Below are positions 1 through 64,000 of a DNA stretch of 64,000 nt, in pieces; within the stretch, counting starts at the first letter, position 1; every line of letters begins with the position of its first letter. Under the pieces are notes generated by a model. That model searched no databases. It was not told the origin of the DNA and saw only the letters and a list, made by a program, of their open reading frames with translations. This stretch comes from Klebsiella pneumoniae (GTDB lineage: Bacteria > Pseudomonadota > Gammaproteobacteria > Pseudomonadales > Pseudohongiellaceae), in assembly GCA_945902215.1 (NCBI GenBank), contig CAMDML010000002.1, positions 1 to 64,000 on the forward strand, given 5' to 3'. The translations under genes were made by a program, and so were the position numbers.

Positions 1-516
1 AACCAAACGGTAAGTATAATACTGTGACATGTATAGCTTCAATCCTTTTGAAACTTCTAGCCTGTGGCAAGCCCCCGATTTCCTAGACACCGGACAGCTT
101 CATAAAATACTACTGCCCTTTACACACAGGAGGATTACCCAGGGACATTCTGTCGCGCTTACCAAATAAAGCCCATCCCCACAAAATAAAAATACTCCCC
201 CCTGTTTTAATTCCGACAGTGACGTGGGGGTATCCCCTAAACGAAGCCGAAACTAGAAAGTGCAAAATTGCACATCGTTCGAGTGGAATAGTATGTAAGG
301 CTGCTAAGGGGGTCCCTTTCTGACAAAGTGGGGGTACCCGGGTGGGTGGGGTCTTGGGATTGGGGTTTTGGAACGATGTGAAGTTGGCTGTGGCTTTGTG
401 TTGCTGGGAAAGCTGCACCGCACCGTCTAAACCGGAAACAGGTTGTGGGTAGTGTTGCGGGTAGGTTTAGTTATTTAATTATTATTTTTTTAATTTCAAT
501 AACTTACTACATTTGC
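1..516. other. Left flank with no supported gene
   Basis: No reading frame here looks like a real protein. The longest, on the minus strand at 110-418, has low-complexity proline- and serine-containing sequence, no recognisable domain and no convincing ribosome site. The stretch contains several G-runs on the plus strand, for example two near-repeats beginning gtgggggta around 224 and 329, and a very AT-rich segment at about 468-515. It lies just past the 3' end of tRNA-Ser, a common place for integrated DNA, but no attachment-site copy of the tRNA end is visible within these bases. Confidence 0.5.
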
Positions 517-607
517 TGGCGGAGGGGGTGAGATTCGAACTCACGGAAGGCTATTAACCTTCGCCGGTTTTCAAGACCGGTGCATTCAACCGCTCTGCCA
601 CCTCTCC
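517..607 (-). tRNA. tRNA-Ser (anticodon TGA)
   Basis: The minus strand folds as a long class II tRNA. It has acceptor GGAGAGG, an anticodon stem CCGGT/ACCGG enclosing loop CTTGAAA (anticodon TGA), a long variable arm AAGGTTAATAGCCTT, a TTCGAAT T-loop and an encoded 3' CCA (complement of 517-519). The acceptor stem has one A-C mismatch as read here. The neighbouring yccA and tus genes fit the arrangement known from Pseudomonas. Confidence 0.95.
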
Positions 608-684
608 GCGAAGGGCCGCATATTACCGCAAGCCAGTATGCAGTCAATCGGAAACAACAGCGCATAATTCCAGATGGAATTCCG

Positions 685-690
685 TATAAT
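685..690 (+). promoter_or_regulatory. Possible -10 box for yccA
   Basis: A perfect TATAAT lies 31 bases before the yccA start. No good -35 hexamer is visible at 16-18 bases upstream, so this is only a candidate. Confidence 0.35.
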
Positions 691-721
691 GAGCACAATC
701 AGTGAGTAACAGGAGACGATC

Positions 722-1390
722 ATGAATCAACTCGATTACAACATTTCCCACAGTCAGGAAGCCGTACAGGACACCAACAAGGTACTCCGCAACACCTACT
801 TGCTGCTGTCGATGACGCTTTTGTGCAGTGCTATTGCCGCCGGCATTTCCATGACACTGAACCTCAGCCCCAACATGAGTCTTGTGCTGATGCTGGTGGG
901 CTTTGGCCTCTTGTTCTGGGTACACAAGGCTGCCGACAGCGCCAATGGCCTCATTGCTATTTTCGCCTTCACCGCTTGTATGGGTGCTGCGTTGGGCCCG
1001 ATGCTGAATTTCTATCTGGCATTGGCACGCGGACCTGCGCTGATCATGGAAGCGCTGGGTGGTACCGCGCTGATTTTCCTGACGCTGTCGGGTTATGCGC
1101 TGACGACGAAAAAGAACTTCTCTTTCATGGGTGGCTTCCTGATGACAGGGATGGTGTTGGTGATCATCGCTGGCCTGCTTAACCTCTTCCTGCAGATACC
1201 GGTTTTGGAACTGGTGCTACCTGCCGCAGTGATTCTGTTGATGTCAGGCCTGATTCTGTTCGACACCAGCCGCATTATTCACGGGGGCGAGACCAATTAC
1301 ATCAGGGCCACTGTTTCCCTGTATCTGAATATTTACAACCTGTTCACCAGCTTGCTGCGCTTGCTCGGCGCCATGAGCGGCGACCGCTGA
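722..1390 (+). CDS. yccA: Bax inhibitor-1 / YccA family inner-membrane protein
   Basis: A 222-residue polytopic membrane protein of the Bax inhibitor-1 family. In E. coli YccA binds and modulates the membrane protease FtsH. About seven hydrophobic segments follow a short hydrophilic N-terminus (roughly residues 1-24), and the C-terminal part keeps the family pattern LFDTSRI...SLYLNIYNLF. Length matches YccA (about 219). The ATG at 722 has a good Shine-Dalgarno, AGGAGA, 5 bases upstream. A hairpin after the stop suggests a single-gene transcript separate from the tus genes. The family assignment is firm; the FtsH role is inferred from homologues. Confidence 0.93.
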   Translation: MNQLDYNISHSQEAVQDTNKVLRNTYLLLSMTLLCSAIAAGISMTLNLSPNMSLVLMLVGFGLLFWVHKAADSANGLIAIFAFTACMGAALGPMLNFYLALARGPALIMEALGGTALIFLTLSGYALTTKKNFSFMGGFLMTGMVLVIIAGLLNLFLQIPVLELVLPAAVILLMSGLILFDTSRIIHGGETNYIRATVSLYLNIYNLFTSLLRLLGAMSGDR

Positions 1391-1404
1391 TTCATGAAAT
1401 GGTG

Positions 1405-1434
1405 ACAGCGCCATTTTGGGGAAAATGGCGCTGT
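1405..1434 (+). terminator. Hairpin terminator after yccA
   Basis: A perfect 13-bp inverted repeat, ACAGCGCCATTTT, encloses a GGGG loop 14 bases after the yccA stop. The T-tract is short (only a few T), so it may be a weak intrinsic terminator or serve mainly as an RNA 3'-end stabiliser. Confidence 0.7.
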
Positions 1435-1537
1435 TTAAGGTGCAGTTGCTTCGAATGCCGCAGGCGCTCGACCCGTCACTGCCGAATTGATTAGCGGCGT
1501 CCCCGCTCCCATCCGCGACATCCGTTACAATAGCCGC

Positions 1538-1933
1538 ATGAGTTCCTTCTCTCTCATCATTCAGGGTGCGCCCTACACTTCGCAGGCCTCCGTGTCGGCA
1601 TTGCACTTCAGCCGTGCCGCACTCGCAGACGGGCATGAGATTCAGCGCCTCTTTTTCTTTCAGGACGGGGTGCATAATGCCTCTGCGCTCATCGTGCCGC
1701 CGCAGGATGAACTGCACCTGCCCAAGGCTTGGCAGGAGCTGATCCAGAAACATGGGATTGATGCTGTTGTTTGTGCCGCTTCAGCTCTCAAGCGCGGCAT
1801 ACTGAGTGATGAGGAAGCTGCACGTTACGAGAAGACTACTGACAATTTGCTGCCTGGATTCACCATCGGTGGTCTTGGCTTGCTCGTCGATGCTTTGCGC
1901 AATTCCGATCGTCTGATCAACTTTGCGCCATGA
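1538..1933 (+). CDS. tusD: Sulfurtransferase TusD/DsrE
   Basis: A 131-residue DsrE-family subunit of the TusBCD/DsrEFH heterohexamer, which passes persulfide sulfur to TusE/DsrC in the cytoplasm. The conserved active cysteine is present at residue 79 in the context VVCAASALKRGI, matching Cys78 of E. coli TusD and DsrE. The ATG at 1538 is chosen because the protein then starts in the family's first strand (FSLIIQGAPY). A longer in-frame start at 1487 would add 17 unrelated residues. No strong ribosome site is visible. It opens the order D-C-B-E, with tusC starting 7 bases after its stop. Confidence 0.93.
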   Translation: MSSFSLIIQGAPYTSQASVSALHFSRAALADGHEIQRLFFFQDGVHNASALIVPPQDELHLPKAWQELIQKHGIDAVVCAASALKRGILSDEEAARYEKTTDNLLPGFTIGGLGLLVDALRNSDRLINFAP

Positions 1934-1940
1934 GCTCTTG

Positions 1941-2312
1941 ATGAAATCTGCAAACAATCAGGAAGTGCTGTTTATTGCCAGCCGAAGTCCTTGGTCCAGC
2001 GCGGCGGCGGCCGCAGGTGCCGATTTGCTGATGACTGCTGCGGTGTTCGAACAATCGGTCGGTGTTGTGTTCTGCGGTGATGGTGTGTGGCAATTGCAGG
2101 CAGGACAGGATGGCTCTGGACTTGGCCTGAAGACCTTGGCGAAGATCTTCCCTGCCTTCGAGCTGTACGACATCAAGCGCATCCGCGTGGCAGAGTCCTC
2201 ACTGCGCGAGCGCGGCCTGACGCTGCAGGACTTGGTCATGGATGTCGAACTTGTCAATGATGAGGGAATGCGCACCTTGATCGCCAGCAGCAAGACTGTA
2301 TTCGTATTCTGA
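1941..2312 (+). CDS. tusC: Sulfurtransferase complex subunit TusC/DsrF
   Basis: A 123-residue DsrF-like subunit. It shares the DsrE fold but is regarded in the family as structural in the TusBCD hexamer. The sequence has the expected alternating strands (VLFIASRSP, VGVVFCGDGVWQL) and ends in the typical hydrophobic tail (TVFVF). The ATG at 1941 follows the tusD stop by 7 bases. An upstream in-frame TTG at 1923 inside tusD is less likely. Position between tusD and tusB, plus length (E. coli TusC is 119), support the call. It is presumably co-translated with its partners. Confidence 0.9.
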   Translation: MKSANNQEVLFIASRSPWSSAAAAAGADLLMTAAVFEQSVGVVFCGDGVWQLQAGQDGSGLGLKTLAKIFPAFELYDIKRIRVAESSLRERGLTLQDLVMDVELVNDEGMRTLIASSKTVFVF

Positions 2313-2348
2313 TGATGAAAATGTGGAACGGACATTGAGCGGGCAAGA

Positions 2349-2654
2349 ATGACGCTGCATACCTACAACAAGTCGCAGGACGCAAGCGAGGCCAGACTGC
2401 TCGCCTGTTTGCGCATGCTGGTACCGGGCGACAGTTTGCTGTTGCTGGAGGAAGGAGTGTACATCGCTTTGCAGTTACACCCGGGAATGCAGATTCGCAA
2501 CCAGATTCCTGCCGGCGTAGCATTATATGTACTGGATGCGGATTTGGCAGCCAGAGGTATTTCTGCCAAAATTCCGGCGGATTTTTCCGCTGTCGATTAC
2601 CGTGGTTTTGTGCGCCTTTGCCTGGCAAATGCTCGAGTCGTGAACTGGAACTGA
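2349..2654 (+). CDS. tusB: Sulfurtransferase TusB/DsrH
   Basis: A 101-residue DsrH-family subunit, the third partner of the sulfur-relay hexamer. It begins MTLHTYNKS and has the family signature GDSLLLLEEGVY followed by YVLDADLAARGI. A cysteine at residue 20 matches the conserved Cys20 of DsrH from sulfur oxidisers; as I recall it, the E. coli TusB sequence lacks this cysteine, so the subunit may be redox-active. The protein ends in ...VVNWN, resembling the conserved terminal tryptophan of the family. It sits 36 bases after tusC in the same run. Confidence 0.9.
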   Translation: MTLHTYNKSQDASEARLLACLRMLVPGDSLLLLEEGVYIALQLHPGMQIRNQIPAGVALYVLDADLAARGISAKIPADFSAVDYRGFVRLCLANARVVNWN

Positions 2655-2713
2655 ATGCGTCATACCACACGCCACCACACGCTGCGCCGTGTGCATCTTT
2701 ACTGAGTAGCAAG

Positions 2714-3052
2714 ATGACCAACATGGTCGGTACACACAACGCGAATCTGGCACTGGACAAGGACGGCTATCTGGCCAACCTGAGCGACTGGTCAGTAGAC
2801 GTTGCCGATGAGCTCGCCCGGGCTATGGAGGTGCAATTGACACCGCAACATTGGGAAATCCTGTACCTCATCCGCGATTTCCATCAACGGCGTGGACTGT
2901 CGCCAGTGATGCGTATCATGGTCAAGCTGGTCGAAAAAGAATTGGGTGCGGACAAGGGCAACAGCCTGTACCTGCTGAAACTCTTTCCCGACAGCCCGGC
3001 ACGCCTTGCCTGCAAGATCGCCGGCCTGCCCAGACCAGTGAATTGCCTTTGA
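2714..3052 (+). CDS. tusE: DsrC/TusE sulfur-carrier protein with two C-terminal cysteines
   Basis: A 112-residue DsrC/TusE-family sulfur carrier that accepts sulfur from TusBCD and, in the tRNA pathway, hands it to MnmA for 2-thiouridine synthesis. It carries the family core (LTPQHWEILYLIRDF) and a swinging C-terminal arm ending LACKIAGLPRPVNCL. Both arm cysteines are present, at residues 100 and 111, the same positions and spacing as in DsrC. E. coli TusE keeps only the penultimate one. The ATG at 2714 gives exactly the DsrC length; a second ATG at 2723 is possible. Its stop overlaps the pabB start. Confidence 0.92.
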   Translation: MTNMVGTHNANLALDKDGYLANLSDWSVDVADELARAMEVQLTPQHWEILYLIRDFHQRRGLSPVMRIMVKLVEKELGADKGNSLYLLKLFPDSPARLACKIAGLPRPVNCL

Positions 3053-4422
3053 ACGGGTTCTACGCTTTTCATCCTCTCGATTCGGGACTCGCTGCCTCAC
3101 ATTGGTTCGAAAAAATCCGCCACTTGCCCTTGCCCGTGGTGCTGGCCAGTGGCGGCTCGACACATGCTGCCGCACGTTACGACATACTTGCCGCTGCGCC
3201 GCGCTGCGTATTGCGCACTGAACAACAGCGCACTGTCATCAGCATGAACGATGGCACCGCGCCGGTAAGCACGCAGGAGGATCCATTTACGGTGCTTGCC
3301 CGTTACTGCCCAATCGACGCGGCAACCACAGCACCACAGGAACTGCCATTTGCCGGTGGTGCAATTGGATACTTCGGATATGAACTCCTGCACAACACCT
3401 ACCGGATTGACCATGGCGCAAAGCCGGAGCTCGGGCTGCCCGACATGCTGGTCGGCATTTACGATTGGGCGGTCATTGTCGACAACCAAACCGGGCGCAC
3501 GCTACTTGTCTGCCGTGGCATCGACGCCCAACATCAAGAGGAACTATTAAAGATACTGCGCACTACTGCTGTACCATCAGCGCCATCTTTCCGGTTGTTG
3601 GCACCGTTCGAGTCGAATTTCTCCAAGACGGAATACCTCAAACGCTTTCAACGCATCATCGATTACATCCACGCTGGCGACTGCTATCAGGTCAATCTGG
3701 CACAATGTTTTACGGCGCGTTGTGCCGGCGACAGCTGGCAGGCATTTCAGCGTCTGCAGGCCAGAGTCAATGCGCCTTTCGCCGCTTATCTTGAGGATGG
3801 CTCGCGCGCCATATTGAGTTTTTCGCCGGAGCGTTTCTTGCGCGTGCAAGAAAATGAAGTGCTGACGCAACCAATCAAGGGTACACGGCCACGCAGTTTC
3901 GAACCTCTGCATGATGTGGCCAACCGGCTTGACCTTGAATCGAGCGACAAGGATCGGGCTGAAAACCTGATGATCGTCGATTTGTTGCGCAATGATCTGG
4001 GGCGTGTGTGTGCCACCGGCTCGGTCAGAGTGGAAAACCTGTTTGAAACCCAGAGCTTCACCAACGTACACCATCTGGTCAGCACGATAAAAGGCAAGCT
4101 TGCGGATGCGCGGGATGTTTTCAAACTGATGCGCGCGTGTTTTCCGGGCGGCTCGATCACAGGTACACCAAAACAACGTGCAATGGAAATTATCAACGAA
4201 TTGGAATCGAGCCGGCGCTCGGTGTATTGCGGTGTTATCGGTTATATCGATTACAGCGGCAATATGGATAGCAACATCGCCATCCGCACTTTGGTGCGCA
4301 GCGGCGAACACATGCGTTGCTGGGGCGGTGGTGGCATCGTCGCGGATTCAGTTGGTGACGAGGAATACCAGGAAACGCTCGACAAGATTTCAATCTTTAT
4401 AAAAAACTTGCAGCAGCCGTGA
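3049..4422 (+). CDS. pabB: Aminodeoxychorismate synthase component I (PabB)
   Basis: A 457-residue chorismate-binding enzyme. It converts chorismate plus ammonia (from a PabA glutaminase) to 4-amino-4-deoxychorismate for folate synthesis. The motif QPIKGTRPR places the PabB-type active lysine near residue 277, and GSITGTPKQRAMEIINELE lies around residues 368-386. The N-terminal domain starts GFYAFHPLD. The best start is TTG at 3049, overlapping the dsrC stop as TTGA. Further upstream starts would lie deep inside dsrC. The next gene is nudL, as in E. coli, which favours PabB over TrpE. Confidence 0.92.
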   Translation: MNGFYAFHPLDSGLAASHWFEKIRHLPLPVVLASGGSTHAAARYDILAAAPRCVLRTEQQRTVISMNDGTAPVSTQEDPFTVLARYCPIDAATTAPQELPFAGGAIGYFGYELLHNTYRIDHGAKPELGLPDMLVGIYDWAVIVDNQTGRTLLVCRGIDAQHQEELLKILRTTAVPSAPSFRLLAPFESNFSKTEYLKRFQRIIDYIHAGDCYQVNLAQCFTARCAGDSWQAFQRLQARVNAPFAAYLEDGSRAILSFSPERFLRVQENEVLTQPIKGTRPRSFEPLHDVANRLDLESSDKDRAENLMIVDLLRNDLGRVCATGSVRVENLFETQSFTNVHHLVSTIKGKLADARDVFKLMRACFPGGSITGTPKQRAMEIINELESSRRSVYCGVIGYIDYSGNMDSNIAIRTLVRSGEHMRCWGGGGIVADSVGDEEYQETLDKISIFIKNLQQP

Positions 4423-4997
4423 AGCTTGATCCGGAGCATATCCGCCAGCGTCTTTTGCTACAGACCGCAGATGAACTGAACCCGCTAGTCGTGTCCCCTG
4501 CTTCCATCTCGCAAGCAGCCGTACTGGTATTGTTGTGTCCGGGCAACGCTGGCCCGGTGATAATCCTCACCCGGCGCAGCACAGAACTGCCACAGCATGC
4601 AGGGCAAATCAGTTTTCCTGGTGGTCGCATGCATGCAAACGACACCAGTCTGGAAGCCACTGCATTGCGTGAAACCGCAGAGGAAACCGGCCTCGATCCA
4701 GCCACGGTCATTGTGCTGGGGCGCTTGCCCGTTACCACCGTGAGTTCAGGATTCCTGATTACACCGGTAGTAGCCTGGGCCAAGGCCAGACCCCAGTTGC
4801 AGGCCAATCCAAGAGAAGTGGTGGAAATGATCGATTGTCCGCTGGCACTTGCGCTGGATTCGGCCGCATACAAAACCGGCTCTCAGGAACGAGACGGGAT
4901 CAGGCGGGAGTTCTGGTATATCGAATTCGACGGCCATTATGTCTGGGGCGCTACCGCCAGAATGCTGCGCTCACTGGCCGTGTTGCTGGCGAACTGA
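4419..4997 (+). CDS. nudL: CoA pyrophosphatase, Nudix hydrolase NudL
   Basis: A 192-residue Nudix hydrolase of the CoA-diphosphatase type, expected to cleave CoA to 4'-phosphopantetheine and 3',5'-ADP. The CoA-pyrophosphatase signature (LTRRSTELPQHAGQISFPGG, about residues 50-70) runs directly into the Nudix box ending RETAEETGL. It starts with GTG at 4419, overlapping the pabB stop as GTGA, so the two are translationally coupled. It ends 7 bases from the convergent thrH gene, leaving no room for a separate terminator. Confidence 0.92.
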   Translation: MKLDPEHIRQRLLLQTADELNPLVVSPASISQAAVLVLLCPGNAGPVIILTRRSTELPQHAGQISFPGGRMHANDTSLEATALRETAEETGLDPATVIVLGRLPVTTVSSGFLITPVVAWAKARPQLQANPREVVEMIDCPLALALDSAAYKTGSQERDGIRREFWYIEFDGHYVWGATARMLRSLAVLLAN

Positions 4998-5004
4998 AAC
5001 GCAA

Positions 5005-5619
5005 TCAGCCCAGTTTGCGCTGACTGTTCGCAATGAAGCGCTGACGCAATTCATCGTAGGTATGCACGGCCGGGAACTGTGGAAATTCGGCAATGACATT
5101 CGGCGGTGCGTTGAACAGGAAGCCGGCATCGGCTTCGGCCAGCATGCTGGTGTCATTGTAGGAATCGCCGGCGGCCAGCACGCGGTAATTCAATGCATGA
5201 AAGGCCTTTACTGCCTGCCGCTTGGGATCCTTCTGGCGCAGGATGTAATTCACCACCCTGCCCTGTAAATCTACCCCCAGCTTGTGACACAGCAACATCG
5301 GGTTGCCCAGTTGCGGCATCAGCGGCAACGCGAACTCGTAAAAAGTATCAGAGAGAATAGCGATCTGAAAATGCTGACGCAGCCAGTGCATGAACTCCGA
5401 CGCACCCGGTAGCGGCTCAATGGTTGCAATCACTTCCTGGATTTCCTTCAGTCCCAGCTTGTGCTCGGCCAAGATACCAAGCCGCTGTTTCATCAGAAGA
5501 TCGTAGTCTGGCACGTCGCGCGTAGTCAGGCGCAACTCGGCGATGTTGGTCTTTTCAGCAAACTTGATCCAGATTTCTGGAATCAGCACCCCTTCGAGAT
5601 CGAGACAAACGATTTCCAT
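5005..5619 (-). CDS. thrH: Phosphoserine phosphatase / homoserine phosphotransferase ThrH
   Basis: A 204-residue HAD-superfamily enzyme. ThrH of Pseudomonas dephosphorylates phosphoserine and can transfer the phosphate to homoserine. Motif I is CLDLEGVLIPE (nucleophile Asp7), motif II is ILSDTFYEF and motif III is GDSYNDTSML. The ATG at 5619 is preceded by GGAG at a suitable distance; the 16-residue longer frame has no homology. It lies downstream of cysB on the minus strand and beside pabB, the neighbourhood seen in Pseudomonas, though a cysH gene found there is missing here. Confidence 0.92.
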   Translation of the reverse strand: MEIVCLDLEGVLIPEIWIKFAEKTNIAELRLTTRDVPDYDLLMKQRLGILAEHKLGLKEIQEVIATIEPLPGASEFMHWLRQHFQIAILSDTFYEFALPLMPQLGNPMLLCHKLGVDLQGRVVNYILRQKDPKRQAVKAFHALNYRVLAAGDSYNDTSMLAEADAGFLFNAPPNVIAEFPQFPAVHTYDELRQRFIANSQRKLG

Positions 5620-5691
5620 GACTTCCACTCCACTACGAATAAACCGCGCGCATTCTCCCTGCTCCACACCCCGGTTGCAACGAGCGCGGAC

Positions 5692-6707
<1,016 letters not shown>

Positions 6708-6788
6708 AAAAACCATAGGCATATTCCATGAAGTCTTGGAGAAGGTAAGAAACCGTCTTGGGGACTCTTAATCGGGCTGAGGGCTCTT

Positions 6789-7727
6789 TCAGGGCAGTAG
6801 GTTGGCAATGCCAGCCGGGACATGCCCAGTAGCGACATGCTCACGCGCTGATTCGCAGTGGCCCGGCTGGTCGTCAAAGAATACGTCCGCCTCGTAGGCG
6901 CGCAGGAACGCACCCTTGTCCTGGCCACCCAGGAACAGGGACTCGTCGATCTTGATGTCCCAGGCCCGCAAGGTCCGCACCACTCGTTCGTGGGCTGGGG
7001 CGGCACGCGCGGTTACTAGGCAGGTGCGAATAGGTGAAGTCGCGTCGGGGAACTCCTTCTGCAGGCGCTGTAAAGCCGCGAGAAAAGGTTTGAAGGGCCC
7101 GCCACTGAGCGGACTTTTGGCTGAAGCCCGTTCACTGCGTGTGAACTCGTCCAGGCCGCTGGATTTGTAAACACGTTCGGCTTCGTCGGAAAACAGGACG
7201 GCATCGCCGTCGAAGGCGAAGCGCAATTTGAAATCTTCTGTGTTGGCAGCTTTGGAGGGCATGATGGTTGCCGCTGCAATGTCGTGCTCAAGGGCTTGCC
7301 GCACGTCCTGCCCATTCGTTGACAGGAACAGATGGCTGTTGAAAGCCGAGATGTAACGGTAGGGACTGGACCCGCCACAGAAAGCCGCCTTGCTGATGCT
7401 GAGCTTGTGATGTTCGATCGAGTTGAAGATCCGCAGGCCGGTATCGGCCGTGTTGCGCGACAGCAGGATCACTTCCACACGCGGCTGTTTCAGCAGCACG
7501 TTGATATGGAGCAGTTTCTTGACCAAGTGAAAGGCATCGCCAGGTTCGAGTGGCTCGTCTTCGTGTGCGATCTGGTACTGGCGGTAGGCTTCGATGCCCC
7601 GCTCTTCGTAAACCCGGTGACTGGCGTCAAGGTTGAACAGCGCGCGCGAGGAGATCGCAACAATCAATTTATCGCTGTCTGACGGGCGGGATTTACTGGC
7701 TTTTTCACCGGCGTTCATGCCGGACAT
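6789..7727 (-). CDS. Cytosolic 5'-nucleotidase (NT5C1-like family)
   Basis: A 312-residue protein of the bacterial 5'-nucleotidase family related to animal cytosolic 5'-nucleotidase I, expected to dephosphorylate nucleoside monophosphates. A HAD-like motif [15 protein letters not shown] lies near residue 172. Other family landmarks are [14 protein letters not shown] near the start and a late [10 protein letters not shown] acidic motif. The start is uncertain: ATG at 7727 overlaps msrA by 13 bases, while ATG at 7718 forms an exact ATGA overlap with the msrA stop. Either way it is translationally coupled to msrA. Confidence 0.85.
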
Positions 7728-8347
7728 GGTACACCGGTTCCCCGCAGGCCGCAGTAACCGTCCGGGTTCTTGGCGAGGTACTGTTGGTGGTAATCCTCCG
7801 CATAATAGAAAGCTCCTGCGGCACCAATTTCGGTTGTGATGCGTCCAGCCTTGGCCTTGTCGAGAGCGGCCTGATACACAATCCGTGAGGCTTCCGCCGC
7901 TTCTGCCTGTGTAGGGGAAGTGGTGTAAATCGCTGACCTATACTGGCTGCCCTGATCGTTGCCCTGCCGCATGCCTTGAGTCGGATTGTGTGACTCCCAA
8001 AACACGTGCAGCAGTTTGCTATAAGCGACCACGGCAGGATCGAACACAATCACTACGACCTCGGTATGGCCGGTCTGGCCACTGCACACGTCACGATAGG
8101 TGGGATGGGCTGTGAAGCCCCCGGCATAGCCGACAGCCGTGCTCCAAACACCAGAAAGCTGCCAGAACAGGCGCTCAGCACCCCAGAAACAGCCAAGTCC
8201 CACGATGGCGCGCTCGAGATGGGCTGGACAGGGTTCGGCCATTGAATTGCCATTGACGTAATGCACCGGAGCAATGACCATAGGCGTAGACCGGTGGGGC
8301 AAGGGCTCCCCTGCAGTTACCAAGGTCTCTTTTTTAAACAATGACAT
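7715..8347 (-). CDS. msrA: Peptide methionine sulfoxide reductase MsrA
   Basis: A 210-residue MsrA that reduces methionine-S-sulfoxide in proteins or as the free amino acid. The catalytic motif GCFWG places the nucleophile at Cys53, followed by the family patterns GYAGG and YRSAIY. A C-terminal cysteine (…[12 protein letters not shown]) can act in recycling. Length agrees with the longer E. coli-type MsrA (212). It is upstream of, and overlaps, the 5'-nucleotidase gene. The 156-base gap to the divergent mshM-like gene must hold both promoters. Confidence 0.95.
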
Positions 8348-8503
8348 CGATTTCCTCCGTAAATGACTGAAATAAGGAACTTTTCCTATTTCTTGAGCTG
8401 CCTTCTCTGCCTACTATCGAAAGTTGGGCATACTAGGTTCAGGATACCGCCACAGAGTCAATTCAGACAGTGGCATGCCGACAATAAAAAGGCTGCTTAA
8501 ACT

Positions 8504-9433
8504 ATGTATCTGGAATTTTTCGGTATGCGTGAGTTGCCATTCACGCTGACGCCGAACACAGATTTTTTCATCGATCTCGACGGCCATCATCAGGCTTTGG
8601 AAGTCATCCAGCTCGCCCTCGAAAGCGGTGAAGGCTTTATCAAAATTACGGGAGAGGTTGGCACTGGGAAAACCCTGCTCTGCCGCCGCTTGCTCAATAC
8701 ACTTAGTGACCAATTTGTTTCCGCTTACATTCCCAACCCCTTTCTGACCCCGGACGGCCTGATGCTCGCGCTTGCCGAGGAATTGAACCTGCCTATATCC
8801 CCGGAAAAAGGCCGCCACCACATTCTGGGCCAGATCAATGCCCAGTTAATGAGCATCAAACAGGCCGGCAAGCAGGTCGTGTTCCTGCTGGATGAAGCAC
8901 AGGCCATGCCCGAGGAAAGCATCGAAGCATTGCGGTTATTGACCAACCTAGAAACCGAATCTGAAAAGCTGTTGCAGGTGGTCTTGTTCGGCCAGCCCGA
9001 ACTAAACGACCTGTTGAACCGTGACTCTTTGCGCCAGCTCAAACAGCGCATCACCTTTTCCTATGTGTTGCCAACGCTCACCGAAGACGAGGTCACAAGC
9101 TACATTAACCACCGCCTGTCACGCTCCGGCTTCCCTGGCGTGAACTTGTTTAGCTCCAAAGCTATTCAGGAAGTGTTCAAGGCCAGCGCAGGCATTCCCC
9201 GCATCATCAATATCCTATGTCACAAGGCCCTGCTGGTTGCCTACGGCCGTGGCGATACCAAGATTACGCATTTGCATGTTGGCCGCGCCGTGGAAGACAC
9301 TGAAGATGCGCGCATCCAGGTAAATTACACGCAAAAGACAAACATAAGTGGCCCCAATTGGCTGACGCTTGTCATGTCTTGCATTGCCGCCAGTGCGCTC
9401 ACTTTATTGATGGTTTACTGGTTGGGCTTGTAA
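8504..9433 (+). CDS. ExeA/MshM-type membrane-tethered ATPase
   Basis: A 309-residue AAA (ExeA/GspA-like) ATPase resembling MshM of the MSHA pilus locus. Walker A is GEVGTGKT (50-57), Walker B is VVFLLDE (about 125-131), and the sensor/arginine region GIPRIINILCHKAL lies near residue 225. A single C-terminal membrane segment (about 286-307) anchors it with the ATPase in the cytoplasm and almost nothing outside. No other msh, exe or gsp gene is nearby. Its partner is the ATPase gene 75 bases downstream. The fold is firm; the name MshM and any role in pilus or secretin assembly are inference. Confidence 0.85.
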   Translation: MYLEFFGMRELPFTLTPNTDFFIDLDGHHQALEVIQLALESGEGFIKITGEVGTGKTLLCRRLLNTLSDQFVSAYIPNPFLTPDGLMLALAEELNLPISPEKGRHHILGQINAQLMSIKQAGKQVVFLLDEAQAMPEESIEALRLLTNLETESEKLLQVVLFGQPELNDLLNRDSLRQLKQRITFSYVLPTLTEDEVTSYINHRLSRSGFPGVNLFSSKAIQEVFKASAGIPRIINILCHKALLVAYGRGDTKITHLHVGRAVEDTEDARIQVNYTQKTNISGPNWLTLVMSCIAASALTLLMVYWLGL

Positions 9434-9508
9434 GCCTGGTGTACTGCCACATCGATGGCGTGGCATGGCACCCCGTAAGTATTACCAAGTAATCTGACTG
9501 GAACCCGC

Positions 9509-10924
9509 ATGTATCTGCGTCTTAGTCCATACCGGGAAATCCTGCAGGGCGTGCTGACCGATCTGGAGGTCAACGAAGGAATCATCAAGATCACGGGCAA
9601 AAGCGGCGCAGGCAAGACCGCGCTCTGTAGTCAGTTGTACCAGGAACTCGAAAGGAAGGGACAGAGTGCCATATTCTTCCTGACCCCTCCCGCCAGTGCG
9701 ACTGGGCTGCAGAACAGCATTCTCGACAGCCTGAAGCTCGGTACATCGGGCAATTTTACCAAGACACTGACAGTCTGGCTGCTTGCGAATATCAAGGAGC
9801 GCAAACCGCTCGTGTTGATTTTTGACGATGCCCAGCACCTCGATCTGCAGGCTCTCGGCGCGATTCGCATGCTCTGCAATATACAGGACGCTTCACGCGC
9901 ACTGATCCGGGTAATTGTCTGTGGAACCGAAGCACTCGATCAGAAGTTTGCCACTACTGCCCTGCGTGCTGTCACCCAGTTCCTGAGTCAGAGTGCCACT
10001 CTGCCTTATCTTTCGCTCGAACAGATGGAGGATTTTTGCCAGGGATATTGGTTGCGGACGGCTCAAGACATGAAGCCAATGAGTCAGAAAATACTTCTGA
10101 AACTTTTCCAGGAAACCCAGGGGCACCCGGGGATACTGCAAGCGCGTTTGAGTCAGGGCACCACTGGAGCGGAGAAACTCGACAGCACGGACGACAATGA
10201 AGCCGGCACTCGCACCAGACCGGGGAGATATCCCGGCCAAAGACCTGGATGGATTCCCGCAATACTGACCATGGCTGGACTGATACTGCTGGGTAGTACA
10301 GGCGGCTATTTGTTCCTGCTTCAGGATAGTAAAGCTGACCTGACCACCGCTGTTGTCATTGTTGAAGAACTGCCGGCCCCGGCAGCAACACCAGAGACCG
10401 AAGTTGTTGAGCGAGGAATTACCGAAATAGTAGCAACCGAAACACTTGTTCAAGAATCAGAAATTCCAGTAGCAGAAGTTACCGAAACTGAAGCAATTGA
10501 AACAACGCAGGCGATTGTGGCTGAAGCGTTGCCGGCGGCGTCTGAACCAGAAGCTGTCGCCATGGCCGAGTTGCCAAAAATCGAAACGTTTATTGCTGCG
10601 TGGACAAACAGTTGGCAAAGTCGGGATGTCGATGCCTATCTTGGTCACTATCACCCGGAGTTCGTGCCGGCGCAGGATGTCGCGCTGAGCGAATGGCAGA
10701 ATCAGCGGCGCCGCGTAATCAGTAATGTCGGCAATATCACTATTACTGTCGAGCCAGTTGAGTACACGGTCGACTTACAGGAAGGCCAGCGTAGCGTCAG
10801 GTTCTGGCTACATTACAGCGCCAACAATTATGCTGATCGTACCCTGAAAGAATTGTTGTTGGTGCCGGTGAACGGCAACTGGCGCATTCTGACAGAAACC
10901 AATATGCGCACCGAACGCGAATGA
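9509..10924 (+). CDS. ATPase with transmembrane anchor and periplasmic NTF2-like (Cds6-type) domain
   Basis: A 471-residue protein with an unusual layout. Residues 1-210 form a shortened ExeA-like ATPase with intact Walker A (GKSGAGKT, 30-37) and Walker B (LVLIFDD, 101-107). A membrane segment covers about 249-270. An acidic Glu/Ala/Thr/Pro-rich linker covers about 281-357. A C-terminal NTF2-like domain (about 358-462; IETFIAAWTNSWQSRDVDAYL, then VISNVGNITI) resembles the Cds6-type domain found in some envelope proteins. The topology puts the ATPase in the cytoplasm and the NTF2-like domain in the periplasm. An in-frame TAA at 9476 excludes any longer start. The function is not known to me. 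Confidence 0.75.
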   Translation: MYLRLSPYREILQGVLTDLEVNEGIIKITGKSGAGKTALCSQLYQELERKGQSAIFFLTPPASATGLQNSILDSLKLGTSGNFTKTLTVWLLANIKERKPLVLIFDDAQHLDLQALGAIRMLCNIQDASRALIRVIVCGTEALDQKFATTALRAVTQFLSQSATLPYLSLEQMEDFCQGYWLRTAQDMKPMSQKILLKLFQETQGHPGILQARLSQGTTGAEKLDSTDDNEAGTRTRPGRYPGQRPGWIPAILTMAGLILLGSTGGYLFLLQDSKADLTTAVVIVEELPAPAATPETEVVERGITEIVATETLVQESEIPVAEVTETEAIETTQAIVAEALPAASEPEAVAMAELPKIETFIAAWTNSWQSRDVDAYLGHYHPEFVPAQDVALSEWQNQRRRVISNVGNITITVEPVEYTVDLQEGQRSVRFWLHYSANNYADRTLKELLLVPVNGNWRILTETNMRTERE

Positions 10925-10937
10925 GACAGCGCCCGAA

Positions 10938-11672
10938 TCACACGCCTGCAGCGCACAAGGCCAGATAGCTGGCTATCACCTGTTCCATTCCCTGTTCGAT
11001 GCATTCTACAGTCAAGGCATGCCCAATGGAGACCTCCAGAATTCCTGGTATCCGCAAAAAATCTTGGAGGTTATGCAAGTTCAGATCATGCCCTGCATTA
11101 ACGCCGAGACCAGCTTGCTGCGCTACCTGTGTTGTACTCAGGTACTGCTCCAGCGTGGCAGCTGCATTCTGACGGCCATGACTCTGAGCATAGGCTTCGG
11201 TGTAGAGCTCAATGCGGTCCGCGCCAGTGCGGGCGGCGGCTTCGGCTTGCGCGGGCTCGGGATCAAGAAATACGGCAACTCTTACGCCCAGATCCTTGAT
11301 GCCGGCTATGGTGTCGCACAGGAAAGCATGATGAGCACTACAGTCCCAGCCGTGATCAGAAGTCAGCTGCGCATCGGCATCGGGTACCAGCGTGCACTGG
11401 TGTGGACGCACCTCACTGATGAGCTGTAGAAACTGGGGTGACGGATATCCTTCAATGTTGAATTCGACATGCTTGTGTGCGCGCAACATCTCCGCCAGAA
11501 CGTAGGCGTCCTGGCGGCGAATGTGGCGTTGGTCGGGGCGCGGGTGAATGGTGAGGCCATGCACGCCGAGCGCAATAAAGCGCTGAGCGAAAATTTGCAG
11601 ATCGGGAGTATTGTGCCCGCGCGAGTTACGCAGCAAGGCGAGTTTGTTCAAATTGACGCTAAGTGAGGTCAT
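10938..11672 (-). CDS. pdxJ: Pyridoxine 5'-phosphate synthase PdxJ, divergent type
   Basis: A 244-residue TIM-barrel enzyme that condenses 1-deoxyxylulose 5-phosphate with 3-amino-2-oxopropyl phosphate in vitamin B6 synthesis. Active-site positions Arg18, His43, Arg45, His50 and Glu70 and the late NAGHDL histidine are all present. The N-terminal NIDH of E. coli PdxJ is NLNK here. The stretch VEFNIEGYPSP and the GWD segment resemble the Bacteroidetes-type PdxJ more than the enterobacterial one. Gammaproteobacterial pdxJ normally sits near recO and acpS. Here it lies next to a hypothetical gene and the tRNA cluster. Confidence 0.9.
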   Translation of the reverse strand: MTSLSVNLNKLALLRNSRGHNTPDLQIFAQRFIALGVHGLTIHPRPDQRHIRRQDAYVLAEMLRAHKHVEFNIEGYPSPQFLQLISEVRPHQCTLVPDADAQLTSDHGWDCSAHHAFLCDTIAGIKDLGVRVAVFLDPEPAQAEAAARTGADRIELYTEAYAQSHGRQNAAATLEQYLSTTQVAQQAGLGVNAGHDLNLHNLQDFLRIPGILEVSIGHALTVECIEQGMEQVIASYLALCAAGV

Positions 11673-11682
11673 GGTTGAGCGG

Positions 11683-12195
11683 TCACACCTTTACATCACG
11701 ATCAGGCCAGATAAAGCCGATCGGATGCGGCTCCTGTTCAGCCTGAACCAATACCGCATGACAAATCAGTTGCACAGTGTCCTGATGCGCGAGCAAAGAG
11801 CAGGGACTGTCGCCCATCAAGCCTTCGATACGAATGCCGTCAAAACTGATCTGCGCCAACGTACGGACCTCGATCTGCAGGCCGCCGTGCAGGATGGCGA
11901 CAATGGCAGGACGGTATTCGGGCGGCAGCTTTTCGCTCCACGCCTTTGCTTCAGCAGCGAGTGCCTGCAGCAACACACCCGCGCTGCGGAATTCATTGCT
12001 CTGTTCCTGGCTGCACGTAGCCGGAATCTGGCATAGGTTGTCTTCGCGCACAGTGGGCGGTGTGAAGCCCGGCACCGGCACCATCTGTCGGTTCAGGTAA
12101 TCCATCAGATGATGGGGCGAAGAGCCATCCTTGAGCAGCGAGTCAACGGAGTCAGGCTGTGCGCCATCCTGAGTGCTGTCGAATGATTCCGCCAT
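11683..12195 (-). CDS. Conserved-looking hypothetical protein
   Basis: A 170-residue soluble protein that I do not recognise. It has no signal peptide or membrane segment. The N-terminal 60 residues are polar and probably disordered. The rest is compact, with helix (LLQALAAEAKAWSEKLPPEYRP) and strand patterns (AIVAILHGGLQIEVRTL), and it ends in an acidic/aromatic tail (GFIWPDRDVKV). It lies 10 bases upstream of pdxJ on the same strand and is probably co-transcribed with it. Codon use looks like its neighbours. The ATG at 12195 lacks a strong ribosome site. Confidence 0.7.
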   Translation of the reverse strand: MAESFDSTQDGAQPDSVDSLLKDGSSPHHLMDYLNRQMVPVPGFTPPTVREDNLCQIPATCSQEQSNEFRSAGVLLQALAAEAKAWSEKLPPEYRPAIVAILHGGLQIEVRTLAQISFDGIRIEGLMGDSPCSLLAHQDTVQLICHAVLVQAEQEPHPIGFIWPDRDVKV

Positions 12196-12222
12196 GTAGT
12201 GTTTCCAGAGCAGGGTTCAGAA

Positions 12223-12310
12223 TGGTGCCCGGGGCCGGGGTCGAACCGGCACAACCTTTAGGGTCGAGGGATTTTAAGTCCCTTGTGTCTACCAATTTCA
12301 CCACCCGGGC
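12223..12310 (-). tRNA. tRNA-Leu (anticodon TAA)
   Basis: A class II tRNA on the minus strand: acceptor GCCCGGG, D-arm TGGTGAAATTGGTAGACA, anticodon stem GGGA/TCCC with loop CTTAAAA (anticodon TAA), a variable arm, TTCGACC T-loop and encoded CCA. It is the last of three tRNAs in the order Gly-Cys-Leu, the same set that follows pgsA in E. coli (glyW-cysT-leuZ). Confidence 0.97.
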
Positions 12311-12410
12311 GGACAGGCAACATTATAGGTGCCACCGTGATGACCGCATAGAAAAAGGAAGTAAAAGTAGAAGAGGAGAATGCAAGTAAAGCGGTGGCCA
12401 GATGAAGAAG

Positions 12411-12459
12411 AGCGCCCGCGGCGTTCAAAACAACGGAATAAGCAGCGCCCGCGGCGTTC
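12411..12459. repeat. Two copies of a 16-bp GC-rich direct repeat
   Basis: The sequence agcgcccgcggcgttc occurs at 12411-12426 and again at 12444-12459, 33 bases apart, in the 211-base spacer between tRNA-Leu and tRNA-Cys. Nothing else in the spacer is recognisable. It might belong to the tRNA precursor or be a local duplication. Confidence 0.7.
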
Positions 12460-12521
12460 GAAGCCACAAAACCCGATCCGCGCAAGATGCACGCAAGTAA
12501 AACAATAGCTGCTTCATGAAA

Positions 12522-12595
12522 TGGAGGCTGGAGTCGGAATCGAACCGGCGTACGTGGAGTTGCAGTCCACTGCATGGCCACTCTGCCATCCAGCC
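12522..12595 (-). tRNA. tRNA-Cys (anticodon GCA)
   Basis: A 74-base tRNA on the minus strand with acceptor GGCTGGA/TCCAGCC, anticodon loop CTGCAAC (anticodon GCA), T-loop TTCGATT, discriminator U and encoded CCA. It is the middle tRNA of the Gly-Cys-Leu set. Confidence 0.97.
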
Positions 12596-12758
12596 CTAGA
12601 GAACCCTTCTGTATCTGCAAGTCACAAAGACTCTTGTGACAGACACATCAGGGGCAACCTGGTGGCTTTCGCCTTATGGAACCAATGCGATTAACGGAAC
12701 CACTTAGCTTCTTGGAACCAAAGGAATGAAACCGACGAGTAGTTTTAAACCAGCAAAT

Positions 12759-12834
<76 letters not shown>

Positions 12835-12963
12835 GTTCGCCAATTTGTTCTGTGGTTCATTCTTTGAGTCGAACAAAAACTGCATTCGACCCGGGCTTTA
12901 AGAGGGCGTCATTTTAATCTGCTGAGGGCCAAAGTCAAGCCGATCTGCTCCATGGAAAAGCGC

Positions 12964-13521
12964 CTATTTGAGGCCACTTTTCAGCACCGGCCAAGCGTTG
13001 CGAAGATAGGTCACCATTGACCAGAGGGTAAGGACTGCCGCGACATTCAGCAACAAGAGTCCCAGGCCCCATAGCAACACAGGTCCTTGCGGATTCGTGG
13101 CCAACAACACCGTCAGGGCTATCATCTGCATGGTGGTTTTGATCTTGCCGATCATTCCTACGGCCACTGCATCACGCTGGTGATGTTCCGCCATCCATTC
13201 GCGCAAAGCTGACACCAGCACTTCGCGTGCAACAATCACGGCAGCAGGAATGATGTACCAGGGCACGGGATAACTTGCTGCCAGCATGACCAGCGAAATC
13301 GTCACCAGCAGTTTGTCCGCTACCGGATCCAGGAAGGCGCCAAATCGCGAACACTGGTTCATGCGCCGTGCCACATGGCCATCAAGCCAGTCAGTGATGC
13401 AAGCCAGAAGGAAGATTGCCGAGGCCATAGGATAGTGCCAGCGGAAATCCACGTAATACATGGCCATGAACACCGGGATCAGCAAGACACGCAACAATGT
13501 GAAGAAATTGGCGAAGGTCAT
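12964..13521 (-). CDS. pgsA: CDP-diacylglycerol-glycerol-3-phosphate phosphatidyltransferase PgsA
   Basis: A 185-residue inner-membrane enzyme making phosphatidylglycerol phosphate, the first committed step to phosphatidylglycerol and cardiolipin. The CDP-alcohol phosphotransferase motif is intact at about residues 45-73 (DGHVARRMNQCSRFGAFLDPVADK: DG-x2-AR-x8-G-x3-D-x3-D). About four to five membrane segments are visible, and length matches E. coli PgsA (182). It follows uvrC by 80 bases on the same strand, an arrangement conserved across gammaproteobacteria. Confidence 0.96.
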   Translation of the reverse strand: MTFANFFTLLRVLLIPVFMAMYYVDFRWHYPMASAIFLLACITDWLDGHVARRMNQCSRFGAFLDPVADKLLVTISLVMLAASYPVPWYIIPAAVIVAREVLVSALREWMAEHHQRDAVAVGMIGKIKTTMQMIALTVLLATNPQGPVLLWGLGLLLLNVAAVLTLWSMVTYLRNAWPVLKSGLK

Positions 13522-13601
13522 TAGGGGATAAAGTTCAGATTTTGAGGGATTCTACCCTACAAATCCGTTCCTCAGTCACTCTTGAGCCAGACACTCTTCC
13601 G

Positions 13602-15437
13602 TCAGGCACTGTGCAGGTAGGTGTATATCGCTTCCGCCAGTTGCAGACTGATACCCGGCACCCGCTGCAGGTCCTCAACGCTGGCTTTTCTGACTTCCTG
13701 CTGTCCACCGAAATGATTTAACAGTTCGCGCCGTTTCTTGGGGCCGACCCCGGGAATGGCTTCCAGTTGCGACTGGGTACGTGCTTTGCCGCGTCGCTGT
13801 CGGTGCGCGGTGATTGCGAAGCGATGTGCTTCGTCGCGTATGTGTTGCAGCACATGCAGTGCCGGCGATTCAGCCGGCAGCGCCAGTTCGTCATGGGTGC
13901 CACCCATAATCAAGGTTTCCTGCCCTGCTTTGCGGCTGATGCCTTTGGCGATGCCGAGTATTCGCACCTGCTCTACCCCGAGTTCAGCCAATACGGTTTC
14001 GGCCTGTTGCAACTGGCCCTTGCCGCCATCGATGACCAGCAGATCAGGTAGCTTGCCCTCACCCTTCTGCAAGCGGATGAAGCGGCGCTTTAGCGCCTGC
14101 GCCATTGCCGCATAGTCGTCGCCCGGAGTGATGTTTTCGATATTGAAGCGTCGGTAATCGGATTTGAGCGGACCGTTGGAGTCGAACACGACACAGGAAG
14201 CAACTGTAGCCTCACCCGCGCTATGGCTGATGTCGAAGCATTCCAGGCGCATGACCGGCTGGGTAAAGCCGAGCGCATCCTGCAGTGCAGTCAGACGTGT
14301 TTCCATCTGTTGCTTATTGTTGAGCCGGTCTTGCACGCCGTGTTCGGCGTTGGTACGGGCCAATTCAAGCCACTTCTGCCGGTGACTGCGTACTTTGTGA
14401 CTAATGCTGATGCGATGTTTGGCTTGCCAGGCCAGCGCAGCTTCCAGCTCCGCAAGTTCTTCCGGCGCATGGCTGCAAACAAGCTCCTTCGGTAGTGAGA
14501 ACTGTTCGCCCTCGCCCAGATAAAACCGTGCAATAAAGGCATGCATGAACTGCGCGGGCGTACTTTCCAGCACGAACTTCGGATAGAAATTGCGGTTACC
14601 CAGCATGCGTCCGCCACGGATGAAAACCACGTGCACACACACCACGCCGGCAGATTCCGCAAGTGCCACAACATCGACATCACCCTTCTCGCCCGCCACA
14701 TATTGTTTTTGCTGGATCAAACGCAGATCTGCTATCTGGTCGCGTAGCACAGAGGCTTCCTCGAACCGCAGTTCCGTGGATAGCTGTTCCATCCTGTTAC
14801 CTAGCTCCTGGGTGATCGCATCGTTCTGCCCTTCGATGAACATCATCGAATGACGAACGTCGCCGGCGTAATGCTCAGGCGTTGTCAGGTTTACGCATGG
14901 TCCTGAGCAGCGTTTGATCTGGTATTGCAGGCAGGGTCGCGTGCGGTTGCGGAAAAATGCATCTTCGCACTGCCTTACCTGGAACACTTTCTGGAGCAGC
15001 ATCAGGGATTCGCGCACGGCACTGGCACTCGGAAATGGGCCGAAATAGCGACCCTTCTGCTTTTTCGCGCCACGGTGCAGTGCAAAGCGCGGATACGTGT
15101 CTGCAGAGGACAGGAAAATGTAGGGGTAGGACTTGTCGTCGCGCAGCACAATGTTGAATGGCGGCCGCTTGTCCTTAATCAGGTTCTGTTCCAGCAGCAG
15201 AGCTTCGGTTTCGCTGTGGGTAATCGTGGTTTCGATGTTGTGGATCTTGCCGACCAACGCGAGCGTCTTGTTGTCGAGGCCGCTGGCACGGAAATAACTT
15301 GTCAAACGCTTTTTGAGATTCTTGGCTTTGCCGACGTACAAGGTCGCGCCGCTTGCATCCAGCATCCGGTATACGCCGGGACGTACGCTGGCATGCTTGA
15401 GAAAGGTCGCATGGTCAAAGGGCCCGACTGCACTCAT
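13602..15437 (-). CDS. uvrC: Excinuclease ABC subunit C (UvrC)
   Basis: A 611-residue nuclease of nucleotide excision repair that makes the 3' and 5' incisions after UvrAB damage recognition. Domains in order are: GIY-YIG (PGVYRMLD...LYVGKAKNLKKRL, residues 20-50), a cysteine cluster (CEDAFFRNRTRPCLQYQIKRC), the UVR domain (FEEASVLRDQIADL, about 225), the RNase H-like second nuclease (ECFDISHSAGE, about 400) and a double helix-hairpin-helix tail (IPGVGPKKRRELL, then VPGISLQLAEAI). Length matches E. coli UvrC (610). It starts 12 bases after the murB stop, so here it may be read from the envelope-gene operon. Confidence 0.97.
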   Translation of the reverse strand: MSAVGPFDHATFLKHASVRPGVYRMLDASGATLYVGKAKNLKKRLTSYFRASGLDNKTLALVGKIHNIETTITHSETEALLLEQNLIKDKRPPFNIVLRDDKSYPYIFLSSADTYPRFALHRGAKKQKGRYFGPFPSASAVRESLMLLQKVFQVRQCEDAFFRNRTRPCLQYQIKRCSGPCVNLTTPEHYAGDVRHSMMFIEGQNDAITQELGNRMEQLSTELRFEEASVLRDQIADLRLIQQKQYVAGEKGDVDVVALAESAGVVCVHVVFIRGGRMLGNRNFYPKFVLESTPAQFMHAFIARFYLGEGEQFSLPKELVCSHAPEELAELEAALAWQAKHRISISHKVRSHRQKWLELARTNAEHGVQDRLNNKQQMETRLTALQDALGFTQPVMRLECFDISHSAGEATVASCVVFDSNGPLKSDYRRFNIENITPGDDYAAMAQALKRRFIRLQKGEGKLPDLLVIDGGKGQLQQAETVLAELGVEQVRILGIAKGISRKAGQETLIMGGTHDELALPAESPALHVLQHIRDEAHRFAITAHRQRRGKARTQSQLEAIPGVGPKKRRELLNHFGGQQEVRKASVEDLQRVPGISLQLAEAIYTYLHSA

Positions 15438-15449
15438 GGGTAGCCTGCG

Positions 15450-16475
15450 TCAGATGATGCGAACTTCGGGACGGAGCAGGATGCCGAAAATGGCGAGCAC
15501 AGACTCCTGGATTTTCTCCGACAGATGGACGAGCTGCGCCCCGGTAGCATTGCCGTAGTTGACCAGCACCAACGCATGTTCACGGTGGACGCCGACGTCG
15601 CCTTCACGGTAACCCTTCCAGCCCGCTTTCTCGATCAGCCACGCAGCTGGCACCTTGACCAGTGCGCCTTCTGGATAGCCAACCAACGCAGGAAAATTCG
15701 CGCGTAAATCGGCGAATTGGTCCTGCGTGATTTTCGGATTCCAGAAAAATGAACCGGCGTTGCCCAGCTTGTGATGATCGGGCAGTTTGCTGCTGCGGAT
15801 CTTGCATACGGTGGCGCTGACCAGTTCCGGGGTTAGCAAGTTGTGCGGTATGTCACGCAGCGCCGCTTGCAGAGCGGGATAAGACAGGCTCAGCTGTGGT
15901 TGCTTGGGCAGCCGGAACACCACACTGCAGATGACATACTGGTCCTTGAGTTCCTGCTTGAAAACTGATTCGCGGTAGCTGAATTCGCATTCTGCATTGG
16001 TGAAGGTGCGCAGTTCTCCGCTTGCAATATGCAGCGCATCAAGGGTCAGCAGGGTGTCTTTGATTTCGACTCCGTAGGCCCCGATATTCTGCACCGGCGC
16101 TGCACCCACCGTGCCTGGAATCAGTGACAAATTCTCTAGTCCGTACCAACCCTGCCGCAAAGCATGCTGCACAAAGTCGTGCCACACTTCACCACAGCGG
16201 GCTTCCACATCGGCATGTTCGGTGGTTTCCGCAATCACGCGGATGCCCTTTATATTCAGTTCCATGACGAGCCCGGGATAATCCTGCTTGAACAGGAGGT
16301 TGCTACCCTGTCCGATAAGGATGTATGGCACCTGCTGTTCCCTGACCCACGCCAGAGCTTCACGTAATTGGTGCAGAGTGGTCACGTCCGCGAACCAGCG
16401 CGCCTTGGCGGCAACGTGGAACGTGTTGTATCTCCGCAGGTCTACGTGTTCCTCAATGTTCATTTTGTTGTTCAT
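15450..16475 (-). CDS. murB: UDP-N-acetylenolpyruvoylglucosamine reductase MurB
   Basis: A 341-residue FAD enzyme reducing UDP-GlcNAc-enolpyruvate to UDP-MurNAc in peptidoglycan synthesis. FAD-site patterns IGQGSNLLF (about 54) and PVQNIGAYGVEI are present, as is the type I signature SYRESVFK with the active serine near SFFWNP. Length matches E. coli MurB (342). ATG at 16475 or 16463 is possible. It lies 18 bases after the phosphatase gene. Joining murB directly to uvrC is not the order I know from Pseudomonas or E. coli. Confidence 0.96.
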   Translation of the reverse strand: MNNKMNIEEHVDLRRYNTFHVAAKARWFADVTTLHQLREALAWVREQQVPYILIGQGSNLLFKQDYPGLVMELNIKGIRVIAETTEHADVEARCGEVWHDFVQHALRQGWYGLENLSLIPGTVGAAPVQNIGAYGVEIKDTLLTLDALHIASGELRTFTNAECEFSYRESVFKQELKDQYVICSVVFRLPKQPQLSLSYPALQAALRDIPHNLLTPELVSATVCKIRSSKLPDHHKLGNAGSFFWNPKITQDQFADLRANFPALVGYPEGALVKVPAAWLIEKAGWKGYREGDVGVHREHALVLVNYGNATGAQLVHLSEKIQESVLAIFGILLRPEVRII

Positions 16476-16493
16476 GCTGCGTGAAAAGTCGTG

Positions 16494-17012
16494 TCATGCG
16501 TCCGGCAGGTCGTGCTTGGCTTGCAGGAATTCGATGAAATCGGTACAGGCACTTTCAACCAGATCCAGCACCAGATCGAAACCTTCGCGGCCGGTGTTAT
16601 AAGGGTCGGGCACTTCAATCCAGCCGGTATTGCCGTAGTCAAGGAACAGCCCGAGTTTGCCCTGATAGGCCACGGGGCAGCGCTCTTCCAAATCGGCCAG
16701 GTTCTGCTGGTCCATTGCCAGGATGTAATCGAAGTCTTCGAAATCGCGGGCAAGAACCTGCCGCGCACGCAGCGGACTGAGGTCGTACAAGCGTTCCGCG
16801 GCGGCTTGCATCGAGCGTGGATCAGGCGGCTCGCCCACATGCCAGTCGCTGGTGCCGGCTGAATCAACCTGGATCACCTGACGGAGACCGGCTGCCAGCA
16901 CTTGCTGCCGGAATACGGCTTCGGCGGTTGGCGAGCGACAGATGTTGCCGAGGCACACCATCAGCACCCGGATGCGCGGCACTTCGACGCTTCTCATTTC
17001 GGCATTACTCAT
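16494..17012 (-). CDS. Low-molecular-weight protein tyrosine phosphatase
   Basis: A 172-residue cytoplasmic phosphatase. The P-loop CLGNICRS gives the Cys20-x5-Arg26 catalytic motif, and the general-acid loop VPDPY is present near residue 132. The ATG at 17012 overlaps the kdsB stop as ATGA; longer starts add only kdsB-overlapping sequence. Its place between kdsB and murB matches the ptpA gene of Pseudomonas. Family members of this type often act on envelope or exopolysaccharide kinases, but no such kinase is near and the substrate is unknown. Confidence 0.93.
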   Translation of the reverse strand: MSNAEMRSVEVPRIRVLMVCLGNICRSPTAEAVFRQQVLAAGLRQVIQVDSAGTSDWHVGEPPDPRSMQAAAERLYDLSPLRARQVLARDFEDFDYILAMDQQNLADLEERCPVAYQGKLGLFLDYGNTGWIEVPDPYNTGREGFDLVLDLVESACTDFIEFLQAKHDLPDA

Positions 17013-17764
17013 TGCCCCACTCCTGTCCGGATCAGCCTGCGCACGTGGTCGAGATCGTCTTGTGTGTCCACTCCCGGCGGAATGAATGCACAACTCTGCT
17101 CGGCATGAATCGTGATGCCGTGAGCCATTGCCCGCAGCTGCTCGAGCTTTTCAGATTCCTCCAGAGCACTGACCGGCCATGTGACAAACTGCTTCAGCAC
17201 CTTGACCCGATAGGCGTAAAGACCGATGTGGCGCTTCCCCAGTGCAAGCCTGGCGGTGGTCAGTCCGTCGCGCGGCCAAGGAATCGGCGCGCGGGAAAAA
17301 TACAGCACACGGCCTTGCGCATCGGTTACCAGCTTTACAGCATTTGGATTTCGAAATTCGGCTTCGTCTGCGACCGGTGCATACAAGGTGCAGATGCCGG
17401 TTTCGGGACGTGCAGCAAGATTGGCAGCAACCTGATTGATCGCCGCCGGTGGCAGCAGTGGCTCATCGCCTTGCACGTTGACGATGACGGCGTCATCACG
17501 CAGGCCGAGTTGTTGCGCGACTTCGGCAATACGGTCGGTGCCGGATGTATGCTGCGGATTGGTCATCAATACTGTAACTCCGGCACTTTGGCAGACACTC
17601 CGGATGCGTTCGTCATCAGTTGCCACGTACACAGCCGCAGCCTTACTGAGTTGCGCACGTTCGACGACGCGCAACACCATGGGTTTGCCGCCAACATCCA
17701 GCAGCATTTTTCCCGGAAGGCGCGTGGACTGGTAACGCGCGGGGATGACGACGGTGAATGACAT
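17009..17764 (-). CDS. kdsB: 3-deoxy-manno-octulosonate cytidylyltransferase KdsB
   Basis: A 251-residue enzyme activating KDO as CMP-KDO for lipid A-core synthesis. The N-terminal nucleotide-binding motif IPARYQSTRLPGK (residues 7-19), VNVQGDEPLL and the late LRAMAHGITIH region are diagnostic. Length agrees with E. coli KdsB (248). It lies 2 bases after ycaR and overlaps the phosphatase start, inside the msbA-lpxK-ycaR-kdsB block shared by E. coli and Pseudomonas. Confidence 0.97.
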   Translation of the reverse strand: MSFTVVIPARYQSTRLPGKMLLDVGGKPMVLRVVERAQLSKAAAVYVATDDERIRSVCQSAGVTVLMTNPQHTSGTDRIAEVAQQLGLRDDAVIVNVQGDEPLLPPAAINQVAANLAARPETGICTLYAPVADEAEFRNPNAVKLVTDAQGRVLYFSRAPIPWPRDGLTTARLALGKRHIGLYAYRVKVLKQFVTWPVSALEESEKLEQLRAMAHGITIHAEQSCAFIPPGVDTQDDLDHVRRLIRTGVGQ

Positions 17765-17766
17765 GG

Positions 17767-17964
17767 TTAGGGATGCTTACGGTTGGCTTTTTCTTCAGGC
17801 GTAAGTGGCCGCGCTTCGCTGTCCAGCATTACCGGAATGTCAGCGCGGATCGGATAGGCCAAACTGTCCGCGTAGCAGACCAGCTCCTGTTTCTGTTGAT
17901 CGTAATGCAGGCTGCTCTTGCACAGCGGACAGGCAAGGATTGTCAGTAGTTTCTTGTCGAGCAT
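17767..17964 (-). CDS. ycaR: Trm112-family small protein (YcaR)
   Basis: A 65-residue Trm112-like protein. It starts MLDKKLLTILACPLCK with a CPxC pair and has a third cysteine in ELVCYADSLAYPI, followed by the family's P-x-MLxxEAR stretch. Bacterial members sit between lpxK and kdsB, as here. Homologues form a zinc-ribbon-like fold and related proteins activate methyltransferases, but the bacterial role is not established. It starts 15 bases after lpxK. Confidence 0.93.
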   Translation of the reverse strand: MLDKKLLTILACPLCKSSLHYDQQKQELVCYADSLAYPIRADIPVMLDSEARPLTPEEKANRKHP

Positions 17965-17979
17965 GTCGTGGTCCTCTTG

Positions 17980-19062
17980 CTATTTGTCGCCGTAAGGTTC
18001 GCGGAACACGCCGGGTACCGGGCGCAATTCAAAGGCCGCAAGTTCACGCTTCACTGCAACGAGCCGTGCAGTCAGCGTTTCATAGAAATCCTGAGGCAGT
18101 TCCGCCTGCACCTTGAGGCACCAGTGCCGGCTGGTAATCAGCGGCAGGCATTTAACTGCATCTTTTTCTGTCATTAGCACCGGCAGGTCGTCCGGGAAAT
18201 TGATCTCGTCGCTTCGGAAATGGTGATGATCCGGAAACGGATGGGTAATGATAGCAAAGCCCTCCTGGCAGAGGGTGGTAAAAAAGCGTTCGGGGTTGCC
18301 GATACCGGCGATGGCATGGACGCGATCCTGCAGATGCCCGTAGCGTTCCAACCAATCGCGACAGGTCAGTGTCTCGCCGCTCTGGATGTTCACCAGCAAG
18401 TCGGGCACCAGATGCATGCTGGCGCGTGCCTTGATGCCATCGGGTAGTTCCAGGCCTTCGTCGGCATTCACCACAACATAATCCACTTCCAGCAAACGCT
18501 CCGGGCCTTCGCGCAAAGGACCTGCCGGCAGAAAGCGGCCATTACCAAAGCCGCGGGTGCCGTCGATGACTGCAATCTCAATATCGCGCGCCAGTGCATA
18601 GTGCTGCAAGCCGTCGTCGCACAGAATCACGCCTGGGCGGTACTGTTCTTCCAACAAACGCACACCACGGCCGCGATCAGGGTCGACCACCACTGGGGCA
18701 TCCGTGTTGAGTGCGAGCAGCAGGGCTTCATCGCCACAGATATCGGGCGGGGTATCTACAGTAACCTGCAAGGGATAAGTGGGGCTCTTGCCGGAGTAAC
18801 CGCGACTAACCACGGCCGGCTTCCAACCCTGCTCTTGCAAGTATTGGCAGAGTGCAAGGGTCAACGGTGTCTTGCCAGTGCCGCCGGCGGTCAAGTTGCC
18901 GATGACAATAACGGGTACGGTAGCGCGCGTCACCGGTTTGCGCCCGCTTTGATAAGCACGACGGCGGTATTGCGCGATGGCGCGATACAACAGGCTCAAG
19001 GGCAGCAGCCAGCGCAACCATCGCGCATCGCGATACCAGGCGCGTGGCAGCAACTGCTTCAT
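17980..19062 (-). CDS. lpxK: Tetraacyldisaccharide 4'-kinase LpxK
   Basis: A 360-residue membrane-associated kinase phosphorylating the 4' position of the lipid A precursor to give lipid IVA. A single N-terminal hydrophobic helix (about 15-30) is followed by the P-loop GNLTAGGTGKT (55-65). Other landmarks are DDGLQHY and the late LMTEKDAVK. It is somewhat longer than E. coli LpxK (328). The ATG at 19062 overlaps the msbA stop as ATGA, coupling kinase and flippase synthesis. Confidence 0.96.
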   Translation of the reverse strand: MKQLLPRAWYRDARWLRWLLPLSLLYRAIAQYRRRAYQSGRKPVTRATVPVIVIGNLTAGGTGKTPLTLALCQYLQEQGWKPAVVSRGYSGKSPTYPLQVTVDTPPDICGDEALLLALNTDAPVVVDPDRGRGVRLLEEQYRPGVILCDDGLQHYALARDIEIAVIDGTRGFGNGRFLPAGPLREGPERLLEVDYVVVNADEGLELPDGIKARASMHLVPDLLVNIQSGETLTCRDWLERYGHLQDRVHAIAGIGNPERFFTTLCQEGFAIITHPFPDHHHFRSDEINFPDDLPVLMTEKDAVKCLPLITSRHWCLKVQAELPQDFYETLTARLVAVKRELAAFELRPVPGVFREPYGDK

Positions 19063-20837
19063 GAGGTACCCCCCTCTTCCACCACTTCCGCGAACTGCAT
19101 CCTGTGCAGCGCCGCATAAATACCCTCTTTGGCCAGCAGTGTCTGATGGGTACCGGATTCGACGATACGGCCCTTGTCCATGACAACGATCAGGTCGGCT
19201 TTCTCAATGGTGGACAGCCGGTGCGCGATAACAAAAGTTGTGCGGCCGCGCATCAATGTGTCGAGAGCATCCTGGATGTGGCGTTCGGACGCGGTATCAA
19301 GTGCGGAAGTGGCTTCATCGAGAATCAGGATGGGTGCGTCCTTCAATAGTGCACGGGCGATGGCCAGACGTTGGCGCTGGCCGCCGGACAACAAAAGGCC
19401 GTCATCGCCGACCATCGTTTTGAGACCATCGGGAAGTTCCCGAATGAACTCCAGTGCATGCGCGCGTTGCAGAGCCTGCTCCACCGCCTCATCAGACGCA
19501 CCAGCAAGCTCACCGTATGCGATGTTTTCGTGAATGCTCCCGTTGAATAGCACGATTTGCTGGCTGACGAGCGCAATCTGGTGGCGCAGGTTGTCGAGGG
19601 TGTAATCCGTATGCGGTACGCCGTCGAGCAGAATCTGCCCGTCGCGCAGCGCATAAAAGCGCGGGATCAGATTGACCAGGGTGGTCTTGCCGCTGCCGGA
19701 CTTGCCAACGATGGCCACGGTTTTGCCCGGTTCGCACACGAGGTCGAGTTGATCGATCACCGGTTCCGCACTGGAGTCGTAGGCAAAGCTGACATGGCGA
19801 AATTCGACCTTACCGCTGACCCGTTCGGACACATGCGTACCGGCATCGGTTTCACCTGGCATATCCAGTATTTCGAAAATGCTCGCGGCCGCGGCCAGGC
19901 CCTTCTGGATGTCGGCGTTGACTTTGGAAGTCTGGCGTACCGGTTTCATCAGCATGCCCGCAAGGGTAATGAAGTTGACGAACTCGCCGGGCGTGAAGCT
20001 GGCCAGCGCAGCGGGATCCATCGCCAGCCACACCAGAAAGGCAATTGCAGCTGAGACCAGGATGTGCACGATCGGTGCGCTGATCGCGGCCGTCAGCGCC
20101 AGCTTCAGGTTCTGGTTAGTGTTGCGCAGACTCGCAGCGGTGAACTTGGCGGTGATCTGGCGCCGTGCGCCAAATGAGCGGATAACCTTCAGGCCTTTCA
20201 GGGCTTCCGACAGAATCTGGGTCACGTCGCCCATGGAAGTCTGGATGCGCTGGCTGTAGCGGCGAAAATAGCGTGTAGCCAATACCACAACGCCGCTGAT
20301 CAGCGGCGTAATCGAAATGAAGATCAGGGTCAGTTTCCAGTTCATGATCAGTAGGGCAATCACGATGGCAATCACGGTCAAGCCTTCGCGCAGCATTACC
20401 GTTAACGCATCACTCACTGCCGCGGTGATCTGGGCAACGTTGAAAGTAACCGTCGACAGCAGATGACCGGAGGCCTGGCGGTCGTGATAGCCGAGCGGCA
20501 GGCGCAGGAAAGAGGTGATGATTTCGCAGCGCATGCGGTGCACGATGCGCCAAGCCACAGTGCCCATGAAATAGGCGCCAAGAAAACCACCAACAGCGCG
20601 CATCAGTACCAGCAACATCAGGAACAGCGGAATCATCACGCGGGCATCGCCGGCAGCAGTCCCTGCGCCGATACTGTCGACCACTTGTTCAATCAGCTTG
20701 CCGAACAGGGATGTCGCAGCTGCATAAAGCCCATAGCCTAAGATGCTGAGCAGAAAGGCGCCCCACAAGGGTTTGATATAAGCGAGCAGCCTGCGATACA
20801 GCGCCATCCCGGACAATGTGATAGGCGTGACGGCCAT
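19059..20837 (-). CDS. msbA: Lipid A export ABC transporter MsbA
   Basis: A 592-residue half-size ABC exporter that flips lipid A-core across the inner membrane. Six membrane helices occupy about residues 15-310. The nucleotide-binding domain has Walker A GKSGSGKTT (near 378), the signature LSGGQRQRLAIARALL (near 482), Walker B ILILDEATSALD and the H-loop IAHRLST. Length matches E. coli MsbA (582). ATG at 20837 lies 3 bases from the exbD stop; a second ATG at 20807 is possible. Confidence 0.96.
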   Translation of the reverse strand: MAVTPITLSGMALYRRLLAYIKPLWGAFLLSILGYGLYAAATSLFGKLIEQVVDSIGAGTAAGDARVMIPLFLMLLVLMRAVGGFLGAYFMGTVAWRIVHRMRCEIITSFLRLPLGYHDRQASGHLLSTVTFNVAQITAAVSDALTVMLREGLTVIAIVIALLIMNWKLTLIFISITPLISGVVVLATRYFRRYSQRIQTSMGDVTQILSEALKGLKVIRSFGARRQITAKFTAASLRNTNQNLKLALTAAISAPIVHILVSAAIAFLVWLAMDPAALASFTPGEFVNFITLAGMLMKPVRQTSKVNADIQKGLAAAASIFEILDMPGETDAGTHVSERVSGKVEFRHVSFAYDSSAEPVIDQLDLVCEPGKTVAIVGKSGSGKTTLVNLIPRFYALRDGQILLDGVPHTDYTLDNLRHQIALVSQQIVLFNGSIHENIAYGELAGASDEAVEQALQRAHALEFIRELPDGLKTMVGDDGLLLSGGQRQRLAIARALLKDAPILILDEATSALDTASERHIQDALDTLMRGRTTFVIAHRLSTIEKADLIVVMDKGRIVESGTHQTLLAKEGIYAALHRMQFAEVVEEGGTS

Positions 20838-20840
20838 AGC

Positions 20841-21260
20841 CTATTCGCTCCCGGGCGTGCGGGTGGCGATACTCAGCTTGGTAAAGCCAAGTTGGGCTAC
20901 CGCATCCATGGCCGTGACCACCGCTTGATGAGTAGTACCGGCATCAGCAGTGATTGTGATCGGCAGCGTGTTGTCACCTTCGGCAAGATCCGTGATGGCT
21001 TGCATCAAAGTAGCTACCTGGTTATTCACCAGTCTTTGGCCGTTCACGGCGAAAGCACCCTCCTGGTCGACCACGACATCGATGCGCAGCGGCCCCTCCG
21101 TTACCGTTTCGCCACTGGCTTCCGGCAGGTTGATGATCAGACTGCTGCTGCGGCTAAACGAAGTGGTGAGCATGAAAAACAGCAACAGGATAAATACGAC
21201 ATCGATCATGGAAGTGAGATCGATGGCGACATCCGCTTTGAGGTGGCGCTTGAATTTCAT
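20841..21260 (-). CDS. exbD: Biopolymer transport protein ExbD/TolR family
   Basis: A 139-residue stator protein of a proton-driven ExbBD-type motor. One N-terminal membrane helix (about 12-32) carries the essential aspartate in the motif IDLTSMIDVVFILLLFF. The rest is a periplasmic domain. The ATG at 21260 is chosen because the upstream in-frame part overlaps exbB and lacks homology. It is paired with exbB (19-base gap) and sits directly before msbA, as in Pseudomonas PA2982-2983. No tonB is nearby, so the partner is unclear. Confidence 0.93.
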   Translation of the reverse strand: MKFKRHLKADVAIDLTSMIDVVFILLLFFMLTTSFSRSSSLIINLPEASGETVTEGPLRIDVVVDQEGAFAVNGQRLVNNQVATLMQAITDLAEGDNTLPITITADAGTTHQAVVTAMDAVAQLGFTKLSIATRTPGSE

Positions 21261-21279
21261 AAGTGGGTAACCCGGGCAC

Positions 21280-21906
21280 TCACAAGTTGCGGACTTCCAC
21301 TGTGCGGGTGGTGTGCAAGGCATCCACCAGCTTGATGGATTCGCGTTCCAGCTCGACGACCAGTGTCTCCACGCGGCGAATAAACATCCGATGGAAAAAC
21401 ATTGACGGTATCGCAACGATCAGTCCTGCTGCTGTCGTGATCAGGGCTACGGCGATACCGCCGGCCAGCACACTGATGTCGCCATTGCCGATATTCACGG
21501 TTTCACTGAACACCTGGATCATGCCGAACACGGTCCCCAGCAGGCCCAGCAGCGGCGATACGGATACGATGGTTCCCAGCGTGCTGAGATAGCGCTCCAT
21601 GTCGTGCACCACATGCGAGGCTGCCAGTTCGATGCTTTCGATCATCACCGTGCGTCCTGCCCTGGCGTTAACGAGACCGGCCGCGAGAATCTGGCCCAGC
21701 GGCGAGGACATGCGCAATTCTCGCAATTGGGCGGCATCGAGCTGGTTGTGTTTGATCTTGGCCCAAACATCGGCAAGGGCATTGCGGGGGGCGATGCGGG
21801 CCGGACTCAGAGTCCAGAATCGTTCGATGATGATGGCGATGGCGATGATGGAACACAAGATGATAGGCAGCATCATGACGCCGCCCGAACGGACTATTTC
21901 AAACAC
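21280..21906 (-). CDS. exbB: Biopolymer transport protein ExbB/TolQ family
   Basis: A 208-residue MotA/TolQ/ExbB proton-channel protein with three membrane segments (about 8-30, 108-135 and 152-175). The conserved SPLLGLLGTVFGMI and the GGIAVALITTAAGL helix are present. The start is GTG at 21906: a clear GGAGAG lies 6 bases upstream, and the protein then begins VFEIVRSGG as in the family. The 107-base gap to comEC may hold a promoter. Confidence 0.93.
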   Translation of the reverse strand: MFEIVRSGGVMMLPIILCSIIAIAIIIERFWTLSPARIAPRNALADVWAKIKHNQLDAAQLRELRMSSPLGQILAAGLVNARAGRTVMIESIELAASHVVHDMERYLSTLGTIVSVSPLLGLLGTVFGMIQVFSETVNIGNGDISVLAGGIAVALITTAAGLIVAIPSMFFHRMFIRRVETLVVELERESIKLVDALHTTRTVEVRNL

Positions 21907-22013
21907 GTAAACTCTCCGTTGCAGGATGGGGCACTTTACCACATTACCCCGGCCGTCACGACGAAAGCAGCCCTGCCCAGCACAGGCGGACCCCATTGAA
22001 ATTATTGAGGAAA

Positions 22014-24371
22014 TCAGAGCGGATAGCCCCAGAATCTGCGCTGCTCCCGGCGCTGCTCGCGAACGGCCATGATCCCCTCTGCAGAAATGTCGAATTCCAC
22101 CGCGCCGCTCATGGCTGTCAGGTATTCCAGGCTGCCTGTAGCCTGATAACGGGCTCTGACATCCGGCAGCGGATGATGGAAGCGGTTCCCGTAGCCGCTG
22201 GCATACACGACTGCTTCTGGTTTGACTGCTGCTACAAAGCCCCGCGAGGAGGATGAACGGCTACCGTGATGCGGTGCTACCAGCAGCGTGGTACGGCGCA
22301 ACTGGCCATCCCTCAGCAGTTTCATTTCTGCAGTGCGTTCAATATCACCCGGCAGCAGGATTGAGTAAGCACCGATGCTAACCTGCAGCACACACGAGGA
22401 ATCATTATCGGTATAAGTATCCGAGTCGGGATGCAGCACCTCGAAATCAATACCGTCCCAATGCCACTGCTTGCCTGTACGGCAAGTGGCACCACTAATG
22501 GAAGCGGGAAATCGGTCAGGAGCTGAGCCCAAAAACTGCGCATCGGGAAAGACTACCGCAATGCCGGCCAGCCCACCGGCGTGGTCGTTGTCGGCGTGAC
22601 TCACGAGCACACTGTCCAGATTGCGGATATTGCGGTGGCGCAGGTAAGGCACCACGACGTCACTGCCCGCATCGAAGCGCGTACTGAAATACGGACCCGT
22701 GTCGTATAGCAGATGGTGGTGGCGTGTGCTGACCACAACCGCGAGCCCCTGCCCTACGTCCAGCACAGCTACCCTGATTGTGCCTTCCGGCAGCAAGGCT
22801 TGTGGCCACAGGAACGGTAAGGGCAACAGCAGCAAAGCAACCATGCGCAGTTTGAATACAGGGGTGAACAGCACGAGCAGCACCAGCAGGCACAAGACAC
22901 ACATTGCAGCGAGGGACAACGCGGGCAATGTCACGAGATCGAAAGGTGTCAATGCTACATACCCTTGCAACGTCTGCATGTACCAACCCAGCAGCAGGTC
23001 AGTCAATTGCAGCAGTATGTGTGCGGCGAAGGGCCAGATCCACATCAGCAGTACTGCCACCAGTGCAAGCGGGACCACCAACAAGCCGATGAAAGGAATC
23101 GCGGGCATGTTGATCATCGGGGCCAGCGGACTCATTTGCTGGAAGAACAGTAGCATCAGGGGAACAAGGCCGAGAAATACCAGCCACTGGATGCGCCATT
23201 CGAGGCGGAGTTTGTTGAGAGTGCCAGACCACCACCCGACTTCGCCAACTGGTGCCGGCTTCGTCCCGAGCCCTTCCGGTTTTGCTGTGGTCAACAGCAC
23301 GGCAACAGCGCAGAACGATAACCAGAATCCTGGGTTTTGCGGTGCCAGTGGATCAAGTGCGAGGATCAGGGCCAGTGCGAGACACAGCGCATCAACACCC
23401 GAGGTCTGTCGCCGCAACAGACGGCCGGCGAACAACACAGCGGCCATGACAAACGCGCGTTGCACCGGCAGTGAAAAGCCCGCCAGTCCGGAATAACACC
23501 AGGCTCCCAGCAAGGCGAACCCTGCGGCAATCTGCGGAGCCGGCCAACGCAGTAACAAAGACGGCCAGCATGTCGCCAGCCCCCAACCCAGCCGGTACAG
23601 CATGAGCGCGATCAGTGCGACATGCGCACCAGAGATCACGATCAGGTGATTAGTGCCAGTCTTGCTGAACAGCTTCCATTCGTTCTCGGATATGCCGTAG
23701 TGGTCGCCGATGGTCAGTGCGCGGATCAAATGGGGATAGTGTAGGCCCTCAACAGCGGCAAGTTTCCGGACCAAGGCAAAACGCAGGCGAGTGAACCAAC
23801 GCTGGCCGGACCCGTCTGCAAGTAAAACGTTGTCTGCGCTCTCCCTTACATACCCGGTGGCGCGAATCTGGTTCTGCATCAGCCAGGCTTCGTAATCGAA
23901 GCCACCCGGATTGGCAAAACCATGCGGAAGTCGCAAACGCAACTGCAACTGCCAACGCTCGCCCGGTGCGATCGGCAGTGGCTGGTACAGATTGATCAGA
24001 ACCTTCGAGGCGCTTTCTGTTGCTGTGGTAAATTTACAGTCGGCCAGCACAGCTTCCGTACAGAGCGCTTCGATATTGAATTCAAAGCGCAAAGAACGCT
24101 CGGTCTGCTGCGGCAGGCTCCACGCAGTGCCTTGCGTCCATACATCAACACCATCGAGCTCTGCCGGCCAGCGGGCGCCAATGCTACCGTGCGCATAGAT
24201 GAGTAACCAGCCGCAACCGAGCACAAAAGCACCCGGCACACGCAAAACCTTGTGGCAGTGCAGCAGCACGCCAAGTACAAGCAGGCAAAGAATCAAGACC
24301 AGCGAGGGAACCTGCGGCACAAAGCCACAGACGATCAAACCCGATGAAAACGCGAGCGTCCATATGCGCAT
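22014..24371 (-). CDS. comEC: ComEC/Rec2 family DNA-uptake channel protein
   Basis: A 785-residue inner-membrane protein that in competent bacteria carries single-stranded DNA into the cytoplasm. Order: N-terminal membrane helices plus a DUF4131-type OB region (about 1-180), the Competence domain with many helices (about 205-500) including TGTNHLIVISGAHVALI, and a C-terminal metallo-beta-lactamase domain (VLDVGQGLAVVV near 545, SHADNDHAGGL near 590, APHHGS near 700). The metal ligands look intact, so the nuclease-like domain may be active. Length matches Pseudomonas ComEC. The gene lies between the hypothetical membrane gene and exbB. Confidence 0.94.
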   Translation of the reverse strand: MRIWTLAFSSGLIVCGFVPQVPSLVLILCLLVLGVLLHCHKVLRVPGAFVLGCGWLLIYAHGSIGARWPAELDGVDVWTQGTAWSLPQQTERSLRFEFNIEALCTEAVLADCKFTTATESASKVLINLYQPLPIAPGERWQLQLRLRLPHGFANPGGFDYEAWLMQNQIRATGYVRESADNVLLADGSGQRWFTRLRFALVRKLAAVEGLHYPHLIRALTIGDHYGISENEWKLFSKTGTNHLIVISGAHVALIALMLYRLGWGLATCWPSLLLRWPAPQIAAGFALLGAWCYSGLAGFSLPVQRAFVMAAVLFAGRLLRRQTSGVDALCLALALILALDPLAPQNPGFWLSFCAVAVLLTTAKPEGLGTKPAPVGEVGWWSGTLNKLRLEWRIQWLVFLGLVPLMLLFFQQMSPLAPMINMPAIPFIGLLVVPLALVAVLLMWIWPFAAHILLQLTDLLLGWYMQTLQGYVALTPFDLVTLPALSLAAMCVLCLLVLLVLFTPVFKLRMVALLLLPLPFLWPQALLPEGTIRVAVLDVGQGLAVVVSTRHHHLLYDTGPYFSTRFDAGSDVVVPYLRHRNIRNLDSVLVSHADNDHAGGLAGIAVVFPDAQFLGSAPDRFPASISGATCRTGKQWHWDGIDFEVLHPDSDTYTDNDSSCVLQVSIGAYSILLPGDIERTAEMKLLRDGQLRRTTLLVAPHHGSRSSSSRGFVAAVKPEAVVYASGYGNRFHHPLPDVRARYQATGSLEYLTAMSGAVEFDISAEGIMAVREQRREQRRFWGYPL

Positions 24372-24442
24372 GACAGCATCCTTGCCAAAGAGAGTTGCAG
24401 TTTAGTACAGATTGGTACGGGCGCCAGAAAGAATCCTGGACC

Positions 24443-25003
24443 TTAGCGAAACAGCAATGGCGCCTGTGCGAGAGTCAGGTAGATACGCATCTGCTTGCGG
24501 CGCGGATACCAGTCCACCAGGAACACGGCCAAAGCCTCCCACAGCGCAACCCACGCAGCGATATTGACACCCTCAGCGAACACGTTGGCAATCACGCCGC
24601 GCTCGAGCCCGATCCAGCGGCTCAGCAATACTGAACACACGAGTATCGCGGTGCCAATCAGCACAAACATGGTGGAACGCGTGAACATCTTGTGCATTTG
24701 CATACGCTCCTTCCCTGCCAGGTACTGGAAATAGGTGGCGACGCTGCGCCGGATGCGCTCGAATGTATCCTCATCGTGGTGCTGGTTAAAGGTGAAGCGG
24801 ATGGCGAAAATCTGTGGCAGCAGTTCTTCGGCACAGTCAGTCAGGTAGTCGACAAGATCCTGGTTCAGGTCGCGGCGGATATACGGCGCGTTGCGGTCAA
24901 AGTTGTTGTAGAGGTCTTCGGCCTTGTCGGTGGCCACGTCGAGGCACAGCATGCCGTGCATGTCGCGTTCGTAGCGGCTCTGGACTGAGTGTTTGCTACT
25001 CAT
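24443..25003 (-). CDS. Uncharacterised membrane protein between lolE and comEC
   Basis: A 186-residue protein that I do not recognise. A hydrophilic N-terminal region (1-105), rich in acidic and aromatic residues, includes FDRNAPYIRRDLNQDLVDYL. Two membrane helices follow (about 112-130 and 143-164), then a basic tail (WYPRRKQMR). The two helices are joined by a short loop, so both ends face the same side, probably the cytoplasm. The start codon overlaps the lolE stop by 8 bases, giving translational coupling to the Lol transporter. In Pseudomonas this slot holds a DUF2062 gene, which this protein does not resemble. Confidence 0.8.
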   Translation of the reverse strand: MSSKHSVQSRYERDMHGMLCLDVATDKAEDLYNNFDRNAPYIRRDLNQDLVDYLTDCAEELLPQIFAIRFTFNQHHDEDTFERIRRSVATYFQYLAGKERMQMHKMFTRSTMFVLIGTAILVCSVLLSRWIGLERGVIANVFAEGVNIAAWVALWEALAVFLVDWYPRRKQMRIYLTLAQAPLLFR

Positions 25004-26252
25004 AACGCAGTATTTCCGCCGGCCTGACCCCGGCTGCGCGTGCTGCGGGGTACAGCGTGGCGAGCAAACTCAGCAGCAGTGCCAGCGCACTGACCAGCAC
25101 CACATCGATGGCCCGAATCTCGGTCGGCAGATAATTGACGGGATAAATATCGGAGCTGAGGAACTGAATGCCGAATAGTGTTTCCAACCCGGCGACCAAG
25201 TCGCCGGCAACCAGGGCAAAGCCGATGCCCAGTACAACGCCAAGCACTGTACCGATTAGACCAATGATGAAGCCCTGCACAAGAAAGATGCGACGGATCG
25301 TGCCGAGCGGTGTGCCCATGGTGCGCAGGATTGCAATGTCGCCCTGTTTGTCGCGCACTACCATGATCAGGCTGACGATGACGTTGAAGGCGGCAACGCC
25401 CACCAGCAAGGTCAGCAAGAGGCCAACCAGGGTCTTTGAGACGCGTATGTTTTCGTAGATGTTGCCGTAGTTGTAAGTCCAGTCGGCGAAACTTAAACCT
25501 TCCGGCAGACTCAGGCGCAGGGCTTCGGTGATGGCGTAAGCCTCAAACAAATCGGTTGTCTGGATCCGGTAGCCCTGGATGCGGTTGTCGAGCCGGTACA
25601 GGCGCTGCGCGTCGGCCAGATGCACCAGAGCAAGGTTACTGTCGAGTTGCGAGCCAACGTCGAAGATGCCCTGCACTATAAAGGCACGCTTGCGGTGGAA
25701 CTCACCCATCGGGGTGATCGGCACCACGGTGGAGACCAGCATCACCCGATCCCCGAGCTTTACTCTGAGCAATTCGGCGAGTCCGGTGCCGATCACAATG
25801 CCATATTCGCCAGGCTCGAGCGCGTCCAGACGGCCACTCGTCATGAAGCGGCTGATAATGGACACCTGTTCTTCCTGGGCGGGATCAACGCCGTTCAACA
25901 GAATGCCTTTGGTAGTGCCATTGGCGAGGAGCATGCCCTGCAGCTGCATCCAGGGGGCGAGAGCACGGACGCCTTCGGTGCCACGGATCGTTGCTACCAT
26001 TGGCTGCCACTCACTCTCGCTGAGCAGAAACTCGTTGCGCGCGCTGGTCACGGTGATGTGTGGCACCAATGCGAGAATGCGTTGCTGCAGCTCACGATCG
26101 AAGCCGTTCATGACGGACAACACAGTGATTAACACCGAGACGCCAAGTGCAAGGCCGAGTACCGACAACAAGGAAATAAAGCCCACCAGCAAGTTGCGTG
26201 AACGCAAGGAAGCATAACGGCTGCCGATATAGAGCGCGGTGCTCTTAGGCAT
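24996..26252 (-). CDS. lolE: Lipoprotein-releasing ABC permease LolE/LolC family (second copy)
   Basis: A 418-residue permease of the LolCDE complex, which extracts outer-membrane lipoproteins from the inner membrane and passes them to LolA. One N-terminal membrane helix (about 25-48), a large periplasmic domain and three C-terminal helices are visible. The FtsX-like part contains VRDKQGDIAILRTMG. The ATG at 26252 ([10 protein letters not shown]) overlaps the lolD stop by 8 bases; the longer frame adds 15 unrelated residues. Being last in the C-D-E order, it is named lolE by position. Confidence 0.93.
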   Translation of the reverse strand: MPKSTALYIGSRYASLRSRNLLVGFISLLSVLGLALGVSVLITVLSVMNGFDRELQQRILALVPHITVTSARNEFLLSESEWQPMVATIRGTEGVRALAPWMQLQGMLLANGTTKGILLNGVDPAQEEQVSIISRFMTSGRLDALEPGEYGIVIGTGLAELLRVKLGDRVMLVSTVVPITPMGEFHRKRAFIVQGIFDVGSQLDSNLALVHLADAQRLYRLDNRIQGYRIQTTDLFEAYAITEALRLSLPEGLSFADWTYNYGNIYENIRVSKTLVGLLLTLLVGVAAFNVIVSLIMVVRDKQGDIAILRTMGTPLGTIRRIFLVQGFIIGLIGTVLGVVLGIGFALVAGDLVAGLETLFGIQFLSSDIYPVNYLPTEIRAIDVVLVSALALLLSLLATLYPAARAAGVRPAEILRYE

Positions 26253-26943
26253 CGGTGTGCCCCTGATACAGAACCAGCTTGCCGTCCTGCAGCACAAGCG
26301 TGCGGTTCATCTGCGCAGCGAGGTTCGTGTCATGCGTTACCAGCACGAAGCTGATGTGCAGTTGCGCGTTGAGCTCCCGGATCAGCTCATGAATGGTATG
26401 CGCGGTGGCGCGGTCGAGGTTGCCGGTGGGCTCGTCCATCAACACGCAAGCTGGATTGTTGACCAGCGCACGTGCAATCGCAACACGCTGCCGTTCACCG
26501 CCAGACAGTTGCGCCGGGCGATGTGTCAGGCGTTCTGCCAGACCTACGCGCCCGAGCAGTGCAGCCGCACGCTGCAGGCAATCGGCATAGGGCAGACCGG
26601 CAATGATCAGCGGCATTGCCACATTCTCCTGCGCTGTGAACTCACCGAGCAGATGGTGGAACTGGTAGACGAAGCCAAGGCTCTGATTACGGATGCGATC
26701 TTGCTCGCGTCCCGACAGCGTGGATATGTCCTGACCCTTGATGAACACCTTGCCGCTGGTCGGCGTGTCAATGCTACCGAGCAGGTTCAGAAGAGTGGTT
26801 TTGCCTGAACCGGATACACCGATAATCGCCAGCTTCTCGCCAGCGCGCACTTCCAGGTCGACGTTGTTGAGCACAGTCAGTACATGGTCGCCCTGGGTGA
26901 ATGACTTGCTGAGTTGCCGGCAGGCCAGAACAACGTCATTCAT
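26245..26943 (-). CDS. lolD: Lipoprotein-releasing ABC ATPase LolD
   Basis: A 232-residue cytoplasmic ATPase powering the LolCDE complex. Walker A is [11 protein letters not shown] (about 42-52), the signature is [15 protein letters not shown], Walker B is [12 protein letters not shown], and the LolD-type [19 protein letters not shown]-loop region is present. The ATG at 26943 overlaps the lolC stop by 8 bases. The upstream extension (34 residues) lies within lolC and is not family-like. Length matches E. coli LolD (233). Confidence 0.96.
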
Positions 26944-28192
26944 AGCGCAATACCTGGGCAGGCATGATGTGGGAAGCTTTCCACGCGGGGTACAAGGTGG
27001 CAAGAAAGCTGATGACGAGCGCGGCGCCGCAGGTAACGGCGACATCGCGCCAGTGCAATTCGGAAGGTAATGAGCTCAGCATGTAGAGCCCGCCGGGACT
27101 GACCAGATTCTCGACCCAGCCGGAGATGCCGGCGAAATTTACCGCGATTAATATGCCAGTGACTGCACCGAGCAGAATACCCATCACCCCGACCACGCTA
27201 CCCTGCACGAGAAATATCCCCATCACAGTGCGTTGCCCCGCGCCCATTGTGCGCAGGATCGCGATATCGGCCTGTTTCTCGGCCACGACCATCACCAGGG
27301 TGGAGACAATGTTGAAGGCGCCAATGGCGACAATCATCATCAACATAAACCAGGTCATGATCTTTTCCAGTTTTAGCGCGTTGAACAGTGCGGCTTCGGT
27401 GACACTCCAATCTTCGCCACTGTACTCAGGACCTGGCAAGAGTTCGCTCAACAGTTGCAGGCCGGCGGCGACTTCACGGCCGGCGGCATCGATATCAGTG
27501 AACTTCAGCCGCAAGTGCAACTGTTCCCCCGGTTCAGTGATCCCCAGCAAGGGCAGACTGTCATCGATGTGAATCAGTGCCAGATTTGCACCGATACTGA
27601 ACTGCACATCGAAAATGCCAGCCACAACGAAGCGATGCATGTTGAGACTAAGATCGGTGCCAGCCGCGTTGCTGCGAGGCACAACGAGGTTTACAGAATC
27701 GCCGATGTCGAGCCGCAGATTGCCAGCCAGTGCGCGACCAAGCACGATGCGCTGGGCGCCGGGCACGAGTTCAGCAAGACTGCCGGCCAACATGTTGTTC
27801 TCGATGGGCGACACCTGCCCTTCCCGGTCCGGATCAATACCGCGCACCTGCGTGACCTGATGGTAGCCGCGCTGGCTCAGCATGGCTTCGGTAAGGATGT
27901 AAGGCGCGACTGCGCCAACGCTGTCCATGCCTGCAAGCACATCAACAGCGGTTTGAACGTCAGTGAAACCGGGTGTTGCGCTGATGTCTCCGTGCGGTAC
28001 GGTGATCAGCGTGCGTTCGCGCTGCATGCCCTGCAGGCCATTGAAGATGGAGAGAACGATGATCAGGGCCAACACGCCAAGCGTGAGGCCTGCCATCGAG
28101 ATCAGCGAAGTAAAAGAGATAAAACGATTGTCCTTCCGGGCCAGGATGTAGCGCAGGCCGATGAAGAGCGCAGGGATACGTGGACGAGTCAT
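26936..28192 (-). CDS. lolC: Lipoprotein-releasing ABC permease LolC
   Basis: A 418-residue permease paired with LolE. The N-terminal helix (about 22-47, SLISMAGLTLGVLALIIVLS), the periplasmic domain and three C-terminal helices with VAEKQADIAILRTMGAG match LolC/LolE. It is the first gene of the minus-strand block running through comEC and lpxK. ATG at 28192 gives the family N-terminus; ATG at 28210 would add MIDNRR. A perfect palindrome ends 5 bases beyond that upstream ATG, so it may lie in the promoter or leader. Confidence 0.93.
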   Translation of the reverse strand: MTRPRIPALFIGLRYILARKDNRFISFTSLISMAGLTLGVLALIIVLSIFNGLQGMQRERTLITVPHGDISATPGFTDVQTAVDVLAGMDSVGAVAPYILTEAMLSQRGYHQVTQVRGIDPDREGQVSPIENNMLAGSLAELVPGAQRIVLGRALAGNLRLDIGDSVNLVVPRSNAAGTDLSLNMHRFVVAGIFDVQFSIGANLALIHIDDSLPLLGITEPGEQLHLRLKFTDIDAAGREVAAGLQLLSELLPGPEYSGEDWSVTEAALFNALKLEKIMTWFMLMMIVAIGAFNIVSTLVMVVAEKQADIAILRTMGAGQRTVMGIFLVQGSVVGVMGILLGAVTGILIAVNFAGISGWVENLVSPGGLYMLSSLPSELHWRDVAVTCGAALVISFLATLYPAWKASHIMPAQVLRYE

Positions 28193-28214
28193 GCGGCGAT
28201 TATCAATCATATAC

Positions 28215-28240
28215 GGGGTCAGAGCTTAAGCTCTGACCCC
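28215..28240. repeat. Perfect 26-bp palindrome (GGGGTCAGAGCTT and its complement)
   Basis: The half GGGGTCAGAGCTT is followed immediately by its exact reverse complement, with no loop. It lies between the lolC start and the 3' end of the recombinase-like gene. Palindromes of the GGGGTCAGAG...CTCTGACCCC type are familiar from gammaproteobacterial intergenic regions, often near REP-associated transposases. That link is from general knowledge and only one copy is in this window. As RNA it would form a strong stem. Confidence 0.9.
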
Positions 28241-28254
28241 TACGCCTTGGGATA

Positions 28255-28971
28255 TTACAGCGATGCCAGAGGTTGGTCATGCAACAGTTGACCGGCTTGA
28301 TGTTGGTGCCGCTTGAGCAAGCGCTGCACGGTCTTGAAGCTGATCGGCATCACCGGCGTGCTGACTTCTGCCGAGATCGCGCGCAGCGACTTGCCCTGCT
28401 GGTTCATGCGGATGATGTGCTTGAGCACCTTCTGCTCCATCGGGTTTTCAATCAACCGCCCGTTGGAATGGATCAGGTAACCGAAGGGGCGGCTGCCACC
28501 CAGGAAACGACCTTTGCTGCGCTGACGCTGCTTGACGGTCTTTATCCTCTCAGTGGAGCGGCGCTTCTCGATGCCATGGAATACGCGCAGCATCTTTTCA
28601 AAGGGAGGACAGAACTGTGGGTTGGTGAGGTCGCCTTCGAGGTCGACAACGTAGAGACGGATCTTCCGCTTGCGTAACTGTTTTACGACAGTCTGCATGT
28701 CTTCGCAGGAACTGAACATGCGCTCCAAGGTACAGGTAACGACGATGTCGCCGGATTCGAGTTTGTTTGCGAGCCGCTGCCAGCCCTCACGCTGCGCCAG
28801 GTCCACGGACCAGAGCAGACTTTGGTCGAGGATGTTTTCGTTGACGCGCATGCCAACGCGCAGGGCATAGGTATGCAGCCGCAGACTTTCCTTCTCAAGA
28901 AGTTCATCGAGTTGCGTGCCGGATTCGACTTCCTCGATCTCCGAGGTGCGGGCATAACTGTAAACGGCCAT
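28255..28971 (-). CDS. Serine-recombinase family protein, possibly catalytically impaired
   Basis: A 238-residue protein with an N-terminal resolvase/invertase domain (about 1-150) and a recombinase-type DNA-binding tail (GGSRPFGYLIHSNGRLIENP, then QQGKSLRAISAEV, about 158-204). Compared with gamma-delta resolvase, Arg8 and Ser10 occupy the same positions (YARTS). Arg68 corresponds to Arg84 in LERMFSS, but the next key arginine (Arg71) is Ser87 here. A later ERIK arginine (142) is kept. The ATG at 28971 has a strong AAGGAG 8 bases upstream. The gene sits alone between lolC and the nuo operon, beside a palindrome and a broken gene. Confidence 0.8.
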   Translation of the reverse strand: MAVYSYARTSEIEEVESGTQLDELLEKESLRLHTYALRVGMRVNENILDQSLLWSVDLAQREGWQRLANKLESGDIVVTCTLERMFSSCEDMQTVVKQLRKRKIRLYVVDLEGDLTNPQFCPPFEKMLRVFHGIEKRRSTERIKTVKQRQRSKGRFLGGSRPFGYLIHSNGRLIENPMEQKVLKHIIRMNQQGKSLRAISAEVSTPVMPISFKTVQRLLKRHQHQAGQLLHDQPLASL

Positions 28972-29130
28972 AAGCGTTCTCCTTCCTGCGCAGCTTTGCT
29001 ATATTTTTTATTGTTTTTTATGAGTTGCGGTGCTTTCTTCAGGTAAAGCTTTAATTTGCATTCTGGCGGCCGTTATTGTGTCTCTGTCTGTGCAATAATC
29101 AACCGGGGTCGCGATTCTAATCATTATGAT

Positions 29131-29149
29131 TTTAGCTATGCAAGCTAAA
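29131..29149. repeat. Small inverted repeat in AT-rich spacer
   Basis: TTTAGCT at 29131-29137 and AGCTAAA at 29143-29149 flank a 5-base loop, in the AT-rich 200-base region upstream of the recombinase-like gene. It could be a protein-binding site or a weak hairpin. Nothing else is recognisable in 28972-29197. Confidence 0.4.
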
Positions 29150-29197
29150 TTATGGATTATTCAGGATTTTTGAGATGGCTATAGAGCTGTTTCAGGG

Positions 29198-29611
29198 TTG
29201 GCCGCCCCGAAGCTCGGCTACTTCTGGCGCCATCACGCTTTCCTGCACACTACCCGCTCCTTCGAGGAGGCGAACTACTTCAATCCGACCTTCTGGAGTC
29301 TTTCAGTCGAATTTGAGTTTTATATTCTGCAGCCACTACTGGCCCTGCTGGGTCGTCGACTAACGCAGACCTGCCTGCGCTCCTCCCGGAGTTTCTGGCC
29401 AGGAGTCTGTTATACCGTGTGGCGCAAGCTGGGCAAGGGCGGAGGCTGAATTGGCAATCAGGCAAAGCTATGGCGGCTTTCGCGCTGGGATTTTGTACTG
29501 CTGGCCGCTGTCTTGACGCTGACATTCGCCGCGGTGCTGTACTCCCTCTACGAAAATCCGCTACGAAAATCCGCTACGCAATTTGGGCAGGTGTATAGGC
29601 ATGCAACCTGA
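29198..29611 (+). pseudogene. Remnant of an acyltransferase 3 (OafA/YrhL-like) gene
   Basis: Two stretches of one reading frame match different parts of integral-membrane acyltransferases of the OafA type. NPTFWSLSVEFEFYILQPLL (29282-29341) matches the conserved family motif in the N-terminal half. After an in-frame TGA at 29447, a C-terminal piece (LTLTFAAVLYSLYENPLR) resembles the last membrane helix and tail. Both the first ~150 codons and most of the middle are missing from a gene normally above 1 kb. A 13-bp tandem duplication near the 3' end shifts the final residues. It is clearly non-functional. Confidence 0.75.
29548..29573. repeat. 13-bp tandem duplication in the acyltransferase remnant
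   Basis: The unit ctacgaaaatccg occurs twice in direct succession, with a third partial copy (ctacg) after it. Because 13 is not a multiple of three, the extra copy changes the frame. Removing one copy restores YENPLR followed by a frame that ends at the TAG at 29621-29623. Confidence 0.85.
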
Positions 29612-29620
29612 AAAGACGGG

Positions 29621-31090
29621 CTAGAAAGTACTGGCCAGACTCTGCAGTGTCGCGATCAGCGGCATTGGGTAGACGCCGAGCCAGAGGATGGCGATAGTCA
29701 TCGCAGCCATTACCGCCCGGACTCCGAATGGCAACCTGGCGGCGGCCGGATCGTCTTTCAGGTCAGCTGCAGCTGGCTGTAGCATCATGTAGATGATGCG
29801 CAAGTAGTAGTAGAGACCAATCGCACTGCCGGCGATCAGCATCGTGAGCAGGAACCACAACTCCCCTTCCACGCCAGTCGTGAAAACATAGAACTTGCCG
29901 ATAAAGCCAGCGGTCAGCGGAATGCCGGCCAGCGAAAACAGCACAACGATCATTACCGAGGACAGCCACGGATTGCGCCAGAACAGACCTTGGTAGTCGC
30001 TGATGTGGTCCAGCTCCTTGCCGGAGTTGGACAAGGCGCTCGTCACCGCGAAACCGCCCAGCGACATCAGGAAATACGCCGCCATGTAGTAGCTCATGCT
30101 TTCAATGCTGAGAATGTCGGGCACGGCTGCCGCTGCAATTACAACGACCAGCAAATAGCCGAGATGCGCGATAGAGGAATAGGCAAACAGGCGCTTCACG
30201 TTACTCTGCATCAGTGCCAGCAGGTTGCCGAAAATCATCGAGGCAGCGGCCATCAACGACAGCACAATCGTAATGGCAGGGAAAGCAAAAGCTTCAGCTT
30301 CCAGCAGAAAGCGCAGGCTAACGGCCACCATGGCCGCTTTGGAGATCGTTGCAAGAAAAGCGGTGACCGGCACCGGCGCACCTTCATAGACATCCGGCGT
30401 CCACATGTGGAAAGGCACCAGCGACAGCTTGAACGCAATGCCAGCGATGATCATGAGGAAGCCAACGAGGAGAATCAGGTTGGCGTTACCGTCGGTCAGT
30501 GCGGCGGCGGCAGTGCCCAGTCGCGCGAATTCGAAAGTACCCAGCATGGCGTACACCAGAGCCATACCGAACAGGATAGTCGCCGAGGCAATACCGGACA
30601 GGATCAGGTATTTGAGTGCCGCTTCCAACGGGAACTTGGCGACTTTGGCGGAATGAATCGGATACGCGATCATCGCGTAGAGGCTGATGCCGATCATCTC
30701 CATGCCGATGAACATGGACACAAAATGATTGCTGGAGGACAGCACCACGCCACCGAGGGTGCCGGTCAGGACCAGGATGTAGAACTCTTCGTTTTGTTCG
30801 TTGTGCTTCTCAAAATAAGGATAGGCAAGAGCGGTGACGCCAATCGCTCCGATGATGCAGAGCGCGGAGAAGAACAGACTGTATTCATCAATGATCAACA
30901 GCGGCGTAACTTGCAAGGGTGTCACGGGGGTAATGAAGACAAACACCAGCAGCGAGGCAAACAGCCCGGCTTGCGTCAGTGAATTGATCAGGCCGTGGTC
31001 GCGCTTAAACGCAGCCGTAACCATCACTACCACCGTAGACACGGTCAGCAGGATGATCTGGAGCAGGTCGATTAGCTGTTCGGAACTCAT
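29621..31090 (-). CDS. nuoN: NADH-quinone oxidoreductase subunit N
   Basis: A 489-residue antiporter-like membrane subunit of complex I, one of three (L, M, N) thought to move protons. About 14 membrane helices are visible. Conserved features include the discontinuous-helix region KLSLVPFHMWTPDVYEGAPVPVTAF (about 215-240) with the channel lysine, and VKRLFAYSSIAHLGYLL. It is the last gene of the operon and ends beside the acyltransferase remnant. The 66-base gap to nuoM is the longest between nuo genes. Confidence 0.96.
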   Translation of the reverse strand: MSSEQLIDLLQIILLTVSTVVVMVTAAFKRDHGLINSLTQAGLFASLLVFVFITPVTPLQVTPLLIIDEYSLFFSALCIIGAIGVTALAYPYFEKHNEQNEEFYILVLTGTLGGVVLSSSNHFVSMFIGMEMIGISLYAMIAYPIHSAKVAKFPLEAALKYLILSGIASATILFGMALVYAMLGTFEFARLGTAAAALTDGNANLILLVGFLMIIAGIAFKLSLVPFHMWTPDVYEGAPVPVTAFLATISKAAMVAVSLRFLLEAEAFAFPAITIVLSLMAAASMIFGNLLALMQSNVKRLFAYSSIAHLGYLLVVVIAAAAVPDILSIESMSYYMAAYFLMSLGGFAVTSALSNSGKELDHISDYQGLFWRNPWLSSVMIVVLFSLAGIPLTAGFIGKFYVFTTGVEGELWFLLTMLIAGSAIGLYYYLRIIYMMLQPAAADLKDDPAAARLPFGVRAVMAAMTIAILWLGVYPMPLIATLQSLASTF

Positions 31091-31156
31091 GTCATATGCC
31101 TACTATTTTAAAGGACTGCCGCGGGCGCTGGTATATCCTTGCCATTGGCGTTGCCA

Positions 31157-32656
31157 TCACGGGAATGCAACGCCGAGGCTGCGCAGTGTCGGTTCAGCCA
31201 TGTCGAGCATTGTCTGCGGGTACATGCCCATCCAGATCAGGCCAATCATCATCAGCGAAAAGCACAGCATTTCAACGAAGCTGAGATCTGCCATCTTGTA
31301 GTTGTTCTTGTTTTTGCCGTGGAACACTTTCTGAATAACGATGAGCGAATAGATCGCGGCAACCACAAGACCCAATGCCGCGAATGCGGTGGTCAAGATG
31401 TTTACGCGGAAGCTACCGAGCAGTACCAGAAATTCACCGACGAAATTGCCGAGGCCAGGCATGCCAACGGCTGCAACTGTGAAGAACATGGCCATGAAGC
31501 CCATCTTCGGTGCCACGCCCCAGAAGCCACCCATCTTGTCCATCTCGCGAGTATGGATGCGATGTTGCAGGCCGCCAGCAAGCATAAAGAGTGCCGCAGC
31601 GCTGAACCCGTGCGCCAGCATTGTCATAACAGCGCCTTGCATGGCTTGTGCATTCCAGGCATAGACGCCCAGCAGCACAAAGCCCATGTGGCTAACCGAG
31701 GTGTAGGCGATCAGGCGCTTGAGGTCGTTCTGTGCGTACGCGACTTTCGCGGTATACAGGATGCTGACCACGGCGAGGGTCATCGCGGCAGGTGCGAAGA
31801 GCGCGCTCTCATCAGGGAACAGCGGTACCGTGAAACGGATCAAACCGTAAGCGCCGGTTTTCAGCAGTACGCCGGCCAGAATCACTGAACCTGCCGTAGG
31901 TGCCTGCGAGTGGGCATCCGGCAGCCAGTTGTGGAAAGGTACGGCTGGCAGCTTGGTCGCAAACGCGATGAAGAAGCCAAGCATCACCCACATTCCCATG
32001 CTGTCCGGCAGGTCGGTGCCTAGCAGGTCGAAGTAACTGAACGACATCGCACCGCTCTGCAGGTAGTGGTAGTAGGCCAGAATCAGGATGCACAGCAACA
32101 TCAAGAGGCCCGACACCTGGGTAAAGATGAAGAACTTCATCGCCGCGTATTCCTTGTTCTCATGACCCCAGATCGCGATGATGAAATACATCGGGATCAG
32201 CATCACTTCCCAGAAGAAGAAGAACAGGAACAAATCGAGCGCCGTGAACACACCAAGCACACCCGCCAGCGTCCACAGCAGGTTGAAATAGAAGAAGCCG
32301 CTGCGTTCCTTGATTTCACCCCAGGCAGCGCCCAGTGCCATCAGGCCGAGGAATATGGTCAAGGCGATCAGCATCAGCGAAAGACCATCAGCGCCGAAAA
32401 TAAAGCTCACGCCAAAGCGCGGAATCCAGTCGGCCTGGTACAGCACCAGCCAGTCACCGGTTTGGCCGAGTTGCGCCACCGTATTGGCCCCAAGCCCGAT
32501 CGCTTCGGGTGCGACCAGCATCATGATCACCAGGAACAGGTCCAGCAGCAGTGCGCACAGTGCGATCACACGCGGGTGTCCTGTTCCCCTGCTCTCCGCC
32601 AGCCAGGCACCAATGCCGCCGGCAAAGAGGATCACCATCAACCAGACCAGGATCAT
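31157..32656 (-). CDS. nuoM: NADH-quinone oxidoreductase subunit M
   Basis: A 499-residue antiporter-like subunit of complex I with about 14 membrane helices. The family motif KLPAVPFHNWLPDAHSQAPTAGSVILAGVLLKTGAYGL (about 235-272) and NDLKRLIAYTSVSHMGFVLLG are present, as is the conserved glutamate in FFFFWEVMLIPMYF. Length matches E. coli NuoM (509). Its ATG overlaps the nuoL stop as ATGA, so L and M are translationally coupled. Confidence 0.97.
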   Translation of the reverse strand: MILVWLMVILFAGGIGAWLAESRGTGHPRVIALCALLLDLFLVIMMLVAPEAIGLGANTVAQLGQTGDWLVLYQADWIPRFGVSFIFGADGLSLMLIALTIFLGLMALGAAWGEIKERSGFFYFNLLWTLAGVLGVFTALDLFLFFFFWEVMLIPMYFIIAIWGHENKEYAAMKFFIFTQVSGLLMLLCILILAYYHYLQSGAMSFSYFDLLGTDLPDSMGMWVMLGFFIAFATKLPAVPFHNWLPDAHSQAPTAGSVILAGVLLKTGAYGLIRFTVPLFPDESALFAPAAMTLAVVSILYTAKVAYAQNDLKRLIAYTSVSHMGFVLLGVYAWNAQAMQGAVMTMLAHGFSAAALFMLAGGLQHRIHTREMDKMGGFWGVAPKMGFMAMFFTVAAVGMPGLGNFVGEFLVLLGSFRVNILTTAFAALGLVVAAIYSLIVIQKVFHGKNKNNYKMADLSFVEMLCFSLMMIGLIWMGMYPQTMLDMAEPTLRSLGVAFP

Positions 32657-34497
32657 AAGAAGACTCCAATGCTGACCAGGAGCAACAAGCCGCAGGTCAG
32701 CGTGATGGCATACCAGCGCAACTGCCCGGTCTGGGTATCACTCACCAGTCCGTGCAGAAATACGGTCGTACGCGCGGTACCGTTGTAAATCGAGTCGATG
32801 AAATCGTTGCGGTTCAGTTTCGCGAGGCCGATATACGGGAATACGAACAGGCGGTCATACAGCCAGTCCATGCCCCACTGGGTGAACCAGAAGCGATGCA
32901 GCGCGCCGCCGAGGGTTGAAGCAACCAACTTTTCGGTATTGATGACCTTTTTCACGAAGATCAGGTACGCCGCCAGAATGCCGAGCATCGGCAGGCCCAT
33001 CATGATGGCCTGATAGAACAGCGAGGGATGATGTTCTTCGACTTCAGGGAAGACCGCTTCGACCGGTATGCTGATGTAGCCTCCGACCAGCGCGAGAATC
33101 GCCAGCACCACCAATGGACCCTGCAGATGCCAGCCCATTACTTCATGGCCGTCGTGGGTCTTCTTGCCCCAAAACACGAGGAAGTAGAGACGGAAGCTAT
33201 AGAGACCTGTCATGAACGCGCCGGCCACACCCATCAGCCACAGCAGGTAGCCACCTTCATGGTGTGCCAAGGCGCTGGCGAGGATTTCTTCCTTCGAAAA
33301 GAAGCCGGAGGTAAACGGCAACGCAACGAGTGCGATCGTGCCAATGAAAAACAGCGCGTGTGACCACGGCAGATCCTTACGCAGGCCACCCATCTTGAAG
33401 ATGTTCTGCTCATGATGCATTGCGAGGATGATCGAGCCGGCGGTGAGGAACAGCAGCGCCTTGAAAAAGGCATGTGTCATCAGATGGAAGATTGCGCTGC
33501 TCCACGCACCGACCCCAAGCGCGAGGAACATATAGCCGATCTGGCTGACGGTGGAGAATGCCAACACCTTCTTGATGTCGTTTTGCGTCAGCGCTGTGAA
33601 GCCGGCCATCAGCAAGGTAATGCCACCGATAACGCCGACCAGATACTGCACATCGGGTGCGAGCAGGTACAAGCCATGGGTGCGGGCAATCAGATACACA
33701 CCGGCGGTGACCATTGTCGCGGCATGGATCAATGCGGAAATCGGGGTGGGACCGGCCATCGCATCGGGAAGCCAGGTCTGCAACGGCAACTGGGCAGATT
33801 TGCCGACTGCACCACCGAGCAACAACAGGGTCACCGCCGTAGCCAGGCCTGCGCCGCCTGCAGCCGTCGGCCACTGGGTCTGCGCGATTTGCATGGCTTC
33901 CTGGATGTTAAGCGTGCCGACGCTGGTAAACAGCAGGAACAGACCCAATGCCATCGACGCATCACCAACACGGGTCACGACAAAGGCCTTGCGTGCGCAG
34001 TACCCGTTGTATTCATCGGTATACCAGAAGCCGATCAAGAGGTACGAACACAGGCCCACACCTTCCCAGCCCATAAACAACAGGAGCAGGTTGTCGCCGA
34101 GTACAAGGATCAGCATGGCCGCGACAAACAGGTTCATATAGGCAAAGAAGCGCGGAAAGCTCGGATCGTCGTGCATGTAGCCCGTTGCGTACACGTGAAT
34201 CAGGAAGCCGATGCCGGTGATGATGAACATCATCACCAGCGATACCCCGTCAAGATAAAGCGAGAAACCGGCTTCGAAGGAACCAACTTCCATCCAGATC
34301 CACAAGGTCTGGGTAAATGAAGTCGCGTCGGAGGCGATGAACTCAAGCCCGGCGAGCAGCGCGACGAGGAAAGCCAGCCCGATGGAACCCGCTCCGATGA
34401 TGCCGGCCGGCAGTTCAGGCAGCTTGCCCTGGGTGAGAGTCAAAATCAGGAAACCGACCAGAGGGATCGTCGGCACCAGCCACAGTAGTTCGAGCAT
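32653..34497 (-). CDS. nuoL: NADH-quinone oxidoreductase subunit L
   Basis: A 614-residue antiporter-like subunit with about 16 membrane helices. It includes the C-terminal part that forms the long lateral helix spanning the membrane arm. Motifs include FMGWEGVGLCSYLLIGFW with the conserved glutamate (about 144), KSAQLPLQTWLPDAMAGPTPISALIHAATMV (about 228-258) and NDIKKVLAFSTVSQIGYMF. Length equals E. coli NuoL (613). It starts 6 bases after nuoK. Confidence 0.97.
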   Translation of the reverse strand: MLELLWLVPTIPLVGFLILTLTQGKLPELPAGIIGAGSIGLAFLVALLAGLEFIASDATSFTQTLWIWMEVGSFEAGFSLYLDGVSLVMMFIITGIGFLIHVYATGYMHDDPSFPRFFAYMNLFVAAMLILVLGDNLLLLFMGWEGVGLCSYLLIGFWYTDEYNGYCARKAFVVTRVGDASMALGLFLLFTSVGTLNIQEAMQIAQTQWPTAAGGAGLATAVTLLLLGGAVGKSAQLPLQTWLPDAMAGPTPISALIHAATMVTAGVYLIARTHGLYLLAPDVQYLVGVIGGITLLMAGFTALTQNDIKKVLAFSTVSQIGYMFLALGVGAWSSAIFHLMTHAFFKALLFLTAGSIILAMHHEQNIFKMGGLRKDLPWSHALFFIGTIALVALPFTSGFFSKEEILASALAHHEGGYLLWLMGVAGAFMTGLYSFRLYFLVFWGKKTHDGHEVMGWHLQGPLVVLAILALVGGYISIPVEAVFPEVEEHHPSLFYQAIMMGLPMLGILAAYLIFVKKVINTEKLVASTLGGALHRFWFTQWGMDWLYDRLFVFPYIGLAKLNRNDFIDSIYNGTARTTVFLHGLVSDTQTGQLRWYAITLTCGLLLLVSIGVFL

Positions 34498-34503
34498 CGG
34501 TCC

Positions 34504-34824
34504 TTACCCTTTCATCTTGCTGAGGACATCGAGGTCCAGAGTCTTGAATTTGTGGAACAGTTGCAGCACGAGGCCGAGCCCCACCGCTACTTCAGCAGCG
34601 GCAAGACTAATGATCATCAGGAACATGATCTGGCCATCGGTGCCACCCCAGCGCGAACCGGCAACGACAAAGGCCAACGCAGTGGCGTTCAGCATGACTT
34701 CGAGCGACATCAGAACGAACACCAGGTTACGGCGGGTCAGCACGCCAATCAGTCCCAGCGCAAACAGGATCGCGGCCAGTAACAGGCCGTGCTCCATCGG
34801 AATTTGTTGCATCGTTACAGGCAT
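34504..34824 (-). CDS. nuoK: NADH-quinone oxidoreductase subunit K
   Basis: A 106-residue membrane subunit with three helices carrying the two conserved glutamates of the proton path, in [14 protein letters not shown] (second helix) and in the [11 protein letters not shown] of the third. Length is close to E. coli NuoK (100). It lies 14 bases after nuoJ. A few extra residues at the N-terminus ([15 protein letters not shown]) leave the internal ATG at 34797 as a possible alternative start. Confidence 0.96.
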
Positions 34825-34838
34825 GTAAGGTTACTCAC

Positions 34839-35321
34839 TTATTTGCGTGCCAGATGGTAGGCACCAACGAGGCCGGCCAGCAGCAGCATCGAGGCCAGTT
34901 CCACAGCCAGCACGTAGGGGCCGAACAGGTCGATGCCGACATCTTTCGCTGTCACCACTGTATGCGCCATCTGTTCCTGGGCACCGTTGATCGTCAGCAC
35001 GAGTTCAACGAGCAGCGGTGCAGCAAGCAGCGACGGGCCAATCCACATGGTCGGTTTCAGCCACGCGCGCTCCTGGTCCTGCGTGGCCTGACCCAAGTTC
35101 AGCATCATGAACACAAACAGGAACATGACCATGATCGCGCCGGCATAGACGATAACTTCCAGGGCTGCGGCGAAGTGTGCACCAAGGGTGTAGAAGATTA
35201 CTGCCAGTGAGAGCAGCGACACGACGAAGTACAGCAAGGCATGGACAACGTTGATGCGGGTAACCGTCATCAGTGTGGCCAGAATGGCGATGATACTGGC
35301 GGCGTAAAAGAGAACGCTCAT
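34839..35321 (-). CDS. nuoJ: NADH-quinone oxidoreductase subunit J
   Basis: A 160-residue membrane subunit with five helices. The third helix, with the conserved pi-bulge region [20 protein letters not shown], is diagnostic. It is shorter than E. coli NuoJ (184), mainly in the loop and tail. Its ATG overlaps the nuoI stop by 4 bases (ATGA). Confidence 0.95.
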
Positions 35322-35866
35322 GGCAATAGGCTCCTGCGATCGATGGGTGGCAGTTCGTTGCGCGCTTCACCCTTGCCTTTGCCGCCAATGGATTTGCCGG
35401 CAATCTTGTAGAAGTTGTAGTCGTGATACTTGCCGGTACCGTTGATCAGCATGTGTTCCTTTTCCCAGACCATATCCTGGCGCACGTATTCGGCCATTTC
35501 AAAGTCGGGAGTCAGCTGAATCGCGTGCGTCGGGCAAGCTTCTTCGCAGAACCCGCACATGATGCAGCGCGAGAAGTTGATGCGAAAAAATTCGGGATAC
35601 CAGCGGCCATGCTCATCTTCGGTTTTCTGCAAGGCGATGCAATCCACCGGGCACGCTACAGCGCACAGGTTGCAGGCCACACAGCGCTCTTCACCATCAG
35701 GATCACGGGTCAGGATGATGCGTCCACGCCAGCGCGGAAACATGTACGGCATCTGGTCAGGATATTCGACCGTATCCGCCTTCTTGAACAAATGGGTGAA
35801 CACCAGCCACAGCGTGACCAGCTGTGACCAGATTACGTATATTTGCTTGCCGATGGCAGCGAACAT
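35318..35866 (-). CDS. nuoI: NADH-quinone oxidoreductase subunit I
   Basis: A 182-residue peripheral subunit holding two 4Fe-4S clusters (N6a and N6b) that carry electrons from NuoG toward N2 in NuoB. The two ferredoxin motifs are [15 protein letters not shown] (about 60-74) and [15 protein letters not shown] (about 100-114). An N-terminal amphipathic segment anchors it to the membrane arm. Length matches E. coli NuoI (180). It lies 5 bases after nuoH. Confidence 0.97.
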
Positions 35867-35871
35867 AAGCC

Positions 35872-36855
35872 TTAACCCCCTTGGTACAGAACAATGGCGC
35901 CGGTGACCAGCAGGTTGAGCAAGGCCAGCGGTAACATCAGAAGCCAGCCGTAGTTCATCAACTGGTCATAGCGCGGGCGCACCAGCGCGGCGCGCACCAA
36001 AATAAAGAAGAACACCCAGGAGAAGGTCTTCAGACCCATCCAGAACAAACCGGAAATGATTTCATTGCCGAACTCCAGACCAAACGGCGCCAGCCAGCCA
36101 CCGAAGAACAACACCGAGATCAGGGCCGACAGCACCAGCATGCCGATGTATTCACCCACGAAGAAGAAGCCGAATTTCATGCCCGAGTATTCGGTATTGA
36201 AACCGGAGACGATTTCCGACTCGCCTTCCGCCAGGTCGAAGGGCCAGCGCTTGGATTCAGCCAGACCGGCCACCATGAAGACGATGAAGCCGAAGAACTG
36301 CGGAATGATGAACCAGCCATCGCGCTGGGCTTCGACGATCTCGCGCAAATTGAAGCTGTTACCGAGGATAACGACGCCAAGCATGGAGATCCCCATGAAT
36401 ACTTCGTAGCTGATCATCTGGCCGGCAGCGCGCAGGCCTCCAAGCAGGGCAAATTTATTGTTTGATGCCAAGCCACCAAGCATTGCGCCATACGCGGCAA
36501 GACCAGCCATTGCCATGATCCACAGCAGGCCGATGTTCATGTCCATAATGCCAACGCCTGGCGCGAACGGAATCACGGCGAAGCTGAGCAGCATCGCGAT
36601 CGGAATGATCAGCGGCGCGATGACAAAAGGAATTTTGTCGGAGAATGGCGGTACCCAGTCTTCCTTCGCCAGCAGTTTCACCACGTCGGCTACGGATTGC
36701 AGAATGCCGAAGGGCCCGACGCGGTTTGGGCCGAGGCGTTCGGACAGGAAGCCCAGCACGCGACGTTCAACCCAGATCAAGAGCGCCGCAACGACCAGCA
36801 CGGCACCGAGGATCAGGGCGATGTTCAGGTAGGAACCTACGACGAATTCAAACAT
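35872..36855 (-). CDS. nuoH: NADH-quinone oxidoreductase subunit H
   Basis: A 327-residue membrane subunit with about eight helices that forms much of the quinone chamber at the junction of the two arms. Family motifs include [21 protein letters not shown] (31-51), [26 protein letters not shown] and the acidic loop [22 protein letters not shown]. Its start overlaps the nuoG stop by one base. Confidence 0.97.
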
Positions 36856-39614
36856 CAGTGCGCGCCTCCTTTGCTGTTGCTTGAGGAGTTGCCACTGGTA
36901 TCACTGACAATGATGTTGCTGGAGCGCCAGTCTTTCGGTGCCTGCCAGTTGGCCGCCTTGTTCAGGCTTAGCGCTGCGCCGGTACCGCCTGCTTTGGCGA
37001 TGACGTCCGCGAAGCTCAAGCCATTGAGGCCCACGCTGACACCAACTGTGCCGGGTTTGATGCTGTCGCGCAGCAGCACCGGTACCGCGCCGTTGTGCTG
37101 CACTTGCACGCCATCTGTGCTGCCCAGCCCCAGTTTGTGCGCATCGGCAGGATTCAGCGCAACATAAGCGGCGGTTGCCTTGGCCTGGATAGCTTCGCTG
37201 CGTGCAGTAAGTTCTTCACTCCCAAACAAATGATACAGCGGGAACAGCGCAAAGCCCTGCCCTGCGGCTTTATGTACAGTAGCCGGAAACCAACTCTGCG
37301 CGGTTGCGGTTGTGCCAAGCAGGCGTTCGCCGAGCGAAGCCTGATTCAGTGCAGCGCCGGTATGCTTCTGGAATTTGAACAGGCTCTGGTTGGAATTCCA
37401 GCCCGGTGCCCAGGGTGAACTGAACACGGCGGAGTCTTTCAGCGCTGGCACGCCTTCCATCGAGAAGTTCATGATGCCGTCTTCATCCTGCTCCTGCTTC
37501 GGTTCGTGCACATCGAGATGCGCGCGCATTGCGGTACGGCCGCTGTAACGATGGTGCTGACGCGCTGCTTTCATCCCGGCAAAGGTGTAGTCGGCACCGG
37601 GCGTCAGTTTGTCGAGCAAGTGGCCGTTGGGTACGAGTTTCGCAGCCAGCGCAGTGATTTCATGAATACGTTTGTTGCCTTCGGTCAACCATTTGGCGCT
37701 GGACTGAATTGCAGCGTCTGGTTTGAACACGGCATAGAAGTGCTGTGCGCGACCTTCATAGTTCACGAAGGTGCCGGTCGTTTCGGCGAAAGTGCCGGCA
37801 GCTAGCACGAGATTCGCTGCTTCGCCGGTGCGGTGCTGCAGGCTGTCGAGTACCGCGAGGTGTTCGAGGCCTTTGAGGAACTTGTCCACGTCGGCACTGG
37901 AAGCGCGGCGATACAGATCGTTCTCCAGCACAATGGCAGTCTTCGTGCCGCTGTTCAGGGCTTTGGACAAGGTGTTGGCGCTGCCTTTGAACAGCAAGGC
38001 AAGACCGAGGCTGTTGGCTTCGGGTACAGCCAGTGCGAGGCCGGCTTTCTTGTCACCATTCTGCAATGCGGTAGCTATATTTGCCGCAGCATTGAGCAAA
38101 GCAGGTTCAAGGCTGCTCGTGCCGCTGACGATCAGCGGGTTCTTCGCGGCTTTCAGATCAGCTGCGATGGCGGTAACAAGAGCTTTTTCGTCTGCGCTCA
38201 GATCACTGGCAGCAGGCGCGGAACTATCAAGCGCATGCGCCACGGCGAAAGCGATACGCGCGCTGTCTGCCGCGCTGGCGATGTATACCTGTTTGGCAAT
38301 GTCATCCAGGCGAGTGGCATGTGGTGTCAGGATGTAGAGCGGGCTCTTCTTGTCCATCGTCAGTGTGCGAATTGCCGCATCATGCCACTCCGGCAGTTTG
38401 ATCTTCACTGCCATCTCTTTACCGAGATTTTTCACAGACTGCCGCAGGGCCAGCGCGAGGCGTGCAGCGGTATTGGTGACGTCTTCGCCGAGGATCAGCA
38501 CAGCATCGGATTTTTCAATGTCTTTTACCGAAGCGATATGCACGGGGCGTGTTTGGTAAATGTCGAGCACTTGCTGCAACAAACCAAATTCAGTGTCAGA
38601 TACACCGGCGTAGAAGTTTGCTGCACCAACGAGTTCGCGCAGCGCAACGTTCGCTTCCAGCGAAGCCCGCGGAGAACCAATACCGAGAGCTTTGCCTTTG
38701 AGAGCCAGCAACTGGGCTTTGGCTTCTTCAGCTTTCATTTCTGCGGGACGGCCATCATGCGCGGAGCGTGTCATCGACACCTTGATGCGCTCGTTGCTGT
38801 TTACATAACCGGTACCGAAGCGGCCCTTGTCGCACAAGAAGTAGCCGTTGACCTCGTCATTGAAGCGGTTCACTACCCTGCGCAGCGTGCCATAACGCTC
38901 GCCGGGATTGATGTTGCAGCCAACCCCGCAGGCGGCACAAACGCTGGGAGATGTCTGCATATCCCATTTGCGGCTGTAGTGCTTGCTGAATACTTTGTCG
39001 GTAAAGACACCTGTCGGACAGACCTCGGCGAGGTTGCCGGAGAATTCGCTTTCGAGGGGACCTTCCTGGAAACGACCAAAGTAGGTGTGGTTGTGCGATG
39101 CCTGCGGACCGAAGTCGGTGCCACCGGCGTAGTCTTTGTAGAAGCGCACGCAGCGATAGCAGGTGATGCAACGGTTCATCTCGTGACCAATGAAGGGGCC
39201 GAGATACTGGTTGTTGTGCGTGGATTTCTTGCCGTCGTAGCGGCGATAGGTGTGGCCGGACATTACCGTCATGTCCTGCAGGTGACATTCGCCGCCTTCC
39301 TCGCACACCGGGCAATCGTGCGGGTGGCTGATCATGATGCTTTCAATGGCTTGAGCACGGAACTTGGCAGCGTTCTTTATCGAGTAGCGAGCACCTTCTC
39401 GCGGCGACGTCATGCAGGCCATGACTTGGCGGCCACGCTGATCTTCATCGTTGGCGTATTCAATAACCGCACATTGGCGGCAGGAGCCGACCGAACCCAA
39501 GCTCGGGTGCCAGCAGAAATACGGCAAATCCTGCTTGTTGGAGAGAATTTCCTCCAGCAGGTTCTTGTTCGGGTCTACTTCAAAGACCGTGCCGTCTACG
39601 GTGATCTTGGCCAT
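36855..39614 (-). CDS. nuoG: NADH-quinone oxidoreductase subunit G
   Basis: A 919-residue iron-sulfur subunit. The N-terminal ferredoxin-like 2Fe-2S domain (FCWHPSLGSVGSCRQC), a His/Cys-ligated 4Fe-4S (HPHDCPVCEEGGEC) and a second 4Fe-4S set (CITCYRC) are followed by the extra N7-type motif CAACGVGC...C near residue 227, then a long molybdopterin-oxidoreductase-like region. The ATG at 39614 is preceded by GGAG at 5 bases. A TTG 15 bases earlier is less likely. Length matches E. coli NuoG (908). Confidence 0.96.
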   Translation of the reverse strand: MAKITVDGTVFEVDPNKNLLEEILSNKQDLPYFCWHPSLGSVGSCRQCAVIEYANDEDQRGRQVMACMTSPREGARYSIKNAAKFRAQAIESIMISHPHDCPVCEEGGECHLQDMTVMSGHTYRRYDGKKSTHNNQYLGPFIGHEMNRCITCYRCVRFYKDYAGGTDFGPQASHNHTYFGRFQEGPLESEFSGNLAEVCPTGVFTDKVFSKHYSRKWDMQTSPSVCAACGVGCNINPGERYGTLRRVVNRFNDEVNGYFLCDKGRFGTGYVNSNERIKVSMTRSAHDGRPAEMKAEEAKAQLLALKGKALGIGSPRASLEANVALRELVGAANFYAGVSDTEFGLLQQVLDIYQTRPVHIASVKDIEKSDAVLILGEDVTNTAARLALALRQSVKNLGKEMAVKIKLPEWHDAAIRTLTMDKKSPLYILTPHATRLDDIAKQVYIASAADSARIAFAVAHALDSSAPAASDLSADEKALVTAIAADLKAAKNPLIVSGTSSLEPALLNAAANIATALQNGDKKAGLALAVPEANSLGLALLFKGSANTLSKALNSGTKTAIVLENDLYRRASSADVDKFLKGLEHLAVLDSLQHRTGEAANLVLAAGTFAETTGTFVNYEGRAQHFYAVFKPDAAIQSSAKWLTEGNKRIHEITALAAKLVPNGHLLDKLTPGADYTFAGMKAARQHHRYSGRTAMRAHLDVHEPKQEQDEDGIMNFSMEGVPALKDSAVFSSPWAPGWNSNQSLFKFQKHTGAALNQASLGERLLGTTATAQSWFPATVHKAAGQGFALFPLYHLFGSEELTARSEAIQAKATAAYVALNPADAHKLGLGSTDGVQVQHNGAVPVLLRDSIKPGTVGVSVGLNGLSFADVIAKAGGTGAALSLNKAANWQAPKDWRSSNIIVSDTSGNSSSNSKGGAH

Positions 39615-39686
39615 TTTTGCTCCGCTCAAAAAACCATATAAATCAGCTTCTTGAATAAAATTCCTAATGTTTCTTAAAGTGCTTTC

Positions 39687-40973
39687 TTAAGTGTTTTTAT
39701 AGCTACAACCGTGGTTCACGTGCGCCACAAATTCATCCATGAAGTACTTCAGCCCACTCTGGATCGGTTCGGCAGCACCAGGCGCCAGCGCGCAGAAGGT
39801 ATTCCCGGGGCCCATGTACACGGTCATTTCCTTCAGAATTTCGATGTCTTTCAACTCGCCTTCGCCGTTTTCCAACTTGTGGAAGATGTGTTCAGCCCAC
39901 GGCAAGCCATCACGGCACGGCGTGCACCAGCCACAGGATTCATGCGCGAAGAATTTGGTCAGGTTGTGGATGCAACCGATTGGACAAGTCTTGTCATCGA
40001 GCACCATGATCAATGAAGTCCCCAAACGGCTGCCAGCCTTGGCGACATCGCCTGGAATCATCGGCAGGTCGAGATGCTCTGGCATCAGGAAGTCAGTGGA
40101 GCCGCCACCTGGCAAAAAGGCTTTGAGCTTGTAGCCGTCCTGCATGCCCCCGGCATAGTCTTCAAGCAGCGTGCGGAAAGTGGTGCCTGCGGGCATTTCC
40201 CAGCAGCCAGGTTTATTCACCCGCCCGCTGACACCGCTGATGCGCGTGCCGGGCTGACCGTTGATACCCAGACTCTTGAACCAGTCGTTGCCCCAACGGA
40301 CGATGCCGGGGATATTGCAGATAGTTTCGACATTGTTAACCAGCGTTGGCCGGCCCCACAAACCACTGACCTGCGGGAACGGCGGTTTCGCACGTGGATT
40401 GGCGCGTTTACCTTCGAGCGCATTGATCAGTGCGGTTTCTTCGCCGCAGATGTAACGCCCTGCGGATGTATGTAGCGCCAGTTCGAGACTGTAGCTTGAA
40501 CCCTTGATGTTCTTGCCGAGGAGTCCACCTGCATACGCTTCGGCAATGGCCTTGTGCAGGCACTTCTCGGCTACTTTGTATTCACCGCGCAGAAAGATGT
40601 AAGCCTGTGTGGCTTGCAGTGCAATGGCTGAGGTAACAACCCCTTCAATCAGCAGATGCGGATCGTGTTCCATCAGCAGGCGATCCTTGAAGGTACCCGG
40701 TTCCATTTCGTCGGCATTGACCACGAGATAACGCGGGCCGCCATCAGGCTCGGGAATGAAACTCCATTTGAGACCCGTGTTGAAACCAGCGCCGCCGCGG
40801 CCGCCAAGACCGGAGTCCTTGACGTGGTTGATCAGGTCGCGCGGCACCATCGTCAAGGCTTTGGTGACGCTCTCGTAACCGCCGGCAGCGATGTATTGCT
40901 GCAGGTTGTAGGGCGCCCGGCCGATCTCAATGTTTTTTGTTAAAGGCTTCTTTTCCATCACTGACATTCTCAT
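39687..40973 (-). CDS. nuoF: NADH-quinone oxidoreductase subunit F
   Basis: A 428-residue subunit that binds NADH and FMN and holds a 4Fe-4S cluster (N3). The nucleotide site GLGGRGGAGFNTGLKW (about 55-70), the flavin region CGEETALINALEGKRANPR and the cluster motif ESCGWCTPCRDG (about 350) are intact. The start is uncertain among ATG codons at 40973, 40967 and 40958, differing by a few residues. nuoE ends 15 bases upstream. Confidence 0.96.
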   Translation of the reverse strand: MRMSVMEKKPLTKNIEIGRAPYNLQQYIAAGGYESVTKALTMVPRDLINHVKDSGLGGRGGAGFNTGLKWSFIPEPDGGPRYLVVNADEMEPGTFKDRLLMEHDPHLLIEGVVTSAIALQATQAYIFLRGEYKVAEKCLHKAIAEAYAGGLLGKNIKGSSYSLELALHTSAGRYICGEETALINALEGKRANPRAKPPFPQVSGLWGRPTLVNNVETICNIPGIVRWGNDWFKSLGINGQPGTRISGVSGRVNKPGCWEMPAGTTFRTLLEDYAGGMQDGYKLKAFLPGGGSTDFLMPEHLDLPMIPGDVAKAGSRLGTSLIMVLDDKTCPIGCIHNLTKFFAHESCGWCTPCRDGLPWAEHIFHKLENGEGELKDIEILKEMTVYMGPGNTFCALAPGAAEPIQSGLKYFMDEFVAHVNHGCSYKNT

Positions 40974-40988
40974 CTCGCGCTAACGCGC

Positions 40989-41501
40989 TCAGGCCTTGGC
41001 TTTGTAGCTTGCGAGGATCTCATCGATCTTCGCCGGCGTCAGGTTGCGGTAGTGTTCGTTGCCAACCATCATCGTTGGCGCTTTGTCACAGTCACCGAGG
41101 CAAGGCACCGGGAGCAGTGTGAACAGGTTGTCGGCGGTAGTCTGACCATAATCGATGCCGAGCTGCTTCGTGATGTGGTTCTTCAGCGAATCACAGCCGA
41201 GCATCCAGCATGCAACACTGTCGCAGAACAGGATAACGTGCTTGCCGACCGGACGGCGGTAGATCAGGTTGAAGAAGGTGGCAACGCCTTCAAGATCATC
41301 CGCCGAAATCTTCAGGTAGTCGGCGACAGCCAGCAGGCTCTCGTCGGACACCCAACCCTGGTACTTCTGCACGATCTTCAGCGCTTCCAGACCCACCGCT
41401 TGCGCATAGGGATAGTGGAGTTTTTCATGCTCGATCTCATGAATCTCTTCGTGCGTCAGTTGCCTCGGCTTAGGGGCTGTGCTGGCAATGATGTTGCTCA
41501 T
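40989..41501 (-). CDS. nuoE: NADH-quinone oxidoreductase subunit E
   Basis: A 170-residue thioredoxin-like subunit with the N1a 2Fe-2S cluster. The four cysteine ligands appear as CDSVACWMLGC (first pair) and PCLGDCDKAPTMMV (second pair). The N-terminal helical part (LTHEEIHEIEHEKLHYPYAQ) is typical. Length is close to E. coli NuoE (166). It lies 32 bases after nuoCD. Confidence 0.96.
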   Translation of the reverse strand: MSNIIASTAPKPRQLTHEEIHEIEHEKLHYPYAQAVGLEALKIVQKYQGWVSDESLLAVADYLKISADDLEGVATFFNLIYRRPVGKHVILFCDSVACWMLGCDSLKNHITKQLGIDYGQTTADNLFTLLPVPCLGDCDKAPTMMVGNEHYRNLTPAKIDEILASYKAKA

Positions 41502-41533
41502 ACGGTGTAGTCAGCTCTGTCAAATACGGTTGC

Positions 41534-43294
41534 TTAGCGATCCACGTCTGCCATCACAAAGTCGGTGGTTGCCACGACTGCGGTGAAGTCAGCCAGCATC
41601 AGGCCGCGGCTCAGGAACGGAACCGCCTGAATGTGAATGAAGGACGGTGTACGGATACGGGTACGGTACGAACCAATGCCACCGTCGTTGATCAGGTAAT
41701 ACATGTTGAGACCTTTGGTGGCCTCAATCGTCACGGAGACTTCAGTCGGGTCCATCACTGGCCCCCAGCTGACGCTGAGGAAGTGGTTGATCAGGGTCTC
41801 GATGTCAAGCTTGCTCTTCTCTTTGAGCGGCGGTGTGGTCAGAGGATGATCAGCTTTGTACGGACCTTCCGGCATGTTTTCCACGCACTGCTTGATGATG
41901 CGGCAGCTTTGGCGCATTTCTTCCACGCGAATTGCGGCGCGGTCGTAACAGTCGCCGTTGACGGCGATCGGTACGTCGAACTCGAAGTTCTCGTAACCGC
42001 TGTACGGGCGCTGCTTGCGGTAGTCCCATTCAAGGCCGGTGGCGCGCAGTGCGGGTCCGGTCATCGCCCAATCAAAAGCGTCTTGCGTGTTCATCACACC
42101 GACGCCACGCGTGCGTTGTTTGATGACGGTATTGTTCATTATCATCTTGTCGTATTCGGCAAGACGTGCGGGGAAGTAATCAACGAACTCCTTGATCAGT
42201 TTGTCCCAGCCTTTCGGCAGATCCTGCGCTACGCCACCGATGCGGAACCAGCCCGGATGCATGCGCGCACCCGTAATTGATTCGATGATGTTGAAGGCTT
42301 TTTCACGATCAACAAAGCAATAGAACAGTGGCGACAACTGACCAAGGTCAACTGCCCAGGTGCCGTAGAACAGCAGGTGCGAACAGATGCGGAAGAATTC
42401 GGCGAGCATCACGCGTATCACCTGTACGCGGTCTGGTACCTTGATGCCGGCCATTTTTTCCACGGCCATGACGTACGGCAGATTGTTCATTACACCGCCG
42501 AGATAGTCGATGCGATCGGTGTACGGAATGAAGGTATGCCAGGTCTGGCGCTCAGCCATTTTCTCGGCACCGCGATGGTGGTAGCCAACATCAGGCACGA
42601 CATCCAACACGTTTTCGCCATCGAGTTGCAGGGCGAAGCGGATCACACCGTGTGCGGCCGGATGGTTCGGGCCGAAGTTCATGAACATGAATTCGGAGGT
42701 GTCGGACTTGCGCGCCAGGCCCCACTCTTCCGGTCTGAATTTCAGTTGTTCCTGTTCACGGTCCTGGATTTCGTCGCTCATCGTGTACGGGTCCATCTCG
42801 GTGGCGCGCGCGGGGTGGTCTTTGCGCAGCGCATGGCCCTTCCAGGTGGGCGGACACAAAATGCGGCTCAGGTTCGGGTGGCCGGTAAAGACGATGCCGA
42901 GCAAATCCCAGCACTCGCGTTCTTGCCAGTTGGCGCTGGGCCAGAGGTGGATCGCAGTGGGAACGTTGAGATCGTTCATCTGCAGCGCGACTTTCAGACG
43001 GATGTCGCAATTGCCGGAGAACGAGGTGGGATGATAAACAACCGTGAAGTCGCTGGCGGGCTGGCCTTCGCGGTGCACGCGCACGCGTTCGTCGATGCCG
43101 GTAATGTCCAGCAGCATTTCATAGCGCGGACGGTGGTCGTCGCGCAGATATTTGAGCACGGCCAGTATCTTGTCACGGCCAACCCAGAGAGTGGGCATGC
43201 CCTCGGCTGTATGCTGACGGACGAATTCGCTTTCCCCGAATCTTTGGTAAAGATTGGTGATTACAGCCGGAACTTCCTGGTTGATTGCACTCAC
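41534..43294 (-). CDS. nuoCD: NADH-quinone oxidoreductase fused subunit C/D
   Basis: A 586-residue fusion of the 30-kDa (NuoC, about 1-180) and 49-kDa (NuoD, about 195-586) subunits. The NuoC signature [21 protein letters not shown] and the NuoD quinone-site motifs [22 protein letters not shown] and HRGAEKMAE are clear. The protein ends in VMADVDR as expected. The fusion is typical of gammaproteobacteria such as E. coli and Pseudomonas and supports the taxonomic placement. It is 3 bases after nuoB. Confidence 0.97.
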
Positions 43295-43297
43295 AGC

Positions 43298-43939
43298 TTA
43301 CACCTCGTCCGGACTGCGCAGTACGGTTGCTGCAATGCGGTCTTGCAAGCGTGCTTCGCGCTGAATTACGTTCTTCGCGCGCTCATGCACGCCCTGATCG
43401 TTGATCATCCAGCTGATCGGGCGGCGCTTGTTGGCGATCGAGTCTTGCAACAGGTTCAGGCCCTGCAGCAGCGCTTCGGGTCTGGGTGGGCAGCCAGACA
43501 CATACACGTCCACCGGCAGGAATTTGTCGACTCCCTGCACAACTGAATAGATGTCGTACATACCACCAGAGTTCGCGCAGGAGCCCATGCAGATCACATA
43601 CTTCGGCTCCATCATCTGTTCGTAGAGGCGCTGTACTACCGGCGCCATTTTGCGAAATACAGTACCGGCGATGATGATCATGTCGGCCTGGCGCGGTGTG
43701 GCGCGGAAGACTTCGGCGCCGAAGCGCGCAATGTCATGGCGACTCGAGATCGCAGTAGCGGCTTCCACATAACAGCAGGACAAACCGAAGTTAAAGGGCC
43801 ATATCGAATTCTTGCGACTCCAGGCCAGCATGTCTTCCAGCGTGGTCATGACTACATTCTTGCGAATGTAGTCATCGAACTGGTTCATGCCAGGACTGGT
43901 TGAATATGCGTCTTCAGGTTTTACCAGTTCCCAGCTCAT
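43298..43939 (-). CDS. nuoB: NADH-quinone oxidoreductase subunit B
   Basis: A 213-residue subunit holding the terminal 4Fe-4S cluster N2 that reduces quinone. The ligands are in GLSCCYVE (adjacent cysteines near 55-56), [12 protein letters not shown] and [15 protein letters not shown]. Length is near E. coli NuoB (220). Its start overlaps the nuoA stop as TGATG-type contact at 43939, so A and B are coupled. Confidence 0.97.
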
Positions 43940-44460
43940 CAGTGATGCGCTCCTGTAGTTCCAGATGAGTGTGTGCCAGAAGAATGGCTGTGGTCATGGC
44001 CTTGTACAGGGGCTGCCACGGCTTTGTTGCCCATATTCGTGACGCCGCCTTCACCAATCAGCATGGCCTTGTCATGTTGCTGGCGTTTGGTGCGCCACTC
44101 AAGTGCACCACTGCGCCAGAGATAGAGCAGCCCGGCGACCAGAATGAAGATGAAAATACACACCTCGACATAGCCGAGCCAGCCAGCTTCACGGATCGAA
44201 ATTGCCCAGGCGAAGAGGAAAGCGGCTTCAAGGTCGAAAATGATAAACAGGATGGCGGTGAGGTAGAACGGAACGGAGACTTTAAACTGGGCGGAGCCGA
44301 CACCAAAAACGCCGGACTCATAAACATCGTGTGTGGCGTGATCCTGGCGCTTTTGTCCCAGCAGCGCGGACACGATCAAGAGACCAACAATGAGGCCGAC
44401 GACTATTACCGAGTAGACCAGAAGCGGCCACAGGTCAATGTTTACACTGGAAGCGTTCAC
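43939..44460 (-). CDS. nuoA: NADH-quinone oxidoreductase subunit A with histidine-rich tail
   Basis: A 173-residue membrane subunit and first gene of the operon. Three helices and the loop motif [32 protein letters not shown] are typical of NuoA. The protein starts at GTG (44460) and has a C-terminal extension compared with E. coli (147). The last 20 residues ([20 protein letters not shown]) contain six histidines, after a short linker. The tail lies on the side the third helix exits and could be a metal-binding or disordered extension. The upstream 217 bases must contain the operon promoter, but no clear box is visible. Confidence 0.94.
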
Positions 44461-44677
44461 GCCGAAATCCCGTTGTTCTGGAGGTTGTTACAGAGTAGTT
44501 ACAGGGCAGTTACTGTCAGCTTCGTCCACGCTTTTTTCACGCTCTTTACGCAGCCTTTACGTGTACAGGAGAATGCAAAAGTGCAATCTTTCTGTTGTTT
44601 ATCTGCAGTAGGTAAACGGGGCGCCAACTTACACTTTCAAGGGCTTATCTTCAAGAGCTTATCTGTAAGGTTTTTAA

Positions 44678-46069
44678 TCAAAAAACCCGGTTGATTCCGT
44701 CGAAGGCTGCCACCTTGTAAGCTTCGGCCATTGTCGGGTAGTTGAAGGTGGTATTCACAAAGTAACGCAGGGTGTTGCCGCCATTTTTCTGGCTCATGAT
44801 CGCCTGCCCGATATGCACGATTTCGGACGCCTGGTCACCGAAACAGTGAATGCCGAGGATCTCAAGTGTATCGAAGTGGAAGATCAGCTTCAGCATGCCC
44901 ACTTCGTCGCCGGTGATCTGCGCGCGGGCAATGTTGCGGAAAAATGCCTTTCCCACTTCGTAGGGAATTTTTTTCTCGGTCAACTCACGTTCGTTCAGAC
45001 CGATAGTGCTGATTTCCGGAATGGTATAGATGCCGCTTGGCACCTCTGACAGGGCACAAAATTCGTGCGGATTGAAAATCGCATTGCTGGCTGCCCGCCC
45101 CTGGTCGTAGGCCGCACTGGCCAGCGCCGGCCAACCGATCACGTCACCGACCGCGTAGATATTAGGCGTGGCGGTTTGGTAATGGTCATTGACCTCCAGT
45201 TGTCCCCGCTTGTTGGCCTGCAGACCAACTGCCTCGAGCTTGAGTTTGTCGGTATTACCGGTGCGGCCGTTGGCCCACAGCAAGATGTCACTCTTGATCT
45301 TCTTGCCGGATTCCAGGTAGGTGATGACATGGTCGTCGTGGTATTCGATGGACTTGAAATGCTCATTGTGCCGGCAGCGCACGCTGACATTGCGCAAGTG
45401 ATAGGTCAGGGATTCCGAAATTTCGGTATCGAGAAAGGACAACAGCGAGGTGGCCGGGTTGATCAGCTCCACCTTGGTGCCAAGGCCGCCAAAGATTGAT
45501 GCGTATTCACAGCCGATGACGCCGGCTCCAATGATGGTGACTTTGCGGGGGGAGAAATTGAGGTTGAGGATAGTATCGCTGTCGAATACTAGCTTGTGGG
45601 TGAAGTCCACATTCTTGGGATGGTAGGGCCGCGAACCCGTGGCAATGATGAAATGATCCGCATGCAAGCGGGTCTTTTCCCGTCCTTTGTGCACTTCGAT
45701 AGTGTTGGCATCAATGAAACTGGCAACCCCATCCATCATCGGCACCTGGTTGCGCTGGTAAATATCGGTGCGCAACATGCCCTGCTCTTCGACTACCCGG
45801 TTTGCATGTTTGAGCAGTTGCGGAAAGGTTACTTTGCGGACATCGCCAAACTCGCGAAACATCGGATTGGAGTTGAACTGCATGACCTGCTTTACGCCAT
45901 GACGCAGGGACTTGGACGGGATCGTACCCAGATGGGTACAGTTGCCGCCAGGTTTCGGCTTGTCGCAGACGATAGCAACCTTCTGACCTGCCTTGACCGC
46001 GCTCATCGCTGCCGATTCGCCGGAGGGTCCGCTACCGATTACAATCAGGTCGAAGCTGTGTTTGGCCAT
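44678..46069 (-). CDS. sthA: Soluble pyridine nucleotide transhydrogenase SthA
   Basis: A 463-residue FAD enzyme moving hydride between NADPH and NAD+, mainly draining excess NADPH. It belongs to the flavoprotein disulfide reductase family. FAD site: GSGPSGES (12-19). The redox-disulfide motif is degenerate ([17 protein letters not shown], a single cysteine at 44), which separates SthA from lipoamide dehydrogenase and glutathione reductase. The NAD(P) site [15 protein letters not shown]-like segment is near 180. It follows gap by 18 bases on the same strand. Confidence 0.95.
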
Positions 46070-46087
46070 GCTGTGCTTCCTTTTAGT

Positions 46088-47572
46088 TCAGTTGTCCATG
46101 CTTTCATTTTCCGGATAAGACAGATAATTCGCACCGGCCATTTTGTGCACCATGCGCACCACCTGGTTGCAGTAGCCGAACTCGTTGTCGTACCACAGAT
46201 ACAAGACGAGATTCTTGCCGTTGCAGATGGTAGCTGTGGCATCAAGGATGGCGGCTTCGCGTGAACCGATAAAGTCGCTCGACACCGCATCAGGGGATTC
46301 GGTGTAGCCCAACTGGTTCTGCAATGGTGAATGCAGCGCGATCTTGCGCAGGTATTCGTTGATTTCTTCCTTGGTGCATTTGGTGACCAAGGTCATATTG
46401 ACGATGGCCATCGACACATTGGCCACCGGGACGCGCACGGCGTTGCCGGTCAGCCGACCTTCAAGTTCAGGCACCGCTTTCGCCACGGCTTTGGCGGCAC
46501 CGGTTTCGGTGATAACCATGTTCAGTGCAGCACTGCGACCGCGGCGGTCGGCTTTGTGGTAGTTGTCGATCAAGTTCTGGTCGTTGGTATAGGCATGCAC
46601 GGTTTCCACGTGGCCATGGACGATACCGTACCGCTCCATGATCAACTTCAGCACCGGTGCGATCGCGTTGGTAGTGCATGACGCAGCCGTGATGATGCGG
46701 TCGGTAGGTTCGATCATGTGGTGGTTAATGCCGCAGACGATATTTTTCAAAGCGCCCTTGCCAGGCGCTGTCAGCAACACTTTGCTGACGCCTGCGGATT
46801 TAAGGTGCTGGGAAAGGCCCGCTTCATCGCGCCATTTGCCGGTATTGTCGATGACAAGCGCATCGTGGATGCCATACTGGGTGTAGTCAATACTGTCTGG
46901 ACTATCGGCATTGATGAAATGGATGATGTTGCCGTTGGCGATGATGCGGCTGTTTTCTTCATCGATGCGCACGGTGCCTTCAAAGGAGCCGTGGATAGAA
47001 TCGTTGCGCAGCAGGTTTACGCGCTTTACCAGATCGCCATCACCCCCTTTGCGCACAACCACGGCACGCAGGCGCATAACCTGGCCATTGCCGGTTTGTT
47101 CCAGCAGCAGGCGAGTGACGAGGCGGCCGATGCGGCCAAAACCATAGAGGACGATATCAACAGGTTTCGCGATGGGTTTGTGGTTGTTGCCAATCAGGTA
47201 TGCGAGTTCGCGTATCACCCAGGCATCGACGTCCAGGCCCGAGCCATCTTCGGCCTGGTCCATGTAGCCAACGGTTAACTTGCCAAGGTCGATCTGGCAA
47301 GGGCACAAGTTCAGTTTGGCCAGAGCCATCAGCACAGGGTGGCTTTCAAACTCGGAGAGTTCATTTCTTGCCATCTCGCGCACACGCCGGTGCGACTTCA
47401 TGATATTGGCAACGGAGCGGTTTGTTACTGGTCTGCCATACAGAAATACCAGCACGCCCTTCTCGTTTTCGAGCCGGCCCAGAACGGGCAGCATTTCCTG
47501 CGCCAGCGCCTCGCGCTGTTTCCAATCGGCAAAAAAGCCTTCATCAAGGTTAGGTCTTACCACGACGTGCAT
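46088..47572 (-). CDS. gap: Long-type glyceraldehyde-3-phosphate dehydrogenase
   Basis: A 494-residue GAPDH-like enzyme. About 140 residues of extra N-terminal sequence precede the Rossmann motif VLYGFGRIGRL. The catalytic cysteine is in ASCTTNAIAP (about 298), with the histidine-region HAYTNDQNLID after it. This long form occurs in Pseudomonas next to mfd, as here; its physiological direction and cofactor cannot be read from sequence. It diverges from mfd across a 113-base gap and leads into sthA, so the two redox enzymes are likely co-expressed. Confidence 0.9.
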   Translation of the reverse strand: MHVVVRPNLDEGFFADWKQREALAQEMLPVLGRLENEKGVLVFLYGRPVTNRSVANIMKSHRRVREMARNELSEFESHPVLMALAKLNLCPCQIDLGKLTVGYMDQAEDGSGLDVDAWVIRELAYLIGNNHKPIAKPVDIVLYGFGRIGRLVTRLLLEQTGNGQVMRLRAVVVRKGGDGDLVKRVNLLRNDSIHGSFEGTVRIDEENSRIIANGNIIHFINADSPDSIDYTQYGIHDALVIDNTGKWRDEAGLSQHLKSAGVSKVLLTAPGKGALKNIVCGINHHMIEPTDRIITAASCTTNAIAPVLKLIMERYGIVHGHVETVHAYTNDQNLIDNYHKADRRGRSAALNMVITETGAAKAVAKAVPELEGRLTGNAVRVPVANVSMAIVNMTLVTKCTKEEINEYLRKIALHSPLQNQLGYTESPDAVSSDFIGSREAAILDATATICNGKNLVLYLWYDNEFGYCNQVVRMVHKMAGANYLSYPENESMDN

Positions 47573-47685
47573 CCTTTTTGTGTGTCAAACAACCAGCGCA
47601 TTATCCTAGGGGGCTGAATATATGTCCAACTAAGTCCGCCACTTGGTGGTTTATACTGCGCGCCTCGCCAGAATCGGAGTTGCAG

Positions 47686-50600
47686 TTGAGTATCTTGAAT
47701 GTTTGCAGCCTGCCGCCCCTACCGGTAGCGGGTACTAAGCAGTACTGGGGCGGGCTGGAAGGCGCGGCTGCAGGGCTGGCGTTAACCCGGGCGGTAGAAG
47801 CTTGCCAGGGCTTGTCACTAGTCATCACGGAAAGTTCCCGACAAGCCGAACGACTGCGCGCCGAACTTGAATTCTTTCGTGACTCCGCCACGGCTCCCGC
47901 CTATGACATCCTGAGCTTTCCCGACTGGGAAACCCTTCCCTACGACAACTTTTCACCGCATCAGGACATTATTTCCGAACGTCTGCTGACCCTGCACAGG
48001 CTGCCCCAGCTTGAACGCGGCGTATTGATACTGTCCGTCACAACGCTACTGCACCGATTGCCGCCGCGCGACTACATGGCAGCACACAGCTTGTTGCTGC
48101 AAAACGGCCAGCAGTTCTCGATCACTGACATGCGCCGGGCCCTCGAAGCTGCGGGATACCAAAGCGTGGACTCGGTATATGAACATGGTGAGTTCGCGGT
48201 GCGAGGCTCCATCATGGACTTGTTCCCGATGGGCAGCACAGTGCCCTACCGCATCGAACTGTTTGATGACCGTATAGAAAGTTTGCGCACTTTCAATGTC
48301 GAGACGCAGATCTCCAGCGACAAGGTCAAGGAAGTGCGTCTCCTTCCCGGGCGTGAATATCCGCTGGATCAGAAGTCCATCGCCGGATTTCGGCAAGCCT
48401 TCCGTGCGGCCTTTGCGGTTGATGTGCGCCGGTGTCCTCTCTACGAAGATATTTCCAAGGGCCTCGCCAGCGCCGGCATTGAATATTATCTGCCGCTGTT
48501 CTTTCCTGAGCTTGCGACCTTGTTCACGTATCTGCCTGCCAGAATTCAGGTATTCACTTACGGCGATGTCCACGGCGGAGCCGGGCAATTCTGGCGCGAG
48601 ATACGCTCGCGTTATGACGAACGGGGCGTCGATACAGAGCGCCCCTTGATGCCCCCTGAACAATTGTTCATTGCTGTGGAAGATTTGTTCTCAGCTCTAG
48701 GCACGTTGCCGGTGACGCAACTGCATCCACGGCAATTGGAGCATGGCGCAGGTGTCCACAACTTGCCAACAGGCCAGTTTCCCGAGCTGGAAGTGGAATC
48801 CCGCGCGGAAGCGCCTATGGCCAGGTTGCAGGCCTTCCTGAAAGCACAAAGCGGTGTGCCGGTACTGTTCTGCTGCGATTCTCCGGGCCGTCGGGAAGCC
48901 ATGGTGGAATTGCTCCAGCGTATTGATGTGCAGCCACTCGCTGTACAGAACTGGCAGAGCTTTCAGGATGAGCGGCCGCCCCTCGCTGTTACTGTAGCTC
49001 CACTGGAATCTGGCTTATGGCTGCGGGACCCTGGCCTGATAGCGCTGACCGAAAACCAGTTGTTCGCACATCACGTCAGCCAGCAACGGCGGCGCGGCCG
49101 GCAGGCCGACAACACCGACTTCATTATCAAGAGCCTGACCGAACTCAACCCTGGCGCGCCGGTGGTGCATCTTGAGCACGGTATTGGCCGCTATCGGGGC
49201 CTGGATACTTTTGACGTCGAAGGCCAACTGACCGAGTTTCTCGTCGTGGAATACGCTGACGCCGCGAAACTCTATGTGCCGGTGTCCAGCCTGAACCTGA
49301 TCAGCCGCTACAGCGGCGGCGATCCTGACAGTGCTCCGCTGCACAAGCTGGGCAGTGACCAATGGCAGAAAGCCAAGCGCAAGGCAGCCGAGAAAATCAT
49401 CGATGTCGCGGCTGAACTGTTGGAATTGCATGCCCGCCGTGCGGCGCAGGCCGGGTTCAAATTCGAGCTGCCATTAGCCGACTACCAGCTCTTTGCGAAC
49501 GCATTCCCGTTCGAGGAAACCGAGGATCAGCAACAAACCATCAAAGCCGTGATCCAGGACATGGAACAATCGCGGCCAATGGACCGGCTCGTGTGCGGCG
49601 ATGTTGGCTTCGGCAAAACCGAGGTGGCGCTGCGCGCTGCGTTCATTGCAGTCACTAACCGCAAGCAAGTAGCGGTGCTGGTACCCACCACACTGCTCGC
49701 GCAACAGCATTTTGAAACCTTTCGCGACCGTTTTGCAGACTGGCCCGTGAACATTGCACTGTTGTCACGCTTCGTGGGCAACAAGCAGCAGGAACTGACG
49801 CTCAAAGGATTGGAGAAAGGCAACGTAGACATCGTCATTGGCACGCACAAGCTGCTGAACGAAGATCTCAGCTACAACAACCTGGGTCTGTTGATCATTG
49901 ACGAGGAGCACCGCTTTGGCGTGCGCCAGAAGGATCGGCTGCTTAAGCTTCGCGCCAGCGTGGATATTCTGACGCTGACTGCCACCCCGATCCCGCGCAC
50001 GTTGAATCTGGCAATGGCGGAGATGCGCGACCTGTCGATCATTGCCACACCTCCTGCCCGCAGGCTATCGGTAAAAACCTTTGTCAGACAGCATTCCACT
50101 GCCCTCGTCAAGGAAGCGATCCACCGCGAACTGCTGCGTGGCGGCCAAGTGTTCTACTTGCACAATGAAGTAAAATCGATAGAGAAATGCGCAGAAGATA
50201 TTCGCAAACTCGTGCCTGAGGCGCGCGTTGGAGTTGGCCATGGCCAGTTGCGCGAGAGTGAACTCGAGCGGGTGATGTCCAACTTCTACCACAAGCGCTT
50301 CAACGTACTGGTGTGTTCGACCATCATTGAAAACGGCATCGACATTCCGAGCGCCAATACCATCATCATCGACCGCGCCGACACCTTTGGCCTGGCTCAA
50401 TTGCACCAGTTACGCGGCCGTGTCGGCCGCTCCCATCATCAGGCCTACGCTTATCTACTGACTCCGCATCCAAAAGAAATGACTGCAGATGCCAACAAAC
50501 GCATTGATGCGATCAGCGCCGCCGATACGCTTGGCGCGGGCTTCATGCTAGCCAGCCACGATCTGGAAATTCGCGGTGCCGGCGAACTGCTCGGGGAGGA

Positions 50601-51183
50601 ACAGAGTGGCCACATGCACGGTATCGGCTTCACGCTATACAGTGAAATGCTGGCAGAAACGGTCAAGCTGCTCAAAGAAGGCAAGAAGCCGGATCTCGAC
50701 AAGCCACTGGTCACTGGTACTGAAGTAAACCTACGCATACCGGCCCTGCTGCCGGACACCTACCTGCCCGACGTCCACGGCAGGCTGCTGGTGTACAAAC
50801 GCGTAGCTTCAGCGCGTTCAGATGCAGAGCTGCGTGAGTTGAAAGTGGAACTGATTGACCGTTTCGGCCTTCTGCCAGAAGCAGCGCGTAATCTTTTCGA
50901 GGTCACGCGCCTGAAGTTGCTGGCCGAAAAGCTGGGGATCGTGAAGATCGAAGCGGCGGCCAACGGCGGCAAGCTGCGCTTCACGGCCAACACCCCGGTT
51001 GATCCGATGACGCTGGTCAGGCTGGTACAAAAGGAAAGCAATCGGTACAGTCTGGGTGGTGCCAATGAATTGAAATTCAGGCTGGAAACCCAGTTGCCCC
51101 AGGAACGTATCGCGATGATTGAACAATTGCTGGCGAAACTGGCAGCGCCCCAAGCCGCAACCGGAGGGCAACGTCGTGGGTAA
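47686..51183 (+). CDS. mfd: Transcription-repair coupling factor Mfd
   Basis: A 1165-residue ATP-driven translocase that displaces RNA polymerase stalled at DNA damage and recruits UvrA. Order: UvrB-like N-terminal domains (about 1-350, WETLPYDNFSPHQDI), the RNA-polymerase-interacting domain (about 500, GAPVVHLEHGIGRY), RecG-like motor domains with Walker A GDVGFGKT (about 638) and DEEH (about 739), and a TRCF C-terminal domain. The start is TTG at 47686: GGAG lies 6 bases before it and the protein then has the family length (E. coli 1148). A GTG at 47578 would add 36 unrelated residues. Confidence 0.95.
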   Translation: MSILNVCSLPPLPVAGTKQYWGGLEGAAAGLALTRAVEACQGLSLVITESSRQAERLRAELEFFRDSATAPAYDILSFPDWETLPYDNFSPHQDIISERLLTLHRLPQLERGVLILSVTTLLHRLPPRDYMAAHSLLLQNGQQFSITDMRRALEAAGYQSVDSVYEHGEFAVRGSIMDLFPMGSTVPYRIELFDDRIESLRTFNVETQISSDKVKEVRLLPGREYPLDQKSIAGFRQAFRAAFAVDVRRCPLYEDISKGLASAGIEYYLPLFFPELATLFTYLPARIQVFTYGDVHGGAGQFWREIRSRYDERGVDTERPLMPPEQLFIAVEDLFSALGTLPVTQLHPRQLEHGAGVHNLPTGQFPELEVESRAEAPMARLQAFLKAQSGVPVLFCCDSPGRREAMVELLQRIDVQPLAVQNWQSFQDERPPLAVTVAPLESGLWLRDPGLIALTENQLFAHHVSQQRRRGRQADNTDFIIKSLTELNPGAPVVHLEHGIGRYRGLDTFDVEGQLTEFLVVEYADAAKLYVPVSSLNLISRYSGGDPDSAPLHKLGSDQWQKAKRKAAEKIIDVAAELLELHARRAAQAGFKFELPLADYQLFANAFPFEETEDQQQTIKAVIQDMEQSRPMDRLVCGDVGFGKTEVALRAAFIAVTNRKQVAVLVPTTLLAQQHFETFRDRFADWPVNIALLSRFVGNKQQELTLKGLEKGNVDIVIGTHKLLNEDLSYNNLGLLIIDEEHRFGVRQKDRLLKLRASVDILTLTATPIPRTLNLAMAEMRDLSIIATPPARRLSVKTFVRQHSTALVKEAIHRELLRGGQVFYLHNEVKSIEKCAEDIRKLVPEARVGVGHGQLRESELERVMSNFYHKRFNVLVCSTIIENGIDIPSANTIIIDRADTFGLAQLHQLRGRVGRSHHQAYAYLLTPHPKEMTADANKRIDAISAADTLGAGFMLASHDLEIRGAGELLGEEQSGHMHGIGFTLYSEMLAETVKLLKEGKKPDLDKPLVTGTEVNLRIPALLPDTYLPDVHGRLLVYKRVASARSDAELRELKVELIDRFGLLPEAARNLFEVTRLKLLAEKLGIVKIEAAANGGKLRFTANTPVDPMTLVRLVQKESNRYSLGGANELKFRLETQLPQERIAMIEQLLAKLAAPQAATGGQRRG

Positions 51184-52183
51184 GGTTGTAGAAAAAATCA
51201 GGGCGAAGATCTGGGTCAAGCCCAGGTGGTTTTTACTGATGCTGCTCGGCGCAAAAATAGTTGCTGCACAGGAATACAGTTACGACGGCAATCGCTGGTA
51301 CGATGTTGAAGTGAGTGTATTCACCCACGAGATACCACGCGATCCTTCCGCGGAAGTCGCAGTTGCCCGCACACTCACTACCGCCTACCTGCCCCGCTTG
51401 CGCGAATTACAGACACGCGCCAGTGTCTTCGCCATCGAATTTCCGTTGGCCCAGATTTCGTCAGCGCAACCTGTGCCAACACTATCGGCTCTGCAATCAG
51501 TGCCGCAATTCCTGCCACAGGCAGTTCCAGAGCCACCAGTCATTGTGATGGGTCCGGTGTACTCGCCCGCCGTGCGTACCAGTTTCAAGATTACTGATTT
51601 CGAGCGTGACCCCTACATAGATCTGGATACCAGCGCAGCACAGTTCACCTCACTCAACCGGACCCTTGATGCCGCAAACGATCATCGCGTGCTTTGGCAT
51701 AAAGTCTGGCGTCAGCCAATGCAGGGTCGGGCGCAGACATCAGCCGTGTTTATCAGCGGCGGTGAGGTGCGTATGGCACATACGGAACTCGAAGGCAGTC
51801 TGCGCCTGAGCGACAACGCAGGCAGCGTGATGCTGGATATCAATCTCTGGTTGAATGGTTTCCGGGCGGATGCCGTTACAACATCTGAAGTGAGCAGTAC
51901 TGAAGAGTGGAAGATACCCGCACTGCCTTTTCCTCTGCCTCTCCCACCTCTCCCACCTTTGCCACCTCTGCCACCTCTGCCACCTCTGCCACCTCTGCCA
52001 ACAGCAACAGAACCAGAGCTCACGCCTTGGTCACTCGCAGAAGTCTGGCAACTGGCACAGACACGTGAGCTGGGCGCTAATGAGCTGTATTATCTCGATC
52101 ATCCTGCCTTCGGTGTGTTGATCCAGATTCGTCCTTACCTGTTGCCGCCAAGGCTTGTCGCTGAAGATCAGGCAGATTTTTAA
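51176..52183 (+). CDS. csiV: CsiV-like periplasmic peptidoglycan-associated protein
   Basis: A 335-residue exported protein resembling CsiV, which in Vibrio binds peptidoglycan and supports PBP1A-dependent wall synthesis. An N-terminal signal-like hydrophobic stretch (PRWFLLMLLGAKIVAA, about 15-30) is followed by RWYDVEVSVFTHE, the family's N-terminal pattern. A late segment FGVLIQIRPYLL is also typical. GTG at 51176 has an excellent GGAGGG 7 bases upstream and overlaps the mfd stop. Residues about 252-280 form a Pro-Leu repeat. Position after mfd agrees with CsiV genes elsewhere. Confidence 0.8.
   Translation: MGKVVEKIRAKIWVKPRWFLLMLLGAKIVAAQEYSYDGNRWYDVEVSVFTHEIPRDPSAEVAVARTLTTAYLPRLRELQTRASVFAIEFPLAQISSAQPVPTLSALQSVPQFLPQAVPEPPVIVMGPVYSPAVRTSFKITDFERDPYIDLDTSAAQFTSLNRTLDAANDHRVLWHKVWRQPMQGRAQTSAVFISGGEVRMAHTELEGSLRLSDNAGSVMLDINLWLNGFRADAVTTSEVSSTEEWKIPALPFPLPLPPLPPLPPLPPLPPLPPLPTATEPELTPWSLAEVWQLAQTRELGANELYYLDHPAFGVLIQIRPYLLPPRLVAEDQADF
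51944..51997 (+). repeat. Six in-frame 9-bp tandem repeats encoding Pro-Pro-Leu
   Basis: The unit CCACCT(C/T)T(G/C) repeats six times in frame in csiV, coding Pro-Pro-Leu each time, with related Pro-Leu codons just before. Four of the units are identical. This is slippage-prone DNA whose copy number could vary without changing frame. Confidence 0.9.
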
Positions 52184-52959
52184 CGAGCCGCCTGTACCAG
52201 TTGCGGCAGCGCGGCCTGCAAGATCACCCGTATCGTGTTAATGCCAGTGGCGATGTGCCGCTCCATCTCTTCTGCCGTGATTTTTCCCGCGCCCATACCA
52301 GCTGCTTTGTTGACGACCAGGGCGATACAGGCATATCGCAGTTGCAGTTCACGTGCGAGTCCAGCTTCAGGCATGCCGGTCATTCCAACAATGTCGCAGC
52401 CGTCCTGTTTTAGCCGGCTAATTTCAGCCGCTGTTTCCAGCCGCGGCCCTTGCGTGCAGGCATACACCGCACCTTTCAGCAGGCAAAGATCCAGCATGTG
52501 CGCACTTTCAAGGAGAATGCGGCCGAGTGCCGCATCGTATGGCCATGTGAAATCCACGTGCCGGTCGAACTTGTGTTCACCAGTGAAACAAGTGTGCTCG
52601 CGACCCCAGGAGTAATCGATGATCTGGTCAGGCAGCACCATTGCTCCGGGCAACATCTGATCAGTAATGCCGCCTACAGCGTTTACCGCGATTACATCCG
52701 TGACTCCGGCCTCTTTCAGTGCCCACATGTTTGCCCGATAGTTGATCAGATGCGGCGCAATTGAATGGGTGCGGCCATGGCGCGGAAGGAACCACACCAG
52801 ACCAGCCTGAGTCAGTTCAAGTAACAATTCCACCGGTTCGGCAGAAAAAGGCGTAGGGAAGGAAAAAATTTCAGCAGAAGATGTTGCATCAAGCCGGTAT
52901 AACCCGCTGCCGCCGATGATGGCGACAGGCACAGAACGATTGGCAGCGGCGTGATCCAT
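52180..52959 (-). CDS. mtnP: S-methyl-5'-thioinosine phosphorylase (MTIP-type MtnP)
   Basis: A 259-residue purine nucleoside phosphorylase of the MTAP/MTIP group. In Pseudomonas the homologue cleaves methylthioinosine in methylthioadenosine salvage. Motifs: IGGSGLYRL near the start, the phosphate loop RHGRTHSIAPH, NAVGGIT, and MTGMPEAGLARELQL, where the methionine-rich loop contacts substrate. ATG at 52959 is chosen; a start at 52983 would overlap nfuA by 17 bases. Its stop overlaps the convergent csiV stop by 4 bases. Confidence 0.88.
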   Translation of the reverse strand: MDHAAANRSVPVAIIGGSGLYRLDATSSAEIFSFPTPFSAEPVELLLELTQAGLVWFLPRHGRTHSIAPHLINYRANMWALKEAGVTDVIAVNAVGGITDQMLPGAMVLPDQIIDYSWGREHTCFTGEHKFDRHVDFTWPYDAALGRILLESAHMLDLCLLKGAVYACTQGPRLETAAEISRLKQDGCDIVGMTGMPEAGLARELQLRYACIALVVNKAAGMGAGKITAEEMERHIATGINTIRVILQAALPQLVQAAR

Positions 52960-52966
52960 GATGATC

Positions 52967-53548
52967 TTATTTGAAATAAGCATTTTCCCGGTCGGTGTGG
53001 TCAGTCACATCGCGCACAGCTGTCAGTTCCGGCAACTGCTGCATCAGGGATTTCTCAACGCCATCTTTCAGGGTGAGATCAACCGCACTGCAACCTTGGC
53101 AGCCGCCACCAAAACGCAGTACTGCTACGTTGTCATCAGTCAGTTTTTCCAGCGAGACATTGCCACCATGGGAAGCAAGCCCCGGATTGATCTCGTTGTA
53201 CAGGATGTAGTTGATTCGGTCTTGTAAAGGACTGTCCGGACCGATTTTTGGTTGACGTGAGTTGGGTGCCCGGATCGTGAGCTGGCCGCCCATACTGTCT
53301 TTCGCGAAATCAACAACGGCTGCATCGAGATAGACTTTGCTTTTCTTTTCGATCCACGCATTGAGGCCGCTGTAGGGAAACAGCTCGTCATCAGCTTCCT
53401 GTTCGCCGGGACGACAGAACGCGATGCAGGTTTCTGCTTTTGGCGTGCCGCCATCGAGCACGAAGACGCGTATCGCGATACCTTCGCAATTCTGCTTGGC
53501 GAGCAGTTCGCGCAAATACGTTTGTCCAGATTCAGTGATTTCGATCAT
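52967..53548 (-). CDS. nfuA: Fe-S biogenesis protein NfuA
   Basis: A 193-residue iron-sulfur carrier that delivers 4Fe-4S clusters to client enzymes under stress. An N-terminal degenerate A-type domain (1-95) lacks the full cysteine set, and the C-terminal Nfu domain carries the cluster motif GGGCQGC with Cys150 and Cys153. Length matches E. coli NfuA (191). It lies just upstream of mtnP on the same strand and diverges from the DUF2970 gene with a 53-base gap. Confidence 0.95.
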   Translation of the reverse strand: MIEITESGQTYLRELLAKQNCEGIAIRVFVLDGGTPKAETCIAFCRPGEQEADDELFPYSGLNAWIEKKSKVYLDAAVVDFAKDSMGGQLTIRAPNSRQPKIGPDSPLQDRINYILYNEINPGLASHGGNVSLEKLTDDNVAVLRFGGGCQGCSAVDLTLKDGVEKSLMQQLPELTAVRDVTDHTDRENAYFK

Positions 53549-53601
53549 GCTCAGTGCTCTTAATTCATCGTGCTGGTGTAAAATTCAGCCAGCTTGCTTC
53601 A

Positions 53602-53850
53602 ATGAGTGACATTGTGAAACATCGACTTTCAGAAAGCAAAAAGGGTCCAGATGGACACAATATCCCCTTCTGGCGTGTGGTCTTGAGTGTCATTCAGGCA
53701 AGCTTCGGTGTGCAGAACCCGGAAAACCGCGTGCGGGATTTCAAACAGGACAACGTGCTGCCCTTCGTGATTGCTGCGGTGCTATTCACAGTGGGATTCG
53801 TGTTAATACTGCTGCTTGTAGTCAATCTCGTGCTGAGCAGCAACAGCTAG
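53602..53850 (+). CDS. DUF2970 family small membrane protein
   Basis: An 82-residue protein of the DUF2970 family, whose function is unknown. The conserved signature FWRVVLSVIQASFGVQNPENRVRDF (about 24-48) is followed by a single membrane helix (about 53-78). The ATG at 53602 gives the family-like start (MSDIVKHRL); the longer frame from 53554 is not similar. Short proteins of this type are common in gammaproteobacteria. Confidence 0.88.
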   Translation: MSDIVKHRLSESKKGPDGHNIPFWRVVLSVIQASFGVQNPENRVRDFKQDNVLPFVIAAVLFTVGFVLILLLVVNLVLSSNS

Positions 53851-53915
53851 CAACAATAAAAGCGCAACAAAACAATAGCAAAAAACCAAGGTGCACTGCG
53901 GAGTTTGCTTTTGTG

Positions 53916-54053
53916 TTACTGCTGACTAATGAAGAACAGTACGCCGCAAACCGCGATGGCAATGGCAAAAAAAGCAGCAAAAGCATCGGCTCTGCTGTCG
54001 GCTGGATCTGGTTCATGGAAACTGTCTGCGGGGTGATTGTCGTGGTGGCTCAT
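53916..54053 (-). CDS. 45-residue single-pass membrane protein
   Basis: A short coding region: MSHHDNHPADSFHEPDPADS is a charged, histidine- and aspartate-rich head (1-23), followed by a hydrophobic helix (AFAAFFAIAIAVCGVLFFIS, about 24-43). The ATG has a good GGAG 5 bases upstream, and the coding frame ends in TAA. The protein resembles small inner-membrane proteins in layout, but I recognise no family. It is convergent with the DUF2970 gene and divergent from the sulfite reductase gene. The clear ribosome site and the soluble-head plus helix design argue that it is real. Confidence 0.65.
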   Translation of the reverse strand: MSHHDNHPADSFHEPDPADSRADAFAAFFAIAIAVCGVLFFISQQ

Positions 54054-54199
54054 GGAAACTCCGTGCAATAAATCTGCATAGCTTGGGACAGGTGTGCGAT
54101 TTTACAGCAGCAATCCGGGAAGCCCAACCAGCATGACACCCGCTCTGCCCGCGTAGTATGATTACAAGTCCTGATTATTCAAGGTATTAACCACACTTC

Positions 54200-55858
54200 A
54201 TGTATTGCTACGATTCATACGACAGACAGATGCAGCAGGAACGCATCGAGCAATTCCGCGACCAGACTCGCCGCTTCTTGGCAGGTGAATTGGAAAACGC
54301 GCAGTTCCAGCCCTTGCGCCTGCAAAACGGTTTGTATGTGCAGCGGCTGGCTCCCATGCTGCGCGTGGCAGTACCGTACGGCTGTCTGTCGACCCGGCAG
54401 GTGCGCCAGCTCGCATATATCGCCCGCCATTTCGACAAGGGCTACGCGCATTTCTCCACGCGCCAGAACGTGCAGTTCAACTGGCCGCAGCTGCCGGAAG
54501 TGCCTGACATCCTCGCCGCGTTGCTCGAAGTCGACATGCACGCGAACCAAACCAGCGGCAACTGCATACGCAACACGACCACCGACCAGTTTGCCGGTGT
54601 GTCCCCTGACGAAATCGAAGACAGCAGGCCGTGGTGCGAAATCATCCGCCAGTGGTCAACCTTCCATCCCGAGTTCGCCCATCTGCCGCGCAAGTTCAAG
54701 ATTGCGGTATGCGGGACTGAACATGACCAAGCTGCCACCCAAGTGCATGACATCGGTCTATATATTGTGAAGAATTTTACCGGTGATGTCGGCTTCCAGG
54801 TGCTGGTAGGTGGTGGTCTTGGCCGTACGCCGGTTATCGGCTCTGTCATCCGTGAGTTTCTGCCCTGGCAGCACCTGCTGAGTTATCTCGACGCGATCCT
54901 GCGCATCTACAACCAGGAAGGCCGCCGCGACAACAAATACAAGGCGCGCATCAAGATCCTCGTCAAGGAACTCGGCGTTGAGGTGTTCCGCGCCAAGGTG
55001 GAAGCGGAATGGATGCACTGCAAGGACGGTCCGGCAACATTGACTCGCGCGGAATTCGAGCGTTGCAAGACCTTCTTCACCGAACCTGCATACGAAGCGC
55101 TGACGGACGTCAACACGGAGGTGGAGAACCTGCTCACCCGCGATGTACTGTTCGGTCAATGGCATGAACGCAACGTACACGCACACAAGAAACCTGGCTA
55201 CCGCATCGTCACGTTATGCCTGAAGGCAACCGGCTCCGCTCCCGGCGATCTCAGTGCAGAGCAGATGGATTTTGTCGCCGACCTGGCCGACCGTTACAGC
55301 TTCGGTGAACTGCGCGTGACCCACGAGCAGAACCTTGTGCTGACCGACGTCCGCCTCGCTGATCTTCCGACTTTGCACCAAGCCTTGAAGAGCGAAGACC
55401 TGGCAACCCCGTACAGGGGCCTCCTGAACGACATGATCAGCTGCCCTGGTGGCGACTTCTGCTCGCTGGCCAATGCCAAGTCGATCCCGATCGCGGAAGC
55501 AATTCAGCGCCGCTTTGACAATTTCGACAGACTCAAAAACATCGGCGAGATGACCTTGAACATTTCGGGGTGCATGAACGCCTGCGGCCATCATCATGTT
55601 GGCAATATCGGCATCCTCGGCGTGGACAAAAAAGGCGAAGAGTTTTACCAGATTGCACTCGGCGGCTCGGCCGACCGCCAGGCAGCGTTGGGCAAAGTGC
55701 TGGGCCCCTCGTTCGCACAAGATGAAATACCTGATGTGGTCGAAAAGATCATCGCGGTCTATCTGGGCAAGCGTGAAGGCAATGAACGTTTTATTGATAC
55801 CTACAACCGCATCGGGATTGATCCGTTCAAGGAGCAAGTCTATGCCAAGGCTGATTGA
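54200..55858 (+). CDS. cysI: Siroheme sulfite (nitrite/sulfite) reductase
   Basis: A 552-residue hemoprotein of the nitrite/sulfite reductase family, reducing sulfite to sulfide in assimilation. The siroheme/4Fe-4S ligands are CPGGDFC (Cys415, Cys421) and CMNAC (Cys458, Cys462). Two ferredoxin-like half-domains and the TRQNVQFNWP motif near residue 88 are present. This ferredoxin-type enzyme, as in Pseudomonas PA1838, replaces the CysJI flavoprotein system. DUF934 follows with a 17-base overlap. CysB in this window is a likely regulator, by inference. Confidence 0.94.
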   Translation: MYCYDSYDRQMQQERIEQFRDQTRRFLAGELENAQFQPLRLQNGLYVQRLAPMLRVAVPYGCLSTRQVRQLAYIARHFDKGYAHFSTRQNVQFNWPQLPEVPDILAALLEVDMHANQTSGNCIRNTTTDQFAGVSPDEIEDSRPWCEIIRQWSTFHPEFAHLPRKFKIAVCGTEHDQAATQVHDIGLYIVKNFTGDVGFQVLVGGGLGRTPVIGSVIREFLPWQHLLSYLDAILRIYNQEGRRDNKYKARIKILVKELGVEVFRAKVEAEWMHCKDGPATLTRAEFERCKTFFTEPAYEALTDVNTEVENLLTRDVLFGQWHERNVHAHKKPGYRIVTLCLKATGSAPGDLSAEQMDFVADLADRYSFGELRVTHEQNLVLTDVRLADLPTLHQALKSEDLATPYRGLLNDMISCPGGDFCSLANAKSIPIAEAIQRRFDNFDRLKNIGEMTLNISGCMNACGHHHVGNIGILGVDKKGEEFYQIALGGSADRQAALGKVLGPSFAQDEIPDVVEKIIAVYLGKREGNERFIDTYNRIGIDPFKEQVYAKAD

Positions 55859-56348
55859 CAGTAGTGGCAACACCAGTGCCAACCTCTGGCAGCTGTTGCC
55901 GCGAGGTACTGCACTCGAAGCCGCCTTGGCACATGAAGGCAGCCATCTGCTCGTGAATGCCGAGCTGTGGGTCTCGCACAAAACTGAGTTGTTGCAAAGC
56001 GGGAAACTGCTTGCTGTATGGCTTGACAGTGATCAGAGCGCAGTGCCAATTGCCGACACTCTGCCGCAACTGCCATTGATCGCCCTGAACTTCCCCGGCT
56101 TCATGGACGGCCGCTCGTATTCCACGGCCGTAGTTTTGCGCAAGCATCATGGGTACACGGGAGAACTACGGGCGATCGGGGATGTATTGCGAGATCAGCT
56201 GTTCTACATGAAACGTTGTGGTTTCACCTCATTTGATCTCAAGGACAGCGTGAAGCTGGAAGATGCACAACGCGCGTTCCACGATTTCAGCACCAGCTAC
56301 GCCAGCACCGTGGAAGAACCGCAGCCACTGTTTCGCCGCCGCGGTTAA
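55842..56348 (+). CDS. DUF934 protein partnering sulfite reductase
   Basis: A 168-residue DUF934-family protein, found almost always directly after this type of sulfite reductase, and probably an assembly or electron-transfer helper. Family patterns LPLIALNFPGFMDGRSYSTA and LRAIGDVLRDQLFYMKRCGF are present. The ATG at 55842 has GGAG 7 bases upstream and overlaps the reductase stop. Its exact role is unknown; the cysteine in MKRCGF is the only one in the chain. Confidence 0.9.
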   Translation: MPRLIDSSGNTSANLWQLLPRGTALEAALAHEGSHLLVNAELWVSHKTELLQSGKLLAVWLDSDQSAVPIADTLPQLPLIALNFPGFMDGRSYSTAVVLRKHHGYTGELRAIGDVLRDQLFYMKRCGFTSFDLKDSVKLEDAQRAFHDFSTSYASTVEEPQPLFRRRG

Positions 56349-56357
56349 CCACCAGCT

Positions 56358-57425
56358 TCAGGAGTAGAAGTTTTCTTTGTCGTTGCGATGCAGCAGCCGG
56401 TCGAAGGTCTTCTGCGCAGTTTTGCCCATTGCCCCTTCCAGCCATGATGACAACTTTTCGGCAAACTTGCGCTTGTGTTCCCACGACACCGCGTAGAGTT
56501 CGGCGTCCTTGCTTTGCTCGAGCAACCACTCATCGCTGGTGTCGATAGCGTCGATCAAACCATTCGCCAGCGCTTGCGTGCCAGTCCAGACTTCGCCTGT
56601 GGCTACTGTGGCAATATCCAGCGCAGGACGGAATTCGTGGATGAAGTCTTTAAACAGGGTGTGCATCTCATCCACGTCTTGCTGCACTTTCTCACGGTCC
56701 TTGTCGGTGTTCTCACCGAATGTGGTCAGTGTGCGCTTGTACTCACCGGCCGTGATCATTTCAAAATCGACCTTGTTGTCTTTAAGTAAACGGTGCACGT
56801 TCGGCAGTTGTACCAGCACCCCGATCGAACCGATGTAGGCAAAGGGCGCTGCCAGCAATTTGTTCGCGATGCAGGCCATCATGTAGCCGCCGCTGGCTGC
56901 CACCTTGTCCACGCAGATTGTCAGCGCCACCTTGTGTTTGCGCAGCCGTGCCAGTTGTGAGGCGGCGAGACCGTAGGCATGCACCATGCCCCCAGGGCTT
57001 TCCAGCCTCAGCAGCACTTCGTCCAGCTCAGGACGGACAACGCCTAATACGGCCGTGATCACATGGCGCAGTTCGTCCACCTGCGAGGCGTGGGTGTCGC
57101 CGTCGAAATCCAGTACATAGATGCGCTTCTTCTCGGGCACTGACACTGGATCTTTTGCCCGCGCTTTCCGCTCGCCCTTTTCCCGCTTCTTTTCTGCCTT
57201 GTGCTTGGCTTTCATGAAGTCAGGATCCAACACCTCATGGCGAATCTCGTCTTTCATGAAATCCATCTCATCATTGAGATTCAGAACATGAATAGTGCCC
57301 TTGTCCCTGCTGTCACCCTTGTGGCGCGCGGCATTGCTCAGGATTAGGATGAAGACGAACAGGACCGCGAGGGCCAAGGTGACGGTCTTGGCCAAAAACA
57401 GGCCGTACTCGGTGAGAAATTCCAC
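56358..57425 (-). CDS. sohB: SohB-type inner-membrane serine protease
   Basis: A 355-residue S49-family signal-peptide-peptidase-like protease. One N-terminal membrane helix (about 10-35) precedes a charged linker (KAKHKAEKKREKGERKARAK) and the protease domain. The nucleophile serine lies in CVDKVAASGGYMMA, with the general-base lysine region farther on. The start is GTG at 57425, with CGGAG 6-7 bases upstream, giving a length close to E. coli SohB (349). The longer frame adds 58 residues with no membrane logic. Confidence 0.92.
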   Translation of the reverse strand: MEFLTEYGLFLAKTVTLALAVLFVFILILSNAARHKGDSRDKGTIHVLNLNDEMDFMKDEIRHEVLDPDFMKAKHKAEKKREKGERKARAKDPVSVPEKKRIYVLDFDGDTHASQVDELRHVITAVLGVVRPELDEVLLRLESPGGMVHAYGLAASQLARLRKHKVALTICVDKVAASGGYMMACIANKLLAAPFAYIGSIGVLVQLPNVHRLLKDNKVDFEMITAGEYKRTLTTFGENTDKDREKVQQDVDEMHTLFKDFIHEFRPALDIATVATGEVWTGTQALANGLIDAIDTSDEWLLEQSKDAELYAVSWEHKRKFAEKLSSWLEGAMGKTAQKTFDRLLHRNDKENFYS

Positions 57426-57492
57426 AAGGGGCTCCGGAAAATGATGTGGCTTGATTGTGCCTGCAATCAGCGCAAATGAGAAGGCAACGTTA

Positions 57493-58215
57493 TTACGACG
57501 AAGGTGTTTCCTGAGCCATCCACAAGCACTTGTTATCGCTGCTTTTCTGGATTTGTTGCAGGCGTTTGGCGTGCGCGTCGCGCTCCTCGATAGTTGCACC
57601 GATGATGCGCAGCAGCGGACGCTTGCTGTTGATTTTTTCTACAACCGGTGATGCCACTGTCTGATCCTGGTTTTCGTAGCCCAGTACCAGCGAGGACTGG
57701 CCGCCGGTCATTAGCAGGTAAACGTCAGCGAGGATTTCCGCATCCTTCAGCGCACCATGCAATTCGCGCTGACTATTGTCGACTTCATAGCGTTTACAGA
57801 GTGCATCAAGATTGTTTTTCTGGCCGGGATGTTTCTTGCGCGCCATCGCGAGGGTGTCCAGCACTCCGCAATAATCGCTCATGCGTTTGTAGGATTTCTT
57901 TAGAACGACCAACTCATGGTCCAGAAAGGAGATGTCGAACGGCGCATTGTGAATGATCAATTCAGCGCCCGTCACAAATTCCAGGAAAGTGTCGACAATG
58001 GCACCGAATACGGGTTTGTCGCTGAGGAACTCGTTGGTGATGCCGTGCACTTCAAGCGCGCCGGCCTCCACTTCCCGTTCAGGATTCATATACAGGTGCA
58101 GATGCCGGCCGGTCAGTTTGCGATCAACCAACTCGACGCAGCCGAGCTCAATGACCTTGTGTCCCTGGGCGGGATCAAGGCCCGTGGTTTCTGTATCGAG
58201 AACAATTTGGCGCAT
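57493..58215 (-). CDS. dnaQ: DNA polymerase III epsilon subunit DnaQ
   Basis: A 240-residue proofreading 3'-5' exonuclease. Exo motifs: I VLDTETTGLDP (residues 5-15), II HNAPFDISFLDHEL (about 98-111) and III HGALKDAEILADVYL (about 162-176), with all DEDDh residues. The C-terminal tail that binds the alpha subunit is present. The ATG at 58215 gives the E. coli length (243). It neighbours rnhA as in E. coli, where the two genes are adjacent and divergent. Here both are on the minus strand. Confidence 0.96.
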   Translation of the reverse strand: MRQIVLDTETTGLDPAQGHKVIELGCVELVDRKLTGRHLHLYMNPEREVEAGALEVHGITNEFLSDKPVFGAIVDTFLEFVTGAELIIHNAPFDISFLDHELVVLKKSYKRMSDYCGVLDTLAMARKKHPGQKNNLDALCKRYEVDNSQRELHGALKDAEILADVYLLMTGGQSSLVLGYENQDQTVASPVVEKINSKRPLLRIIGATIEERDAHAKRLQQIQKSSDNKCLWMAQETPSS

Positions 58216-58237
58216 GCTTATTTCCAGTCTAATTTCA

Positions 58238-58672
58238 TTAGAGTTCGTCGATACCGCGATTGGCAAGTTGGTCAGCTGCATCGTTGCCAGCGTTCCCGCT
58301 ATGACCCTTGACCCATTGCCAGTCGATTGTATGGCGCGCTACTTCAGCATCCAGTGCCTGCCAGAGATCGAGATTTAACACCGGCTTTTTGGCGGCGGTC
58401 TTCCAGCCCCGGCTTTTCCAGTTGGGCATCCATTCGGTAATACCTTGCAGTACGTATTTTGAATCGCTGTAGAGTGTAATGTGACAGGGCCGCTTCAACG
58501 CTGTGAGCGCGCGAATGACGGCGGTCAGTTCCATCCGGTTGTTGGTGGTATGTGCCTCGCCGCCATGGAGGGTCTTGCGGGTCGTGCCGGAGTCGAGGAT
58601 GGCACCCCACCCCCCCGGACCCGGATTACCACGGCACGCGCCGTCTGTGTGTATCGTGACGTCAGCGGGCAT
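58238..58672 (-). CDS. rnhA: Ribonuclease HI
   Basis: A 144-residue RNase HI cleaving RNA in RNA-DNA hybrids. All four catalytic residues are present at the E. coli positions: Asp10 ([11 protein letters not shown]), Glu48 (RMELTAV), Asp70 (YSDSKYV) and Asp134 (NDAADQLA). Its ATG overlaps the methyltransferase stop by one base. Confidence 0.97.
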
Positions 58673-59502
58673 CAGGACATACTGTCTTCATTACTGGCTG
58701 CCACCCAGGCGTGCGACACCTGGCCAACTTTGTCGGGTACAGGCATGCCAAGACCATGCACTGGCAAGCTGCGCCATTTGGTTTGCACGGGGGTCAGTGG
58801 CAGCACTTGTTTGCGAGCGGAGATGGCATACATGCCCCCGGTTGGCCAGTTCAGATGTGCCGCCAGAGGGTCCAGCAAACCGGAATAACGAATCACACTT
58901 TCTGAATTTACCGGCAGTGCATACATCCCGTAGCGGATCTGTTCTACCTGGAAGTCGAGCAGCTTGAGCCAGTCGGTCAGGCGCAATGTGCCCAGCATGG
59001 ATGCATGCCAGGGCGCCTTGGGGATCTGAGGAAAAAAGGGGCCGCGCCGGAAGAATTGGAGATTGTTGCGCAAACCCCAACTGCTCAGCGGATTGAACCC
59101 CACAATAACAACGTGACCGCCGGCTATCAGCACGCGCGCAACTTCACGCAACAGTTGATGCTGGTGCGCAGAAAAGTCCAGTGCATGGTGCAGCAGCACC
59201 AGATCTACGGATTCACTCGCCAGCGGAATCGCTCCCACTGCAGCAACGGCGGTATGGCAGGAACCGGGAATCTGCCATGGACGAAACGAGAATTTATGCC
59301 CCATAGGACTCTTGTCGTGCAGCAACAGATCGGCACAGCCCAGTTGCAGCAGGTGATACCCGAAACGGCGAGCGAGCATCTGGTCAACCAGACCGCGTTC
59401 GGCTGTCAGCAGGCGCTGGCCCAGCGGCGAATCGAACCACGCCGTCATCTCGGCATAAGCCTCAGGTGTAAATGGCGTGTTGTGATCGCTGAAGTTTGGC
59501 AT
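58672..59502 (-). CDS. SAM-dependent methyltransferase of the YafS type
   Basis: A 276-residue class I methyltransferase-like protein. The SAM-binding loop is [13 protein letters not shown] (about 50-62), a degenerate GxG, and the later motifs are [13 protein letters not shown] and [19 protein letters not shown]. coli yafS lies between gloB and rnhA in the same way, so the name is by position and similarity. The substrate is unknown. The C-terminal part (about 235-276) is Pro- and Ser-rich without clear structure. Downstream genes are rnhA and dnaQ. Confidence 0.8.
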
Positions 59503-59615
59503 GAGCCGATGTTACCCTGCCCGCCTCAGGGCGGAAATGGCTTTCTGCGCCCTGCCCGATTGCCATGCGTCCTTGTGCTTGCGAAGATGACGCATCACTT
59601 CCGGGAGAACCCATC

Positions 59616-60401
59616 ATGTTGCAAATCGAGCCGGTCAAGGCTTTCGCCGACAATTACCTGTGGGTGTTCCACGAGGCCGGTGGCACCACTGCCTGCGCAG
59701 TCGATCCCGGCGCTGCCGGGCCTGTACTGGCCTATCTGGAACAAGCAAATCTTCAACTCAGCGCCATTCTGGTGACCCATCACCACGCCGATCACATCGG
59801 TGGCATCAACACTCTACTCCAGCATTTTCCTGTACCCGTGTATGGCCCTGGGACACCGAAAATCCCCCAGGTAACCCATCCGGTGGTGGAAGGCGATGTG
59901 GTACGTGTGCTGAATCATGATTTCCGTGTACTGACCGTACCAGGCCATACGCTGGAACACATCGCTTATACCAGCACTGGCAAAGCCACAGCCGAGGGCC
60001 CGGTCTTGTTTTGTGGTGACACCCTGTTCGCCGCTGGTTGCGGCCGCATGTTCGAAGGTACGCCGCCGGTGATGCACGCGTCCTTGCGGAAACTGGCCGC
60101 GCTGTCGCCTGATACCCAGGTGTTCTGCGCACACGAATATACGTTGAGCAATCTGCGCTTTGCCGCCGCTGTGATGCCGGACAATTCGGATGTGCAAGCG
60201 CGCATCCAGCATGAAAGCAGCAAGCGTGAACGCGATCAGCCCACTGTGCCCAGCAGCATTGGGCTTGAATTGCGCACTAACCCATTCATGCGTTGTGCTG
60301 AACCCCTGGTCATTGCCGCCGCGCAACGCCAGCAAGCTGGAAGTAACAGCGACCCAGCCACGATCTTTGGTATTTTGCGGCGTTGGAAAGACAGTTTCTG
60401 A
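59616..60401 (+). CDS. gloB: Hydroxyacylglutathione hydrolase (glyoxalase II)
   Basis: A 261-residue metallo-beta-lactamase-fold enzyme hydrolysing S-lactoylglutathione to lactate in methylglyoxal detoxification. The dinuclear site motif THHHADH (54-60) and the late FCAHEYTLSNLRFA are diagnostic. ATG at 59616 has GGGAG about 8 bases upstream. It diverges from the yafS-like gene and is convergent with the ABC transporter, with a 22-base gap. Confidence 0.95.
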   Translation: MLQIEPVKAFADNYLWVFHEAGGTTACAVDPGAAGPVLAYLEQANLQLSAILVTHHHADHIGGINTLLQHFPVPVYGPGTPKIPQVTHPVVEGDVVRVLNHDFRVLTVPGHTLEHIAYTSTGKATAEGPVLFCGDTLFAAGCGRMFEGTPPVMHASLRKLAALSPDTQVFCAHEYTLSNLRFAAAVMPDNSDVQARIQHESSKRERDQPTVPSSIGLELRTNPFMRCAEPLVIAAAQRQQAGSNSDPATIFGILRRWKDSF

Positions 60402-60423
60402 ACTGCGGTTTCAGAACTGCGGC

Positions 60424-62013
60424 CTAAAGTCGCAGTGAGCGGCCCGGAATGGAGCTCAGCAAGGCCCGGGTGTAAGGCTGCTGCGGTGCGGTGAACAACT
60501 GGTGTGCGGTGCCGGTTTCGACGAGTTGCCCGTCCTTCATCACAACAATACGATCAGACAAGTAACGTACTACAGCCAGATCGTGCGATATGAACAGCAT
60601 CGTAAGATTGAAACGGGCAACGAGTTCAAGCAAGAGATCAAGAATCTGGGCCTGAATGGTCACATCCAGGGCCGATACCGGCTCATCAGCCACAATGAAT
60701 TCAGGTTTGGTACCGATCGCCCTGCCGATTGCAATGCGTTGGCGCTGGCCTCCGGAAAATTCGTGGGGATAGCGCAGCACACTGGTACGGGCCAACCCGA
60801 CTGAATCCATCAACCGGAAAACTTCGGCATCCAACCCCTTGCGGTCTACGACACTGTGTAGCAGCAGTGGTTCTGCAAGCGTATCGTACACTGTCATCCG
60901 TGGGTTCAGGCTTGAGTAGGGATCCTGGAAAATCATTTGCATGCGGCGGCGCAAGGGTTTCATCGCGGCGGCTGTCAGTCCAACCAATTCCTGCCCGTCG
61001 AAACCCATGCTGCCACTGGTGGGAGCCAGCAAGCGCAGAATGCAGCGGCCCAATGTCGATTTGCCGGAACCGGATTCACCCACTAGGCCAAGAATTTCGT
61101 GCTTGTGGATTTGCAGTGATACATCATCCACTGCTTTAACCGGAGCCTCGCCCCGGTTGCCGGGAAAATACATGGACAGGTTTGAAATTTCGATCAAAGG
61201 TTGTGGCGTACCGGCTGCCGGAGCTTTTTCCGTGTGGGGCACAGCTGCCAGCAGTTTGCGGGTGTAATCGTGCTGTGGCCGGCGGAAGATGTTATCGCGT
61301 GAGCCCTGTTCGACGAAGCGACCGTTCTGCATGACACACAGCGTATCGGCAATGTCAGCAACGACACTAAGATCGTGACTGATCAAGATCACGCCGATAT
61401 TTCGTCGCTCCTGCAGCTCCTTGATGAGCTTGAGGATCTGGGCCTGAACGGTGACATCCAGTGCAGTCGTGGGCTCATCGGCGATGATAATGCCGGGCTC
61501 AGTGACCAGTGCCATGGCAATGACAACACGCTGACGCATGCCACCGGAAAATTCAAAGGGCCACATCTGCATGCGGCGCGCTGCATTCTGGATGCCCACT
61601 TCTTCCAGCGTCTTGATGCCCTTCTGCCAGGCGTCATGGCGACTCATGCCAAAATGCAGCTGCAAGGGTTCGATCAGTTGCGCGCCAATGGTCAGATAGG
61701 GATTCAGCGAGGTCATCGGATCCTGAAAAATAATCGAAATGCCCTTGCCGCGCACCTTGCGCAATTCCGCTTCGCTCAGTGTGAGGAGATCACGGCCATC
61801 GAGCACAGCAGTCCCACCTTCGATACGACCCGGCGGTTTCGGGATCAACCCCAGCAGGCTGTAGCACGCCACGGACTTGCCGGAACCAGATTCACCAATA
61901 ATCGCCAGCGTCTTGCCGGCTTCGACTTTGAAGCTGATGCCGTCCACAGCCTTCACCACACCGTTACGGGTATGGAAGTGGACTTTCAGATCGTTGACTT
62001 CAAGCAGTGCCAT
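60424..62013 (-). CDS. Peptide ABC transporter fused ATPase (OppD-OppF type)
   Basis: A 529-residue protein made of two ABC ATPase domains, OppD-like (1-265) and OppF-like (275-529), each with Walker A (GESGSGKS), signature (FSGGMRQRV and FSGGQRQRI) and Walker B (IIADEPTTALD and IVADEPVSALD). The fused form resembles YejF. It is last in the minus-strand order SBP-permease-permease-ATPase. The ATG at 62013 gives the start MALLEVNDL; the upstream frame overlaps the permease gene. Confidence 0.93.
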   Translation of the reverse strand: MALLEVNDLKVHFHTRNGVVKAVDGISFKVEAGKTLAIIGESGSGKSVACYSLLGLIPKPPGRIEGGTAVLDGRDLLTLSEAELRKVRGKGISIIFQDPMTSLNPYLTIGAQLIEPLQLHFGMSRHDAWQKGIKTLEEVGIQNAARRMQMWPFEFSGGMRQRVVIAMALVTEPGIIIADEPTTALDVTVQAQILKLIKELQERRNIGVILISHDLSVVADIADTLCVMQNGRFVEQGSRDNIFRRPQHDYTRKLLAAVPHTEKAPAAGTPQPLIEISNLSMYFPGNRGEAPVKAVDDVSLQIHKHEILGLVGESGSGKSTLGRCILRLLAPTSGSMGFDGQELVGLTAAAMKPLRRRMQMIFQDPYSSLNPRMTVYDTLAEPLLLHSVVDRKGLDAEVFRLMDSVGLARTSVLRYPHEFSGGQRQRIAIGRAIGTKPEFIVADEPVSALDVTIQAQILDLLLELVARFNLTMLFISHDLAVVRYLSDRIVVMKDGQLVETGTAHQLFTAPQQPYTRALLSSIPGRSLRL

Positions 62014-62029
62014 TATTCTGTGCTCTTGC

Positions 62030-62920
62030 TCAATCCTTGGATGCGCGCACGTCAAGTGCATCGCGCAAGCCGTCGCCGAGGAAATTGAGTGCAAAAAGAG
62101 TAAGCGTCAACGCGAACCCAGGGAAAATCAGCAGCCAAGGATATTCTTCCATCGTCTCTACGCCCGATGAAATCAACAGGCCCCACGATGAAGCCGGTGG
62201 CTGTACGCCGAGACCAAGAAAGCTCAGAAACGCCTCCAGCAGCATGACGTTGGGAATCGTCAACGTGGTGTACACGATGACCGGACCGAGCGCATTCGGG
62301 ATCAGGTGTTTCCAGATGATGGCAGGCGGCCCGAGCCCGAGTGAAATTGCCGCTTCCACAAATTCCATTTGTCGCAGGCTTTGGATCTGGCCGCGTACGA
62401 TACGCGCCATTGTCAGCCACTCCACCGCACCGAGAGCCAGAAATAGCAGCAATAGATTGCGGCCAAACACGACCATGAGCAGGATGATGAAGATCATGAA
62501 CGGCAGTGCGTACAGGATGTCGACAAGCCGCATCATCGTATTGTCGATGCGACCGCCGGCATACCCGGCGATGGCGCCGTAGGTCACGCCGATAACAAGG
62601 GCGACGGCAGTGGCGGTGAATCCCACAGCCAGTGACATACGACCACCGTACAAGACGCGGGTCAGCAAGTCGCGCCCGAATGTATCAGTGCCAAACCAGT
62701 GCGCGACGGACGGAGGAGTTGCACCGAGTCGCAGATTTTGTGCTTCATATCCGTAAGGCGTCAGCCACGGCACGAGTAAACATAACACCAGTATAAGCAG
62801 CAGAAACACCAGGCCCGCCATCGCCAGCCGGTTCTTGCGCAAGCGCAGCCAAGCATCCTGCCAGAGCGATACACCCCGGGGCATGGTCTGCAATGCGAGG
62901 TCCGCCGTGCTCATCGTCAT
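62030..62920 (-). CDS. Peptide ABC transporter permease, OppC family
   Basis: A 296-residue permease with about six membrane helices and a binding-protein-dependent transport signature near EAAISLGLGPPAIIWKHLIPNAL (about 195-218). The N-terminal OppC-type helix region LRKNRLAMAGLVFLLLILVLCL is present. ATG at 62920 overlaps the OppB stop as ATGA; an ATG at 62914 is also possible and better spaced from a GGA. Partner of the next upstream permease. Confidence 0.92.
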   Translation of the reverse strand: MTMSTADLALQTMPRGVSLWQDAWLRLRKNRLAMAGLVFLLLILVLCLLVPWLTPYGYEAQNLRLGATPPSVAHWFGTDTFGRDLLTRVLYGGRMSLAVGFTATAVALVIGVTYGAIAGYAGGRIDNTMMRLVDILYALPFMIFIILLMVVFGRNLLLLFLALGAVEWLTMARIVRGQIQSLRQMEFVEAAISLGLGPPAIIWKHLIPNALGPVIVYTTLTIPNVMLLEAFLSFLGLGVQPPASSWGLLISSGVETMEEYPWLLIFPGFALTLTLFALNFLGDGLRDALDVRASKD

Positions 62921-63846
62921 TTCCGGAGCTGGTAGCGCAAGCGCGGGTTGAGCCATGTTGCTGCGATGTCGGATAGCAGGTTGAACAGCACGATCAGCAC
63001 TGCCAGGAACACCGTTGTGCCGAGGATCATCGTGTAGTCGCGACTGAAGGCGGCCTGCACGTAAAAACGCCCGAGTCCGGGAATCTGAAATATTGTTTCG
63101 ACGACAAAGGAACCACTGAGCAAGTGCGCGAAAGCCGGGCCAAGATAACTCACCACGGGCAGCAGGCCCCCACGCAACGCATGTTTTAGAATGACCACAT
63201 GTTCCGGCAGGCCCTTGGCGCGTGCCGTGCGCAAATAATCCTGCGAGAGTATTTCCAACATACCTGAGCGGCTCAATCGCGCGATATAACCCGCGTACAT
63301 CGCACCCAGTGTCAAGCTGGGCAGTATCTTGTCGCCTGGCGTGTCACCCCACCCTGATACTGGTAACCAACCGAGCCAGATGCCGAACACTAGCACCAGC
63401 AGCGGCCCCAGCAGGAAGGATGGCATACAGATGCCAACCATCGCTGCGCTCATCGGCAGGTAATCCTGCAGCGTATTGGGTTTGAGAGAAGCGATGACGC
63501 CCGCGGAGACACCCAGCACGACTGCCACCAGCAGCGCATAGAAGCCGAGTTCGGCCGTAATTGGCAGGCCATCAAAAATCAGTTCACCGACACTGCGGCC
63601 AGGATAGCGGAACGTGGGGCCGAAATCGCCGTGCGCGAGATCGGACAAGTAGGAGAAATACTGCTGCAACATCGGCTGGTCGAGTTTGTAACGTGCTTCG
63701 AGGGCCGCCTGTACCTGCGGCAAGACCGCTTTCTCGCTGGCGAAGGGGCCACCGGGTGCGGCACGGACGAGAAAGAAAGTCACGGTGATGACCGTCAGGA
63801 TAACGGGAATGGCTTGCAGGGTACGGAGCACAATGAAACGCCACAT
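62917..63846 (-). CDS. Peptide ABC transporter permease, OppB family
   Basis: A 309-residue permease with about six membrane helices. The DppB/OppB-type start (MWRFIVLRTLQAIPVILTVI) and the EAA-like motif YLRTARAKGLPEHVVILKHALRGGL (about 210-234) are typical. It is the first permease after the binding-protein gene at the window edge and overlaps oppC by 4 bases. The substrate, oligopeptide or other, cannot be told from sequence. Confidence 0.93.
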   Translation of the reverse strand: MWRFIVLRTLQAIPVILTVITVTFFLVRAAPGGPFASEKAVLPQVQAALEARYKLDQPMLQQYFSYLSDLAHGDFGPTFRYPGRSVGELIFDGLPITAELGFYALLVAVVLGVSAGVIASLKPNTLQDYLPMSAAMVGICMPSFLLGPLLVLVFGIWLGWLPVSGWGDTPGDKILPSLTLGAMYAGYIARLSRSGMLEILSQDYLRTARAKGLPEHVVILKHALRGGLLPVVSYLGPAFAHLLSGSFVVETIFQIPGLGRFYVQAAFSRDYTMILGTTVFLAVLIVLFNLLSDIAATWLNPRLRYQLRK

Positions 63847-63876
63847 CGTCGGGACTACCTCTTGAACGACCTCTTC

Positions 63877-64000
63877 TTACTGCGTGCTGCTGTCCGTTTC
63901 CAGATAGGCGTATTTCCAACTGTAGAAATCCATGATGTTGGGCGGCAGCCCCTTCAGATTGGGACGCCTGAGATGCTTGCTCTGGTAGACATATAGTGGA
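63877..64000 (-). CDS. C-terminus of a peptide-binding protein (partial, OppA-like)
   Basis: Only the last 40 codons of a gene running off the window are seen. They read YVYQSKHLRRPNLKGLPPNI then MDFYSWKYAYLE and end in TAA. This resembles the C-terminus of periplasmic oligopeptide-binding proteins (SBP family 5), and it lies 30 bases before the two permease genes, the expected first gene of the operon. Confidence 0.75.
   Translation of the reverse strand, partial: PLYVYQSKHLRRPNLKGLPPNIMDFYSWKYAYLETDSSTQ

Follow-up and report, generated by a model that had tools for sequence, protein, structure and literature searches.

Genes A and B of the window (the whole 64,000-nucleotide stretch of DNA that was analysed) encode two ATPases of the AAA_22 type, and in our judgement there is about an even chance that their products form a peptidoglycan-anchored, two-subunit AAA complex of the inner membrane, ExeA-like in design, that serves the editing of wall peptides. 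The pair is a variant of a known design rather than a new kind of system. The reading draws on the domain anatomy of the two proteins, on the conservation of a pocket and the loss of catalytic residues in B, and on a pairing observed in synteny, fusion and co-occurrence. A family of membrane ATPases that bear an apparent wall-reading domain and co-occur with trimming enzymes offers a way to test whether ATP in the cytosol is linked to wall editing, and no description of an ATPase-Cds6_C protein was found in the open-access literature.

Table 1. Features of genes A and B, with coordinates given as positions of the window.
Feature	Position	Strand	Description
Gene A, 309 aa	8504..9433	+	MshM/ExeA-type AAA_22 ATPase outside any pilus locus, with C-terminal membrane anchor
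Gene A Walker A	8651..8674	+	GEVGTGKT, residues 50-57
Gene A Walker B	8876..8902	+	VVFLLDEAQ, residues 125-133, with catalytic Glu
Gene A membrane helix	9359..9424	+	Residues about 286-307, from hydropathy
Gene B, 471 aa	9509..10924	+	Degenerate AAA_22 ATPase followed by membrane helix, linker and NTF2 domain
Gene B Walker A	9596..9619	+	GKSGAGKT, residues 30-37, retained
Gene B Walker B	9809..9835	+	LVLIFDDAQ, residues 101-109; Asp107 in place of catalytic Glu
Gene B membrane helix	10256..10318	+	Residues about 250-270, from predicted model and hydropathy
Gene B linker	10322..10579	+	Acidic, Ala/Thr/Pro-rich, predicted disordered
Gene B periplasmic NTF2-like domain	10580..10897	+	Pfam Cds6_C; pocket Y377, F385, R400, K447, E463

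An earlier note on this DNA had described two ExeA/MshM-like ATPases lying together, and both reading frames were found where it had placed them (Table 1), with Pfam AAA_22 matches of 108 bits for A and 68.9 bits for B. Gene A is 73–79% identical across genera and keeps every catalytic motif. Its nearest relatives are the MshM proteins of the MSHA pilus (about 50–55% identity within the family), and the tree puts it next to this family's MSHA proteins, with support of 89/77 only. Despite this closeness in sequence, no MSHA cluster surrounds gene A, which is found next to B in the interval from msrA to pdxJ. Assignment to the XrtA/PEP-CTERM ATPases (TIGR03015) was rejected, with both A (229.5 bits) and B (60.4 bits) scoring below the curated cut-off of 324.5.

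The second protein had been called Walker-intact, which holds for Walker A, the only one of the motifs that it retains, but not for Walker B (DD in place of DE); the protein also lacks the arginine of the finger and that of sensor 2. Among the B-type proteins (n = 13), Walker A is likewise retained; the Walker-B glutamate is gone in 12 of the 13, the QRI arginine is gone in 11 of the 13, and every one of the 12 that cover the sensor-2 position lacks its arginine. Nearly all of 35 A, MSHA and ExeA/DamX-like proteins have the Walker-B acidic pair (DE/EE) together with the arginines of QRI/ERI and sensor 2. The reading of these motifs as active or inactive, and the role given to each arginine, follow what is established for AAA+ proteins. 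Judged by its motifs, B is probably a nucleotide-binding adaptor rather than a motor, and would be without ATPase activity. The proposed coupling of ATP energy across the inner membrane by B itself is unsupported, because in the whole B family the residues needed for hydrolysis have degenerated.

The membrane helix and acidic linker that had been described in B are both present, the linker comprising 86 residues (272–357; 17 E, 2 D, 2 K and 1 R), and in the predicted model the ATPase (about residues 1–215) and the NTF2 domain are confident, whereas the linker is disordered. The B proteins form a single clade with long branches (support 100/99), and between the window and the relative at L047 identity is 79% for A, 39% for the B ATPase and 37% for the B NTF2 domain, a fast divergence of B that could also reflect relaxed constraint.

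The earlier assignment of the C-terminal part of B to the Cds6-type NTF2-like domains stood up to a Pfam profile search, in which residues 358–463 match Cds6_C (PF24125) at 63.8 bits against a cut-off of 27, covering profile positions 2–110 of 111. Modelled alone, this domain reached a pLDDT of 92.4, and the top structural match of the model is Csd6 (Z 16.3), with Bd1075 and Pgp2 likewise among the best matches; unrelated NTF2-like folds gave Z 13–15. A profile of 51 NTF2 domains searched against the PDB recovered Bd1075 (9e-20), Pgp2 (7e-15) and Csd6 (1e-14) as its best sequence matches. These three LD-carboxypeptidases end in a Cds6_C NTF2 domain whose pocket is that of B, but their YkuD catalytic domain is absent from B, which has an ATPase and a membrane helix instead.

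The NTF2 domain of Pgp2 binds peptidoglycan, its pocket residues matter for helical cell shape, and the K307A substitution weakens sacculus pull-down (PMC8038945). With 38 added to the chain number to give native Pgp2 positions (287, the end of the chain, = Q325), residues Y233, F242, K257, K307 and E324 of Pgp2 align, in that order, with the five pocket residues of B listed in Table 1, and all five positions are retained, counting the conservative change of K257 to R400. Across the 51 domains, the K307 and E324 positions hold K and E in 51 of 51, the K257 position is R or K in 51 of 51, the F242 position is F or Y in 50 and the Y233 position is Y in 47, a conservation that is partly built in because the members of this domain family were gathered by profile. 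We strongly infer that B binds peptidoglycan, since the Pgp2 pocket residues are retained and matter in Pgp2, and the conservation of the pocket favours peptidoglycan as the ligand. For Bd1075 it is reported that the NTF2 domain directs the enzyme to the convex face, and that how a protein can be sent to a single lateral side-wall is not known (PMC8938487); the spatial placement of peptidoglycan trimming for cell curvature is the question on which the finding of A and B could bear.

A and B lie on the same strand with 75 bases, and no terminator-like match, between them. As had been noted, the pair is not flanked by a pilus or secretion cluster, since the tested neighbours are all housekeeping genes (NUDIX, HAD, LysR, 5'-nucleotidase, msrA, pdxJ, pgsA, uvrC and murB), with no T2SS genes or exeB among them. 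The msrA-A-(B)-pdxJ locus recurs in relatives. A and B are adjacent in three of these, an adjacency limited to two genera (L047 in G027, L057 in G032, and L060/L061 in G018, split over contigs), and in G001, G004 and G007 gene A stands alone at the msrA-pdxJ locus (L095, L091 and L093) with a B carrying two NTF2 domains elsewhere in the genome (L055, L054 and L048). In G011 (L049), an A-type ATPase with intact motifs is followed in the same chain by a membrane helix and an NTF2 domain, and this domain clusters with the tails of the B proteins from the msrA-A-B-pdxJ locus (support 100/99). The simplest reading of this fusion is that the B ATPase was bypassed and the B tail joined to A, which suggests that the ATPase-like part of B chiefly attaches the tail to A. 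B or the fusion is present in all nine family genomes that have this A, compared with 6 of the 27 that lack it (G009, where only NTF2 fragments were found, was scored as without B). The collection was scanned with gene A, the alignment of the whole B family being too divergent, and the organisms matched at this locus are uncultured gammaproteobacterial MAGs, one of them labelled Pseudomonadales.

The pairing that the earlier note had proposed is supported by synteny, fusion and co-occurrence, and from these we infer physical contact between A and B. The pairing is non-obligatory, because B occurs without this A (in G013, G019, G026, G033 and G035), and several B genomes without this A have only MSHA or DamX-like ATPases. 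Of the two outcomes that the earlier note had named as counting against it, a C-terminal domain outside every NTF2-like family and homologues of B that are never next to an MshM-like gene, neither occurred. B is nonetheless not always beside an MshM-like gene; it stands alone in most relatives, and in two it lies beside a pair of LD-carboxypeptidase and M14 genes.

A reading in which A is an MshM that has outlasted its MSHA pilus locus, while B is a paralogue in decay and the two have no function in common, would fit the closeness of A to the MSHA MshM proteins and the fast evolution of B, several copies of which are frameshifted (the second B of the window genome, L055 and L057). It is nevertheless highly doubtful, given the identity of A across genera with all catalytic motifs present, the conserved NTF2 pocket of B, and an A-tail fusion and co-occurrence that point to function.

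The second B-type gene of the window genome (L043:6512-8810; G000:C52), which has two NTF2 domains, is broken into two overlapping frames, and the B genes at L057:7242-9157 and L060:3986-4264 are frameshifted at one common A-rich run, by sequencing error, decay or perhaps slippage. For the broken B genes as a set, sequencing error or decay is likelier than programmed frameshifting, because the breaks fall at differing positions of the gene and two are at one A-rich run.

PF24125 is patchily distributed (12 of 293 genomes in the order, 19 of 57 relatives and 60 of 369 in the class), and its commonest carrier among the examined loci is a YkuD-NTF2 protein (LDT-NTF2), usually found beside an M14 protein. 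The window genome has such a Csd6-like pair at L044:4155-6371 (G000:C57), on a contig other than that of A and B, in which the M14 protein resembles MpaA (84 of 157 bits, below the cut-off) and has a lipoprotein-like signal. A role of A and B in wall-peptide trimming is suggested because this LD-carboxypeptidase-like protein of the same genome bears the same NTF2 pocket. In two relatives (L045 and L046), B is divergent from an adjoining LDT-NTF2 and M14 pair. Among the family genomes, 11 have both B and LDT-NTF2, three B only, two LDT-NTF2 only and 20 neither, so that LDT-NTF2 is present in 11 of 14 B genomes against 2 of 22 others (Fisher 4e-5, uncorrected for kinship); genera g3, g4 and g6 each include genomes with both and genomes with neither. 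The connection to peptidoglycan that had been suggested earlier gains from the conserved Pgp2 pocket and from the way in which B is linked to, and co-occurs with, genes for LD-carboxypeptidase-NTF2 and M14 proteins. Editing of wall peptides is the likeliest process for A and B to serve, ahead of secretin assembly.

The YkuD-NTF2/M14 pair recurs in many gammaproteobacterial genera, and outside the family a further NTF2 protein, TPR-bearing where tested, often adjoins it.

NTF2-like folds often dimerise. The NTF2 domain of B might therefore be a protein dock, by which B binds the matching domain of the LD-carboxypeptidase-like protein and brings that enzyme to the inner membrane, with or without binding peptidoglycan; CaMKII hubs are among the structural matches, B and LDT-NTF2 co-occur, and TPR-NTF2 proteins adjoin LDT-NTF2 in other families. 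Yet the conserved residues are the pocket ones that matter for peptidoglycan in Pgp2, and G018 and G035 carry B with no LDT-NTF2 found, which leaves a dock quite unlikely.

ExeA is a cytosolic ATPase with one membrane helix and a peptidoglycan-binding domain, and its contact with peptidoglycan drives multimerisation with its partner, ExeB (PMC4098917). Like B, ExeA/GspA joins an AAA_22 ATPase and one membrane helix to a periplasmic domain of the peptidoglycan-binding type, but ExeA is a single competent ATPase, whereas here there are two, of which the degenerate one bears the predicted wall-binding Cds6_C domain. The wall domain differs also, the relative at L158 having a GspA C39-like domain and a sub-cut-off PG_binding_1 match, both absent from B in the Pfam search. 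The DamX-like AAA_22-SPOR proteins (L148) resemble B in carrying ATPase, linker and wall-binding domain in one chain, but have SPOR rather than NTF2 and retain the catalytic residues (EEAQ Walker B). These comparisons suggest that ExeA/DamX-type ATPases can exchange their wall-binding module, with PG_binding_1, SPOR and Cds6_C as the alternatives.

With the ATPase family and overall design in common with ExeA (PMC4098917), A and B might be a GspA/GspB-like (ExeAB-like) factor that passes the secretin of a T2SS or type IV pilus through peptidoglycan, the genes being merely remote from their cluster. The window genome encodes three secretins and six T2SSF domains elsewhere, and no canonical ExeA is seen in it, because A and the two B copies are the strongest AAA_22 matches there. 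However, ExeA/GspA is an assembly ATPase of type II secretion and no secretion genes adjoin A and B, no secretin gene was recognised beside the examined B genes, and GspD-type secretins, over the cut-off in 48 of 57 relatives, are too near universal to discriminate between the rivals and do not track B, whereas LDT-NTF2 does. On balance this reading is unlikely.

In the preferred reading, that of a wall-anchored complex for peptide editing, A would be the competent ATPase, and B a nucleotide-binding, hydrolysis-poor paralogue docked on the cytosolic ring of A, with catalysis and wall grip apparently divided between the two. B would span the membrane once, its flexible acidic linker letting the Csd6/Pgp2-type NTF2 domain grip the sacculus, and with ExeA as the model (PMC4098917) contact with the wall would be tied to the ATP cycle and assembly state of A. 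Such a complex may position or gate the trimming of wall peptides, and so affect cell shape or local opening of the wall. A bolder form, offered tentatively as an improbable extension, is that A shares a mixed ring with a catalytically dead B that grips the wall. The ring would sense the sacculus or travel along it, and would exert spatial control over MpaA-like amidases and over LD-carboxypeptidases with an NTF2 domain, cytosolic ATP thereby driving the control of trimming.

Other architectures with an NTF2-like domain were also seen. A protein of 345 aa at L121:8072-9109, directly beside an LDT-NTF2 gene, has a likely membrane helix and an NTF2 domain with no recognisable P-loop, and may be another B-like protein in decay. 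At L062:3563-5725, L122:6012-7694 and L133:7915-10011 a Cds6_C domain forms the C-terminal part of TolC-type outer-membrane efflux proteins (OEP), and a MORN-repeat protein at L128:5859-6818 also ends in a Cds6_C domain.
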